Shown here: positions 1 through 41,822 of the stretch, piece by piece | Numbering within the stretch: position 1 is the stretch's first letter | Layout: every line of letters starts with the position of its first letter | Translations under genes and position numbers: made by a program | Notes under the pieces: model-generated | The model's database searches: none | What the model was told of the DNA's origin: nothing | What the model saw: the letters and a program-made list of their open reading frames with translations, nothing else | Virus record (IMG/VR): IMGVR_UViG_3300024343_000031 | Location: 1-41,822 of that record | Length of the DNA stretch: 41,822 bases | Source: a virus | Direction: 5' to 3' (one strand)

Positions 1-63
1 AAAGCTAAGATAATAAAAAGAAAAATAGAAATAATTAAAAACAAATATGATAAACTCGATTAA
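1..63 (+). CDS. 3' end of an upstream gene cut by the window edge (possible)
   Basis: Frame 1 is open from the first base to a TAA at 61-63 and encodes 20 very Lys/Ile-rich residues ending in YDKLD. The other two forward frames stop within the first 14 bases. The stop would overlap the ligase start by 17 nt, which fits the tight packing of this strand. It is therefore plausibly the C-terminus of a gene that lies mostly outside the window. Twenty codons are too few to prove coding, and AT-rich leader DNA is an alternative. Confidence 0.3.
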   Translation, partial: KAKIIKRKIEIIKNKYDKLD

Positions 64-886
64 ACAAGGTAAATTCGCAATGCTTGCATTCGCACAACAA
101 AAAAAAGATATCAACTGGAATCAAACTATGTTCCTTCAACCTAAGCTTGACGGCGTACGTTGTATCTTTACAAAGCAAGGCGCATTCAGTCGCAGTGGTA
201 AAAAGTTCAAAAACGTTCAGCATCTACGTCGCCAACTAAAACCTTTCTTTGCAGCAAACCCAACTGTTGTACTCGATGGCGAGCTATACAATCACGACTT
301 CAAAGACAACTTTAACAAGATTATATCTCTTGTACGCACGCAACATGCTACTAAAGATCAAACTCTTATTCAGTTTCACTGCTACGATTACATCCAAACA
401 ACTAACAATCATTCATTTGATTTCCGTAACAGATGTATACGTCTTATGCTTCTAGGCTATAACCTACCTCAAGTGCGATCAGTAGCAACTACGCTAACAC
501 CTAACAAAGGCTTAGCTACTATATTTAACAATCAAAACCTAAAAGCCGGTTACGAAGGCTCTATATTACGTACAAACTTACCTTATGAAAACAAACGATC
601 AAACAATCTACTCAAGTTCAAAGCTTTCCAAGACACAGAAGCAACAATCACTGGCTTTGTTGAAGGAAAAGGTAAACGTAGTGGTACAATTGGGAAGTTT
701 CTTGCTGTTGACAGTAACGGTATTTCTTTTGGTATGCCTGTTATGGAAACTTATGATATCATGCGAACCATGTTTACCAATGCCGACTCATATATTGGCA
801 AGGTAGCAACGTTCACGTTCTTCCAAAAAACTCCAGCAGGTTCTTATCGCCATCCATTATTTAAAGCAATCAGAAATTATGAATAA
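47..886 (+). CDS. ATP-dependent DNA ligase
   Basis: Seals nicks in duplex DNA during replication and recombination using ATP. The adenylation domain shows motif I as KLDGVR with the adenylated lysine at residue 33. Motif III is LDGELY (about residues 77-82), motif IV is EGSILR and motif V is LLKFK. The last third would form the OB-fold. At 279 aa it is a minimal ligase, like other small phage enzymes, with no extra DNA-binding domain visible. The start follows an A-rich leader without a Shine-Dalgarno sequence; Met12 is a possible internal start. It is the first complete gene of the rightward replication block, and its stop overlaps the following lipoprotein start by 8 nt. Family assignment is firm; its exact role, repair or Okazaki joining, is inferred. 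Confidence 0.93.
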   Translation: MINSIKQGKFAMLAFAQQKKDINWNQTMFLQPKLDGVRCIFTKQGAFSRSGKKFKNVQHLRRQLKPFFAANPTVVLDGELYNHDFKDNFNKIISLVRTQHATKDQTLIQFHCYDYIQTTNNHSFDFRNRCIRLMLLGYNLPQVRSVATTLTPNKGLATIFNNQNLKAGYEGSILRTNLPYENKRSNNLLKFKAFQDTEATITGFVEGKGKRSGTIGKFLAVDSNGISFGMPVMETYDIMRTMFTNADSYIGKVATFTFFQKTPAGSYRHPLFKAIRNYE

Positions 887-1124
887 ATTTAAAACATTAT
901 TATTATTAGTGTTATTGCAGTCTTGTTATGTTGAAGATGTATTCGAACAAGATATTTATGTAATACCAGAGGTTATGTGTGATTGTGTTTATTATGACGC
1001 TGATTACGACGAATGGAATAAAATAAAACTTAGACCTGGACAACATTCTTTTGGCTGGCTAAGTTATTCTCGTAAAGATTATTGCGAGCAAGTTATGAAT
1101 GGATATTTAATAGATTGCAAATGA
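879..1124 (+). CDS. Small predicted lipoprotein
   Basis: Eighty-one residues. The N-terminus has Lys3/Lys5, then a short hydrophobic run (residues 7-13), then L-Q-S-C with Cys16 as the likely lipidated residue. The acidic stretch right after the cysteine (Glu19, Asp20) recalls surface-export signals of Bacteroidota lipoproteins, but that is a resemblance only. The mature part is acidic with several cysteines and no recognised domain. It overlaps the ligase stop by 8 nt and ends in an ATGA overlap with the next small gene, so it is probably translated by coupling. Phage lipoproteins near early genes often act in superinfection exclusion; this is inference. Confidence 0.6.
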   Translation: MNKFKTLLLLVLLQSCYVEDVFEQDIYVIPEVMCDCVYYDADYDEWNKIKLRPGQHSFGWLSYSRKDYCEQVMNGYLIDCK

Positions 1125-1225
1125 ATAAATCACTAGTAGACAGCGCATGGAATTGTGGATGTGGTGCTTTAAACGCTGGGTACCTTAACATCTGTAAAAA
1201 CTGTAACAAAGAAAAACAAATATGA
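1121..1225 (+). CDS. 34-aa zinc-ribbon-like mini-protein
   Basis: ATG overlaps the preceding stop (ATGA), giving 34 codons to TGA at 1223-1225. Two cysteine pairs, CGC (Cys12, Cys14) and CKNC (Cys25, Cys28), are separated by ten residues. This would form a single zinc-binding knuckle similar to zinc-ribbon halves. No function can be given; tiny Zn-ribbon proteins in phages may bind nucleic acids or host transcription factors. The stop/start overlaps at both ends and the regular cysteine spacing support real coding despite the length. Confidence 0.55.
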   Translation: MNKSLVDSAWNCGCGALNAGYLNICKNCNKEKQI

Positions 1226-1353
1226 GCATAAAACTATACAAACACCTAACAGAAACAAACGAAATAGTTAAATCCACTATAAAAACTTTCAGAAAAAATG
1301 ACAATAAATATAGGAAACCTCAAAATTTGGTGCACAAGAAGACGAGATCATAA
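1222..1353 (+). CDS. 43-aa basic hypothetical protein
   Basis: Begins in an ATGA overlap with the zinc-ribbon gene and runs 43 codons to TAA at 1351-1353. It is strongly basic (many Lys/Arg, ending KKTRS) with no hydrophobic segment and no recognised family. Its last 56 nt overlap the next candidate gene (1298-1513) in another frame. The two may both be real, or only one may be. The unbroken chain of ATGA couplings from the lipoprotein favours this one. Confidence 0.4.
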   Translation: MSIKLYKHLTETNEIVKSTIKTFRKNDNKYRKPQNLVHKKTRS

Positions 1354-1513
1354 AAATTTTTTATGGAGAAGTATATATGAATTAAGACAAGAGATAATTG
1401 ATGAAATATTAATTTCAACAAGAAATGATACACATTTAGACGAGCCTGAACTTAGGCGTAAAGCAATTTTAATTCGCAAATATAGCCGCAGACTTAAAAA
1501 CATGTCATATTAA
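1298..1513 (+). CDS. 71-aa basic hypothetical protein
   Basis: Hydrophilic, Arg/Lys-rich protein. The middle (about residues 25-60) looks like a single long helix with alternating charged and aliphatic residues; it ends RRLKNMSY. No family is recognised. It overlaps the preceding 43-aa frame by 56 nt, so one of the pair could be spurious. Its stop codon lies inside an 18-bp perfect palindrome (1503-1520). It sits in the small-gene cluster between the lipoprotein and the HTH/sigma pair, a typical place for host-takeover peptides. Confidence 0.5.
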   Translation: MTINIGNLKIWCTRRRDHKNFLWRSIYELRQEIIDEILISTRNDTHLDEPELRRKAILIRKYSRRLKNMSY

Positions 1514-1520
1514 TATGACA
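1503..1520. promoter_or_regulatory. 18-bp perfect palindrome, candidate operator
   Basis: TGTCATATT is followed directly by its exact reverse complement AATATGACA, with no spacer. It overlaps the end of the 71-aa gene and lies 33 bp before the start of the HTH gene at 1553. A perfect dyad of this kind suits a dimeric helix-turn-helix repressor, so autoregulation by the neighbouring HTH protein is possible. As RNA it could form only a weak AU-rich hairpin, and no U-tract follows, so a terminator is less likely. Confidence 0.4.
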
Positions 1521-1552
1521 ATAGGCTATTAACTACTAAGAGTAACAGGCTA

Positions 1553-2170
1553 ATGTCACACAGAAAAATAGAACATTTAAACGATAACCGTATCATATAT
1601 AGGAGACTTCCTGTGTTAGATAAACCTAGTCATTCGTTTGACTGGGGATATTATTTCGAAGAGGGTACGTATGAGTTTTATGATTTATTTAGAAGTAAAG
1701 CATTGATAAATACGTATAAATCTTTACGTTGGCACTTAAGAGTTATATGGTTTTTAAATCCTAATCTAATTGAAAATAAATTCAAGAAGCTATGCATATT
1801 TATTTCAAACAAAGACAATGGATTTACTACATTCACCATAAAACCCGACAAGTTAACTAATATAATACGAGATATAAACCAGAGTGATCTTGAAGAACCT
1901 CCCAACAATAAACTAAGGAAGATTATATTCAATGATTACACAGGACTAAGCACTGATGAAAAACTAAAAATAGTAGGTAAGTTAATTGGTAGAAAAACAA
2001 GCATAACGATAGAAGACATCTACGAGGCTATGCTAGCTATAAATGACGAAGGACATGCTATAACGATTAAAGGTTTATCTAAGGCGCTTAATTGCTCAAC
2101 TAGAACAATACATAGAAAAATGAACAATGAACTTAAACATGAAAAATTAATTCTAAATGAAAAAATATAA
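1553..2170 (+). CDS. Helix-turn-helix protein, putative regulator or replication-associated
   Basis: 205 residues. The C-terminal 45 residues (about 150-200) form a plausible winged/helix-turn-helix: a helix, then TIKGLSKALNCSTRTIHRK, where the second helix has the polar face expected of a recognition helix. The N-terminal 150 residues are rich in aromatics and match no family I recognise. The gene precedes the sigma factor and overlaps it by 14 nt, so the two are probably co-translated and may act together in the transcriptional switch. A 39-bp leader with the palindrome at 1503-1520 lies upstream. A replication initiator with an HTH tail is the main alternative. Confidence 0.55.
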   Translation: MSHRKIEHLNDNRIIYRRLPVLDKPSHSFDWGYYFEEGTYEFYDLFRSKALINTYKSLRWHLRVIWFLNPNLIENKFKKLCIFISNKDNGFTTFTIKPDKLTNIIRDINQSDLEEPPNNKLRKIIFNDYTGLSTDEKLKIVGKLIGRKTSITIEDIYEAMLAINDEGHAITIKGLSKALNCSTRTIHRKMNNELKHEKLILNEKI

Positions 2171-2909
2171 TATTAAGAACTATATAAGATATAAAGAGGA
2201 TGTCAAAGCTTCGCAACCTGACCTCAAAAATCTTACTGGCTACGAAAGAAATGAACTTATAACTAAGTTCTTACCTCTCGTGGAAAACATAGCTCGTAAA
2301 TTCTCAACCAGTCAGCAAGCCTCAGGCGTCATGACAATAACCGACCTAATTCAAGAAGGATCAGTTGGTCTTATAAAGTCAGTTGACAAATTAGACTACC
2401 TAACGTTAGAGAGCTCTGAAGATCAAGAAAAAACCTTAAAGTCTTTCTTTTCTAAACGCATTAAAGGTTCTATACGTAGAGCTGTAGATATAAACAGAGG
2501 CGATATACGTATACCAGAGCACAAGATGAACGAAATACGTAAGAATCCTAATGATGAGAAGATGGTTAGCATGTTCTTTAATAGCATCTTTTTAAGTATT
2601 GATGCTAATCCTTATGAAGATGATGAAGATATGACCTATCAAGTGCCTGATAAATCAGAGCCGTATAATATAGCTTTATTAAATTCTTATTTAAAAAGTT
2701 TAATGTTAAAGCATTTAACTAAAAACGAATACGAAGTACTGAGATTGTCTTACGGATTAGACTGTGATAAGCACTCTGCTAAAGAAATAGCTGCTAAATT
2801 AAACATAAAAGGCGCTAGTGATTACGTAAGAGTTTCAGAGCTAAAGAAGCAAGCTGTACAAAGTTTAATTAAAAATGTAGACCCCGCGCAAGTGATTGAC
2901 TATCTGTAA
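2157..2909 (+). CDS. Phage RNA polymerase sigma-70-family factor
   Basis: Redirects host RNA polymerase to phage promoters. Region 2 spans about residues 33-115: a helix with LPLVENIARKF, the hallmark DLIQEGSVGLIKSVDKLD (63-80) that contacts the beta' clamp, then a basic segment around 100-109 for -10 recognition. RIPEHKMNEI (118-127) matches the start of region 3. Region 4 (about 187-238) has the LTKNEYEVLRLSYGL lead-in and an HTH for -35 recognition. At 250 aa it lacks region 1 and most of region 3, as in alternative sigmas. It starts inside the HTH gene (14-nt overlap). It probably serves middle or late transcription of the leftward structural block; this is inference, since the promoter lies outside the window. 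Confidence 0.9.
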   Translation: MKKYNIKNYIRYKEDVKASQPDLKNLTGYERNELITKFLPLVENIARKFSTSQQASGVMTITDLIQEGSVGLIKSVDKLDYLTLESSEDQEKTLKSFFSKRIKGSIRRAVDINRGDIRIPEHKMNEIRKNPNDEKMVSMFFNSIFLSIDANPYEDDEDMTYQVPDKSEPYNIALLNSYLKSLMLKHLTKNEYEVLRLSYGLDCDKHSAKEIAAKLNIKGASDYVRVSELKKQAVQSLIKNVDPAQVIDYL

Positions 2910-2984
2910 GTTAAATATTAATATAAATGTAAAACCAGTTTTATATATGTGATTATATATATAAGACCAAATACCAATAATGTA
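2910..2984 (+). promoter_or_regulatory. Intergenic gap with an imperfect dyad, possible promoter or operator
   Basis: A 75-bp gap, unusual on a strand where most genes overlap. It holds a dyad at 2927-2946: arms ATGTAAAAC and GTTTTATAT around a CA centre, with one G-T mispair. The rest is nearly pure A/T. No clear Bacteroidota TAnnTTTG -7 element was found. The position, after the sigma gene and before the recombination/replication genes, would suit an internal promoter. Confidence 0.25.
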
Positions 2985-3503
2985 ATGACAATAAACGAAA
3001 AGCTCTCAACTATTCAGACAAAGTTTAAATCGAAGAAAAGTAGATTTAACTCATTCGGTAAGTACAACTTCAGATCTGCCGAAGACATTTTAGAAGCAAC
3101 AAAACCCTATCTATTAGAACTAGGAGTATCTGTTACGATTAATGAGACATTAATCAATAGCCAACCAATGCCTATACTAGAAAGCAAAGCTACGATTTCA
3201 GATGGTGAAAACCACGTTTCGGCTACAGCTTTAGTTGGTGTTGACTTACTACAAAAAGGTATGCAGACACCTCAGCAATTTGGCTCTGCATCTTCTTATG
3301 GTAAGAAATATTCTTTAGGTAATTTGTTTCTAATTGACGACACCCAAGATAGTGATGCTAGTAATGACCACTCAAAAACACCAATGAATGCTACGCAAAT
3401 AGCTAAGGCAAAAGATTTCATTAAGTCAGGCGGTAAACTAGAAGCTATCAAAGCTAAGTATGTTCTAACCAAGGAGGTGGAACAAGAATTAACAACACTC
3501 TAA
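2985..3503 (+). CDS. ERF-family single-strand annealing protein
   Basis: Anneals complementary single strands in phage recombination, working with an exonuclease. The family signature is the segment around KYNFRSAEDILEATKPYL followed by a strand LGVSVTINE, then a core beta-sheet and YGKKYSLGNLFLIDD. I chose ATG 2985 (172 aa; MTINEKL) rather than the in-frame GTG at 2949. The extra 12 residues are low complexity, and the ATG sits where family members usually begin. It ends directly against the exonuclease ATG with zero spacing, consistent with a two-gene annealase/exonuclease unit like Red or RecET. Confidence 0.85.
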   Translation: MTINEKLSTIQTKFKSKKSRFNSFGKYNFRSAEDILEATKPYLLELGVSVTINETLINSQPMPILESKATISDGENHVSATALVGVDLLQKGMQTPQQFGSASSYGKKYSLGNLFLIDDTQDSDASNDHSKTPMNATQIAKAKDFIKSGGKLEAIKAKYVLTKEVEQELTTL

Positions 3504-4235
3504 ATGGACACTAAAGCAATTTTAAAAAAGTTAGAAGAAGACGAGCATTACTACGGTAAGTTTGGAAAACAATATCTAAGCAACTCTGATATATCTACTT
3601 TATTAAAAAATCCTTTAGCGCTTCATATTCCTCAAAAGACTATACCAGCGTTCTTAGTTGGCGGTTATTTTCATACCGCTATACTAGAACCTAATAAGCT
3701 TAAAAACTTTAAGATAGTACAGTCAACTACAAGGAATACTAAAGCGTATAAAGAGATCTCTAATGGAGAATTATGTTTACTACAGCAAGAAGTAGATCAA
3801 ATTGAGTTAATGGTTGACAAGATGATGTCTAACACCGTATGCAAAGATCTAATTACTAGTGGAGAAGTAGAATATGAAATTCCAGGCATTAAAGAGATTG
3901 AGGGTAAAATGTGGAAAGGTAAAGCTGACATAGTTAATCACAGTGAAAGATTAGTTATAGACTTAAAAACTACAAACGATATAGAGAAATTCAGATACTC
4001 TGCATCTAAGTACAATTACGATAGCCAAGCTTTTATCTACAATCAGTTATTTGGCTATGACATGCTATTTATAGTAATAGACAAAAACACCCATCAAATA
4101 AAAATATGCGAATGTTCAAGCTCATTTTACGAAAAAGGTCAACGTAAAGTGCAAGAAGCAGTAGCTCAGTATGAGTTATTCTTTGACAGTAAAGATTTTG
4201 ACCCAAACCAATATTTTAAATCCGAAACACTTTAA
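3504..4235 (+). CDS. PD-(D/E)XK exonuclease, RecE/DUF3799-like
   Basis: Predicted 5'-3' exonuclease that makes the single strands used by the annealing protein. Catalytic features: His57 in the FHTAILEP helix, Asp142 in GKAD, Asp153-Leu-Lys155 (IDLKT), and the YDSQAFIY helix with Gln175 and Tyr179. These follow the H, D, DxK, QxxxY order of RecE/Cas4-type nucleases. At 243 aa it is the size of a bare nuclease domain. It is fused end to end with the ERF stop (TAA then ATG), so expression is coupled. Confidence 0.85.
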   Translation: MDTKAILKKLEEDEHYYGKFGKQYLSNSDISTLLKNPLALHIPQKTIPAFLVGGYFHTAILEPNKLKNFKIVQSTTRNTKAYKEISNGELCLLQQEVDQIELMVDKMMSNTVCKDLITSGEVEYEIPGIKEIEGKMWKGKADIVNHSERLVIDLKTTNDIEKFRYSASKYNYDSQAFIYNQLFGYDMLFIVIDKNTHQIKICECSSSFYEKGQRKVQEAVAQYELFFDSKDFDPNQYFKSETL

Positions 4236-4237
4236 TT

Positions 4238-4405
4238 ATGCCAAGAACCAGAAAAAGAGTATGTACCGTAACAGGAATCAAAACCAATGAAACCAACTTT
4301 TACACAAATCAAAACCACGTAAAAGCAGTAGATAATCTACGTAGAAACACTGGAGCTAATAAAGACCAGTTAACAAGAATGTTTAACCAATTAAACACTT
4401 ACTAA
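4238..4405 (+). CDS. 55-aa basic hypothetical protein
   Basis: Starts 3 nt after the exonuclease stop with leader TTTAATT and runs 55 codons to TAA at 4403-4405, one base before the SSB-like start. The N-terminus is PRTRKRVCTVTG. The middle, KAVDNLRR, and the end, DQLTRMFNQLNTY, look helical. It is basic and polar with a single Cys. The tight fit between two recombination/replication genes supports coding and suggests a nucleic-acid-related accessory, but no family is recognised. Confidence 0.6.
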   Translation: MPRTRKRVCTVTGIKTNETNFYTNQNHVKAVDNLRRNTGANKDQLTRMFNQLNTY

Positions 4406-4406
4406 A

Positions 4407-4730
4407 ATGGCAAGTATTATTAAAACAAGTATTAATTTAGATCAAATTGATAAAAGTAAGATCTATGTAGGTAAGAAAGGTAAATACCTACCTGTTACTA
4501 TTACGTTAAACGACGAGCTTGATAACTTCGGCAACAATGGTCCTATTATTATAGAGCAGAGTAAAGAAGAACGCGAAGCTAAAGCACCTAAAGTTTATTT
4601 AGGTAATGTTAAAGTTGTTTGGACTAATGGAAGTAATGTAGCTGTGCCACCAAGAGATGATGCTCAAGGCAATGGAGGTTTTCAAGCAGCAAGCGCACCT
4701 CAAAAAGTAGAGGATGATCTTCCGTTTTAA
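4407..4730 (+). CDS. Single-stranded DNA-binding-like protein
   Basis: 107 residues whose C-terminus ends in acidic DDLPF, the tip through which bacterial and phage SSBs recruit partners. The rest is beta-rich (KIYVGKKGKYLPVTITL, then VYLGNVKVVW), compatible with a compact OB-fold, and is followed by a Gly/Ala/Gln-rich flexible linker from about residue 85. It is much shorter than E. coli SSB but similar in plan to small phage SSBs. Its position between the annealase/nuclease pair and the primase-helicase supports the role. It protects ssDNA at the phage fork; the fold itself is inferred. Confidence 0.7.
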   Translation: MASIIKTSINLDQIDKSKIYVGKKGKYLPVTITLNDELDNFGNNGPIIIEQSKEEREAKAPKVYLGNVKVVWTNGSNVAVPPRDDAQGNGGFQAASAPQKVEDDLPF

Positions 4731-4793
4731 ATGGAGGATTATATAATTGCTCGTAAAAACAAAAACGGTGAAATAACCTTAATAGAAGATTAA
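4731..4793 (+). CDS. 20-aa ORF between SSB and primase
   Basis: ATG directly follows the SSB stop. It encodes MEDYIIARKNKNGEITLIED and ends TAATG, where the final A of the stop is the first base of the primase start codon. It may be a genuine micro-gene or simply a translational relay that carries ribosomes from the SSB gene to the primase. The exact fit between both neighbours argues for use of the frame. No function can be proposed. Confidence 0.4.
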   Translation: MEDYIIARKNKNGEITLIED

Positions 4794-6502
4794 TGCAAAC
4801 AAGTGAGATCAATGGATTCTTGATTGATGATTTCAATCAATATGGTCTAGCTGAAGGTAAACCACAGGGGACTTGTCCCTTGTGTTCTTCTGATAGACAA
4901 CCTAAAAACCAAAAAGCACAATGTGCTTCTTATGATTGGGAACGTGGTCTCGGTACTTGCCATAATTGTAACACTAGCTTTCAACTACATACTTATCAAC
5001 GTAAAGGTGCTTCTGAAAAAGTCTATATAAGACCAGACACGCCTACTGTGCAAAAAGTAAGTACTAAAGTTGAAGACTGGTTTAGTACAAGAGGAATTAC
5101 TCAGAAAACCCTTCAAGATCTTAAGATCGGCGAGGGTCCAGAGTACATGCCACAAACCGGTAAAACCGAGAACGTTATAAAGTTCAATTATTTTATTGGC
5201 GATCAACTTATCAATGTTAAGTATCGCGATGGAAGAAAAAACTTTAAATTGTATAAGGGCGCTGAGAAAGTCTTTTATAATATAAACAGTATAATTGGTT
5301 ACGACCAATGCATTATAGTAGAAGGCGAAATGGATGTGTTAGCACTTCATGAAGCTGGCATACCTAATTCAATATCTGTACCTAACGGAGCTACATTAAA
5401 CAGTAACAATTTAGATTACTTAGATGCTTGTATTGATTACTTTGAAGATAAAGAAAGAATAATATTAGCTGTTGATGCGGACGAAGCTGGTCAAGCTTTG
5501 CAACAAGAACTTATAAGAAGACTTGGTGCTGAAGTTTGTTTTTTAGCTTCATTTGATGACTGTAAAGACGCAAATGAATATTTACTTAAACATGGAAAAG
5601 AAAAACTGGCAGAGTGTATTACCGGAGCGAGACCAGTACCGCTTGAGAATGTCACAACATTTAAAGATATCGAAGGTGAGATTACGGACTTTGTTCGTAA
5701 TGGTTTTAAACCAGGATTTCAAGTTGGCCTACAGAATTTCGACGACATATTTTCGACTTACACTGGTCAATTCATTACTGTCACTGGTATTCCGTCTAGC
5801 GGTAAATCGGATTTTGTCGATCAAATGGTTGTTGGGTATAACCAAAACTATGGCTGGAAAACGGCGTTTGCTTCACCTGAGAATGCACCAACTTATTTGC
5901 ACGCACATAAAATAATGCGTAAAGTTTGGCAAGGTATGCCAAGTGCTTCAGATATTCATGGAGATAAATGGAATCAAATTGCTGATCACGTTAATGAAAA
6001 CTTCTATCATATAGATATGGAACGTTATACTTTAGAATCAGTGCTACGTAAAGGCGCTGAGTTAGTTAAACGTAAAGGTATTAAATGTTTAGTTATTGAT
6101 CCATTTAATAAAGTTAGAGATGTTGACTGTAAAACTGAAGACGTTAACAGATATACTATGGAATATCTAAGTAAGATAGAAATATTTGCTAAGAAATTTG
6201 ATGTATTAGTATTTATAGTTGCTCACCCTACTAAAATGTATAAAGATGGAAATGGTAAAATTGAAGAACCAACTATGTATAACATTAAAGGTGGTGGCGA
6301 ATGGTATGATGCTAGCTATCATGGTATACTTGTACATCGTGACTATGAAAATAGGACAGTTAAGGCAAAAGTTCTCAAAGTCAAATTCCAAAACTTAGGT
6401 GAGAACGGTGCTGAAGCTCATTTTAAATGGGAACCTAAATCAGGTTGTTTTGTGCCTCACGAGCCTGTAGATATGTCTAACGAACCTATGCCCTGGGAAT
6501 GA
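4793..6502 (+). CDS. Primase-helicase (T7 gp4/Twinkle type)
   Basis: Synthesises primers and unwinds DNA at the phage replication fork. The N-terminal zinc ribbon has Cys28, Cys31, Cys56 and Cys59. The TOPRIM domain has the catalytic Glu178 (IVEGEMD) and the Asp228/Asp230 pair (VDADEAG). The RecA-like DnaB-family helicase core has Walker A GIPSSGKS (332-339), Walker B LVIDPF with Asp436, and a sensor histidine in VAHPT (His478). Length 569 aa matches T7 gp4. The start is in a TAATG overlap with the 20-aa frame, and the stop overlaps the next gene by 4 nt. Its partner DNA polymerase is not in this window. Confidence 0.95.
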   Translation: MQTSEINGFLIDDFNQYGLAEGKPQGTCPLCSSDRQPKNQKAQCASYDWERGLGTCHNCNTSFQLHTYQRKGASEKVYIRPDTPTVQKVSTKVEDWFSTRGITQKTLQDLKIGEGPEYMPQTGKTENVIKFNYFIGDQLINVKYRDGRKNFKLYKGAEKVFYNINSIIGYDQCIIVEGEMDVLALHEAGIPNSISVPNGATLNSNNLDYLDACIDYFEDKERIILAVDADEAGQALQQELIRRLGAEVCFLASFDDCKDANEYLLKHGKEKLAECITGARPVPLENVTTFKDIEGEITDFVRNGFKPGFQVGLQNFDDIFSTYTGQFITVTGIPSSGKSDFVDQMVVGYNQNYGWKTAFASPENAPTYLHAHKIMRKVWQGMPSASDIHGDKWNQIADHVNENFYHIDMERYTLESVLRKGAELVKRKGIKCLVIDPFNKVRDVDCKTEDVNRYTMEYLSKIEIFAKKFDVLVFIVAHPTKMYKDGNGKIEEPTMYNIKGGGEWYDASYHGILVHRDYENRTVKAKVLKVKFQNLGENGAEAHFKWEPKSGCFVPHEPVDMSNEPMPWE

Positions 6503-6780
6503 GCGTAGGATCTAAAAAAGCTAAAGAACAGGCTAAAAGAAGATTACCAGACAACTACATACAATCAAAAGAAGAGGAAAAAGCTTACTTATACTGTGTT
6601 AAAAACAATATAATAATAAGTCCTGTAGCCGTTAAAGACATGATAGGTTCTTGGGCTGTAGGTATAAGTCTTCCAGGCAAACACAAAACAGTTCATAATT
6701 CTCCTGAAATATGTGATAAACACAGCATAATGGAGATAATGTATAGGTATTGTATATATTATTATAACAAAAGAAAATAA
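6499..6780 (+). CDS. 93-aa conserved-looking hypothetical protein
   Basis: Starts in an ATGA overlap with the primase-helicase and ends in a TAATG overlap with the hydroxymethylase gene. The N-terminus is Lys-rich and helical (SKKAKEQAKRR). A central beta-rich part follows (AVKDMIGSWAVGISLPGK), then a Tyr-rich C-terminal helix with two cysteines. The pattern, basic helix followed by a small domain, recalls small phage proteins next to primase-helicases, but I cannot name the family. Tight coupling on both sides supports it being a real gene of the replication/nucleotide block. Confidence 0.7.
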   Translation: MSVGSKKAKEQAKRRLPDNYIQSKEEEKAYLYCVKNNIIISPVAVKDMIGSWAVGISLPGKHKTVHNSPEICDKHSIMEIMYRYCIYYYNKRK

Positions 6781-7430
6781 TGAAAACAAAATTTTATAAT
6801 GCGAGAGAAGCTTTTATTTATTTTTACAATGAGATTAATTCCAATGGTGTTATATTTGGAGATACTAAAGCTTTGTTTAACGTAGGTTTTACTTTAGAAA
6901 ATCCAAGTAAAAAGAATATCAATGTTTTAAATCCAAATCGTAAATTTAATTTAGAGTATGCAGAGGCTGAGTGGCAATGGTACTTGTCTGGAGATCCTAG
7001 TATAGATAAATTAGGTGAGATAAACGGTAGCATTCCTCCTATATGGGAAAATATGGCTGACTCTGATAGAAAAGTAAGATCTAACTATGGTTGGCAATGG
7101 GAACGTAATCATCAGCTAGACAAAGTTGTTGCAATGTTAAAAAGTAATCCTGAAACGCGTCAGGCAGTGATATCAATATATGATGGAAAAGAAATATCAA
7201 CTTACCGTAAAGATACTCCTTGCACTTATGCTGTTCAGTTCACTGTACTTGATAATAAACTACACATGGCAGTACTTATGCGTAGTAATGATCTCTGGTT
7301 TGGCTTTTGTAATGATCAATACTGTTTTGCGTCGCTTCAGGAATTAGTTGCAGAGAGGCTATCTATTGAGCTAGGAACTTATTATCATTTTGCACATAAC
7401 TTACATTTATACAATAACAAATTAAAATAA
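6780..7430 (+). CDS. dCMP hydroxymethylase-like enzyme (thymidylate synthase fold)
   Basis: Transfers a one-carbon unit from methylene-tetrahydrofolate to a pyrimidine nucleotide. The TS fold is clear: SNYGW (101-105), catalytic Cys148 in DTPCT, and MRSND (167-171). The discriminating segment FGFCNDQY places Asp179 where thymidylate synthases have the dUMP-reading Asn. From memory, T4 gp42 has the closely similar MRSND...FGFRND with Cys148 and Asp179, which selects dCMP. I therefore favour 5-hydroxymethyl-dCMP synthesis over dTMP synthesis. At 216 aa it is a little shorter than T4 gp42 (246). It starts in TAATG coupling and is followed by a MazG-domain protein that could supply dCMP. A divergent thymidylate synthase remains possible. 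Confidence 0.75.
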   Translation: MKTKFYNAREAFIYFYNEINSNGVIFGDTKALFNVGFTLENPSKKNINVLNPNRKFNLEYAEAEWQWYLSGDPSIDKLGEINGSIPPIWENMADSDRKVRSNYGWQWERNHQLDKVVAMLKSNPETRQAVISIYDGKEISTYRKDTPCTYAVQFTVLDNKLHMAVLMRSNDLWFGFCNDQYCFASLQELVAERLSIELGTYYHFAHNLHLYNNKLK

Positions 7431-7435
7431 AAATT

Positions 7436-8200
7436 ATGTATTATTTATACCATATTCCAGGTAAAAAAATAGGTGTAACAAGTAATCTTAATAACAGAGT
7501 AACGCTTATCCAAGGATATAAAGCAGACGAATACGAGGTTCTTGATTCTAGTGATGATATAGATTATATATCAGACAAGGAGATAGAACTTCAAAAGTCT
7601 TATGGCTACAAGGTTGATAGGCAAAAATACAATCAATTAATTAAAAAATCTAATCGAATGAAAATAAACGCTACTGAGCAAACGTCTACGTTTCCTTATC
7701 CAGTAAACAAACTGAAAGGTAATTTAATGGACAATATAGGGACATCATGGGAAACATCTCACGGTACTTTTGAGATAACCACTGAATCTATAAACTGGAT
7801 CATGGCTAATGTTAAATCATCAATGTATAATGATAAAAGATCTTACGTGTACAATAAAGCTTTTTCTTATGCTTTTGACGAAGTAATTGAAACAGCACCC
7901 GTAATTGAACAATTTCAGCTAATAAGAGAGTGGGCTGACAATAGGGGCTTATACTCTAAAGGTGATGCTAAAACTCAGTATATTAAACTACAAGAAGAAG
8001 CTGGTGAATTAGCTCAAGCGATACTTAAAGACGATCAACCAGAAGTTATAGATGCTATAGGTGATATGGTTGTTGTTTTAACTAACTTAGCTCATTTAAG
8101 AGGCGTTAGTATTGAGCACTGCATTGAGTCTGCTTACGATGTTATTAACAAAAGAAAAGGTTCAATGGTTAATGGAACTTTCGTTAAAGAAACTTTATAA
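7436..8200 (+). CDS. GIY-YIG-like/MazG-like fusion protein
   Basis: 254 residues in two parts. The C-terminal part (about 155-245) has the MazG all-alpha NTP pyrophosphohydrolase motif: Glu187-Glu188-x2-Glu191, then Glu203-x2-Asp206, which bind Mg and hydrolyse NTP to NMP plus PPi. The N-terminal 70 residues (LYHIPGKKIGVTSNLNNRV, then an acidic stretch and DKEIELQKSYGYKVD) resemble a GIY-YIG-type fold with an Arg (21) and a Glu (49 or 51) in roughly the expected places. The first Tyr motif is degenerate, so nuclease activity is doubtful. The linker is about 80 residues. Lying after the hydroxymethylase, the MazG part may convert dCTP to dCMP, as T4 gp56 does functionally; this is inference. 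Confidence 0.7.
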   Translation: MYYLYHIPGKKIGVTSNLNNRVTLIQGYKADEYEVLDSSDDIDYISDKEIELQKSYGYKVDRQKYNQLIKKSNRMKINATEQTSTFPYPVNKLKGNLMDNIGTSWETSHGTFEITTESINWIMANVKSSMYNDKRSYVYNKAFSYAFDEVIETAPVIEQFQLIREWADNRGLYSKGDAKTQYIKLQEEAGELAQAILKDDQPEVIDAIGDMVVVLTNLAHLRGVSIEHCIESAYDVINKRKGSMVNGTFVKETL

Positions 8201-8559
8201 TGATAATAGAAACTAAAGACGAAATAGTACAAGCTGTACTCCATAAGATGGATCAACGAAGCTTAATAGGTCAAAAAAAGTATGGTGCAACTATGATGCA
8301 AGAGATTGTAGGTCAAGAAAAAGATCTTAATAGATTTTTAATTGATGTACAAGAAGAGCTTATGGATGCGCTACTTTACATAGAAGCAGCTAAGCGTTGT
8401 TTAGCTGATGAAGTTGAAGAAGCTATGTTAAATCGTATTAACGTAGAGTATGACAAAGTGTCACCTTGCTCTGCTCATGCTTTCGAAGAGGATGATGAAC
8501 GTATGAATATAATAGCTCAAAACGGAAACACAGGAGAACACTATGAAAAAACCTTATAA
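8200..8559 (+). CDS. Short MazG-like helical protein
   Basis: 119 residues starting in a TAATG overlap with the MazG fusion. The helical core (about residues 5-75) contains GQKKYGATM, a long helix and EELMDALLYIEAAKR. This acidic pattern is typical of small MazG/dUTPase-like NTP pyrophosphohydrolases in phages. The last 40 residues are acidic and probably disordered. It may act with the preceding gene in cleaning or shaping the dNTP pool. The catalytic set is less complete than in the neighbour, so a structural or regulatory relative is possible. Its stop overlaps the endonuclease start by 17 nt. Confidence 0.6.
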   Translation: MIIETKDEIVQAVLHKMDQRSLIGQKKYGATMMQEIVGQEKDLNRFLIDVQEELMDALLYIEAAKRCLADEVEEAMLNRINVEYDKVSPCSAHAFEEDDERMNIIAQNGNTGEHYEKTL

Positions 8560-8992
8560 AAGAAAAAAAGGTCCTGTTCAGTCTAAAAAAGTTTCTTACG
8601 ATGGTATAAACTTTGCTTCAGGACTTGAACGATATATGTATATGGCTCTTAGAAAAGCCAAGATTAAAGCTAAATATGAAGGTGAAACTTTTGTTTTGTT
8701 AAATGGTTTTCATTTTGAAAACGAATGCTATGAAAGACAAGCTAATGGTAAAGGTGATTATACTAACAGAGGTAGTAAAAGAATACTACCTATAAAGTAT
8801 ACGCCTGATTTTATTGGCCAAGACTTTATAATAGAAACAAAAGGTAGAGCTAATGAATCTTTTCCAATGCGATGGAAATTATTCAAGCAATTGGTAACTA
8901 ATCAATTTCCTAGCTATACATTATACAAACCTCAAAACCAAAAAGAATGCGATATAACGGTAGAGTTAATCCTCGAGAAGCTAAAAGCGTAG
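8543..8992 (+). CDS. PD-(D/E)XK endonuclease (DUF1064/T7 endonuclease I-like)
   Basis: Predicted branched-DNA or Holliday-junction nuclease that clears recombination and replication intermediates before packaging. Motifs in order: a basic N-terminus, FASGLERYMYMAL with the helical Glu, YTPDFIG with the catalytic Asp, IIETKG with the Glu-x-Lys pair, then a basic helix (MRWKLFK). 149 aa equals T7 endonuclease I in size. It overlaps both neighbours, upstream by 17 nt and downstream by 46 nt. Confidence 0.82.
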   Translation: MKKPYKRKKGPVQSKKVSYDGINFASGLERYMYMALRKAKIKAKYEGETFVLLNGFHFENECYERQANGKGDYTNRGSKRILPIKYTPDFIGQDFIIETKGRANESFPMRWKLFKQLVTNQFPSYTLYKPQNQKECDITVELILEKLKA

Positions 8993-9120
8993 CTAGGCAA
9001 AAGTATTCTGAAAGGCAAGTTGATCGATGGATTAAGTGGACTATGGAAAATAAAGGTTATATGCTTTATAAAGACCTTATAGAAAAACAAAATGAATTTA
9101 ATATAGTCTGTTATGAGTAG
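8947..9120 (+). CDS. 57-aa basic hypothetical protein
   Basis: ATG at 8947 inside the 3' end of the endonuclease gene (46-nt overlap, other frame), 57 codons to TAG at 9118-9120. The N-terminus is basic (RYNGRVNPREAKSVARQKY) with a helical middle containing ERQVDRWIKW. The composition resembles a small nucleic-acid-binding protein. It fills a 120-bp space that would otherwise be empty before the next small gene, which starts 8 nt before this stop. Family unknown. Confidence 0.55.
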   Translation: MRYNGRVNPREAKSVARQKYSERQVDRWIKWTMENKGYMLYKDLIEKQNEFNIVCYE

Positions 9121-9253
9121 AAATTGGGAAATTACAATAGGGTTTTACCCTGGAATATTAATAGGCATTAGAACCTACGAAGAAAAGCTATTTAATGAAC
9201 ATGTGCTGTATCTACCTTTTTGCATAGATATAGCTTTAAAAATTGATAAATAA
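9113..9253 (+). CDS. 46-aa small protein upstream of RNR
   Basis: Starts within the previous gene (8-nt overlap) and ends in TAATG shared with the ribonucleotide reductase small subunit. The pattern NWEITIGFYPGILIGIRTY, then HVLYLPFCIDIALKID, is beta-strand-like and hydrophobic. It reminds me of a small uncharacterised protein seen beside nucleotide-metabolism genes in aquatic phages; this is from memory and unverified. There is no classic transmembrane segment. Fit and coupling support coding. Confidence 0.6.
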   Translation: MSRNWEITIGFYPGILIGIRTYEEKLFNEHVLYLPFCIDIALKIDK

Positions 9254-10221
9254 TGGGATTATTTGATGAAAGAATAGCCTACAAGCCTTTTGAGTACCCA
9301 GAGTACTACACAGAGGGTTGGCTAAAACAGGCTCAAGCCTTTTGGTTACACACTGAAATACCAATGTCAGGTGATCTTAAAGACTGGAATGAAAAATTAA
9401 CTAAAGAAGAAAAAAACTTAGTAGGTAATATCCTGCTAGGTTTTGCTCAAACAGAATGTGCTGTGTCTGATTACTGGACACAAAACGTAGTTGGTTGGTT
9501 TCCAAAACATGAAATACAACAAATGGCTATGATGTTTGGTTCACAAGAAACTATACACGCAGTTGCTTATAGTTATTTAAACGAAACATTAGGACTAGAA
9601 AATTATGAAGCATTTTTACACGAACCAACCACGGCGGAGCGCTTCGATAACCTTGTTAGTTACACTGGCTCTGACCCTCGTGGGATTGGCAGGTCTATCG
9701 CTATTTTTTCTGCATTTGCAGAAGGCGTATCTTTGTATTCCGCTTTTGCTGTGTTATATAGTTTTCAGCTTCGTAATTTGCTTAAAGGCATTGGCCAACA
9801 GATGAAATGGTCTGTAAGAGATGAATCTCTTCATAGTAAAATGGGCTGTAGATTATTCAGACATATGTGCGAAGAAGATGAAACTCTTTTAAACGAATGC
9901 AGAGAAGATGTTGTAACAGCAGCAACAACAATGCTAGTAGCTGAAGAAGCGTATATTGATAAGATGTTTGAAATGGGCGACATAGAAGGCATTAAAGCTT
10001 ATGACTTAAAACAATTCATTAGAAAAAGATTAAATGAAAAACTTACAGAACTCGGTTACTTCGACCTCGGGCAATACTTTGCTTACGACGAGTCAGGATC
10101 AAATAACCTCAACTGGTTTTACCACCTTACAGGCGGGCATACTCATACTGATTTTTTCGCTGTTCGTCCTACTGATTACTCGAAAGCGGGTGAAGGAGAA
10201 GATTTTGAAGATATTTGGTAA
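9253..10221 (+). CDS. nrdB: Ribonucleotide reductase class I, small (radical) subunit
   Basis: Generates the radical needed by NrdA to reduce ribonucleotides. Ferritin-like ligands by position: Glu68, Glu99, His102, Glu157, Glu191 and His194 (QETIH and RDESLH). The radical tyrosine is Tyr106, four residues after His102, as in E. coli Tyr122. The first ligand is Glu rather than the usual Asp: the 31-residue spacing Glu68-Glu99 equals Asp84-Glu115 of E. coli. The acidic C-terminus (EGEDFEDIW) would dock into NrdA. 322 aa is slightly short for NrdB. It is translationally coupled upstream (TAATG), and nrdA lies about 650 bp downstream with four small genes between. Confidence 0.94.
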   Translation: MGLFDERIAYKPFEYPEYYTEGWLKQAQAFWLHTEIPMSGDLKDWNEKLTKEEKNLVGNILLGFAQTECAVSDYWTQNVVGWFPKHEIQQMAMMFGSQETIHAVAYSYLNETLGLENYEAFLHEPTTAERFDNLVSYTGSDPRGIGRSIAIFSAFAEGVSLYSAFAVLYSFQLRNLLKGIGQQMKWSVRDESLHSKMGCRLFRHMCEEDETLLNECREDVVTAATTMLVAEEAYIDKMFEMGDIEGIKAYDLKQFIRKRLNEKLTELGYFDLGQYFAYDESGSNNLNWFYHLTGGHTHTDFFAVRPTDYSKAGEGEDFEDIW

Positions 10222-10487
10222 TGGATAAAAAATTTTTCAAAAAACTAGTAAAAGATAGAAGACTTACGGTCAATGAAAGACTGTCAGGTCGACTAGGATA
10301 CATGGGCACAGCTTTTATAATGATAGGACCTTATATACTAAATTATGGCAATTTAGGCGCTATAAGCTATATAGTTGGAGGTATATTATGTACTCCACAA
10401 GTTGTAGTGGCTAAACAATGGAATCTAGTTGCGGTTAACGTAAACGTAATAATAGGGTATATAATTTATTTAATAAACAATTCATGA
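10221..10487 (+). CDS. Small integral membrane protein
   Basis: I start at Met 10221 (88 aa; MDKKFFKKL), where the A of the nrdB stop begins the ATG (TAATG). The listed alternative two codons upstream overlaps nrdB more. After a basic N-terminal tail come two or three hydrophobic helices: about GYMGTAFIMIGPYIL, ISYIVGGILC and NVNVIIGYIIYLI. No enzyme motif is visible. It is coupled downstream by ATGA. Lying between nrdB and nrdA it may be a conserved hitchhiker; a holin role is unlikely given the replication context. Function unknown. Confidence 0.65.
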   Translation: MDKKFFKKLVKDRRLTVNERLSGRLGYMGTAFIMIGPYILNYGNLGAISYIVGGILCTPQVVVAKQWNLVAVNVNVIIGYIIYLINNS

Positions 10488-10642
10488 GCATACAAATTGA
10501 AGATTATGTAAGACAAACTTACAAACAAAGGTTTAAAGACAAACCTGTTTTAATAACAGAAAAAGATAGCTGTTACATGGTTACGCATCATATAGACGCT
10601 AGTCCAATTATATTAAGTAAAACTCAATGGAAAACATATTAA
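10484..10642 (+). CDS. 52-aa hypothetical protein
   Basis: ATGA overlap with the membrane-protein stop, 52 codons to TAA at 10640-10642, one base before the next ATG. The N-terminal helix is basic (IEDYVRQTYKQRFKDK). It is followed by a possible small beta hairpin with Cys30 and a His-His pair. No recognised family. The exact fit between neighbours supports coding. Confidence 0.55.
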   Translation: MSIQIEDYVRQTYKQRFKDKPVLITEKDSCYMVTHHIDASPIILSKTQWKTY

Positions 10643-10643
10643 A

Positions 10644-10889
10644 ATGAAAGAAAGTATATTAATTGAAATGCGTAACAAGGTTGATGCATTAACAAGAGTA
10701 ATACAGCAAATTATTTACGATATAAATGAAACTAAAGATTTATCTAGAGGAACTTTAGAGGTTTTAAAAAAGCTTCCAGGTTATAAAAAAGCTGTTGATG
10801 AACTTAAAACAGAAATAGAAAAAGTACAAAAGATTAAAAAAACAGCAGAAGTTAAACAAGAGAAAAAACTAGATTTAAATGTGGAATAA
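10644..10889 (+). CDS. 81-aa coiled-coil hypothetical protein
   Basis: Almost entirely helical and highly charged. Heptad-like spacing of aliphatic residues runs through residues 1-35 and 45-70, with a Lys/Glu-rich tail. It overlaps the nrdA start by 11 nt. No motif indicates function; an oligomeric adaptor is conceivable. Confidence 0.6.
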   Translation: MKESILIEMRNKVDALTRVIQQIIYDINETKDLSRGTLEVLKKLPGYKKAVDELKTEIEKVQKIKKTAEVKQEKKLDLNVE

Positions 10890-12600
10890 TGAGTGGATCA
10901 AAGGACAAGATTACCCAGAGTGGGGAGAAACAGAAGTATACAAGAAAACTATATCCGGGGGATATTTACTTAACGGAGAAACCCCGAGAGACGCCTACAA
11001 CAGAGTCTGCTCAACGGTGGCTAGACGATTGGATAAACCAGAACTTTCAGAAACGTTCTTCAAATATATTTGGAAAGGATGGCTTTGTCTCGCCAGTCCC
11101 GTTCTCAGTAATACTGGTACCGATCGTGGGCTTCCTATTAGTTGCTTTGGTATTGATGTTGCTGATAGCATAAATGATATAGGCAAAAAAAATTTAGAGA
11201 TGATGCTACTCGCTAAGCATGGCGGCGGAGTTGGTATTGGTATTAATCAAATAAGACCTGCTGGAGCTAAAATAAAAGGTAATGGAACATCTGATGGAGT
11301 GGTGCCGTTTTGCAAAATCTACGATTCAACAATACTTGCCACTAATCAAGGATCTGTCCGCCGCGGAGCTGCATCAGTTAACATCAATATTGATCACCCC
11401 GACTTTGAAGAATGGCTGGAGATCAGAGAACCTAAAGGAGACGTTAATAGACAATCACTCAATCTACACCAGTGCGCTGTGGTCGGTGACAAGTTTATGC
11501 GAAGACTTGAGCAAGGAAATCAAGAAGCTAGACGTAAATGGGGAAGACTACTTCAAAAACGTAAAGCAACTGGAGAGCCTTATATACTCTTTAAAGGAAA
11601 TACAAACAAAAACAACCCAGAAGCATACAAGCAAAATGGATTAAAAGTTCATATGACTAATATATGTAGCGAGATAACTCTACATACTGATGAAAGTCAT
11701 AGCTTTGTCTGTTGCTTGTCTAGCTTAAACCTAGCTAAATACGATGAGTGGAAAGATACTAATATTATTTATGATGCTATCTGGTTTCTTGATGGCGTAC
11801 TTGAAGAATTTATCCAAAGAGCCAAAGGAAAAATTGGGTTTGAAAACTCTGTTAGATCTGCAGAAAAAGGTAGAGCACTTGGACTCGGAGCTCTTGGCTG
11901 GCATACTTACCTTCAGGAAAAAGGATTACCGTTTGAAGGTTTATTATCTCAGTTTGAGACTAGAAAGATTTTTAGTCAAATTAAAATTGAAAGCGAAAGA
12001 GCTTCAATGGACCTTGCTGAGGTTTTTGGTGAACCACTTTGGTGTGTCGGTACTGGTATGCGCAACACCCACCTTAGGGCTATTGCTCCAACAGTATCAA
12101 ATTCAAAACTATCCGGCAATGTTAGCCCTGGTATTGAACCTTGGGCTGCTAATGTCTTTACTGAACAATCAGCGAAAGGAACGTTCATAAGAAAAAACCC
12201 AACACTTGAATCTGTTTTAAGTGACTGTGGTTTAGACAATGAAGAAACTTGGGCTAAGATATTAGAAGATGGAGGCTCAGTGCAAGGAATTAAAAAGTTA
12301 GATGATATACTTATGGGCGACCACGATATACCCGCTAAAGACGTTTTTAAAACTTTTAAAGAAATCAATCAATTGGAATTAGTGAATCAAGCTGGCCTTA
12401 GGCAACAGTACATTGATCAGTCAGTTAGTCTTAACCTTGCGTTTCCTTCAGAAGCAACACCTAAATGGATTAATCAAGTTCACATGGATGCATGGAAAAA
12501 AGGCGTAAAAACACTTTATTATGTCAGAACCGAAAGCGTCTTACGTGGTGATATTGCCGCAAGCGCTATGGATCCTTCTTGTGTATCTTGTGATGGTTAA
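10879..12600 (+). CDS. nrdA: Ribonucleotide reductase class I, large (catalytic) subunit
   Basis: Reduces ribonucleotides to deoxyribonucleotides for phage DNA synthesis. Active-site residues by motif: Cys89 in LPISC, Asn261-x-Cys263-x-Glu265 in TNICSEI, a cysteine in FVCCLSSLN (Cys278/279), and the tyrosine pair in LYYVRTES. The C-terminal Cys568-x2-Cys571 pair exchanges with thioredoxin or glutaredoxin. At 573 aa it is shorter than bacterial NrdA (about 760). The N-terminus starts directly in the catalytic barrel, with no room for the roughly 90-residue ATP cone, so dATP shut-off should be absent. It is the last gene of the rightward block, followed by the convergent terminator. Confidence 0.95.
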   Translation: MWNNEWIKGQDYPEWGETEVYKKTISGGYLLNGETPRDAYNRVCSTVARRLDKPELSETFFKYIWKGWLCLASPVLSNTGTDRGLPISCFGIDVADSINDIGKKNLEMMLLAKHGGGVGIGINQIRPAGAKIKGNGTSDGVVPFCKIYDSTILATNQGSVRRGAASVNINIDHPDFEEWLEIREPKGDVNRQSLNLHQCAVVGDKFMRRLEQGNQEARRKWGRLLQKRKATGEPYILFKGNTNKNNPEAYKQNGLKVHMTNICSEITLHTDESHSFVCCLSSLNLAKYDEWKDTNIIYDAIWFLDGVLEEFIQRAKGKIGFENSVRSAEKGRALGLGALGWHTYLQEKGLPFEGLLSQFETRKIFSQIKIESERASMDLAEVFGEPLWCVGTGMRNTHLRAIAPTVSNSKLSGNVSPGIEPWAANVFTEQSAKGTFIRKNPTLESVLSDCGLDNEETWAKILEDGGSVQGIKKLDDILMGDHDIPAKDVFKTFKEINQLELVNQAGLRQQYIDQSVSLNLAFPSEATPKWINQVHMDAWKKGVKTLYYVRTESVLRGDIAASAMDPSCVSCDG

Positions 12601-12616
12601 TTATTAAAATCAAAAA

Positions 12617-12641
12617 AAGGGCTCTCGTTATGAGAGCCCTT
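12617..12641. terminator. Convergent intrinsic terminator, strongest on the - strand
   Basis: A 10-bp perfect stem, AAGGGCTCTC paired with GAGAGCCCTT, with a 5-nt loop GTTAT. On the - strand the GC-rich stem is followed by an uninterrupted T-run (plus-strand A-run at 12612-12618), the classic intrinsic terminator for the leftward structural operon. In the + direction only TT follows, so it would stop nrdA transcripts less well. It lies exactly where the two convergent blocks meet, 17 bp past the nrdA stop and 46 bp past the last leftward gene. Confidence 0.85.
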
Positions 12642-12686
12642 CTTGGTTACAGGAATTTTGGGTATGGTGCCCATTTTTATCTATTC

Positions 12687-12836
12687 CTATTTCTTACAAA
12701 TGCATTTGTCTTCACAATTACATTCTTCGTTGTAGTTTTTAAACATTAACAAATACATTAGCGAGTTCCATTTATTTTTTAAAAACTTATTAAACTCAAT
12801 AAGCTTTTGACCAATTTTTACTAAAAATTTTCCCAT
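12687..12836 (-). CDS. 49-aa Cys-rich-tail small protein
   Basis: The last gene of the leftward block: ATG at 12836, TAG at 12687-12689. It is basic and helical (GKFLVKIGQKLIEFNKFLKNKW), with a hydrophobic stretch MYLLMF and a C-terminal knot of four cysteines (CNCEDKCIC) that could bind metal or form disulfides. It starts 2 nt after the preceding stop. Family not recognised. An amphipathic or membrane-active lysis accessory is one guess, given the endolysin nearby, but unsupported. Confidence 0.5.
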   Translation of the reverse strand: MGKFLVKIGQKLIEFNKFLKNKWNSLMYLLMFKNYNEECNCEDKCICKK

Positions 12837-12837
12837 T

Positions 12838-12954
12838 TTATTTTTTTGTTTTAACTTTTTTTAACATTTTATCTAAAATGCCTGCTTGTCTTTTGTGCAT
12901 AGCTGAAGCTTTTTTAAGCTCTGCTGATATTATTTTTAATTGTTTACTTTCCAT
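12838..12954 (-). CDS. 38-aa basic helical protein
   Basis: ATG at 12954 preceded by the A/T leader TAAATT, 38 codons to TAA. The sequence ESKQLKIISAELKKASAMHK, then RQAGILDKML, is a single amphipathic helix with a central Met-His. It resembles, from memory, very short conserved proteins in aquatic phages, but I cannot name a family. It is packed 6 nt after the DUF5872-like gene and 1 nt before the 49-aa gene. Confidence 0.5.
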   Translation of the reverse strand: MESKQLKIISAELKKASAMHKRQAGILDKMLKKVKTKK

Positions 12955-12960
12955 AATTTA

Positions 12961-13311
12961 TTATTTTTCTCCACATTTTTTACTAGGGTCTCCAACCTGT
13001 CTCCAGTCTTGTTTGACCCAGTCTTTTAAATTCTTACTAGCAGTTCCACTGACATTAGATTTACTTGATCTTTTATAATCACCTTTAGCAGCTGCAGACC
13101 TTTTAGCGCTTATAACTTTTTGTCTTTCTTGCTTACTCATGCTAGCTATTTTTGCTTTAGGTAAACAAACTTTTTTAGTACCACCTCCTTTTGTGCCTTT
13201 GTTTATTGGTGATTTTTTTTCACAACTTCCTTTAGCACCTTTAACGGTACCACTAACTCTTTGATATCCTTCCCAACAGCTAAGTGGTGAATCTGGTTGT
13301 ACGTAAGCCAT
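12961..13311 (-). CDS. DUF5872-like basic small protein
   Basis: 116 residues from Met at 13311 (MAYVQPDSP). I prefer this to the Met two codons upstream because the A of the preceding TAA is the first base of this ATG (TAATG). It is Lys/Ser/Gly-rich. The C-terminal half (KVCLPKAKIASMSKQER, then a run of basic residues and NLKDWVKQDWRQVG) matches my memory of the small DUF5872-type proteins of phages and large DNA viruses. It is probably DNA- or virion-associated through its positive charge. It lies downstream of the endolysin in a cluster of tiny late genes. Confidence 0.6.
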   Translation of the reverse strand: MAYVQPDSPLSCWEGYQRVSGTVKGAKGSCEKKSPINKGTKGGGTKKVCLPKAKIASMSKQERQKVISAKRSAAAKGDYKRSSKSNVSGTASKNLKDWVKQDWRQVGDPSKKCGEK

Positions 13312-13439
13312 TAGCACTTACCTTTTTTTTGCTGCTTAGAAGCCCACATATTTGCATAAGCAGACGGATAAACATCAAATTTTCTTTTTGCAGCGGCTTT
13401 ACAGCCTGCAGTTAGTTTTTTTAATAATGGTGTTGGCAT
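13311..13439 (-). CDS. 42-aa small protein with conserved-looking YPSAYAN motif
   Basis: ATG at 13439, 42 codons, TAA at 13311-13313 overlapping the next start. It is basic and Cys-containing (Cys13 and the final Cys42), with core KRKFDVYPSAYANMWASK. That core is a pattern I associate with short uncharacterised proteins in many aquatic phages and some giant-virus genomes. The conserved aromatic/Pro core suggests a real folded mini-domain. Function unknown. The translational coupling to the DUF5872-like gene suggests the two products act together. Confidence 0.6.
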   Translation of the reverse strand: MPTPLLKKLTAGCKAAAKRKFDVYPSAYANMWASKQQKKGKC

Positions 13440-13456
13440 TTTCTGTATTTAATTTG

Positions 13457-13813
13457 TTAATAAGTCCACATTGTCATTATAGGTGCTCCAGGGTAACCTA
13501 TACCTAAATGCACAAAATTCTTTTTTCTTGATACTCCTATTCTTAAGAAGCCTATTTTTAAAGCTGCTTTAACTAATCTAAGCGTAGCTTCACCTCCAAC
13601 ACATTTTATATCTACCGCTGCTCCGTAAGTGTGCTCACCGGGTTTTTCTTTAGCGGCTTCTATAGGATGCTCAGAAGACCTGTAAGACGATGTTAATATA
13701 ATAGGGAATCCATACTCAGACCTTAGCGCATCTAACATTCCTAGTAGCTTAGAATCCATTTTATCCATATTGCCTTTAAAATCTTCTTTGTCTGAAAAGT
13801 ATTTTAATTTCAT
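13457..13813 (-). CDS. M15-family peptidase (endolysin-type)
   Basis: Cleaves peptide cross-links of peptidoglycan, for release or for entry. The zinc site of the D-Ala-D-Ala carboxypeptidase/L-Ala-D-Glu endopeptidase fold is visible: His61 and Asp68 in EHTYGAAVDI and His102 in VHLGI, with the SSYRS segment (42-46) upstream. At 118 aa it is a bare catalytic domain with no signal peptide or binding domain, so it needs a holin for export. It overlaps the upstream membrane-protein gene by 4 nt (ATGA), a typical lysis-cassette arrangement. Confidence 0.9.
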   Translation of the reverse strand: MKLKYFSDKEDFKGNMDKMDSKLLGMLDALRSEYGFPIILTSSYRSSEHPIEAAKEKPGEHTYGAAVDIKCVGGEATLRLVKAALKIGFLRIGVSRKKNFVHLGIGYPGAPIMTMWTY

Positions 13814-14187
13814 TTAGCTTTTTTTCTTTCAATTAAATTATCAATAAAACTTGCTCCAAGGATACTTATCTTGTCGATCATGTTTTCTTGTAGAGTTATA
13901 ACCATCTTTTCTAATTCATCTTTCTGATTTACTAGATGATCATTAGCCGTTTGTAAGGAATCTACTTTCTTAGTCAAAGCGTCTACTTCGTCTGGATTAC
14001 GGCCTATTATAGTGTATATTACAACTGATAAACTACCAACCACCATTCCTGTCACTGTCACAAAAATGTCTTTGTTAACAGGAGGTACTTCATTGAAACT
14101 TAAAAATAAAAGTAAAAATATAATTAGAATAAAAATACCTGCTGCTCCAGCGTAGTGTCTTAAATCATTTTTAGCTTTTTGGCTCAT
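13810..14187 (-). CDS. Two-helix membrane protein with coiled coil, holin or spanin candidate
   Basis: 125 residues. Hydrophobic helix 1 (about 13-30, GIFILIIFLLLFLSF) and helix 2 (about 42-62, FVTVTGMVVGSLSVVIYTII) are joined by a short loop. A charged coiled coil (about 66-105) and a basic tail follow. Coupling to the M15 peptidase (ATGA overlap) favours a lysis role: holin, or an inner-membrane spanin-like protein. It begins directly after the giant-protein stop. A virion membrane component is the alternative. A second holin candidate lies at 41440-41820. Confidence 0.6.
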   Translation of the reverse strand: MSQKAKNDLRHYAGAAGIFILIIFLLLFLSFNEVPPVNKDIFVTVTGMVVGSLSVVIYTIIGRNPDEVDALTKKVDSLQTANDHLVNQKDELEKMVITLQENMIDKISILGASFIDNLIERKKAK

Positions 14188-17100
14188 TTAATTTTCTTGT
14201 TTTTGTTTGTTAATAATCGCTTCTACTCTATCACTTTCTAATCTTAAGGCTCTTATTTCTTTTTTAGTGAGCCCTAATTTTTCTAATGCCTTTACTTGAT
14301 CTTTTTTATTTAAACCAAATAAGCTATCTTTTTTTGAAACTTTTATCTTTTTTATGCTTTTAGGATTTAATATAGCATTAACTCTATCTTCTTCTAGTTT
14401 TAAAAGCTTTATTTGTTTTTTACTTATACCTAAACTTGCTAAAGAATCTATTTGCTGTTTCTTATTAAGATCATAAAGTTTATCCATGTCTGTTTTAGGT
14501 GGAGTAACTTTACCTCCTTTTTTATCTATACCTAATTCCCACGCTGACCATCCTAATGCCAGAGCTACTCTTTTGTAGTATTCTATATCTTCATTGCCAG
14601 CGTCAACTATATTAGTTACTTTCTTTACAGCTCTATCAAGCGGAATATTTGTTGCTGCTGATATAACGTTAGCACTAGCTAAGTAAGCTGGATTATCTAT
14701 AGACCAACCTCTAGTTCTCATTTCTTCTTGATTCCAAGAAAAAGATCTACCTGCTGACTGTAGCTTACCAACCTTAGATGATACAGGTGGAGATATTTGT
14801 AAAACTCCTTTAACTACTGCATCTTGATATTTAGGTGATTTCTTATCAGCTTCTTTAGCTAACCTTAAAGCTGTATTTTTAACTGTAGAAACTATAGCAC
14901 CACCAATTCCAATACCACGCAACACACTATCAGACATCCCATTTACAATATTGAAATACTTTTCGTTTTTCTTTTCTTCTTCCTCTTCGTCGTCAAATGC
15001 AATTGCAAATAAAGCTTGCTGTAAAGCAGAGAATAAAAGGTTTTGTGCTACTCCATAGTATATGATCTTAGATATGTTTGTTTTAGCATCTCCTCGGCCA
15101 TTCTTAAGGTCACTAGCAGCTTTTTTAATTAGTCGTGCATATTGTGCTGGCGTGTTAGCAAAAGCTAATATAACACGTCCTAATGGACCAGCTTGTTGTT
15201 GACTGATTTTATCAGGTCTACTTGACTGCTGAGACTCTTCAGCTATCTCTCTAAAATCTCTAAATGCTTGTTCTTCGGCTTCAGCTTCTGTCAAACCTTC
15301 TTTCTGTAAAGCTTTAATTCTATTTCTATAAAACGATGCTCCACCTGATGCGATTGCAAAGCTATCTGCTAATTGTGTAGGTAAGAAACCAGCTTTAAGT
15401 ATTCCAGCAATAACATTTCTAGCGCTGTTACCAGGACCTTTAGCCATAGCGGCAATATCAGCTTCATTTACATTTAATTTAAGTCCGCTACGTCTATCTA
15501 ATAAGAATGGCGAATTAAATAACTTTTTAAAATCAGACCAGTATTGAGGTTGATTAGCAAATGCTTGACCAGCTTTTAACACATTGTTATCACTAAAGTT
15601 TATAAAGTTTACAGCAGATATAGTTTGAAGTACAGCTGATCTAGTGTTAAAGAACATAATAGCGCCAACTGAGTTTGTTAACCAGTCTGTAAATCTAGCA
15701 GCTAATCTATCGGATCCAGAGCTAGTATTTCTACCAGTTTCCATACGTTTAAGCATGTCAACCATAGCTTCTCTATAGTTAGCACCGTAAGCAGCTTCAA
15801 GCTTATTAAGGTTTGCTTCAGAGAATATTTGATCTACATTTTGCTGCCACACCTCAAGATATTTAGATCTTTTAGTGGTATTTAAAGCTTTTATAAAGTC
15901 TGTATCAATTGTTCCAGCAACCCAACCAGCATCAGGAGCAGCATAAGCGTCTCCTTTATTTATAGCGATTAGTTCACCAGCGAAACTTTTTAAATTTTCA
16001 TCAGTCTCAATAAACTCAACTAAAGCTTGTTGATCTTTTTGAGATAATCCAGGTATCTCCATACCTTGTTTATCCCATATATAAGCTCTAACAGCTTGTT
16101 CCTTAGTGAAGTTACTATCTTTTATTTTTTTGCGTAGATTTTTAGGCACAATCTTCAAAGCTTTTTTAAGTCCTCTAAAGTCTTGCATCATGTTAGCTCT
16201 GTCATTAGCTAAGTTTTCCATCGCTCTTGCAAACGGATTTAGCAAGTGAGCTTTATACCAAGCCATTTGAGCATCACCAGTAGATCCTTTACCTAAAGTA
16301 GAGTATAATAAACCTACAAAGTCTTCAGCAGATGGTGGAATAAAGAAATTAAATTTACCTTTATTAGCTCCAGCAACCTCAGCTTTAACTCTAGCATAAG
16401 TTTTATCAGATGCTATTCCAGTTTTGTTTTCTATTATATCATTAAAATCTTTGTCAAGATTTAGCGCTTTACTAAATTTAATCTCTTCTTTTACGTTATT
16501 TTCATCTACAACTTTAGTTTCTGACAAAACAGATGGCATTGATTTAGAATCTTCAACTCTTAAATCAGCAGGTAGATTTTTATTATTACCTACAGAAGCT
16601 TTCTGTTGATCGCTGTTAAATTGATCAGATACTAAAGCTCCGGTGTTGCTAACGCCGTAAGTTTCAAAAACAGTTTTTCCATCAGCTAAAACTATATTAT
16701 TAGGATCTATACCAAAGTTATTTCCAGCTACGTTTATGTTAAAATAACGCGCCCATATGTTGTCTGTTATCTTCCAACCTTCTGGAGTCATTGACGTATA
16801 ATTGTAAGGCTTACCATTTGGTTTTTTACCTTTTAATTTTTTGTCATCGAATTTACCTAATGCTCCTTGAAAATAATTTCTTTCAATATCTTTAAAATCT
16901 TTGTCTATTGTTTTGTTTATTGCAGATGTAAACAAATACTTAGCAACTAAACTAGCTGGCATAGTATGTTCTTCTACTATACCTCCTTCTAAATATTTAG
17001 AATAAAATTTTATAGGAGCTGACGTTCTAACAAAATGACCCATGCCTTGACTAGTAGAAGAAAGCATAGCTATAACAAAGCTAGCGTCACTGGAATTTTC

Positions 17101-20100
17101 ATCTATAATAGTTTCAAATATTTTATATATCTTTTTAAGACCTCTAAGTTTTGAAGCTTGCTTATCTTTAAAATCTTTAGTATTAAAAGCTTTTTTAAAT
17201 TTATCACTAATTTTACCATCAGCGCCACCAGTTACGTAAGTTTGTCTATTTACAGCTTCAGCTATATCAGCATCTTCTTTAGCAAACTCAACGCCTTCTA
17301 AAAAAGCATTTAAGTCCTCTGCGCTTGTAAAGTAAAAATTACGTTTTGCGGCACTAGCGCCAGCATTTGCAAAAGTTCCAGTTGTAAAGAAGCTTTTTGG
17401 GAATTTACTAGCATTAGCTTTTACCCAATTTCTGTATTTTATTACATCTTCAGGATTTTTAGAGCTTAATACGTCTACTCCTAATTCTTTAGCTATATAT
17501 TTCCATACCTTATTTTCAGCAGCTAATTCTAGCTCTGTCTTTATAAAATCTTGAGAATCAATAAACTCATTTATTTTACTAAACTTAAGGGTTGGAGCTC
17601 TGTCTATGTCTGCTAAAACTTTAGCTCTTTTAGCTGGTTCCATTTTATCTTTAGTAACTTCAGGAGCAGCATCTTTAACTAGCATCTCAGTTACAACGTT
17701 AACTAAACCAGCTTTTCTTTTTTGAGTAAAAAACTCTTTAGCCTGTTCAAGCGTTGTAGGTAGTTTAGATGACACTTTAGGACCAGACTGTAAGTTAGTA
17801 TCTTTTGGTAATAAACCTTTATTAACAGCTTCCCTAGCATCCTTAACGTTGAGTCTAGGACCTTGCTCTGCTAATACTTTTACTTTAGCCTCTCTTTCTA
17901 GTTTAACTAGGTCTGATGCTGGTAAAGCTTTTAGTATTTCTAATATGTTTTTATTAAGAAACTGCTCATCAATAGCTTTTTCAGTACCCATAAGATCAGA
18001 TACAGCTTTACGTAGTTTACTTTTTCTAGCTTCTTTATTTATAGCTGTCTTAACTTTCTTGCCTGGCAAATCACCACTTAGTATTTCACCAGAAACTTCT
18101 TTAGCTAAATCGTATATAGCATCATCTTGTTTTATTCCAAGAACTCTTCTAAGTTTAGATGTGGTTGATTTGTCTGTAGGTGTAACATCAACAGAAACTT
18201 CTTCTGCAGCAACGCCTTTAGCTTCTGTTACATCATCTGTAAATTCTTCACCTAGTATTCTTTTAGACGCTTCAATAGCTCTAGCTGGTAAAAACTTGTT
18301 TATATAAGCCGCCAACGGAACACCCGACTCTGCGTCGTATTCTCTAACTAGATCTAATATACCGCGTTTACCAGTTTCTATTTCGTCCGTAAGTAGTTGA
18401 CGGTCAAAGCCTGGTGCTTGAGATCTTTTTTCTACTATTTTACTAGTTATAGGTTTAAACTGCTCTATGATATCAAATGCAGCAGCTTCACCTTGTGCAT
18501 CATATAGTTCTTGAACTCTTGTAGACGCTTCTTCAGATCTAGAATCCTTTATAATCTGTTCATCTGTTTGTGTTTTAGGCTTAACTAACTCGCCTTCAGC
18601 GCCTTCTTGTGCTAAACTTAATTGAGATTTACTAAGCTTTCCTTTTTCTAAACTTTTGTTATAGTCTTTTATAAAGTTATATACATCTCTACCTGTGTTA
18701 AATTTAGTTTTAACTCCAAAGCTTTGTATAACTCTACGTATTTGATCTCCTATTTTAGTAAATATGTTTTCTTTAAACTGCACGTCACCAGTAGCTAAAG
18801 CATCTGAAAACAAAGTCAAGGCTTCTTCCATTTGAACTTCTTTAGATTCGTTAGCGTATAGCTCCATCCTCTTTTTGAAATTACTGTCTTTTATAGCGTT
18901 AGAATCTATTTTATTTAATTCAGTCAACAAGGCCTCTCCAAGATTTACAGCTGTTTCAGGGCTGTTTTTAATGGTGTTATAAGTAATAGCATGTCCTAAT
19001 TCGTGACCCGCAATGTTCATTGCTTTTTCTTTAGCTGCTATTTCTCTGTTTATAACTATAGTTTGCTTGCCCGTGTCTTTATCTTGTATTATAAAACCTT
19101 GTTGACCTGAAGCTTTAGAGTCTATGTCTTTGTCTTGAGTTTTTAAGAACTCTTTAATTTCCTCCGCATTAGCAAAATCTTTAAAGTCTAAACCTTCTAT
19201 ATCTTTAGACGCTTCTTTAGCTCTTTCAATATTAGAAACCAATCTTTCAGCTTCGTTTCTTACATCTGAAATATTTTGACTAGCTACGTCTCTTTTTTTA
19301 ACTAGTTCTGAAATCATAAGATCCTTAACCTCTTGTGTGTACTTAGGATCCTTGTTAATTTCTTGTATTTGACTATTGTAACTAGTTAGAAGATCTGCAT
19401 TTTCATTTATAGACTCTATAGATTCAGAAGGTAAAACAGCTAATAACTCGTTGGCTTCGTTTACAGTGCTTTTCAATTCTAACCTAATAGCGTCTTGAGA
19501 CGTGTTTATTAAAGATATTTCTTTTTCGGTTAGGTTTTTAGCAAACTTTTGATCTTCTAATATGTTTAAATCGTTTATAAGTTTAGATATTCTTTCTTTG
19601 TTAGGTTTAGATCTTATAGAGCTTAAAGCTAAACCAGAAGCTCCAACACCAGAACCACCTACAAAACCTTGAAAATAATTCTCTAAACCTTCTAAAGAAA
19701 ACATATAATCAATAGCACTTAAACCAGCTTCGTCTGGAGACATATCTTTAGCTAGGTTCTCGTTAAGTTTTTCTATACCAGATTGAGTCCACTCAGTAAT
19801 ACCTTCTTTTTGACCAACGTTTAGTAAGCTAAAAACAGTTTTAGCACCTTTGTTACTTAAAGAATTTATATACTTATTTACTCCTTTTATACCATATCTT
19901 TCTAAAGAATAACCTAAAACACCTAACGAAGCTGGAACCAATGTTTCAGCGTTTCCACTAGCTATTAATTGATCTACTGTTATACCTAAATCAGCAGCTT
20001 TTTTTTCGTTATAAGACTTAACAGATCCACCTATCATATCAGTAGCTAAACCAACCCCAAATGTTAAATAGTTTGTAGCTGCTGAAGTACCAAACGCAGA

Positions 20101-20967
20101 TAAAGCATTAAAAGCAGCTGCTAAACCTCCAGCTGCTTTAGATCCTAAGCCGTCTCTGTCTTTTAACTCTGTAAATCCTATTGTTTTACCACCATAGCTA
20201 CTAACTTTGTCTATATCAGCAGTAGCTTCTCCTAAGTTTTTACTAGCAGACTTAAGTATTTTATCAGCTGTTTCTTTTGGAAATAAATTTCTAACTAAGT
20301 CTATATCGCTAGATATGTAGCTTCCTAGCCATTTAGCTCTGTCGTCTATTGTAGAAAGTTGACCTAAACCGTTGGTTATAGAGTTAAATATACTTTGCTT
20401 GGCCGATAGCTTGTCTGGATTATCAGCATAATATTGTCTTTCTTTTTCTCTTAAATCTCTTTGTTTTTTGTCGTCGGCTGATATTCTTTGAGTTTCTTCA
20501 AATTCCGTTATAGGAGAAAGATCACCTTCGTTTTTTTCTTCCATTATAGAAGGCGCTTCAAGACCTGCTTTTTCAAACATTTCTTTTACAGCAACAGCTT
20601 GTAGATCTTTTTCTCTTTGCTTATACTCTTCTGCTGTAACAACTACCTCCTCTAAACCTACAGGTTCTAAAGCTACAACACCTTCCTCTACTTCTTCACC
20701 AGATAAAATTATCTCACCTTCCTCTGTAAAGCCCGAAGAACCAGGCTCCAAAGGAGATTCCGTACTTTTGGACACTTCGGTTACATCCACAGTCGTGTCC
20801 ATCTCTGTGGTTAGTGTCTTTCCCTCTGGTTCAGTAGTTTCTACTACCGCCTCCTGTATTTGTATATCTGGGTTGTTAGTTAAAAAAACATCAACATCAA
20901 CACCTTTTTCAGCAGCTAGTTTATCTACCTGCTCTTTAGTTAACTTTCTATCTTTATATGTATACAT
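14188..20967 (-). CDS. Giant 2259-aa internal virion/polyvalent protein with metalloprotease motif and sigma-like segment
   Basis: Probably packaged and ejected with the DNA. The N-terminus (YTYKDRKLTKEQVDKL) is followed by an acidic linker and a weakly hydrophobic Gly/Ala-rich zone at about 275-312 that might cross membranes. A zincin motif HELGH sits at 655-659 (His655, Glu656, His659). Residues about 830-910 resemble sigma-70 region 2 (KRGILDLVREYDAESGVPLA, then AYINKFLPARAIEASKRIL). Residues about 1590-2050 look like the large C-terminal region of phage polyvalent proteins. Two 37-residue repeats end the protein (2164-2200, 2216-2252). It replaces T7 gp15/gp16-type proteins in position; no lytic transglycosylase motif was seen. 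Gene spacing is 1 nt upstream and 0 downstream. Confidence 0.8.
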   Translation of the reverse strand: MYTYKDRKLTKEQVDKLAAEKGVDVDVFLTNNPDIQIQEAVVETTEPEGKTLTTEMDTTVDVTEVSKSTESPLEPGSSGFTEEGEIILSGEEVEEGVVALEPVGLEEVVVTAEEYKQREKDLQAVAVKEMFEKAGLEAPSIMEEKNEGDLSPITEFEETQRISADDKKQRDLREKERQYYADNPDKLSAKQSIFNSITNGLGQLSTIDDRAKWLGSYISSDIDLVRNLFPKETADKILKSASKNLGEATADIDKVSSYGGKTIGFTELKDRDGLGSKAAGGLAAAFNALSAFGTSAATNYLTFGVGLATDMIGGSVKSYNEKKAADLGITVDQLIASGNAETLVPASLGVLGYSLERYGIKGVNKYINSLSNKGAKTVFSLLNVGQKEGITEWTQSGIEKLNENLAKDMSPDEAGLSAIDYMFSLEGLENYFQGFVGGSGVGASGLALSSIRSKPNKERISKLINDLNILEDQKFAKNLTEKEISLINTSQDAIRLELKSTVNEANELLAVLPSESIESINENADLLTSYNSQIQEINKDPKYTQEVKDLMISELVKKRDVASQNISDVRNEAERLVSNIERAKEASKDIEGLDFKDFANAEEIKEFLKTQDKDIDSKASGQQGFIIQDKDTGKQTIVINREIAAKEKAMNIAGHELGHAITYNTIKNSPETAVNLGEALLTELNKIDSNAIKDSNFKKRMELYANESKEVQMEEALTLFSDALATGDVQFKENIFTKIGDQIRRVIQSFGVKTKFNTGRDVYNFIKDYNKSLEKGKLSKSQLSLAQEGAEGELVKPKTQTDEQIIKDSRSEEASTRVQELYDAQGEAAAFDIIEQFKPITSKIVEKRSQAPGFDRQLLTDEIETGKRGILDLVREYDAESGVPLAAYINKFLPARAIEASKRILGEEFTDDVTEAKGVAAEEVSVDVTPTDKSTTSKLRRVLGIKQDDAIYDLAKEVSGEILSGDLPGKKVKTAINKEARKSKLRKAVSDLMGTEKAIDEQFLNKNILEILKALPASDLVKLEREAKVKVLAEQGPRLNVKDAREAVNKGLLPKDTNLQSGPKVSSKLPTTLEQAKEFFTQKRKAGLVNVVTEMLVKDAAPEVTKDKMEPAKRAKVLADIDRAPTLKFSKINEFIDSQDFIKTELELAAENKVWKYIAKELGVDVLSSKNPEDVIKYRNWVKANASKFPKSFFTTGTFANAGASAAKRNFYFTSAEDLNAFLEGVEFAKEDADIAEAVNRQTYVTGGADGKISDKFKKAFNTKDFKDKQASKLRGLKKIYKIFETIIDENSSDASFVIAMLSSTSQGMGHFVRTSAPIKFYSKYLEGGIVEEHTMPASLVAKYLFTSAINKTIDKDFKDIERNYFQGALGKFDDKKLKGKKPNGKPYNYTSMTPEGWKITDNIWARYFNINVAGNNFGIDPNNIVLADGKTVFETYGVSNTGALVSDQFNSDQQKASVGNNKNLPADLRVEDSKSMPSVLSETKVVDENNVKEEIKFSKALNLDKDFNDIIENKTGIASDKTYARVKAEVAGANKGKFNFFIPPSAEDFVGLLYSTLGKGSTGDAQMAWYKAHLLNPFARAMENLANDRANMMQDFRGLKKALKIVPKNLRKKIKDSNFTKEQAVRAYIWDKQGMEIPGLSQKDQQALVEFIETDENLKSFAGELIAINKGDAYAAPDAGWVAGTIDTDFIKALNTTKRSKYLEVWQQNVDQIFSEANLNKLEAAYGANYREAMVDMLKRMETGRNTSSGSDRLAARFTDWLTNSVGAIMFFNTRSAVLQTISAVNFINFSDNNVLKAGQAFANQPQYWSDFKKLFNSPFLLDRRSGLKLNVNEADIAAMAKGPGNSARNVIAGILKAGFLPTQLADSFAIASGGASFYRNRIKALQKEGLTEAEAEEQAFRDFREIAEESQQSSRPDKISQQQAGPLGRVILAFANTPAQYARLIKKAASDLKNGRGDAKTNISKIIYYGVAQNLLFSALQQALFAIAFDDEEEEEKKNEKYFNIVNGMSDSVLRGIGIGGAIVSTVKNTALRLAKEADKKSPKYQDAVVKGVLQISPPVSSKVGKLQSAGRSFSWNQEEMRTRGWSIDNPAYLASANVISAATNIPLDRAVKKVTNIVDAGNEDIEYYKRVALALGWSAWELGIDKKGGKVTPPKTDMDKLYDLNKKQQIDSLASLGISKKQIKLLKLEEDRVNAILNPKSIKKIKVSKKDSLFGLNKKDQVKALEKLGLTKKEIRALRLESDRVEAIINKQKQEN
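14212..14478 (-). repeat. Duplicated 37-residue motif at the C-terminus of the giant protein
   Basis: Two copies, residues 2164-2200 and 2216-2252, separated by a Lys-rich linker. Shared positions: LNKK(Q/D)Q(I/V), LG(I/L)(S/T)KK(Q/E)I, then L(K/R)LE.DRV.AI. About half of the residues are identical. Each copy predicts as a helix-turn-helix-helix hairpin. The nucleotide copies have diverged, so this is an old protein-level duplication, not a recent tandem repeat. Confidence 0.8.
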
Positions 20968-20968
20968 A

Positions 20969-22132
20969 CTAGTTAAATTGATCTGCTGTTAATTCTACTT
21001 CTTCAACCATTTCAGATTGTACTTCTTCTTTAACTACTTCTGTAGTTGCACCAACTGCTACCGTAGGTAATAATGGTTTTAAACTGCTAAACATAAGCTC
21101 TTGAAATTCAGCTTGTTGTCCTGCGTCTACATTTTTACCATTAGGAGCAACTTCAAATTTAAGATCTTCTTCTTTATTAAAGTTGTTTCTCCAAACTCTA
21201 TTAGCTTCTTGATAATCATTAAGTAGTGCGCCGGCTCTAGCCATAGACTTTGACTTTGTGTCATTAACTATTTTAGCCATGTTAGCAGGTATAAACTCTG
21301 TTTGAGTTTTACCGTCTTCAGACACTTCCATATACTTTTGGTCTAACAACAAGTAAGCGTCGTTATATTGTAAGCTGTTGTCTATAATAGAAACTTGCTC
21401 TCCATTAACATCTAAAGAGCTAGGCGTTTGAAGCATTTTTATATTTTCACCTTTTAAATCAAGAACAATACCTGGATCATAAGCTAACCAAGTTATAGCT
21501 GGCTTATCAACTACTTCTCCTTCTAATATAGCTCCGGTATATTTTAATCTAATTTCAGCATCATCGCCTACGTAATACTCTTCATTAGCATCATCTCCAG
21601 CTAGTCCATTTCGTATAGCCATAGTTTTTGACCATAAAGGAGTATCTCTACCTACTAAAGCCATACCGCCTGGTTGCCCAGGGTTTTTAGAACCTTCAAG
21701 ACCAAAATATTCTTTCATGAATATACCATCTGTTTCTTTTCCAGTGTCTATAATTTGATAAAGCTCAGTTAGAGATGTATTTAATTTACTAGCAGCTACA
21801 CTAGCTTCGTTACGCTCTTGCTTTGTTTTTGCTTGAGTTACAGCGGTATCAGCGTAATATATGCCCCATATTAAATCATTACCTAATTTAGATAACGAAG
21901 GATTTCTTATACCTCCTTTTTTAATATTTTTTAAAGCTTCTTCTTGGTTATCAAAAAGCCTAGCAGATACATTTCTTTGTACAGTAGCCGCTTCTTTTTG
22001 AGAAGCAGACATAGAAGTGCCTTCTAGCTTTATAGCTTTAGTAGTATCAGCGCCTAAGTTTTTAGTAGCATTAGTCCAAATGCTATTAGCTTCTTTATTT
22101 ACAGACGTAAAGGTGTTTTGTTTTGCTTTCAT
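20969..22132 (-). CDS. Internal virion protein (putative)
   Basis: 387 residues, soluble and mixed alpha/beta, with a C-terminal acidic Glu/Val-rich tail (VVKEEVQSEMVEEVELTADQ). Early residues are helical and Ala/Lys/Asn-rich. No enzyme motif is recognised. It lies between the small Gly/Ala-rich internal protein and the giant ejection protein, which is the order of T7-like ejection proteins, hence the virion assignment. The start ATG follows the A/T-rich leader TTAATCAAAAT. Confidence 0.6.
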   Translation of the reverse strand: MKAKQNTFTSVNKEANSIWTNATKNLGADTTKAIKLEGTSMSASQKEAATVQRNVSARLFDNQEEALKNIKKGGIRNPSLSKLGNDLIWGIYYADTAVTQAKTKQERNEASVAASKLNTSLTELYQIIDTGKETDGIFMKEYFGLEGSKNPGQPGGMALVGRDTPLWSKTMAIRNGLAGDDANEEYYVGDDAEIRLKYTGAILEGEVVDKPAITWLAYDPGIVLDLKGENIKMLQTPSSLDVNGEQVSIIDNSLQYNDAYLLLDQKYMEVSEDGKTQTEFIPANMAKIVNDTKSKSMARAGALLNDYQEANRVWRNNFNKEEDLKFEVAPNGKNVDAGQQAEFQELMFSSLKPLLPTVAVGATTEVVKEEVQSEMVEEVELTADQFN

Positions 22133-22139
22133 ATTTTGA

Positions 22140-22886
22140 TTAACCTTTCTTGTTTGCTCCCATTGCTAATGCACCCGCATATGCTCCAGCCATATTACCA
22201 ACAGCTGAAACTCCACCAGCTATAGCAGCTCCTTTAGCTTCAACAGCTGCTCCTTCTTGCATTGCTGCTCCTGTTATTTGAGATTGTTTTCTATTAAGTT
22301 GCTCTTTTTCTCTTTTTTCTTTAGTTTCAAACTCGTAGATTTGACCTGATACTTTTTTATCCTCAAGTCTTTCTGCTCCCCGCATTTTAGTATTTTGAAC
22401 TCTTTTAGCTTCGCTTAGCTGTATGTTTTGTAAGCTTTCTTCACCACGAGCTCTCATTTGTTGATTAGTGGCTTCTTGTTGTTCTATACTAGCTGATACT
22501 CCTTTTTTACTTTCTAATGCCATTCTAGCTAAAGCAGTAGCTCCACCAGCACTAGCGCCAGTAGCTCTAAGAGTGTCTAGTGTATTAGCTAAGGCTATAT
22601 CAGCTTCTTCTATTTGCATTTCAGCCGCGGCTGTTGATACAGCAAGATTAGAAAATGGATTTGAAGCTATACTACTTAAGTCAGACACCATACTAGACAA
22701 ATCTGTTACACCTTCATAAGGATTTATAATATCTTGACGGTTTTTTTCTAACTCTTCTAGTTCGCCTGTAAGTCTATTTTTGTTTGAACGCGCTCGTCGC
22801 TCTGACTTTCCCGCTGAAATAGCACCTATAGTGCTTCCTGCTACTGCCGCTACGCCTCCAATTATTGCTGCTGTTACTAATGCCAT
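22140..22886 (-). CDS. Gly/Ala-rich internal virion protein (gp14-like position)
   Basis: 248 residues. The N-terminus has a Gly/Ala hydrophobic helix (AAIIGGVAAVAGSTIGAISA), followed by a long charged, Gln/Glu-rich coiled-coil body (about 30-195) and a second Gly/Ala-rich hydrophobic segment near the C-terminus (about 215-243). This two-hydrophobic-end design is typical of small ejection proteins that form membrane channels (T7 gp14, P22 gp7/gp20 type). Family membership is inferred from architecture and place, not from clear sequence identity. Confidence 0.65.
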   Translation of the reverse strand: MALVTAAIIGGVAAVAGSTIGAISAGKSERRARSNKNRLTGELEELEKNRQDIINPYEGVTDLSSMVSDLSSIASNPFSNLAVSTAAAEMQIEEADIALANTLDTLRATGASAGGATALARMALESKKGVSASIEQQEATNQQMRARGEESLQNIQLSEAKRVQNTKMRGAERLEDKKVSGQIYEFETKEKREKEQLNRKQSQITGAAMQEGAAVEAKGAAIAGGVSAVGNMAGAYAGALAMGANKKG

Positions 22887-22887
22887 T

Positions 22888-23301
22888 TTATACTATTTTT
22901 TTTGAAATTTCATAAGAAGGTTTTTCGTCTATTGTATAGTCCAAACTCTTGTGTATTTCCATTAAACTTTCATTTCTACCTATGCTTATAACAGCCTCAC
23001 AACCGCTTATTTTAGCTACGTACTCTAATCCAGATATTAACATTTTAGTAGCTTCTTTTCTATCACTCTCTCTGTAGTTTGGATCAGAAACTAACCACTC
23101 CATCCACCCTATTTTAGAGTTAGTAGTGTAAATAAAACCAGCTATTATAGCTACATTGTTCTTTTCTACTATAAGTCCACCTGTTCCGTTTTCAGGAAGT
23201 AGTGCTTTAGGGGGATGATGCTGCCAATCAGGCCACATATTCCAAAGACTAACTAAAGTGTCCCAATCAGACTCCTCTAGTTTTCGTATTTTTAATTCCA
23301 T
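22888..23301 (-). CDS. GNAT-family N-acetyltransferase in the tail module
   Basis: 137 residues from Met at 23301 (MELKIRKLEESDW). I prefer this to the frame's upstream ATG at 23349 because 23301 has the recurring leader AATTAAATCAA and avoids overlapping the previous gene. The GNAT fold is supported by the N-terminal RKLEESDWDTLVSLW helix, a central strand pair (IAGFIYTT, IGWMEWLVSDP), an acetyl-CoA-loop region with basic residues (YRESDRKEATKMLISGL), and the EIHKSLDY C-terminal motif typical of the family. Substrate unknown; it may modify a virion or host protein. Confidence 0.75.
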   Translation of the reverse strand: MELKIRKLEESDWDTLVSLWNMWPDWQHHPPKALLPENGTGGLIVEKNNVAIIAGFIYTTNSKIGWMEWLVSDPNYRESDRKEATKMLISGLEYVAKISGCEAVISIGRNESLMEIHKSLDYTIDEKPSYEISKKIV

Positions 23302-23311
23302 TTGATTTAAT

Positions 23312-24775
23312 TTAATATGATGACTCCACATATTGTGAAGATACCGCAAATAATTCTTTCATTCCACCAACATCAGTTACAGTATCTGTAGACATGGTAA
23401 CTGTTGCAAAATAACCTTTTATACCTGTCATAGATGGTCCCCATAAGATTTCACCAGCAGCCGCAGGACTATTATTAATAAGATTTGTCATGTATTTGTT
23501 TTCTTTTCTAGTAAATCCGGCATGATTTAATGGAGGAATCAATTGAGCTGGGTACTGATTGCCGTAATTATCATAAGAACCTTGATTATAACTGTATATG
23601 AGTGCTGTGACATCTTGAGTTCCGTCTGTAAATGCTAAATTATCAATAATTATTTGATCTTCTAAAGCTATTACTTCAGGAGTTCCAACGCTATGAGTAC
23701 CTGTTATATCTGATTTAAAACTATCTACTTGCCATCCGTTGCCTCCTTCATAGTTTACGGTTTTAAAAACTTTTGACATACTAACCTTAGGATTAAATAT
23801 AAAAGTTATATTAGACTTGTATTGTTGTCCGTAAAAATTAGCTCTTTTTGCGTCAGAACCATAGTGTATGTATAAAATACCATCTTTAGTACTGTAGTAA
23901 TTGCTTTTTAAACTAAAAACTTGATCTGGTTTGTAACTAAAGAAACTTGGAAATCCATTAACACTATCATCAAAAGATAATGTAGAGTATGTATTATTCC
24001 AAGGTTGTAATGACAAAACATATTGCTTAGAGTGCATGTCCCAACCACCAACAGCTTTACCTATATCTACACTTCTAGGACCATCTAAAGAACTTAGGTT
24101 GTCTCTAAAGTAATCAAACATACCATAATTAGATATTTCAGTTAAACCATCTTTAGACAGCCTTAAAACAGCATTCCGATCTTTATCTGTAAAATACTTT
24201 CTAAAGCCGTATATTGCAAAACTTTCAGGATTTCTACTTATTCCAAAATCTCCACCTACAGGTCGCACAGCTCCAATAACAAGATTAGAAGAGGTAACAG
24301 TTCCACCGCCTTCAGCAGAATATATAGCATCTTTATCTATAAGAGCTTGACTAACTTTAGCTTCTTGAAAAATTAATAAATTTGTATTTTCAGCATATAA
24401 TCTTTGTATAGAACCATTAGCTGGATTTACACTTTTAGTAATATCTTCTCCTATAGAAAAAACATTAGTATCATTAATACCCGTTCTAGAGTTAAATATT
24501 CCAGAGTATATCATAGAATTAACTCTAAAAGAAGCATTAGGATTGTCTTCAACTAAATAAGCTTTAACGCCAAACTCTACAGATGTATTATTATAGCCAC
24601 CTCTAATTCTAGATTCTTCTATAGCCCAATTCTTATCATTAGGAACATAAGGAGGTGAAGGTAGTTGAGGCCACGTATTATCTCCTCTGGAGCCATTCCA
24701 GACAGGAACGTCTGCAGAGCTAAGAGTTTTTCTCAGTATAAAACTGTTAAAATATTTTACTTCTATTACGCCCAT
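23312..24775 (-). CDS. Tail/virion structural protein
   Basis: 487 residues, beta-rich, with many Ser/Asn/Gly/Tyr and a run of beta-propeller-like hydrophobic-turn repeats (for example YVLSLQPWN, FDDSVNGFPSFFSYKPD). It is the gene after the 1485-aa hub protein and before the GNAT gene. It could be a nozzle, muzzle or fibre-anchor component. The leader is AAGTGATAATATAAT with no Shine-Dalgarno. No enzymatic motif seen. Confidence 0.6.
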   Translation of the reverse strand: MGVIEVKYFNSFILRKTLSSADVPVWNGSRGDNTWPQLPSPPYVPNDKNWAIEESRIRGGYNNTSVEFGVKAYLVEDNPNASFRVNSMIYSGIFNSRTGINDTNVFSIGEDITKSVNPANGSIQRLYAENTNLLIFQEAKVSQALIDKDAIYSAEGGGTVTSSNLVIGAVRPVGGDFGISRNPESFAIYGFRKYFTDKDRNAVLRLSKDGLTEISNYGMFDYFRDNLSSLDGPRSVDIGKAVGGWDMHSKQYVLSLQPWNNTYSTLSFDDSVNGFPSFFSYKPDQVFSLKSNYYSTKDGILYIHYGSDAKRANFYGQQYKSNITFIFNPKVSMSKVFKTVNYEGGNGWQVDSFKSDITGTHSVGTPEVIALEDQIIIDNLAFTDGTQDVTALIYSYNQGSYDNYGNQYPAQLIPPLNHAGFTRKENKYMTNLINNSPAAAGEILWGPSMTGIKGYFATVTMSTDTVTDVGGMKELFAVSSQYVESSY

Positions 24776-24794
24776 ATTATATTATCACTTGTTG

Positions 24795-27700
24795 TTATAC
24801 TATATTACCAGTAGCCGGTTCAGCTGTTGCAATTATTTTTTTACCTGTTGCGTCAAATTGAGCAACAAAGAACCTGTCAGCCGTTAAAGACGTACCGCCA
24901 CTAAGATCTCCGACCGTTACATCAGGTGGCGAAATATTAGAGATCCATTGCTTGATAGATGCGTTTTCAGTTCCATCTTGAACCGCTGGATTTGTTAATT
25001 CATTAGCTCGATAAGAATACCAGCCATCAGCCACGTTAGGTGTCCATTTAACTGTTAAATCACTTGTGGTGTAAAACTGAGTAACGTATCTTAAAGCCCA
25101 TTCTCTTGCGTAAACAATCGCGTCTGGCTTTTGTGTTTTAGCATATCCAGCGTTTGTTTTTCCGTTATTAGAAACTCTATACGCAAAAACTCTTTCATTT
25201 CCTTTATAATAAAAATCACCAAAAGATAATTTAATTTTTATATTATTTGCTACAAAAAGTGCTCCTTGATTGCCAAAAACAGTAGTTCCGTTTAATCCAG
25301 AAGTTCCAATTGGAGTTATATCTAAAGATTGATTTGAGTAACTAGGATTTGTGTTTTTTTGATCAGTATCTGTTTGTGGGTATCTAATTAAAAGTCTATA
25401 CTCTCCTAATGCATCATTACCTCCGTAGCTTTCGTCTTTACCAAAAACAAAAACTTTTGAAACAGTAGATTTAGTTGGTATTTGATTTGCGGCAGCTGGA
25501 TATGTTGTGGTTGCTCTCATCATGTCAGTATCAGATATAGCTGATCCTGTAATATTCTTAACGCTTTTAGCGCTATCGTTAAGTATACCAGTGGCACTAA
25601 ACGTAGATGGCAAAGCGTTTAATTGTTCTTCAGTTAAAAATTGAGTTAAACCAGGCTTATTTGCTCCACTTGGAGTACCTCCAATGTTTTGTTGTGTTGA
25701 TCCAAATTTAATTAATTGACCTTCCACGTCTCTAGCCGTAGTCCAAGAAGAAGACTCATTGGCTCTATACTGTAAATAAACTGCTCTAACTACCCCTATT
25801 TGACCGTAAGATAAAGGATAAGCAGAATTAGTAGCATCAAAAGTAGGCATTTCAAAACTAAAATCTACTTTTATGTAAGCTGTTCCTTTTGTTAATGAAT
25901 TGCCTGAACTCCCCGCATTAGAGTCAAAAGCATCAGGTCTATAGTTAAAATCACTCCACGTATATGAATTACTATTATTATCAAAATAATTTAAAGCCGA
26001 TGTTCCAGTTGATGAGCTCACGCCTGGAGTAATAGAAGCATTTAAGCCGTCTAAAGACAAAGGCGTAGTGAAAGATGTTGATCGTCCTTGAGATATATTA
26101 TTATTATTTTCCATACCAGCGGGCAATGGAGTAGATCCAATCATATTGCTATAATTAGTAGCTGCAGCCCAATACACTCCTACAGACTCTAATCCTCCTG
26201 TTAAATCAATGTTTTCTTTTTTTCCAAAACTATTATTAATAGGTTCTTCTCCAAACAAAACAGAAATACTAGTTTCTTGAGCATCAGAAGCGCCTCCTGA
26301 GTCAGTTAGTATTAAATCAAATACATACACACCAAAAGCAAGACCACTTTTTTCAAATAATTCTCCTGTATCCGGATTTAATTCTAATGGAGGTGAACTA
26401 GGTGATTGACTTCCAGATTTTATTGTAAAGCTTAAATCTTCATTTATAGCAGTAGATCCAAATGTTGTTGATCCAGCAAAACCATTTTGACCTGTAAAAG
26501 TGGCTATTTTATTGTCTCTTATTCTAGTAGATGGAACTGATATAGGAGTAGATCCAGGATTATTTAATGGTAGTAATTCTGGACTCTTATTACCTAAGTT
26601 AAGATTTGTGACTGATTTTGTTTGAAATCTTGGGTTAGTTGCATCGTCATCTCTTACTTCAAAAGAAAAAGTAAAAGTATTTGCACCCGCTACAGTACTA
26701 TAATAACTAGGATCTAAAACTGGTATCTTCCACGCGTCTGGCTGTCCAGCTACTTGTATTTTTTCAAGATCTCCTTGGTTATTGGTGTACATATTTTTTC
26801 TAGGTACACCGGTTCCATCAATAACATTTAAAAGTCTAACTGTGCTATTGGTTATAGGAACCTCAACAAGATTTACAGTTGTTGTAGGAGAAAATGCACT
26901 TGCCGTTGCGTAGTCTGTAGTCGCTTCTGTTTGGTTAAAAACAAAATTTGAAAAACCACTAACAGTGTCATTTACACCAGCTATAGCGTTTAAATCCGAT
27001 ATTAAACCAGTGCTTGATGTTTCCCAAAAAATTTCAAGCAACGACTCTACTGGCGCTGTTTCAAATACGCCTAAAAATATACCGTATACTGAAGATAGAT
27101 TATTTACTTGTAATGATCCTATTGGTTTAGGTAAAGTTGAACCTACAGCGGAAGATACATCGCCTTGAGAAAGTCTAGCTATATAAGGATTAGAATCCGA
27201 TTGATACACGGTAGCATAAGGAGCAGCTGCATTAGCGTCAGCAAATAAATTATCTTGCTCTGATATAGTTACGACAGTTTGCGAATTTTGTTGTGGATAA
27301 TAAGGTTCGGTAAAAGTAGGTGGACCCGCTCTTTCAGGCGTAACTCTACCGTATAATTCAACTTCACTTCCATACTGCTTTTGCTCAGGACCTACTTCTG
27401 TTAAATTTCTAGGAACTTTATTTATATTGTCACCCAATAAAGTTATATGTGCTATTGTATCTACTGGATCAGGTGCAGATGGGTTCGTAGCGCTTACCGT
27501 AAAGTCAGGATAACCATCAAGTATTCCAGGCAAATAAACATTGTAATATTCTTGTTCTGTCTGCTTTACAACAATTTTATAAGAATACCAACCTAATGGA
27601 TTATAATCAGCGCTATTAGAATCTCCATTGTGTAATCCAGGCCAACCGTCTAAAAGCCTAGGAGTTTCATTAATTATACCAGGTGTATTTATTAAAACTT

Positions 27701-29252
27701 TTAAAGAATCACCAGGCCAATCATTTACAGCATTATTTCCTAAACCTGGATCTTTAGTGTATGGATGAAAAAAAGTAGAACCTCCATAAGTTATTCCATC
27801 TACAGTTTGCGTAACTGAATTTACAGGAGATAACACTGTGGTTGATTGTCTTCCATACCTATCTGAAAGAACAAAACCAACTTGATAATTTCTATTTTGT
27901 TTAACTGTGTGTTCTGGATACTCTACAATACTAGTAAATCCTTTAGATTCATCTATGGGGTTTTTACGCGTTACTGCTACATCATAATTTATAGAAGGTG
28001 GAGGAGAGTGTTTGTCTTGAAAATTACTATAAACTATTCTGTTTCCTATAACTTCTTGACCAAAAGCCCTAACAGGTACTTTGTCATATACTCTAATAAT
28101 TTCAGATTCAGCAAGAGTTTTGTATGGTTTTCTTGACTGATAATCATATAGATATGTTTTAGTAGAGTTTGATGTTTCGTCTGCGTTTAAACTAAAAACA
28201 TTAAAAGGAACAGAATCCAATACTTTGACAGCTAAAGAATCTGACTCTTTGTATAGAATATCTATTTCAGATACATCTAAAGCAGAGTTTAAATCATTTG
28301 CAGCAAAAGGCAACTTAATATATAGTCCAACACTGTTAACTTTGTTTTCCATAAAACGAACTACAGTACTTCTATATGCCGCGTCCTCATCTCCTTGTAA
28401 AAAATAACCGTCTTGTTTAGGTATAAAAGCTTCTTGAGTAAAAGGAGCCATAATTGAATACTCTCCATCATTAAACTTAAATCTATAGCTAAAAGTTACA
28501 AACTTATCTTCTAAATAATCAGGATCTCCTGGCCAAGTTTCACCAGCTGGAGGCGTTACTCCTAAAGGTTTATTATAAAAAGGATTAAGAGTTGATCCGT
28601 CAGGAAGAAATTCAGACGTAACGTCTTGCATAGAAGTAAAAAAAGCAGCACCTCCATTATAATACAAGTCTATTGGTTGGTAGGGATTATATTTAGCTAC
28701 AGATATTAAATCTTCTGAAGAATAGTATAAACCATTATTTTTAGTAGCTAAAACAACATTTAATTTTCTAGGCTGATTTCTGTTATCTGTCCAAAATAAT
28801 AAGTTTTCTAAAATATTAATACCGTATATAGGGTTTGTCTTTGAAAAGTTTAAAAAAGATCCTTTAGCAACTAAAGAAACATTACTTGTCAAGACGTGAT
28901 ACGCGTAGATATAATTATTAGCAGTTGAACTATATGTAATATTTCCAGTTTCAGGTTCTGTATAATCTGTTAAAAAAACATATACTATAGACGTGTTAGT
29001 ATCAGTATAAATGCCTATAGATTTTAAAGTGCCTGAATTTAAACCAGAAATAACACTAAAATCAACACTGGCTCCAGTTGATGTAGTTGCTGGTAAGTTT
29101 CCTACCGCGTTTTCTAAAGCACCTACGTCTTCGCCTTCTGATTTACTAACTTGTATATTTTGTCCATCACGATATTCACCTGAAGGTAGTAGTCTACTAT
29201 CAAGATCTTTATTCATTTTAGACTTTATAAAAGCATTTTTAACTTCAGCCAT
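24795..29252 (-). CDS. Large tail hub/stabilisation protein with cadherin-like domain
   Basis: 1485 residues. The N-terminus (NAFIKSKMNKDLDSRLLPSG, then YRDGQNIQV and a DVGALEN motif) is one I associate with tail-stabilisation (P22 gp10-like) proteins of crAss-like and uncultured marine phages. The body is beta-rich. Residues about 900-1010 resemble a cadherin/dystroglycan-type Ig-like repeat (NPDTGELFEKSGLAFGVYVF, then DLILTDSGG), a fold often used for surface binding. The C-terminal third is also Ser/Thr/Asn-rich. It is probably the neck/tail hub bearing host-recognition domains. Start leader TTAAATACTAAATTGA. Confidence 0.7.
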   Translation of the reverse strand: MAEVKNAFIKSKMNKDLDSRLLPSGEYRDGQNIQVSKSEGEDVGALENAVGNLPATTSTGASVDFSVISGLNSGTLKSIGIYTDTNTSIVYVFLTDYTEPETGNITYSSTANNYIYAYHVLTSNVSLVAKGSFLNFSKTNPIYGINILENLLFWTDNRNQPRKLNVVLATKNNGLYYSSEDLISVAKYNPYQPIDLYYNGGAAFFTSMQDVTSEFLPDGSTLNPFYNKPLGVTPPAGETWPGDPDYLEDKFVTFSYRFKFNDGEYSIMAPFTQEAFIPKQDGYFLQGDEDAAYRSTVVRFMENKVNSVGLYIKLPFAANDLNSALDVSEIDILYKESDSLAVKVLDSVPFNVFSLNADETSNSTKTYLYDYQSRKPYKTLAESEIIRVYDKVPVRAFGQEVIGNRIVYSNFQDKHSPPPSINYDVAVTRKNPIDESKGFTSIVEYPEHTVKQNRNYQVGFVLSDRYGRQSTTVLSPVNSVTQTVDGITYGGSTFFHPYTKDPGLGNNAVNDWPGDSLKVLINTPGIINETPRLLDGWPGLHNGDSNSADYNPLGWYSYKIVVKQTEQEYYNVYLPGILDGYPDFTVSATNPSAPDPVDTIAHITLLGDNINKVPRNLTEVGPEQKQYGSEVELYGRVTPERAGPPTFTEPYYPQQNSQTVVTISEQDNLFADANAAAPYATVYQSDSNPYIARLSQGDVSSAVGSTLPKPIGSLQVNNLSSVYGIFLGVFETAPVESLLEIFWETSSTGLISDLNAIAGVNDTVSGFSNFVFNQTEATTDYATASAFSPTTTVNLVEVPITNSTVRLLNVIDGTGVPRKNMYTNNQGDLEKIQVAGQPDAWKIPVLDPSYYSTVAGANTFTFSFEVRDDDATNPRFQTKSVTNLNLGNKSPELLPLNNPGSTPISVPSTRIRDNKIATFTGQNGFAGSTTFGSTAINEDLSFTIKSGSQSPSSPPLELNPDTGELFEKSGLAFGVYVFDLILTDSGGASDAQETSISVLFGEEPINNSFGKKENIDLTGGLESVGVYWAAATNYSNMIGSTPLPAGMENNNNISQGRSTSFTTPLSLDGLNASITPGVSSSTGTSALNYFDNNSNSYTWSDFNYRPDAFDSNAGSSGNSLTKGTAYIKVDFSFEMPTFDATNSAYPLSYGQIGVVRAVYLQYRANESSSWTTARDVEGQLIKFGSTQQNIGGTPSGANKPGLTQFLTEEQLNALPSTFSATGILNDSAKSVKNITGSAISDTDMMRATTTYPAAANQIPTKSTVSKVFVFGKDESYGGNDALGEYRLLIRYPQTDTDQKNTNPSYSNQSLDITPIGTSGLNGTTVFGNQGALFVANNIKIKLSFGDFYYKGNERVFAYRVSNNGKTNAGYAKTQKPDAIVYAREWALRYVTQFYTTSDLTVKWTPNVADGWYSYRANELTNPAVQDGTENASIKQWISNISPPDVTVGDLSGGTSLTADRFFVAQFDATGKKIIATAEPATGNIV

Positions 29253-29257
29253 TCAAT

Positions 29258-30493
29258 TTAGTATTTAATCCATTTAGATTTACCTCGAGCAATCTGAACA
29301 AACTCATTTAATTTTATATTTGATAATCTAATCTTAGCGTTTCTAAGTTTAGCACTTTTTTCACGTCTTAATCTTTGTATAACATATTCAGGCTGATTAA
29401 TTCTAGTTGCTAATATAGCATGGCTAATGTGAGCGTATAGCGCCTCTTCAGCTAGTTTAGGTATTTTCATATCAGCGTCATAGCCTAAGCCATCTGATAT
29501 ATATTCTAATACTATAAGTTTATCAGCAAGATCACTAGAAAAAGACATTTTACCATTTCTTTCATTTATAGTGAACCATCCGTTTACTTGAGCTGTTTCT
29601 GGTTGTAAACCATATCTTTGACCAAAGTAATTATCTCCATACATGCCACCATAACCCAAACCATCTGAAAGAAGCATACCAGTTAAATTACTTTGAGCAG
29701 CATTAATTTGTTCTAAATTATTAGTAGCCCATCTATCTTCTGTTATAGATGTAGTATCTATATTTTCACCTATATTATCTTGTATTGCAATACCTTGAGC
29801 GTCTTGTGCTGGTATCTCGTAGGGATTTGTAGTTAAAGTTGTAGGATATATTATATGTTTTATTCCTTGACCATCAATCCAGGATACGTTTACGTAGTTA
29901 ACGTAATCTTGAGGAAGAGGTATGCTAAGATTAACCGGAATATTTAGTTCTTGAGATCGTATGCTTTTTAAAGTATCATAGCTAAACTCTTGTAATCCTC
30001 TTTTAGCAAAGAACATTACGTCTGTTGTTTTTACGCTTGGTATTAATTTCCCTGCCCCGACGTAACCAACCATAAAATTAGTTATAACATCTTGTAACGA
30101 AGTATAAGCATAACCGCCATAATTATCTTCAACTACATCACCAAAAGCATCTCTATTGCCATATTCGCCTCCGTATTGAGTAAGCAATTGAATTACAAAC
30201 CAATCATCGGCAGGCGGAACAACGCCTAACGTTAAAACGTTATTAGAAACAGTAAACGTTCCAGTATATTCAGTAAAAGTTCCAGGAGTACCAGCTGTAG
30301 CACCTTGAGAAGCGTATAATCTAAAATTGTTTAAATTATAACCAGCTGCCGTAGAATCTGAACTACCAAACGTTAAATCAGTATCAAAAGTAGCAGTAAA
30401 AGAACCGCTAGCGCCATCCGTTATAAAAGTTTGAGAGCCAGCATAGTACTGAGCGTTAGTTTCGGTTATTAAACCATTGTTAGGTATAGCCAT
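29258..30493 (-). CDS. Ring/collar (tail tube) protein 2
   Basis: 411 residues. The N-terminal 120 residues form a beta-rich Thr/Gly domain. The core (about 130-230; YAYTSLQDVITNFMVGYVG, then SVKTTDVMFFAKRGLQEFSYD and the LPQDYVNYV stretch) and the basic C-terminus match a pattern I associate with ring or connector proteins in crAss-like and uvMED-type podoviruses. Placed directly after the first ring protein (3-nt gap), it probably extends the neck between portal and tail hub. Confidence 0.65.
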   Translation of the reverse strand: MAIPNNGLITETNAQYYAGSQTFITDGASGSFTATFDTDLTFGSSDSTAAGYNLNNFRLYASQGATAGTPGTFTEYTGTFTVSNNVLTLGVVPPADDWFVIQLLTQYGGEYGNRDAFGDVVEDNYGGYAYTSLQDVITNFMVGYVGAGKLIPSVKTTDVMFFAKRGLQEFSYDTLKSIRSQELNIPVNLSIPLPQDYVNYVNVSWIDGQGIKHIIYPTTLTTNPYEIPAQDAQGIAIQDNIGENIDTTSITEDRWATNNLEQINAAQSNLTGMLLSDGLGYGGMYGDNYFGQRYGLQPETAQVNGWFTINERNGKMSFSSDLADKLIVLEYISDGLGYDADMKIPKLAEEALYAHISHAILATRINQPEYVIQRLRREKSAKLRNAKIRLSNIKLNEFVQIARGKSKWIKY

Positions 30494-30496
30494 TTG

Positions 30497-31255
30497 TTAA
30501 CTTTTTTTATTTACTTCATCAGCTTGAACTTGCGCTGCAGCCGCTTGAACTATTTGAGGATCTCTTATTATTATACCAGAATATAGTAATATTTTAAGTA
30601 TAATTTCCGTTTGTTCTGAATGATGTAGTTCAAAATTTACAGAACCAGTTTGCTGATTATTAGCATCGAAAGGAGTCTCATTCCATACATACTGACCTAA
30701 TGTTCCAATGTCAAATCCCCATATTATGTTATTAGGTTTTCTAACATAATCAACTTTTATTTTATTTGTTATACTTGTAGGTTTTACAAATAACTTTTCA
30801 TTTTCATAAAGATAAGCTGGATTTATAGTGCTAGGTTTAGTAAGTCTAGACTGATTAGCATAATAAAACTCACGCCTGTCTAGTCTTTGTACTACAGTTT
30901 CGTCATTATAAAGCACGTTACCTAGTCTATAAAAAACAACTTCTTTACCGTATCCATCTGTAGTAGGTAAACTAAAATAAGGTGTTAAAGGATCTGTAGT
31001 AGAATCGTAAACAGCACTACCAAATGTTTTAAAAATAGCTAATTTTTCATCAATATTTTCTTGTCTATCCGCATAATCTGTATCTGCTTGAGGTACACGT
31101 AGTTGCTGATTAAGATCATCGAAGTATTTTTCAAATATTTCTAACTGTACTTGTGTTGCTACTGTGTTAAATTCAGTCGGAGTCATATAACCACGCTGCT
31201 CTTTATTCAGTATCATTAAAACAGTTTGATATACTGTATTTACGTTTATAGCCAT
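30497..31255 (-). CDS. Ring/collar (head-tail connector) protein 1
   Basis: 252 residues. The N-terminal helix segment VNTVYQTVLMILNKEQRGYM and the following EFNTVATQVQLEIFEKYFDD are typical of crAss-like ring proteins (memory-based). The C-terminal half is beta-rich with NPAYLYENEKLFVKP. An Ala/Gln-rich C-terminal helix could pack against the portal. It is the first gene after the hairpin at 31278-31293, so it heads a transcript segment or escapes the terminator. Confidence 0.65.
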   Translation of the reverse strand: MAINVNTVYQTVLMILNKEQRGYMTPTEFNTVATQVQLEIFEKYFDDLNQQLRVPQADTDYADRQENIDEKLAIFKTFGSAVYDSTTDPLTPYFSLPTTDGYGKEVVFYRLGNVLYNDETVVQRLDRREFYYANQSRLTKPSTINPAYLYENEKLFVKPTSITNKIKVDYVRKPNNIIWGFDIGTLGQYVWNETPFDANNQQTGSVNFELHHSEQTEIILKILLYSGIIIRDPQIVQAAAAQVQADEVNKKS

Positions 31256-31277
31256 TTGTTATTATTATTAAAATAAA

Positions 31278-31293
31278 GGAGGCTTGCGCCTCC
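31278..31293 (-). terminator. GNRA-capped hairpin between post-capsid gene and ring proteins
   Basis: On the - strand, GGAGGC, loop GCAA, GCCTCC, followed at once by TTTATTTT. This is a 6-bp perfect GC stem with a stable GNRA-class tetraloop and a U-rich tail, in the 54-bp gap before the first ring-protein gene. It is likely a partial terminator or mRNA 3'-end stabiliser that lowers expression of tail genes relative to capsid genes. On the + strand the tail is CTTATAA, so orientation is leftward. Confidence 0.7.
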
Positions 31294-31309
31294 CTTATAA
31301 TATTACATG

Positions 31310-32074
31310 TTAAGAGAACTTTTTCTCTATAGACTGGAATACTTGTATTCCTTCGTCTGTCTTGAAGAAAGACGCCATAGCTGAGTATGGATTTTCGTCA
31401 AAAGGTACTGTCATTAATTTTCTACCATTAGAAGCCCAAGTAAATGTTCTTTGGTCATCAGCTAATTTAATTATATTAGCTTCAGTTGCTCTAATTGCAA
31501 AGTTTCTAAGTTGAACATTGTCATCATTAGCAAGATCTAAGAACAGCTTAGGATTATGCTTAGCAAATAAGAATAAATCTCTTTTAAGCTCCTTAGAACT
31601 CATGTCTGATACTTTAGATCCTAATTCTACGCGTAGTATAGCTTCACACTGATCAATATCAATGTTTTTAGCAATGTTCATAGCCTCTAATTCCATTTCT
31701 AATTCAAACAAATCATCTTTAGCTTCCTCTATAATATCTTGTTCAGTGTATAGAACTCCTAAAAGAGGATGATATATAGATAATATTTTTTGAAGAGCTT
31801 GATCTTTCTTTTGAACTAATAAACTTCCTTCTTTAAATCTAATATGGCCAAGTGTAGCTTCGCCAGCTTGTTCATCTTTAAATGGAGAGTTTTGATTAGT
31901 AGCGTATCTTACTTCTCTTTGTTCATTTTTTTCAGTGTCATACCACAGTAGTGGATGCCTTGCTGTATGTTTTGAAGGTATTTTTAATGTTAAAGGATTG
32001 TGAGGTCCTTTTAGGAAATACGTTCTGTCTTTAATTTCCCAAGACGTATCTTGAGTTGCTTGTTTTTTAGCCAT
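31310..32074 (-). CDS. Post-capsid structural or assembly protein (unknown function)
   Basis: 254 residues, charged and mostly helical. Visible segments include LKGPHNPLTLKIPSKHTARH, an acidic helical middle (EDIIEEAKDDLFELEMELEAMN) and a C-terminal NPYSAMASFFKTDEG. No family recognised with certainty. It stands alone between two hairpins (32111-32137 upstream, 31278-31293 downstream), just after the major capsid gene, as a head-completion or decoration protein might. It is preceded by the TTATATTATATT leader shared with the scaffold gene. Confidence 0.55.
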   Translation of the reverse strand: MAKKQATQDTSWEIKDRTYFLKGPHNPLTLKIPSKHTARHPLLWYDTEKNEQREVRYATNQNSPFKDEQAGEATLGHIRFKEGSLLVQKKDQALQKILSIYHPLLGVLYTEQDIIEEAKDDLFELEMELEAMNIAKNIDIDQCEAILRVELGSKVSDMSSKELKRDLFLFAKHNPKLFLDLANDDNVQLRNFAIRATEANIIKLADDQRTFTWASNGRKLMTVPFDENPYSAMASFFKTDEGIQVFQSIEKKFS

Positions 32075-32110
32075 AATATAATATAATTTAATATTTAATA
32101 AAAGTAAGTA

Positions 32111-32137
32111 TTACCCCCGTCAGTTCAACGAGGGTAA
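32111..32137 (-). terminator. Hairpin after the major capsid gene, possible weak terminator or processing site
   Basis: On the - strand, TTACCCTCGT pairs with ACGGGGGTAA (10 bp, one T-G wobble) around a 7-nt loop TGAACTG. The downstream tail is TACTTACTTTTATT, so no U-run directly abuts the stem. On the + strand the wobble becomes a C/A mismatch. It sits in the 78-bp gap between capsid and post-capsid genes, and may protect the capsid mRNA 3' end or cause partial termination. Confidence 0.55.
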
Positions 32138-32152
32138 ATCTTACTGTAGTAA

Positions 32153-33613
32153 TTACACTCCTTTAAAGAGTACAAAGTTATTAGCAGCTTGTACTACTAA
32201 ACATCTTTCAGATAGGAAGTTAACCTCCATCGCATCAAGAGTACTTGTGAAAGCACCACCTGCTGATCCAGTTAACCAAGACTTCATACGACGATCTTCT
32301 GTTTGAGAAGCTCTGTATCGTACATGTAAGAATGGTCTGCGGATGTTAGTTCCTAAAATTTGATCGTATACTGTAGAAGTTCCAGCTGGTACTAGTACAC
32401 CTTCGATAGAAGATGGTCCTGTTTGAGCACCACGAGTTGAAGCATCGTTTAAGTATTTCCAATCAGTTTTGTAGAAATCATAAGATCCTCTACGGAAACC
32501 GCTAAACCCTAGGTTTAATGCCATTTCTTCAGAGTTTTCAAACAGTCCATAAGCAGTACCTCCTTGAGATCCTTGAGACACAGCGCTTAGCATGTTGTCA
32601 AATTCTAGTGAAGTTTGACGCTGTAAAAATAGCATGTTTTCTTCAATAGCTCCTTGAGTATCTAAGTTCTTTAAAATCTCATCAAAGTCATCTAAACCGC
32701 TTGCGCCGCTAAATCCAACCTCAACATTACCTCTAGACTGTATAGCAGCAAACATACCTTCAGTACCTTTGAATCCTGCATTTGCAGCAGATCCAGCACC
32801 AGCAGCACTAGCAAGCTCGCCTTCAATAACGCTCATCTCTAAATAGTCTTCAAAACGTAAACGAGTTTCAGATTCAGCTTTTAAATACCATAAGTATCCA
32901 GAAGTTCCGTCTTCAGTAGCAACTTCTACCCAACCAATCTGAGCCATGTCAGAACCGTTGATAGTATAAGTGTTACGAATAATGATAGGAGAGTTAGAGA
33001 ATTGAGTAAAAGCAGGATCAATACTAATATTAGTAGTACCAACTTGTGCTCCAGCTACACCATTCCAGTTGTTTGTTTGTGATCCTTTATTAAATTCAGA
33101 ACCATATACAAATATCTTAACAACAGCACCTAAAGCAGCTGTAGTCTGAGCAGTATAAGGAGCAACGATAAGAGCACCAGTGTTTGTTGTGCTGCTAGTT
33201 ACGATACATTTAAGTTCGTTTCCAGCACCGTCCAAAGCAACTATAGTTTGCCCCGGAGACACTACGTTAGTAATAGCAGGAAGACCAGCGGCAGCAGCTC
33301 TTACTGGAATAGTAATAGTTGATACACCACCAGCAATTGCGTTAGCACAATTGTCATATGCAATGTGTAATCTATTTTGTTCTGACCAAATAACTTGATC
33401 TGATGTCATTGGCATTTCAGCTCCAACCATACGTAAGAATCCAGAAAGAGTTCTGTTTCCGTAACGCTCTACTTCTTGTTCGTAGATTTCAGGTAGATAC
33501 TGTTGTGCAAAATCATTACCAGCGCCTGTGTTAAACGCTAAATAGTTTGTTGCTAGCAATTGTTGTGCTTGCGAAGGTACTATCGAACCAAATTGTGGAC
33601 TTAATGAAGCCAT
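32153..33613 (-). CDS. Major capsid protein (HK97-like fold, inferred)
   Basis: 486 residues, Ala/Gly/Thr/Ser-rich, with an early segment (ATNYLAFNTGAGNDFAQQYL, then PEIYEQEVERYGNRTLSGFL) that resembles capsid proteins of crAss-like/marine podoviruses. The order TerL-portal-scaffold-this gene makes the capsid assignment strong. It is flanked by A/T leader CAATTAAAATTAAACTATT upstream and a hairpin downstream, as expected for the most expressed late gene. No protease or delta-domain motif is seen; a separate scaffold is encoded just upstream. Confidence 0.85.
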   Translation of the reverse strand: MASLSPQFGSIVPSQAQQLLATNYLAFNTGAGNDFAQQYLPEIYEQEVERYGNRTLSGFLRMVGAEMPMTSDQVIWSEQNRLHIAYDNCANAIAGGVSTITIPVRAAAAGLPAITNVVSPGQTIVALDGAGNELKCIVTSSTTNTGALIVAPYTAQTTAALGAVVKIFVYGSEFNKGSQTNNWNGVAGAQVGTTNISIDPAFTQFSNSPIIIRNTYTINGSDMAQIGWVEVATEDGTSGYLWYLKAESETRLRFEDYLEMSVIEGELASAAGAGSAANAGFKGTEGMFAAIQSRGNVEVGFSGASGLDDFDEILKNLDTQGAIEENMLFLQRQTSLEFDNMLSAVSQGSQGGTAYGLFENSEEMALNLGFSGFRRGSYDFYKTDWKYLNDASTRGAQTGPSSIEGVLVPAGTSTVYDQILGTNIRRPFLHVRYRASQTEDRRMKSWLTGSAGGAFTSTLDAMEVNFLSERCLVVQAANNFVLFKGV

Positions 33614-33625
33614 AATAGTTTAATT

Positions 33626-34834
33626 TTAATTGTTAAATTTTCTTGTTTTAATCTTAAGCTTTGAAGAATCAAGACCGCTAATTGCTTTTACTTTTAATCC
33701 ATTAACAAACACATTACCATCTTGCGTAGCTCGAGGCTCTGTAGTTATGTTTTTAGATTTAGCTAATTGACTTTTAATCGCATCTGTTTTACCTTGCTCA
33801 TAAAAGTGTTGTGCTATAGTGTCGGCATTTCGCGCTGCGTACAAAGCCTTATGATAACCTTTTGCATCAACAACTTCTCCTTTGTCATTTAAGAACGTCT
33901 TAATGAATGTAGAAATGTCTTTTTGGTTATCTGCAACCTTAACTGGATCTTTAACGCCATATCTAAACTTTTTCTCTCCAACTTTAAAATCAAAACCTTT
34001 GAAGTCGTTGTTAAGAAGCTCGTTTGTTTGGCTAATGAATCTGTCTTGGTTAACTTTGGTAGCTGCCTGCTCCTCGTTGTATCGGTTAAAAAAGTCTGTA
34101 GCTTTTTGTTGCTCAGGATTAACTCCAGGTCTCAACTTGATCTCTGCGTAGTATTTATCCTTAAGTGAATCCAAATAGCTTTTAGCTTTTGCAACCTCTT
34201 CTTTATATGCAAGTTTTTTCTTTCGAATATCTCTTGCTTCGTCTAAATCCTCATCATAATTAAAAGAGTCTTCAATTACAAATTGAATTTCTTCTGAATC
34301 TAAATGTGGTTTAGCTTGTTTGTAGTATTCTTTTAACAATGCTTCTCCATCCACATTGCTATAGTCTGCGTTTAATCTAGCATAGTCATCTATAGTCCCA
34401 CCAGTCTCTTCCATAAAAGAAACTAATTTTTCTAAATTTTCTGGTACGTTTTGTGCTTCAGTTTGCGGTAATACTTCTTTTTGTTCCTGTGAGGTGTTGG
34501 GACTTTCAGTGCCTCCAACCATTGTGATCTCTTCAGCGTTATCGTTTTCATCTTCTATTAATTCTAATGGAGATTCTACTTCTTCGCTTTTAATTTGAAC
34601 TTTAGTAATCTCGCTGGACTCCCGTACTTGTTCTTCCACTTTTGGTATATCTCCGGTTTGTTTATCATCAACCACTGCTTCTGTTTCTCCGATTTGAATG
34701 GCATCTTCTGCTGGTTTTTTAGTTAAATCTACTTTAGTGATTTCTGGAATAGCTCCCATGTCCTTATATTTAGGCATAGTGTGCTTTACTTTAAATTCAC
34801 CTTCTTGTTTTACTTCTTTTACTTCTTCTGACAT
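33626..34834 (-). CDS. Scaffolding protein (putative)
   Basis: 402 residues. The N-terminal half is highly acidic, Glu/Val/Thr-rich and probably disordered (about 1-135). The second half is helical and charged, and the C-terminus is basic (SKLKIKTRKFNN), which is the usual capsid-binding end of scaffolds. It lies between portal and major capsid genes, the standard place for a scaffold. No protease motif was found. Leader TTTTTATTATATTATATT. Confidence 0.75.
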   Translation of the reverse strand: MSEEVKEVKQEGEFKVKHTMPKYKDMGAIPEITKVDLTKKPAEDAIQIGETEAVVDDKQTGDIPKVEEQVRESSEITKVQIKSEEVESPLELIEDENDNAEEITMVGGTESPNTSQEQKEVLPQTEAQNVPENLEKLVSFMEETGGTIDDYARLNADYSNVDGEALLKEYYKQAKPHLDSEEIQFVIEDSFNYDEDLDEARDIRKKKLAYKEEVAKAKSYLDSLKDKYYAEIKLRPGVNPEQQKATDFFNRYNEEQAATKVNQDRFISQTNELLNNDFKGFDFKVGEKKFRYGVKDPVKVADNQKDISTFIKTFLNDKGEVVDAKGYHKALYAARNADTIAQHFYEQGKTDAIKSQLAKSKNITTEPRATQDGNVFVNGLKVKAISGLDSSKLKIKTRKFNN

Positions 34835-34862
34835 AATATAATATAATAAAAATTAATAATCC

Positions 34863-37274
34863 CTATCTTGGGGTAAATTGCTCTAAACCGAAGCCATCTA
34901 AGTTATCGTTACCTGATGATTCAAAGTTTTTAGGCAGTAGATCATTTTGTCTTTGATCTATAAGTTCACTCTGTTGAGTGCCTTGCATTTGTAATCGTTT
35001 GTCTTTTCTATCTTCTATTTGCGCTTCTTTTTGAGAAGTTACTTGAGCTTGCATTTCAGCTAGTTTCATTTGATACGAAAACTCTTCAGCCATCAAACCT
35101 CTTTTGATTTCAGCCTCTTGCTCCATACGTTGTATTTCAAACTGAGATTTAGCTTGCTCTATTTGAACAGTTGTCTGAGCCAATGCTTGTTGTTTTTGTA
35201 CTTCAGCTGCTGCTGCTTTTTCTGCAGCTTCACTATTAGCTTGAGCTTGAGCTTGAATATTTTCCATTTGAGCAGCTCTTTCAGCAGCTTCGTTTTCAGA
35301 CTGTCTAAATTTAAGAAGTGTATTAGCTAACTTAATGTTTTGTATTTCTCTAATGTCTATAGCGTCTGCTAGCTTAATTCCTCCAGCCTGTAAAGCGATT
35401 TGTATACTTTTTTCTAATTGAGCTTTATCTTCTTCGTCTGGCTCTAAGTCTAAGAATATGCCAAACTCGTGTATTGATAAAGAATCTATTTCTTGCAGCG
35501 TAGCTACATTGAAAGCATTAATGCTGTTTAACAATGAAGCTTTAGTTAATGGGAATTGCAACATGTCACTAACTCTTAAACTAACATTCTCACACGCTCT
35601 TACCGTTAAGTACATTAAAGACTGTAGTATATGTCTTGTTGCGGTGTTAGAGTTTGCTGCTGCTAATTTTTGTAAACCAACTAATGCGTTTTTATCAGGT
35701 GAACTTCCATCTCTAGCTTCGTTTAATCCGGTTACATCACGAATCATCTGAAGATAATATTGATACGTTTGTATCATGGCTTGTATCTTGGATATACCTG
35801 AAGAACTTTGCAATTCTTGAATAGGTACTTTACCTCGATTCATTTCACCGTCTTGAGTGAGTGATCTACCAACTATAGTACCAGTCTGGAAATACATGTT
35901 TAATGCTTCTGCTGGATTATAGTTTGTTCCATTACCTAAATCAACTTCCGCTAAACCATCCACATCTACATAAACTCCATCAGGAACTAATCTAGCTAAA
36001 ACTTGTTGTAGTTTTAAATGAGTTAATTGTATCATATCAGCAAAACCTGTTGTTCTACTAACTATGGACTCTATACGTCCTTGATACATTCTAGGTGCAG
36101 ATATAACATAATTCATGTTAACCTTTGTAACGTCGCCGTATGGTCTTGTCATGTTTTCAGACAGTTCCCATTTAAGTATACTGTCACCCATGCCTAGTAT
36201 CTTTGCTCCTGTATATAAAACCTCTATAGATCTTGAAGCTCTTTCAAAGTTATCACTAGGTGGTGGATTAAAAGTATCTTGTTTTTCTAAAGTCTTTTCT
36301 AATCCTTGCTCTGTTTGTTTTATCTTAAATACTTGATCTTGATACGTCTTATATTCAAAAAACAATACTTGATGTTGATTAACATCGCTATTAACTTGCC
36401 AGTCGCTTTGAGCGTAGTTTTGGCGACCTGGATATTTTTGTATTCTTTCTAATTCCTCGTCAGTTAGATTTGGAAATAACTTTTTAATTTCAGGTAATGT
36501 TATGCTTTTTATTTCACCAACATAATATATATCTTCAAAATTAGGATCGTCAGTAGCTGAATAAACTAAATTAGCTGGATTTACATAATCAATAGTAACT
36601 CCTTCAGATAGATTAAAACTAGTTTTTACAGCTGATATGCCTAATACAGTTAAATCGTACGCAAGTCTTTTCTTTGTTTCGTCAAACTTGTTAGAATCAA
36701 GAACGTTGTTTATAACTTCCTCTTCAGCTATTTCAATGCTTTGCTTATAATTAAGCTGCATGAATAAATCTAATTCGTTTTGATCTCTTGGCAGATTATC
36801 TGGATCTGTAGATGCATAAAAGTTTTGACCTGTAGCTTGAGACAATTGGTCAATTGCTGCTTTGTTTTTTATGTCACGTAAAGCATTAGAAGCGAAGTCG
36901 GTACGTTGTTTTAATGCAAATGGATCAGAAGCAAATGAATTTAATTCATATCCTTTTTCTGTCATACCATTAACTACTATATCAACAAATTTAGATAAAA
37001 CTGGAATTGGCTTCCAGTCTAAATTTAAGTAAGACAAATCACCGTTGTTTGATAATTCATCTTTATATTTTTGCACAGGCTGTTCGCCTCTAGCGTATAA
37101 TCTTAGTCTATTAAAGTTCTGGAAATTATAGGAAAACCTATTCTGTCCACTGTTGTTTCTAAACCACTCTTGTTCAATAGCGTTTCCAACAGCTAAACCA
37201 TATTCAAATGATTTCTTTTCTTCTTCAGGTACCACCTGATCTGGAAAGATGCTGTTATTATTAGTATAAACCAT
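34863..37274 (-). CDS. Portal protein
   Basis: 803 residues. Forms the dodecameric DNA channel through which DNA is packaged and ejected. The N-terminal two thirds carry a portal-like mix of helices and strands with many Asn/Gln/Asp. The C-terminal 180 residues (about 625-760) are a long Gln/Ala/Glu-rich coiled coil (IQAQAQANSEAAEKAAAAEV and on), which matches the barrel/crown extension of crAss-like and P22-like portals. It directly follows TerL in gene order (3-nt gap). The acidic/Phe tail is GLEQFTPR. Fold inferred from place and architecture. Confidence 0.85.
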   Translation of the reverse strand: MVYTNNNSIFPDQVVPEEEKKSFEYGLAVGNAIEQEWFRNNSGQNRFSYNFQNFNRLRLYARGEQPVQKYKDELSNNGDLSYLNLDWKPIPVLSKFVDIVVNGMTEKGYELNSFASDPFALKQRTDFASNALRDIKNKAAIDQLSQATGQNFYASTDPDNLPRDQNELDLFMQLNYKQSIEIAEEEVINNVLDSNKFDETKKRLAYDLTVLGISAVKTSFNLSEGVTIDYVNPANLVYSATDDPNFEDIYYVGEIKSITLPEIKKLFPNLTDEELERIQKYPGRQNYAQSDWQVNSDVNQHQVLFFEYKTYQDQVFKIKQTEQGLEKTLEKQDTFNPPPSDNFERASRSIEVLYTGAKILGMGDSILKWELSENMTRPYGDVTKVNMNYVISAPRMYQGRIESIVSRTTGFADMIQLTHLKLQQVLARLVPDGVYVDVDGLAEVDLGNGTNYNPAEALNMYFQTGTIVGRSLTQDGEMNRGKVPIQELQSSSGISKIQAMIQTYQYYLQMIRDVTGLNEARDGSSPDKNALVGLQKLAAANSNTATRHILQSLMYLTVRACENVSLRVSDMLQFPLTKASLLNSINAFNVATLQEIDSLSIHEFGIFLDLEPDEEDKAQLEKSIQIALQAGGIKLADAIDIREIQNIKLANTLLKFRQSENEAAERAAQMENIQAQAQANSEAAEKAAAAEVQKQQALAQTTVQIEQAKSQFEIQRMEQEAEIKRGLMAEEFSYQMKLAEMQAQVTSQKEAQIEDRKDKRLQMQGTQQSELIDQRQNDLLPKNFESSGNDNLDGFGLEQFTPR

Positions 37275-37277
37275 TTA

Positions 37278-39494
37278 TTATATTATTTTTGAATTTTCAC
37301 CTGTATTGTTATATTTTCTAAAACCTAATGATACTTGAGATATTACTCTTTTTGCAACAGGTGTATATCTATGTTTATTACATGCCATTATAGCTAAACC
37401 CGAACTAATAGAAGCATCGTGTTTTGTTCTATTATTTATATTAAACTTAGCCCAGTCTTCTAATGTTCTTTGAAAATATGTATTTCCATATCCGTCTTGT
37501 CCAAGGCCAACGTGGTTTTCTATATAATCTTCAATAGCAGCTGCGTGAGCTTGCTTTATATCTTCACTTGAATTAGGTATTCCACCTATTTCTCTTTCTG
37601 TTACTGATAACTTATGCATAACTTTGTCAGGTCTATTCATAGAATAACCTCTGTAACCTCTTCTCTTCATGTAATATAAGAGTCTAGGTTTGTTATTCTC
37701 TGCCAATATAGGCATACCATAAAATATTAAAGCCATAAGAACATCTTCAAAGAATATATCAGCAGTCTGTGGTCTTGATATGTATTCTAAAAAGAACAAA
37801 TTAGGCGGTACGTCTTCCATTGAAAACTTAGTTAATCCGTGCAAAGATCCTTTAGAGCCTTTACCGTCAACAGTACCAGATATATCATAACTATCACATC
37901 CAAACGCTCCACAGTGTTCATTTCCAGGGTATTTTATATTGTTTTTTATATTGTATCTATTCTGTAGTCCAACTGGAGGAACCCAACTAACTAGAAATCT
38001 GCCGTTTTTATTAGGTACAAACATTACCCTAGTATCTTTAATCCCACCTTCCCATTGAAAATTACCCTGTGTAACTACATTAGTATTACGAAGATCTTCA
38101 TTATAGTCTATTTGCTCGTATATTTTAGTCAAATTAAACAAAGATTCCTTAGCTTCATCTCTGAAAGCGTGTTTCTCTGTTCTTGGAAACTGACGATAGT
38201 ATTCATTTAAACCATCTTGATCGTCCTTTAAACCATCAACTTCGTTTTCCCAATGCGATATTACACCGATGTCGATGTCTTCTCCATCAACACCTTTGAT
38301 TGGTTTTTTTGGAGTGTCGAATACAGGTAGTCCATAAGAATCAATGTATCCTTCGTAGTTCCATTCCATAGGTACGAACATACTATATAGTCCTGAGCTA
38401 GTCTGACCGTTGCGGTTTCTTTTGTTGACATCCGAAGCTTCGTATAGCTTTTTAAAGTTTTCTCCACCTTTATCTAATGCGTTTGAAGTAGAACCCATCA
38501 TACATTTACCGACGATTCTTCTACCTAATCTTAACGTTGTCTTCGTGACGCGCCAGTTGTTGAGGATGTTATCCGGCCTTTCCCATTTACCCGATTCATC
38601 GTGGACGAGGAGCTTGAGTTTCTCTCCATCGTACGAGTTGTCCCCTGTGTTCTTCCAGTCGATCGTGGTGTCGAGACCTGCCTGGAGATCCTCGGTTGTC
38701 TCCTTAATGGAGTTACGAGTGAGTCTCTTCGACGGGACTTTATACGATAGCTCCGTTTTGGGACGTTCCATTCCGTCCTGTATTGGTTTGAAAAAGAAAG
38801 GATAGTTGATTGAGATGGGTACCACCTTATCGGTAAACATCTTTTTCGCATCAGCTCCTGATTTACTAAGGATACCAAACCTTGCATCTCTTGATATTGT
38901 TGCCTGGTTAACGGTGTCCGATGAAGCCATGAAAGAGAAGCCTGAGCGTCTATTCTTAAGGTAGCACAGTCCGTAGCATCTTGAATCTGCCTTGCAAGCC
39001 TCCCAGAATATATAAAATAATCTGTTTGATTCTCTAAAGTCTGCGTGCCCCACATCAATTTTAGTCCACTGCAAGTACATGTAGTGAGAACCAGTAATAT
39101 AAGTAGGAACACCTTTGTTATAGTACCAATAACCTTCTTCACGCCTAACGAACTCTTTGTTAATATATTCATAATGCTTTTCTTTAAACGCTATAGGTTT
39201 TTGATTCCAATCATATACTGTATTAATTCTTTTTAATTCAGCTGGATAATCTAAAACATTCCATCGTTGTTCTGTTATTTTTTTAGAGCACTTATAAACG
39301 TCTTCAGCTAAAGGCAGAGCTATCAATAGGTTTTGTATACTATATATTTCACCTATTTGCCCTGTTTTGCTAACCACAACAACGTCGTGATCTTTATCGT
39401 ATCCGTATTTCCATTTTTTAAGCCTATTAAGTCTATTAACAACTTTAGGCTTTATGTGGTCTTCTACCACGTGATATAAGCTTTGTTCGTACAT
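37278..39494 (-). CDS. Terminase large subunit
   Basis: Packaging ATPase-nuclease, 738 residues. The Walker A position reads RRSGFS (182-187) instead of GKT/GKS; terminases such as lambda's carry similar deviant loops with the lysine displaced, and here Lys180 precedes the loop. Walker B is KLLVHDE with Asp299 and catalytic Glu300. The RNase-H-type nuclease has acidic candidates Asp534/Asp537, Glu599 and Asp693 (KHDASISSG). The start overlaps the TerS stop (TAATG). A 50% GC patch (38521-38760, residues about 246-325) around Walker B contrasts with about 32% nearby. Confidence 0.92.
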   Translation of the reverse strand: MYEQSLYHVVEDHIKPKVVNRLNRLKKWKYGYDKDHDVVVVSKTGQIGEIYSIQNLLIALPLAEDVYKCSKKITEQRWNVLDYPAELKRINTVYDWNQKPIAFKEKHYEYINKEFVRREEGYWYYNKGVPTYITGSHYMYLQWTKIDVGHADFRESNRLFYIFWEACKADSRCYGLCYLKNRRSGFSFMASSDTVNQATISRDARFGILSKSGADAKKMFTDKVVPISINYPFFFKPIQDGMERPKTELSYKVPSKRLTRNSIKETTEDLQAGLDTTIDWKNTGDNSYDGEKLKLLVHDESGKWERPDNILNNWRVTKTTLRLGRRIVGKCMMGSTSNALDKGGENFKKLYEASDVNKRNRNGQTSSGLYSMFVPMEWNYEGYIDSYGLPVFDTPKKPIKGVDGEDIDIGVISHWENEVDGLKDDQDGLNEYYRQFPRTEKHAFRDEAKESLFNLTKIYEQIDYNEDLRNTNVVTQGNFQWEGGIKDTRVMFVPNKNGRFLVSWVPPVGLQNRYNIKNNIKYPGNEHCGAFGCDSYDISGTVDGKGSKGSLHGLTKFSMEDVPPNLFFLEYISRPQTADIFFEDVLMALIFYGMPILAENNKPRLLYYMKRRGYRGYSMNRPDKVMHKLSVTEREIGGIPNSSEDIKQAHAAAIEDYIENHVGLGQDGYGNTYFQRTLEDWAKFNINNRTKHDASISSGLAIMACNKHRYTPVAKRVISQVSLGFRKYNNTGENSKII

Positions 39495-39766
39495 TACTTA
39501 GATCTTCCTTCGGCAAAACCCTTAAAAGACTCAACTTGAGTTTTTACTGGCTTTTCATTTATTATATTTTCTTCAGCTTCTATTCTAGCTAGTATTTCAA
39601 AAGCATCAAATATTGCTAATTTTTTAGTAGCAGCAGCGTTTTTAAGTCTATCAGCCGAGATATCATCTTCTGAGTCTACAATCTTTTCTTTCGCTACTTT
39701 TATAAGTTCTTCAACTGCTATTTGCCCAGCTTGGATTATATTCAGTTTCGTTTCCTTTATTTTCAT
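39494..39766 (-). CDS. Terminase small subunit-like protein
   Basis: 90 residues, helical, with an N-terminal basic segment and a central helix pair (IIQAGQIAVEELIKVAKEKI, then ADRLKNAAATKKLAIFDAFEIL). Size and gene order (directly before TerL, TAATG overlap) fit a small terminase that selects DNA ends. The N-terminal 56 nt overlap the 3' end of the Cpn10-like gene. No clear DNA-binding HTH is visible, so the assignment rests on context. Confidence 0.65.
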   Translation of the reverse strand: MKIKETKLNIIQAGQIAVEELIKVAKEKIVDSEDDISADRLKNAAATKKLAIFDAFEILARIEAEENIINEKPVKTQVESFKGFAEGRSK

Positions 39767-40316
39767 ACTTAATTAAAATATCATTTGATTGCATACAATA
39801 AAGTACCTCACCGTCAATTAAGAACTCAAATTCTCTGTTCTTTTTAAATCCGACTAAATCTCCATTGTTGATTTTAAGAGCTTCTAAGGTGCTATTATTA
39901 TATTTTACTATACCAACGCACTTTTTAAGCTTACTTAAGTTAGAATCATCCTTATTAACCACAGGCTTAACAAAGCAGTAGTTGTCTAGAGTTTCCCAAG
40001 AGTTATTACTCTTTTTCATATACACTTGATCTATAGAGGCAAAACACATATCATCTTTAAAAAACTTTGTGCTATTAACTGACTTACCTTTTAAATCATA
40101 GTATCTTCTAAATAGATTGTGATGAACTATAACTCTATCGCCTTTTTTTAACTTAGTTTTATAAGCTAATGGCGTGGCTATTATTTCTGCTTCTCTATTT
40201 ACAAACTTATGGTCAGAGATACTAGAATTAACTATTAGCTTTTTATCACCAATAGTTATTTCATTATTATATCTTTCACCTATAGGTTTTACTATAAACT
40301 GGTGAACACTATTCAT
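39711..40316 (-). CDS. Tandem co-chaperonin (GroES/gp31)-like protein
   Basis: 201 residues with two segments resembling the Cpn10 beta-barrel. The first (about 15-115) has GDKKLIVNSSISDHKF in a mobile-loop-like position, then LKKGDRVIVHHNLFRRYYD, the GD-V hallmark. The second (about 135-185) has GIVKYNN, then INNGDLVGFKKNREFEFLI, DGEVLYCM and DILIKYE, again the GroES order. It could replace host GroES for folding of the capsid protein, as T4 gp31 does. Its neighbours in the packaging/head operon support this. The fold is inferred from pattern and needs structural confirmation. Confidence 0.65.
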   Translation of the reverse strand: MNSVHQFIVKPIGERYNNEITIGDKKLIVNSSISDHKFVNREAEIIATPLAYKTKLKKGDRVIVHHNLFRRYYDLKGKSVNSTKFFKDDMCFASIDQVYMKKSNNSWETLDNYCFVKPVVNKDDSNLSKLKKCVGIVKYNNSTLEALKINNGDLVGFKKNREFEFLIDGEVLYCMQSNDILIKYENKGNETEYNPSWANSS

Positions 40317-40543
40317 TAATATTCTAAATCGTATTCAATTGATACTGCCATGTTTTTATTGAATTTCTTCCAAGGCAAAATCTCATCACTTTTTTGTATA
40401 TGTATATTATAAGATTGCTCTTCTTCTTCGAAAAGAATATGAGATATCGTATGTCCTCCATATACAGACTGACCAACCGCATAGTGCATAGCATCATTTT
40501 TATAATCAGAACCAATGCTGATTTTTCTTATAATGTGGTCCAC
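40316..40543 (-). CDS. 75-aa conserved-looking hypothetical protein
   Basis: Small acidic alpha/beta protein: RKISIGSDYKNDAMHYAVGQ, then a short beta segment, and WKKFNKNMAVSIEYDLEY at the end. Its start overlaps the preceding stop and its stop abuts the Cpn10-like start, so it is firmly inside the late operon. From memory the DYKNDAMHYAVGQSV core recurs in aquatic phages, but no function is known to me. Confidence 0.65.
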   Translation of the reverse strand: MDHIIRKISIGSDYKNDAMHYAVGQSVYGGHTISHILFEEEEQSYNIHIQKSDEILPWKKFNKNMAVSIEYDLEY

Positions 40544-40800
40544 TATTCTTCTTTTACAATTTCAGTATATGTTCCGTCTTCAATATTTATATTGATAGCT
40601 CCGTAAACATCTTCTAATTCTTTTTTGTACTTTTCAATGTCATCTACAATTCCAGCATACTCATGTAATAAGCTATGCTTTTGAGTTTCTAAAAAGCCAA
40701 TGTTAGTTAAAGATTTGTTTAAATCTTTTTGATGCTTTGTAATTACTTCTAATTGCTCGTCTGTAATTTTACTTACTTCTTTACTTTCTACTTTTTTCAT
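40543..40800 (-). CDS. 85-aa coiled-coil protein
   Basis: Residues about 10-70 form a helical hairpin rich in Lys/Glu/Leu with heptad-like spacing, ending in a short acidic beta-like tail (GAININIEDGTYTEIVKEE). The leader CAATTAAATTAAATCAA matches that of the GNAT gene. It overlaps the next gene by one base. Probably a structural or assembly factor; no family recognised. Confidence 0.6.
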   Translation of the reverse strand: MKKVESKEVSKITDEQLEVITKHQKDLNKSLTNIGFLETQKHSLLHEYAGIVDDIEKYKKELEDVYGAININIEDGTYTEIVKEE

Positions 40801-40833
40801 TTGATTTAATTTAATTGATACTTGTTATTATTT

Positions 40834-41433
40834 TTATCTAAGGGCTAGTAATCCTGATGTTGGACTTCCAGCTGCTCCAGTGTTAACACTAGTGCATAGC
40901 ACGTCTAAAAAGGTTCCAGCTGCTACACCTACAAATTTAATTTCAGTTGAATCACTTGCTAATGTCAAAGTTATATCACCTCCAACTCCAACATATAAAG
41001 CTACTGGACGTTGAGTAAAGTTTGTACTTGGTAACTCTAAATTAGCAGTTGCTGGAGTATATGTTATTACTCCTGTTATAGCTGGATCTTGAACGCCAAA
41101 AGCTTGTGTTAAAGCTGTTGCGCTAAATATAATAGTTTTACCTGCTGCAAAGTTAGGTCCTTTAGTTACTACAGTTATACTAGCTACTGTTCCGTCTGCA
41201 GCTGAAGTTACTTGGTATAAAGCACCTGCAGTAGTTCCTAGTGCGGTTTTAGTTGCCGAACCTGTAAATGTTCCACCATCTGCATAAACAACAGCCGTTG
41301 AGCTTGCGGGTAGATTAGCTACAGTACTAGCTAAAGCTGCGCTTGCTAATACTATAGTTTCAGCTTTTAGCGTAGAAACTAAAAGAAGATCAATAGCACT
41401 TGTAGTGAAATCACTCTGATTTTTTTGATACAT
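40834..41433 (-). CDS. Ala/Thr/Gly-rich virion protein (decoration or fibre candidate)
   Basis: 199 residues, over half Ala/Thr/Gly/Ser/Val, with alternating hydrophobic and small residues typical of a beta-barrel or beta-helix surface protein. The end (GGDITLTLASDSTEIKFVGV, AAGTFLDVLCTSVN, then SGLLALR) resembles capsid-decoration/spike proteins of cyanophage-like viruses from memory. It lies between the holin and the small late genes, far upstream of the capsid gene. The start has leader AGTAAAATAAAAAATT. Confidence 0.6.
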   Translation of the reverse strand: MYQKNQSDFTTSAIDLLLVSTLKAETIVLASAALASTVANLPASSTAVVYADGGTFTGSATKTALGTTAGALYQVTSAADGTVASITVVTKGPNFAAGKTIIFSATALTQAFGVQDPAITGVITYTPATANLELPSTNFTQRPVALYVGVGGDITLTLASDSTEIKFVGVAAGTFLDVLCTSVNTGAAGSPTSGLLALR

Positions 41434-41439
41434 AATTTT

Positions 41440-41820
41440 TTATTTTACTTTGTCTTTTATTTTTTCGTAAGTTCGAAGACCTCCTAATCCTAGCATACCT
41501 AGAAGTACGGTCATTAAATGTTCCATTTGTAATGGTGGTGGTGCATCTGTTGTTTTAGTTATCCATATAAACAAATCTCTAATAACAAAATTATAAGCTA
41601 ATGCAAATCCGCATATCCAACCTATAAATGGTCTCCAACCAGCAACGAATAAAGTTCTGTGTGAAGCTTCAGCTAAATTTATTTTAGTTTGTAGTTCTAT
41701 TAGTTTTTCAGGGTCAAGTTCTTTGCCTTTAATCGCTTCTCTTATTTCCCAAGCCAAACCACCGGCAACAGATTTTCTACCTTCACCTCCTTTTAAAAGA
41801 CCTAGTAGTACTTTCCACAT
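41440..41820 (-). CDS. Holin of the 3TM/GTA type
   Basis: 126 residues with the start two bases from the right window edge, so upstream context is missing. An N-terminal short amphipathic Gly-rich stretch and a charged middle are followed by AGWRPFIGWICGFALAYNFV, the hallmark of the phage 3TM/GTA holin family, with hydrophobic helices at about 64-90 and 103-118. It permeabilises the membrane so the M15 peptidase can reach peptidoglycan; here the two genes lie about 28 kb apart. ATG at 41818-41820. Confidence 0.82.
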   Translation of the reverse strand: MWKVLLGLLKGGEGRKSVAGGLAWEIREAIKGKELDPEKLIELQTKINLAEASHRTLFVAGWRPFIGWICGFALAYNFVIRDLFIWITKTTDAPPPLQMEHLMTVLLGMLGLGGLRTYEKIKDKVK

Positions 41821-41822
41821 TA

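Follow-up and report, generated by a model that had tools for sequence, protein, structure and literature searches.

The window analyzed in this study is a whole stretch of 41,822 nucleotides from an uncultured phage (IMG/VR record IMGVR_UViG_3300024343_000031, positions 1–41,822), and it raises the question of what reaction is catalyzed by the product of an open reading frame at positions 6780–7430, which Pfam and PHROG label thymidylate synthase (TS). The residue pattern, relatives and neighborhood of this TS-like protein indicate that it is very probably a dCMP hydroxymethylase of the T4 gp42 type, as the initial annotation had proposed. We assign a probability of about 0.7 to the whole explanation, in which a gp42-type enzyme, supplied through dCTP hydrolysis by a MazG protein, would lead to the replacement of dC by 5-hydroxymethyl-dC (hm-dC) and thereby to protection of the phage DNA. 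Modules outside T4 that combine a TS carrying Asp177 with a pyrophosphohydrolase for cytosine modification are of an already known kind (T4 gp42/gp56; MetaGPA 2021, PMC8670742); what is new here is the lineage, the missing kinase and the fusion of MazG to an N-terminal GIY-YIG-like domain.

Source and Lineage of the Window

The source classes the window as a virus record with linear ends, probably a fragment. Close relatives reach up to 60–70 kb, two of which (66,084 and 65,441 bp) have terminal repeats consistent with completeness. The window terminase is 61.6% identical to that of podovirus MW202828 and approximately 45% identical to those of Flavobacterium elemo phages, and a host within Flavobacteriia is thus likely. 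At least 465 related stretches are present in IMG/VR, and the lineage is mostly marine. No cultured phage of the lineage carrying the TS-like enzyme was found in the collections searched, in which the best isolate match was 46.6%, and a search with partial coverage of the literature found no paper on the TS-like/MazG pair in this lineage. Residue conservation was counted in the 80 closest IMG/VR relatives of the TS-like gene, and gene absence was searched in the window and 26 long relatives, the latter having one TS-family gene per genome. The window also encodes a GroES-like co-chaperonin (39711–40316); GroEL/GroES are annotated in MW202828 and the elemo phages, and size-matched ORFs are present in relatives. 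In one relative (G017), a gene at L097:14309-14824 codes for a protein resembling pyrimidine-dimer glycosylases (Pyr_excise, E 5e-5).

Organization of the Locus

The following genes are all on the plus strand. A Toprim primase/DnaB-like helicase gene (4793–6502) is the syntenic upstream neighbor, followed by a small ORF of 93 aa (6499–6780) that overlaps the start of the TS-like gene, has no family match and was detected in 43 of 80 loci. Downstream of the TS-like gene are a gene for a MazG/PRA-PH all-alpha NTP pyrophosphohydrolase of 254 aa (7436–8200), a small conserved ORF of 119 aa (8200–8559) syntenic in 70 of 80 loci, and a syntenic Holliday-junction-resolvase-like gene (DUF1064, 8543–8992). 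The phage's own ribonucleotide reductase, noted in the initial annotation, is indeed present as class I small (9253–10221) and large (10879–12600) subunit genes and could feed dNTP synthesis.

Active-Site Residues of the TS-Like Protein

The 216-aa protein belongs to the TS family (PF00303, E 6e-27). Its Cys148 and Asp179, both pointed out previously, align with Cys148 and Asp179 of gp42 and with Cys146 and Asn177 of Escherichia coli TS, and Thr149 is common to the window protein and gp42. Ser101, Tyr103 and Asp145 correspond to the gp42 hydroxymethylation residues S94, Y96 and D145, and Glu64 to the folate-activating E60. Equivalents of gp42 Arg123, Ser169, His216 and Tyr218 are also present, and the segment MRSNDLWFGFCND matches gp42 MRSNDVVFGFRND, in agreement with the gp42-like segments described earlier. 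The phosphate ligand Arg124 of gp42 is replaced by Gln or His in the window family. The protein stops 5 residues past the H-x-Y motif (4–18 across the family) and therefore has no TS C-terminal tail. Mutants of gp42 at S94, Y96 or D145 are strongly impaired, and the absent tail is a feature of dCMP hydroxymethylases (PMC6400193); in phage metagenomes, the TS positions most strongly associated with modified cytosine are Asp177 and residue 147 (PMC8670742).

The signature residues of the gp42 type, including the Ser, Tyr and Asp above, Cys148, Thr149, Glu64, Asp179 and the equivalents of Arg123, Ser169, His216 and Tyr218, are invariant in all 80 close relatives, and equivalents of E60, S94, Y96, D145, C148, T149, S169 and D179 are kept in 44/44 members of a more distant set. 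The TS-like gene has a dN/dS of approximately 0.07 relative to its closest relative, with dS near saturation. Together with the at least 465 related stretches, this value speaks against a chance observation.

This pattern makes it highly improbable that the enzyme is an ordinary TS or a dUMP hydroxymethylase, despite the name given by Pfam and PHROG. The window enzyme, like those of 80/80 close and 44/44 distant relatives, carries Asp in place of the dUMP-reading Asn; it also has Thr instead of His147 (E. coli numbering) and lacks the tail. In gp42 numbering, canonical TS controls have Leu145, His149, Asn179 and a long C-terminal tail, and hydroxymethyl-dU enzymes (ViI-like and SPO1-like, assigned by annotation or phage group) have Asp145 and Asn149 but not Asp179. 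T4 gp42 itself is short and has Asp145, Thr149, Asp179 and Glu60, and the window protein equals it at all of these positions.

A dCMP methylase like that of Xanthomonas phage Xp12, yielding 5-methyl-dCMP and 5-methylcytosine in phage DNA, is a more serious but still quite unlikely alternative. Lactobacillus casei TS N229D methylates dCMP (cited in PMC8670742), and the Xp12-group TS of phage AXL1, which has Asp179, adjoins a PF01503 pyrophosphohydrolase (TS at L131:8623-9564). However, the AXL1 enzyme, to which activity is assigned by way of Xp12, has Asn145, Pro149, a TS-length tail and a dihydrofolate reductase (DHFR) gene two genes away, whereas the window enzyme has D145 and T149 and is tail-less, and no DHFR was found in the 26 long relatives. 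This absence fits hydroxymethylation because the reaction returns tetrahydrofolate. The use of residue 145 to discriminate hydroxymethylation from methylation is based on a small reference set.

Predicted Fold, Sequence Matches and Phylogeny

The AlphaFold model of the enzyme is confident (pLDDT 90.3, pTM 0.88) and matches AfhB (Z 24.8), MilA (Z 24.4), gp42 (Z 21.9) and TS chains (Z up to 21.6). The suggested structural comparison with gp42 gives a close match, but TS chains score nearly as high; the fold alone does not separate AfhB, MilA, gp42 and TS, whereas the residues do. Sequence comparison with solved structures in the PDB places the CMP hydroxymethylase MilA first, and both MilA and T4 gp42 score above every TS.

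The top fold match, tied with MilA, raises the possibility of a flavin-dependent dCMP 5-hydroxylase of the phage HY126 AfhB/RB69p048 type, which would make 5-hydroxy-dC for arabinosylation. Like the window protein, AfhB is short, and it shares C148, T149 and D179. We consider this function very unlikely. AfhB, which is near-identical to RB69p048, lacks Glu60, Trp82 and Asp171 (E60 to Phe, W82 to Ile, D171 to Asn) and also differs by Y218 to Phe, S94 to Thr and D145 to Glu, whereas the window protein retains every one of these gp42 residues. AfhB also scores lower by sequence profile (81 bits, compared with 104 bits for gp42 and 128 bits for MilA), and neither of the glycosyltransferase types searched was found.

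MilA shares the cytosine signature and the fold with the window enzyme, but it functions in antibiotic biosynthesis and prefers ribonucleotides. The window has Ser169 and Arg127 where MilA has Ala176 and Lys133, and this conserved Ser and Arg fit a preference for deoxy-substrates (PMC5175136).

In the phylogenetic tree, which has some long branches, the window family joins gp42 with moderate support (83/81), apart from TS and the Xp12-type enzyme, and the latter, from AXL1, groups with ThyA at 99/97. These two positions suggest that Asp179 was probably gained repeatedly, and AXL1 points to a convergent gain of cytosine specificity. Bacteroides phage BF503P2 encodes a second TS-like paralogue (L002:17121-17927) that has D145, T149 and D179, but its catalytic Glu60 is replaced by Leu and its branch in the tree is very long.

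The MazG Protein and Its Linkage to the TS-Like Gene

The C-terminal approximately 100 aa of the 7436–8200 product form a MazG/PRA-PH domain (PF01503, 5e-7; PF03819, 4e-6) with the metal ligands EExxE...ExxD (E187, E188, E191, E203, D206 and D210), which are invariant in 35 relatives. Many MazG proteins match the product in fold, dCTPases among them, and hydrolysis of dCTP to dCMP is a likely reaction. Profile comparison by hhalign gave no link between T4 gp56 and the MazG family. The N-terminal approximately 70 aa (7436–7650), followed by a linker region, tentatively represent a GIY-YIG-like domain: the best matches in relatives are MUG113 (E 4.6e-4) and T5orf172 (0.018), and Y5, G13, R21 and E49 are invariant, although the YIG Tyr is replaced by Lys. 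No link of this domain to any solved structure was found. The initial annotation had named two MazG-like genes, of which the one at 7436–8200 stands; the ORF at 8200–8559 has no match above chance in Pfam, in PDB profiles or against the MazG family in hhalign (approximately 2% probability).

In all 80 close relatives, MazG comes next after the TS-like gene, with a median gap of -4 bp. In the distant D145/T149/D179 set, 27 of 44 contigs (11 of the 22 clusters formed at 70% identity) have a same-strand MazG no more than 2 kb away, versus 1 of 44 contigs of canonical phage TS controls, although the control contigs are longer. Each set includes related sequences, so the raw Fisher p of 8e-10 assumes more independence than the data have. 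In the distant set, MazG is mostly encoded by a short ORF of its own, often upstream, which indicates that the pair has persisted through rearrangement. A TS-like gene paired with a pyrophosphohydrolase gene recurs in AXL1 and in MW202510, and TS co-occurs with PF01503 on modified-cytosine phage contigs (PMC8670742). Functional pairing of the TS-like enzyme with the MazG pyrophosphohydrolase is well supported, and the linkage in close and distant relatives supports a route from dCTP through dCMP to hm-dCMP.

Predicted Pathway and Its Missing Parts

The gp42-type enzyme would use Cys148 to attack C6 of dCMP, with Asp179 recognizing and protonating the cytosine and Glu64 activating methylene-tetrahydrofolate. 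A water molecule held by Ser101, Tyr103 and Asp145 may then hydrate the methylene intermediate to give 5-hydroxymethyl-dCMP and tetrahydrofolate, there being no tail to exclude water. The adjacent MazG-domain protein would both supply dCMP and clear unmodified dCTP, like T4 gp56. Conversion of hm-dCMP to hm-dCTP would depend on kinases other than those recognized here, probably host enzymes or an uncharacterized phage protein, and hm-dCTP would replace dC in the phage DNA and may protect it from restriction. We infer that hm-dC or a derivative is probably present in virion DNA.

In T4, gp1 acts on hm-dCMP. Neither a kinase of this type (PF21448) nor a thymidylate kinase (PF02223) was found in any of the 26 long relatives, and across 12 scanned genomes the primase-helicase is the only P-loop protein of the conserved core. 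As the initial annotation had observed, no hm-dCMP kinase or glucosyltransferase is recognized in the window, nor were they found in the 26 relatives, where neither GT2 glycosyltransferase nor VPE25-type glucosyltransferase gave a match; the protein-query search among these was run without a positive control. This leaves a gap between hm-dCMP and DNA, and the absent kinase is the main weakness of the hm-dC reading. A family A DNA polymerase was likewise not found in the window and the 26 long relatives, despite the presence of primase-helicase, ligase and ribonucleotide reductase.

The missing kinase would also be consistent with a situation in which hm-dCMP were made for pool control and kept out of DNA, with MazG serving general house-cleaning or host-nucleotide recycling unrelated to modification. 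MazG proteins are also encoded by many phages for which no base modification is stated. We nevertheless regard this alternative as unlikely, because MazG is strongly linked to the window enzyme type and not to TS, and because the TS/PF01503 pair is associated with modified-cytosine contigs (PMC8670742).

A far-reaching extension of the hm-dC reading is that a widespread, mostly marine and probably flavobacterial lineage replaces dC by hm-dC through a minimal two-gene module, with no phage kinase, glycosyltransferase or polymerase of its own, and with host enzymes using hm-dCTP. The GIY-YIG–MazG fusion would then couple dCTP removal to cleavage of unmodified DNA, combining the jobs of T4 gp56 and endonuclease II in one protein. 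This full scenario is speculative and, taken together, rather improbable. If the hm-dC reading itself is true, whole-genome cytosine modification would be common in abundant uncultured, probably flavobacterial phages (more than 460 IMG/VR stretches), with a bearing on host range, defense evasion and methylation-sensitive metagenomics, and the missing kinase makes host phosphorylation and use of hm-dCMP directly testable.

Comparison With Known Systems

The T4 pair of gp42 and gp56 shares with the window the fold, residues E60, S94, Y96, D145, C148, T149 and D179, the tail-less end and a pyrophosphohydrolase to make dCMP. However, gp42 is only 27% identical to the window protein and has 28 residues after H-x-Y versus about 5, the window MazG is fused to a GIY-YIG-like domain and is not detectably related to gp56 by hhalign, and no gp1-type kinase, alpha/beta-glucosyltransferase or T4-like genome was found in the window lineage.

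Among isolates, the closest enzymes are those of Bacteroides phages BF503P2 and relatives, annotated as "deoxycytidylate 5-hydroxymethyltransferase", with 46.6% identity and all signature residues. Their genome and neighborhood are different (dUTPase and a second TS paralogue), and Pfam detected no MazG in the nine IMG/VR relatives closest to BF503P2. The enzymes of Enterococcus phage VPE25 and Lactobacillus phage ATCCB also share the signature residues (36–37% identity) but have a long C-terminal extension, and an annotated beta-glucosyltransferase follows directly or after dUTPase.

The MetaGPA clusters (eLife 2021, PMC8670742) combine Asp177 TS with PF01503 on contigs experimentally enriched for modified cytosine; those described there carry carbamoyltransferase and deaminase domains, and the window lineage is not named. 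Manatee Spring podovirus MW202510 encodes an NTP-PPase, an annotated kinase and a "pyrimidine hmase" in a row, the last a D145/D179 enzyme, but it belongs to another lineage and has an annotated thymidylate kinase, deaminase and DNA polymerase. A search with its enzyme as query returned one locus only. Cellulophaga phage phi10:1, which has a related primase-helicase, carries DNA methylases and MazG (L299:9114-10640) at the position of the window's TS-like gene and MazG.
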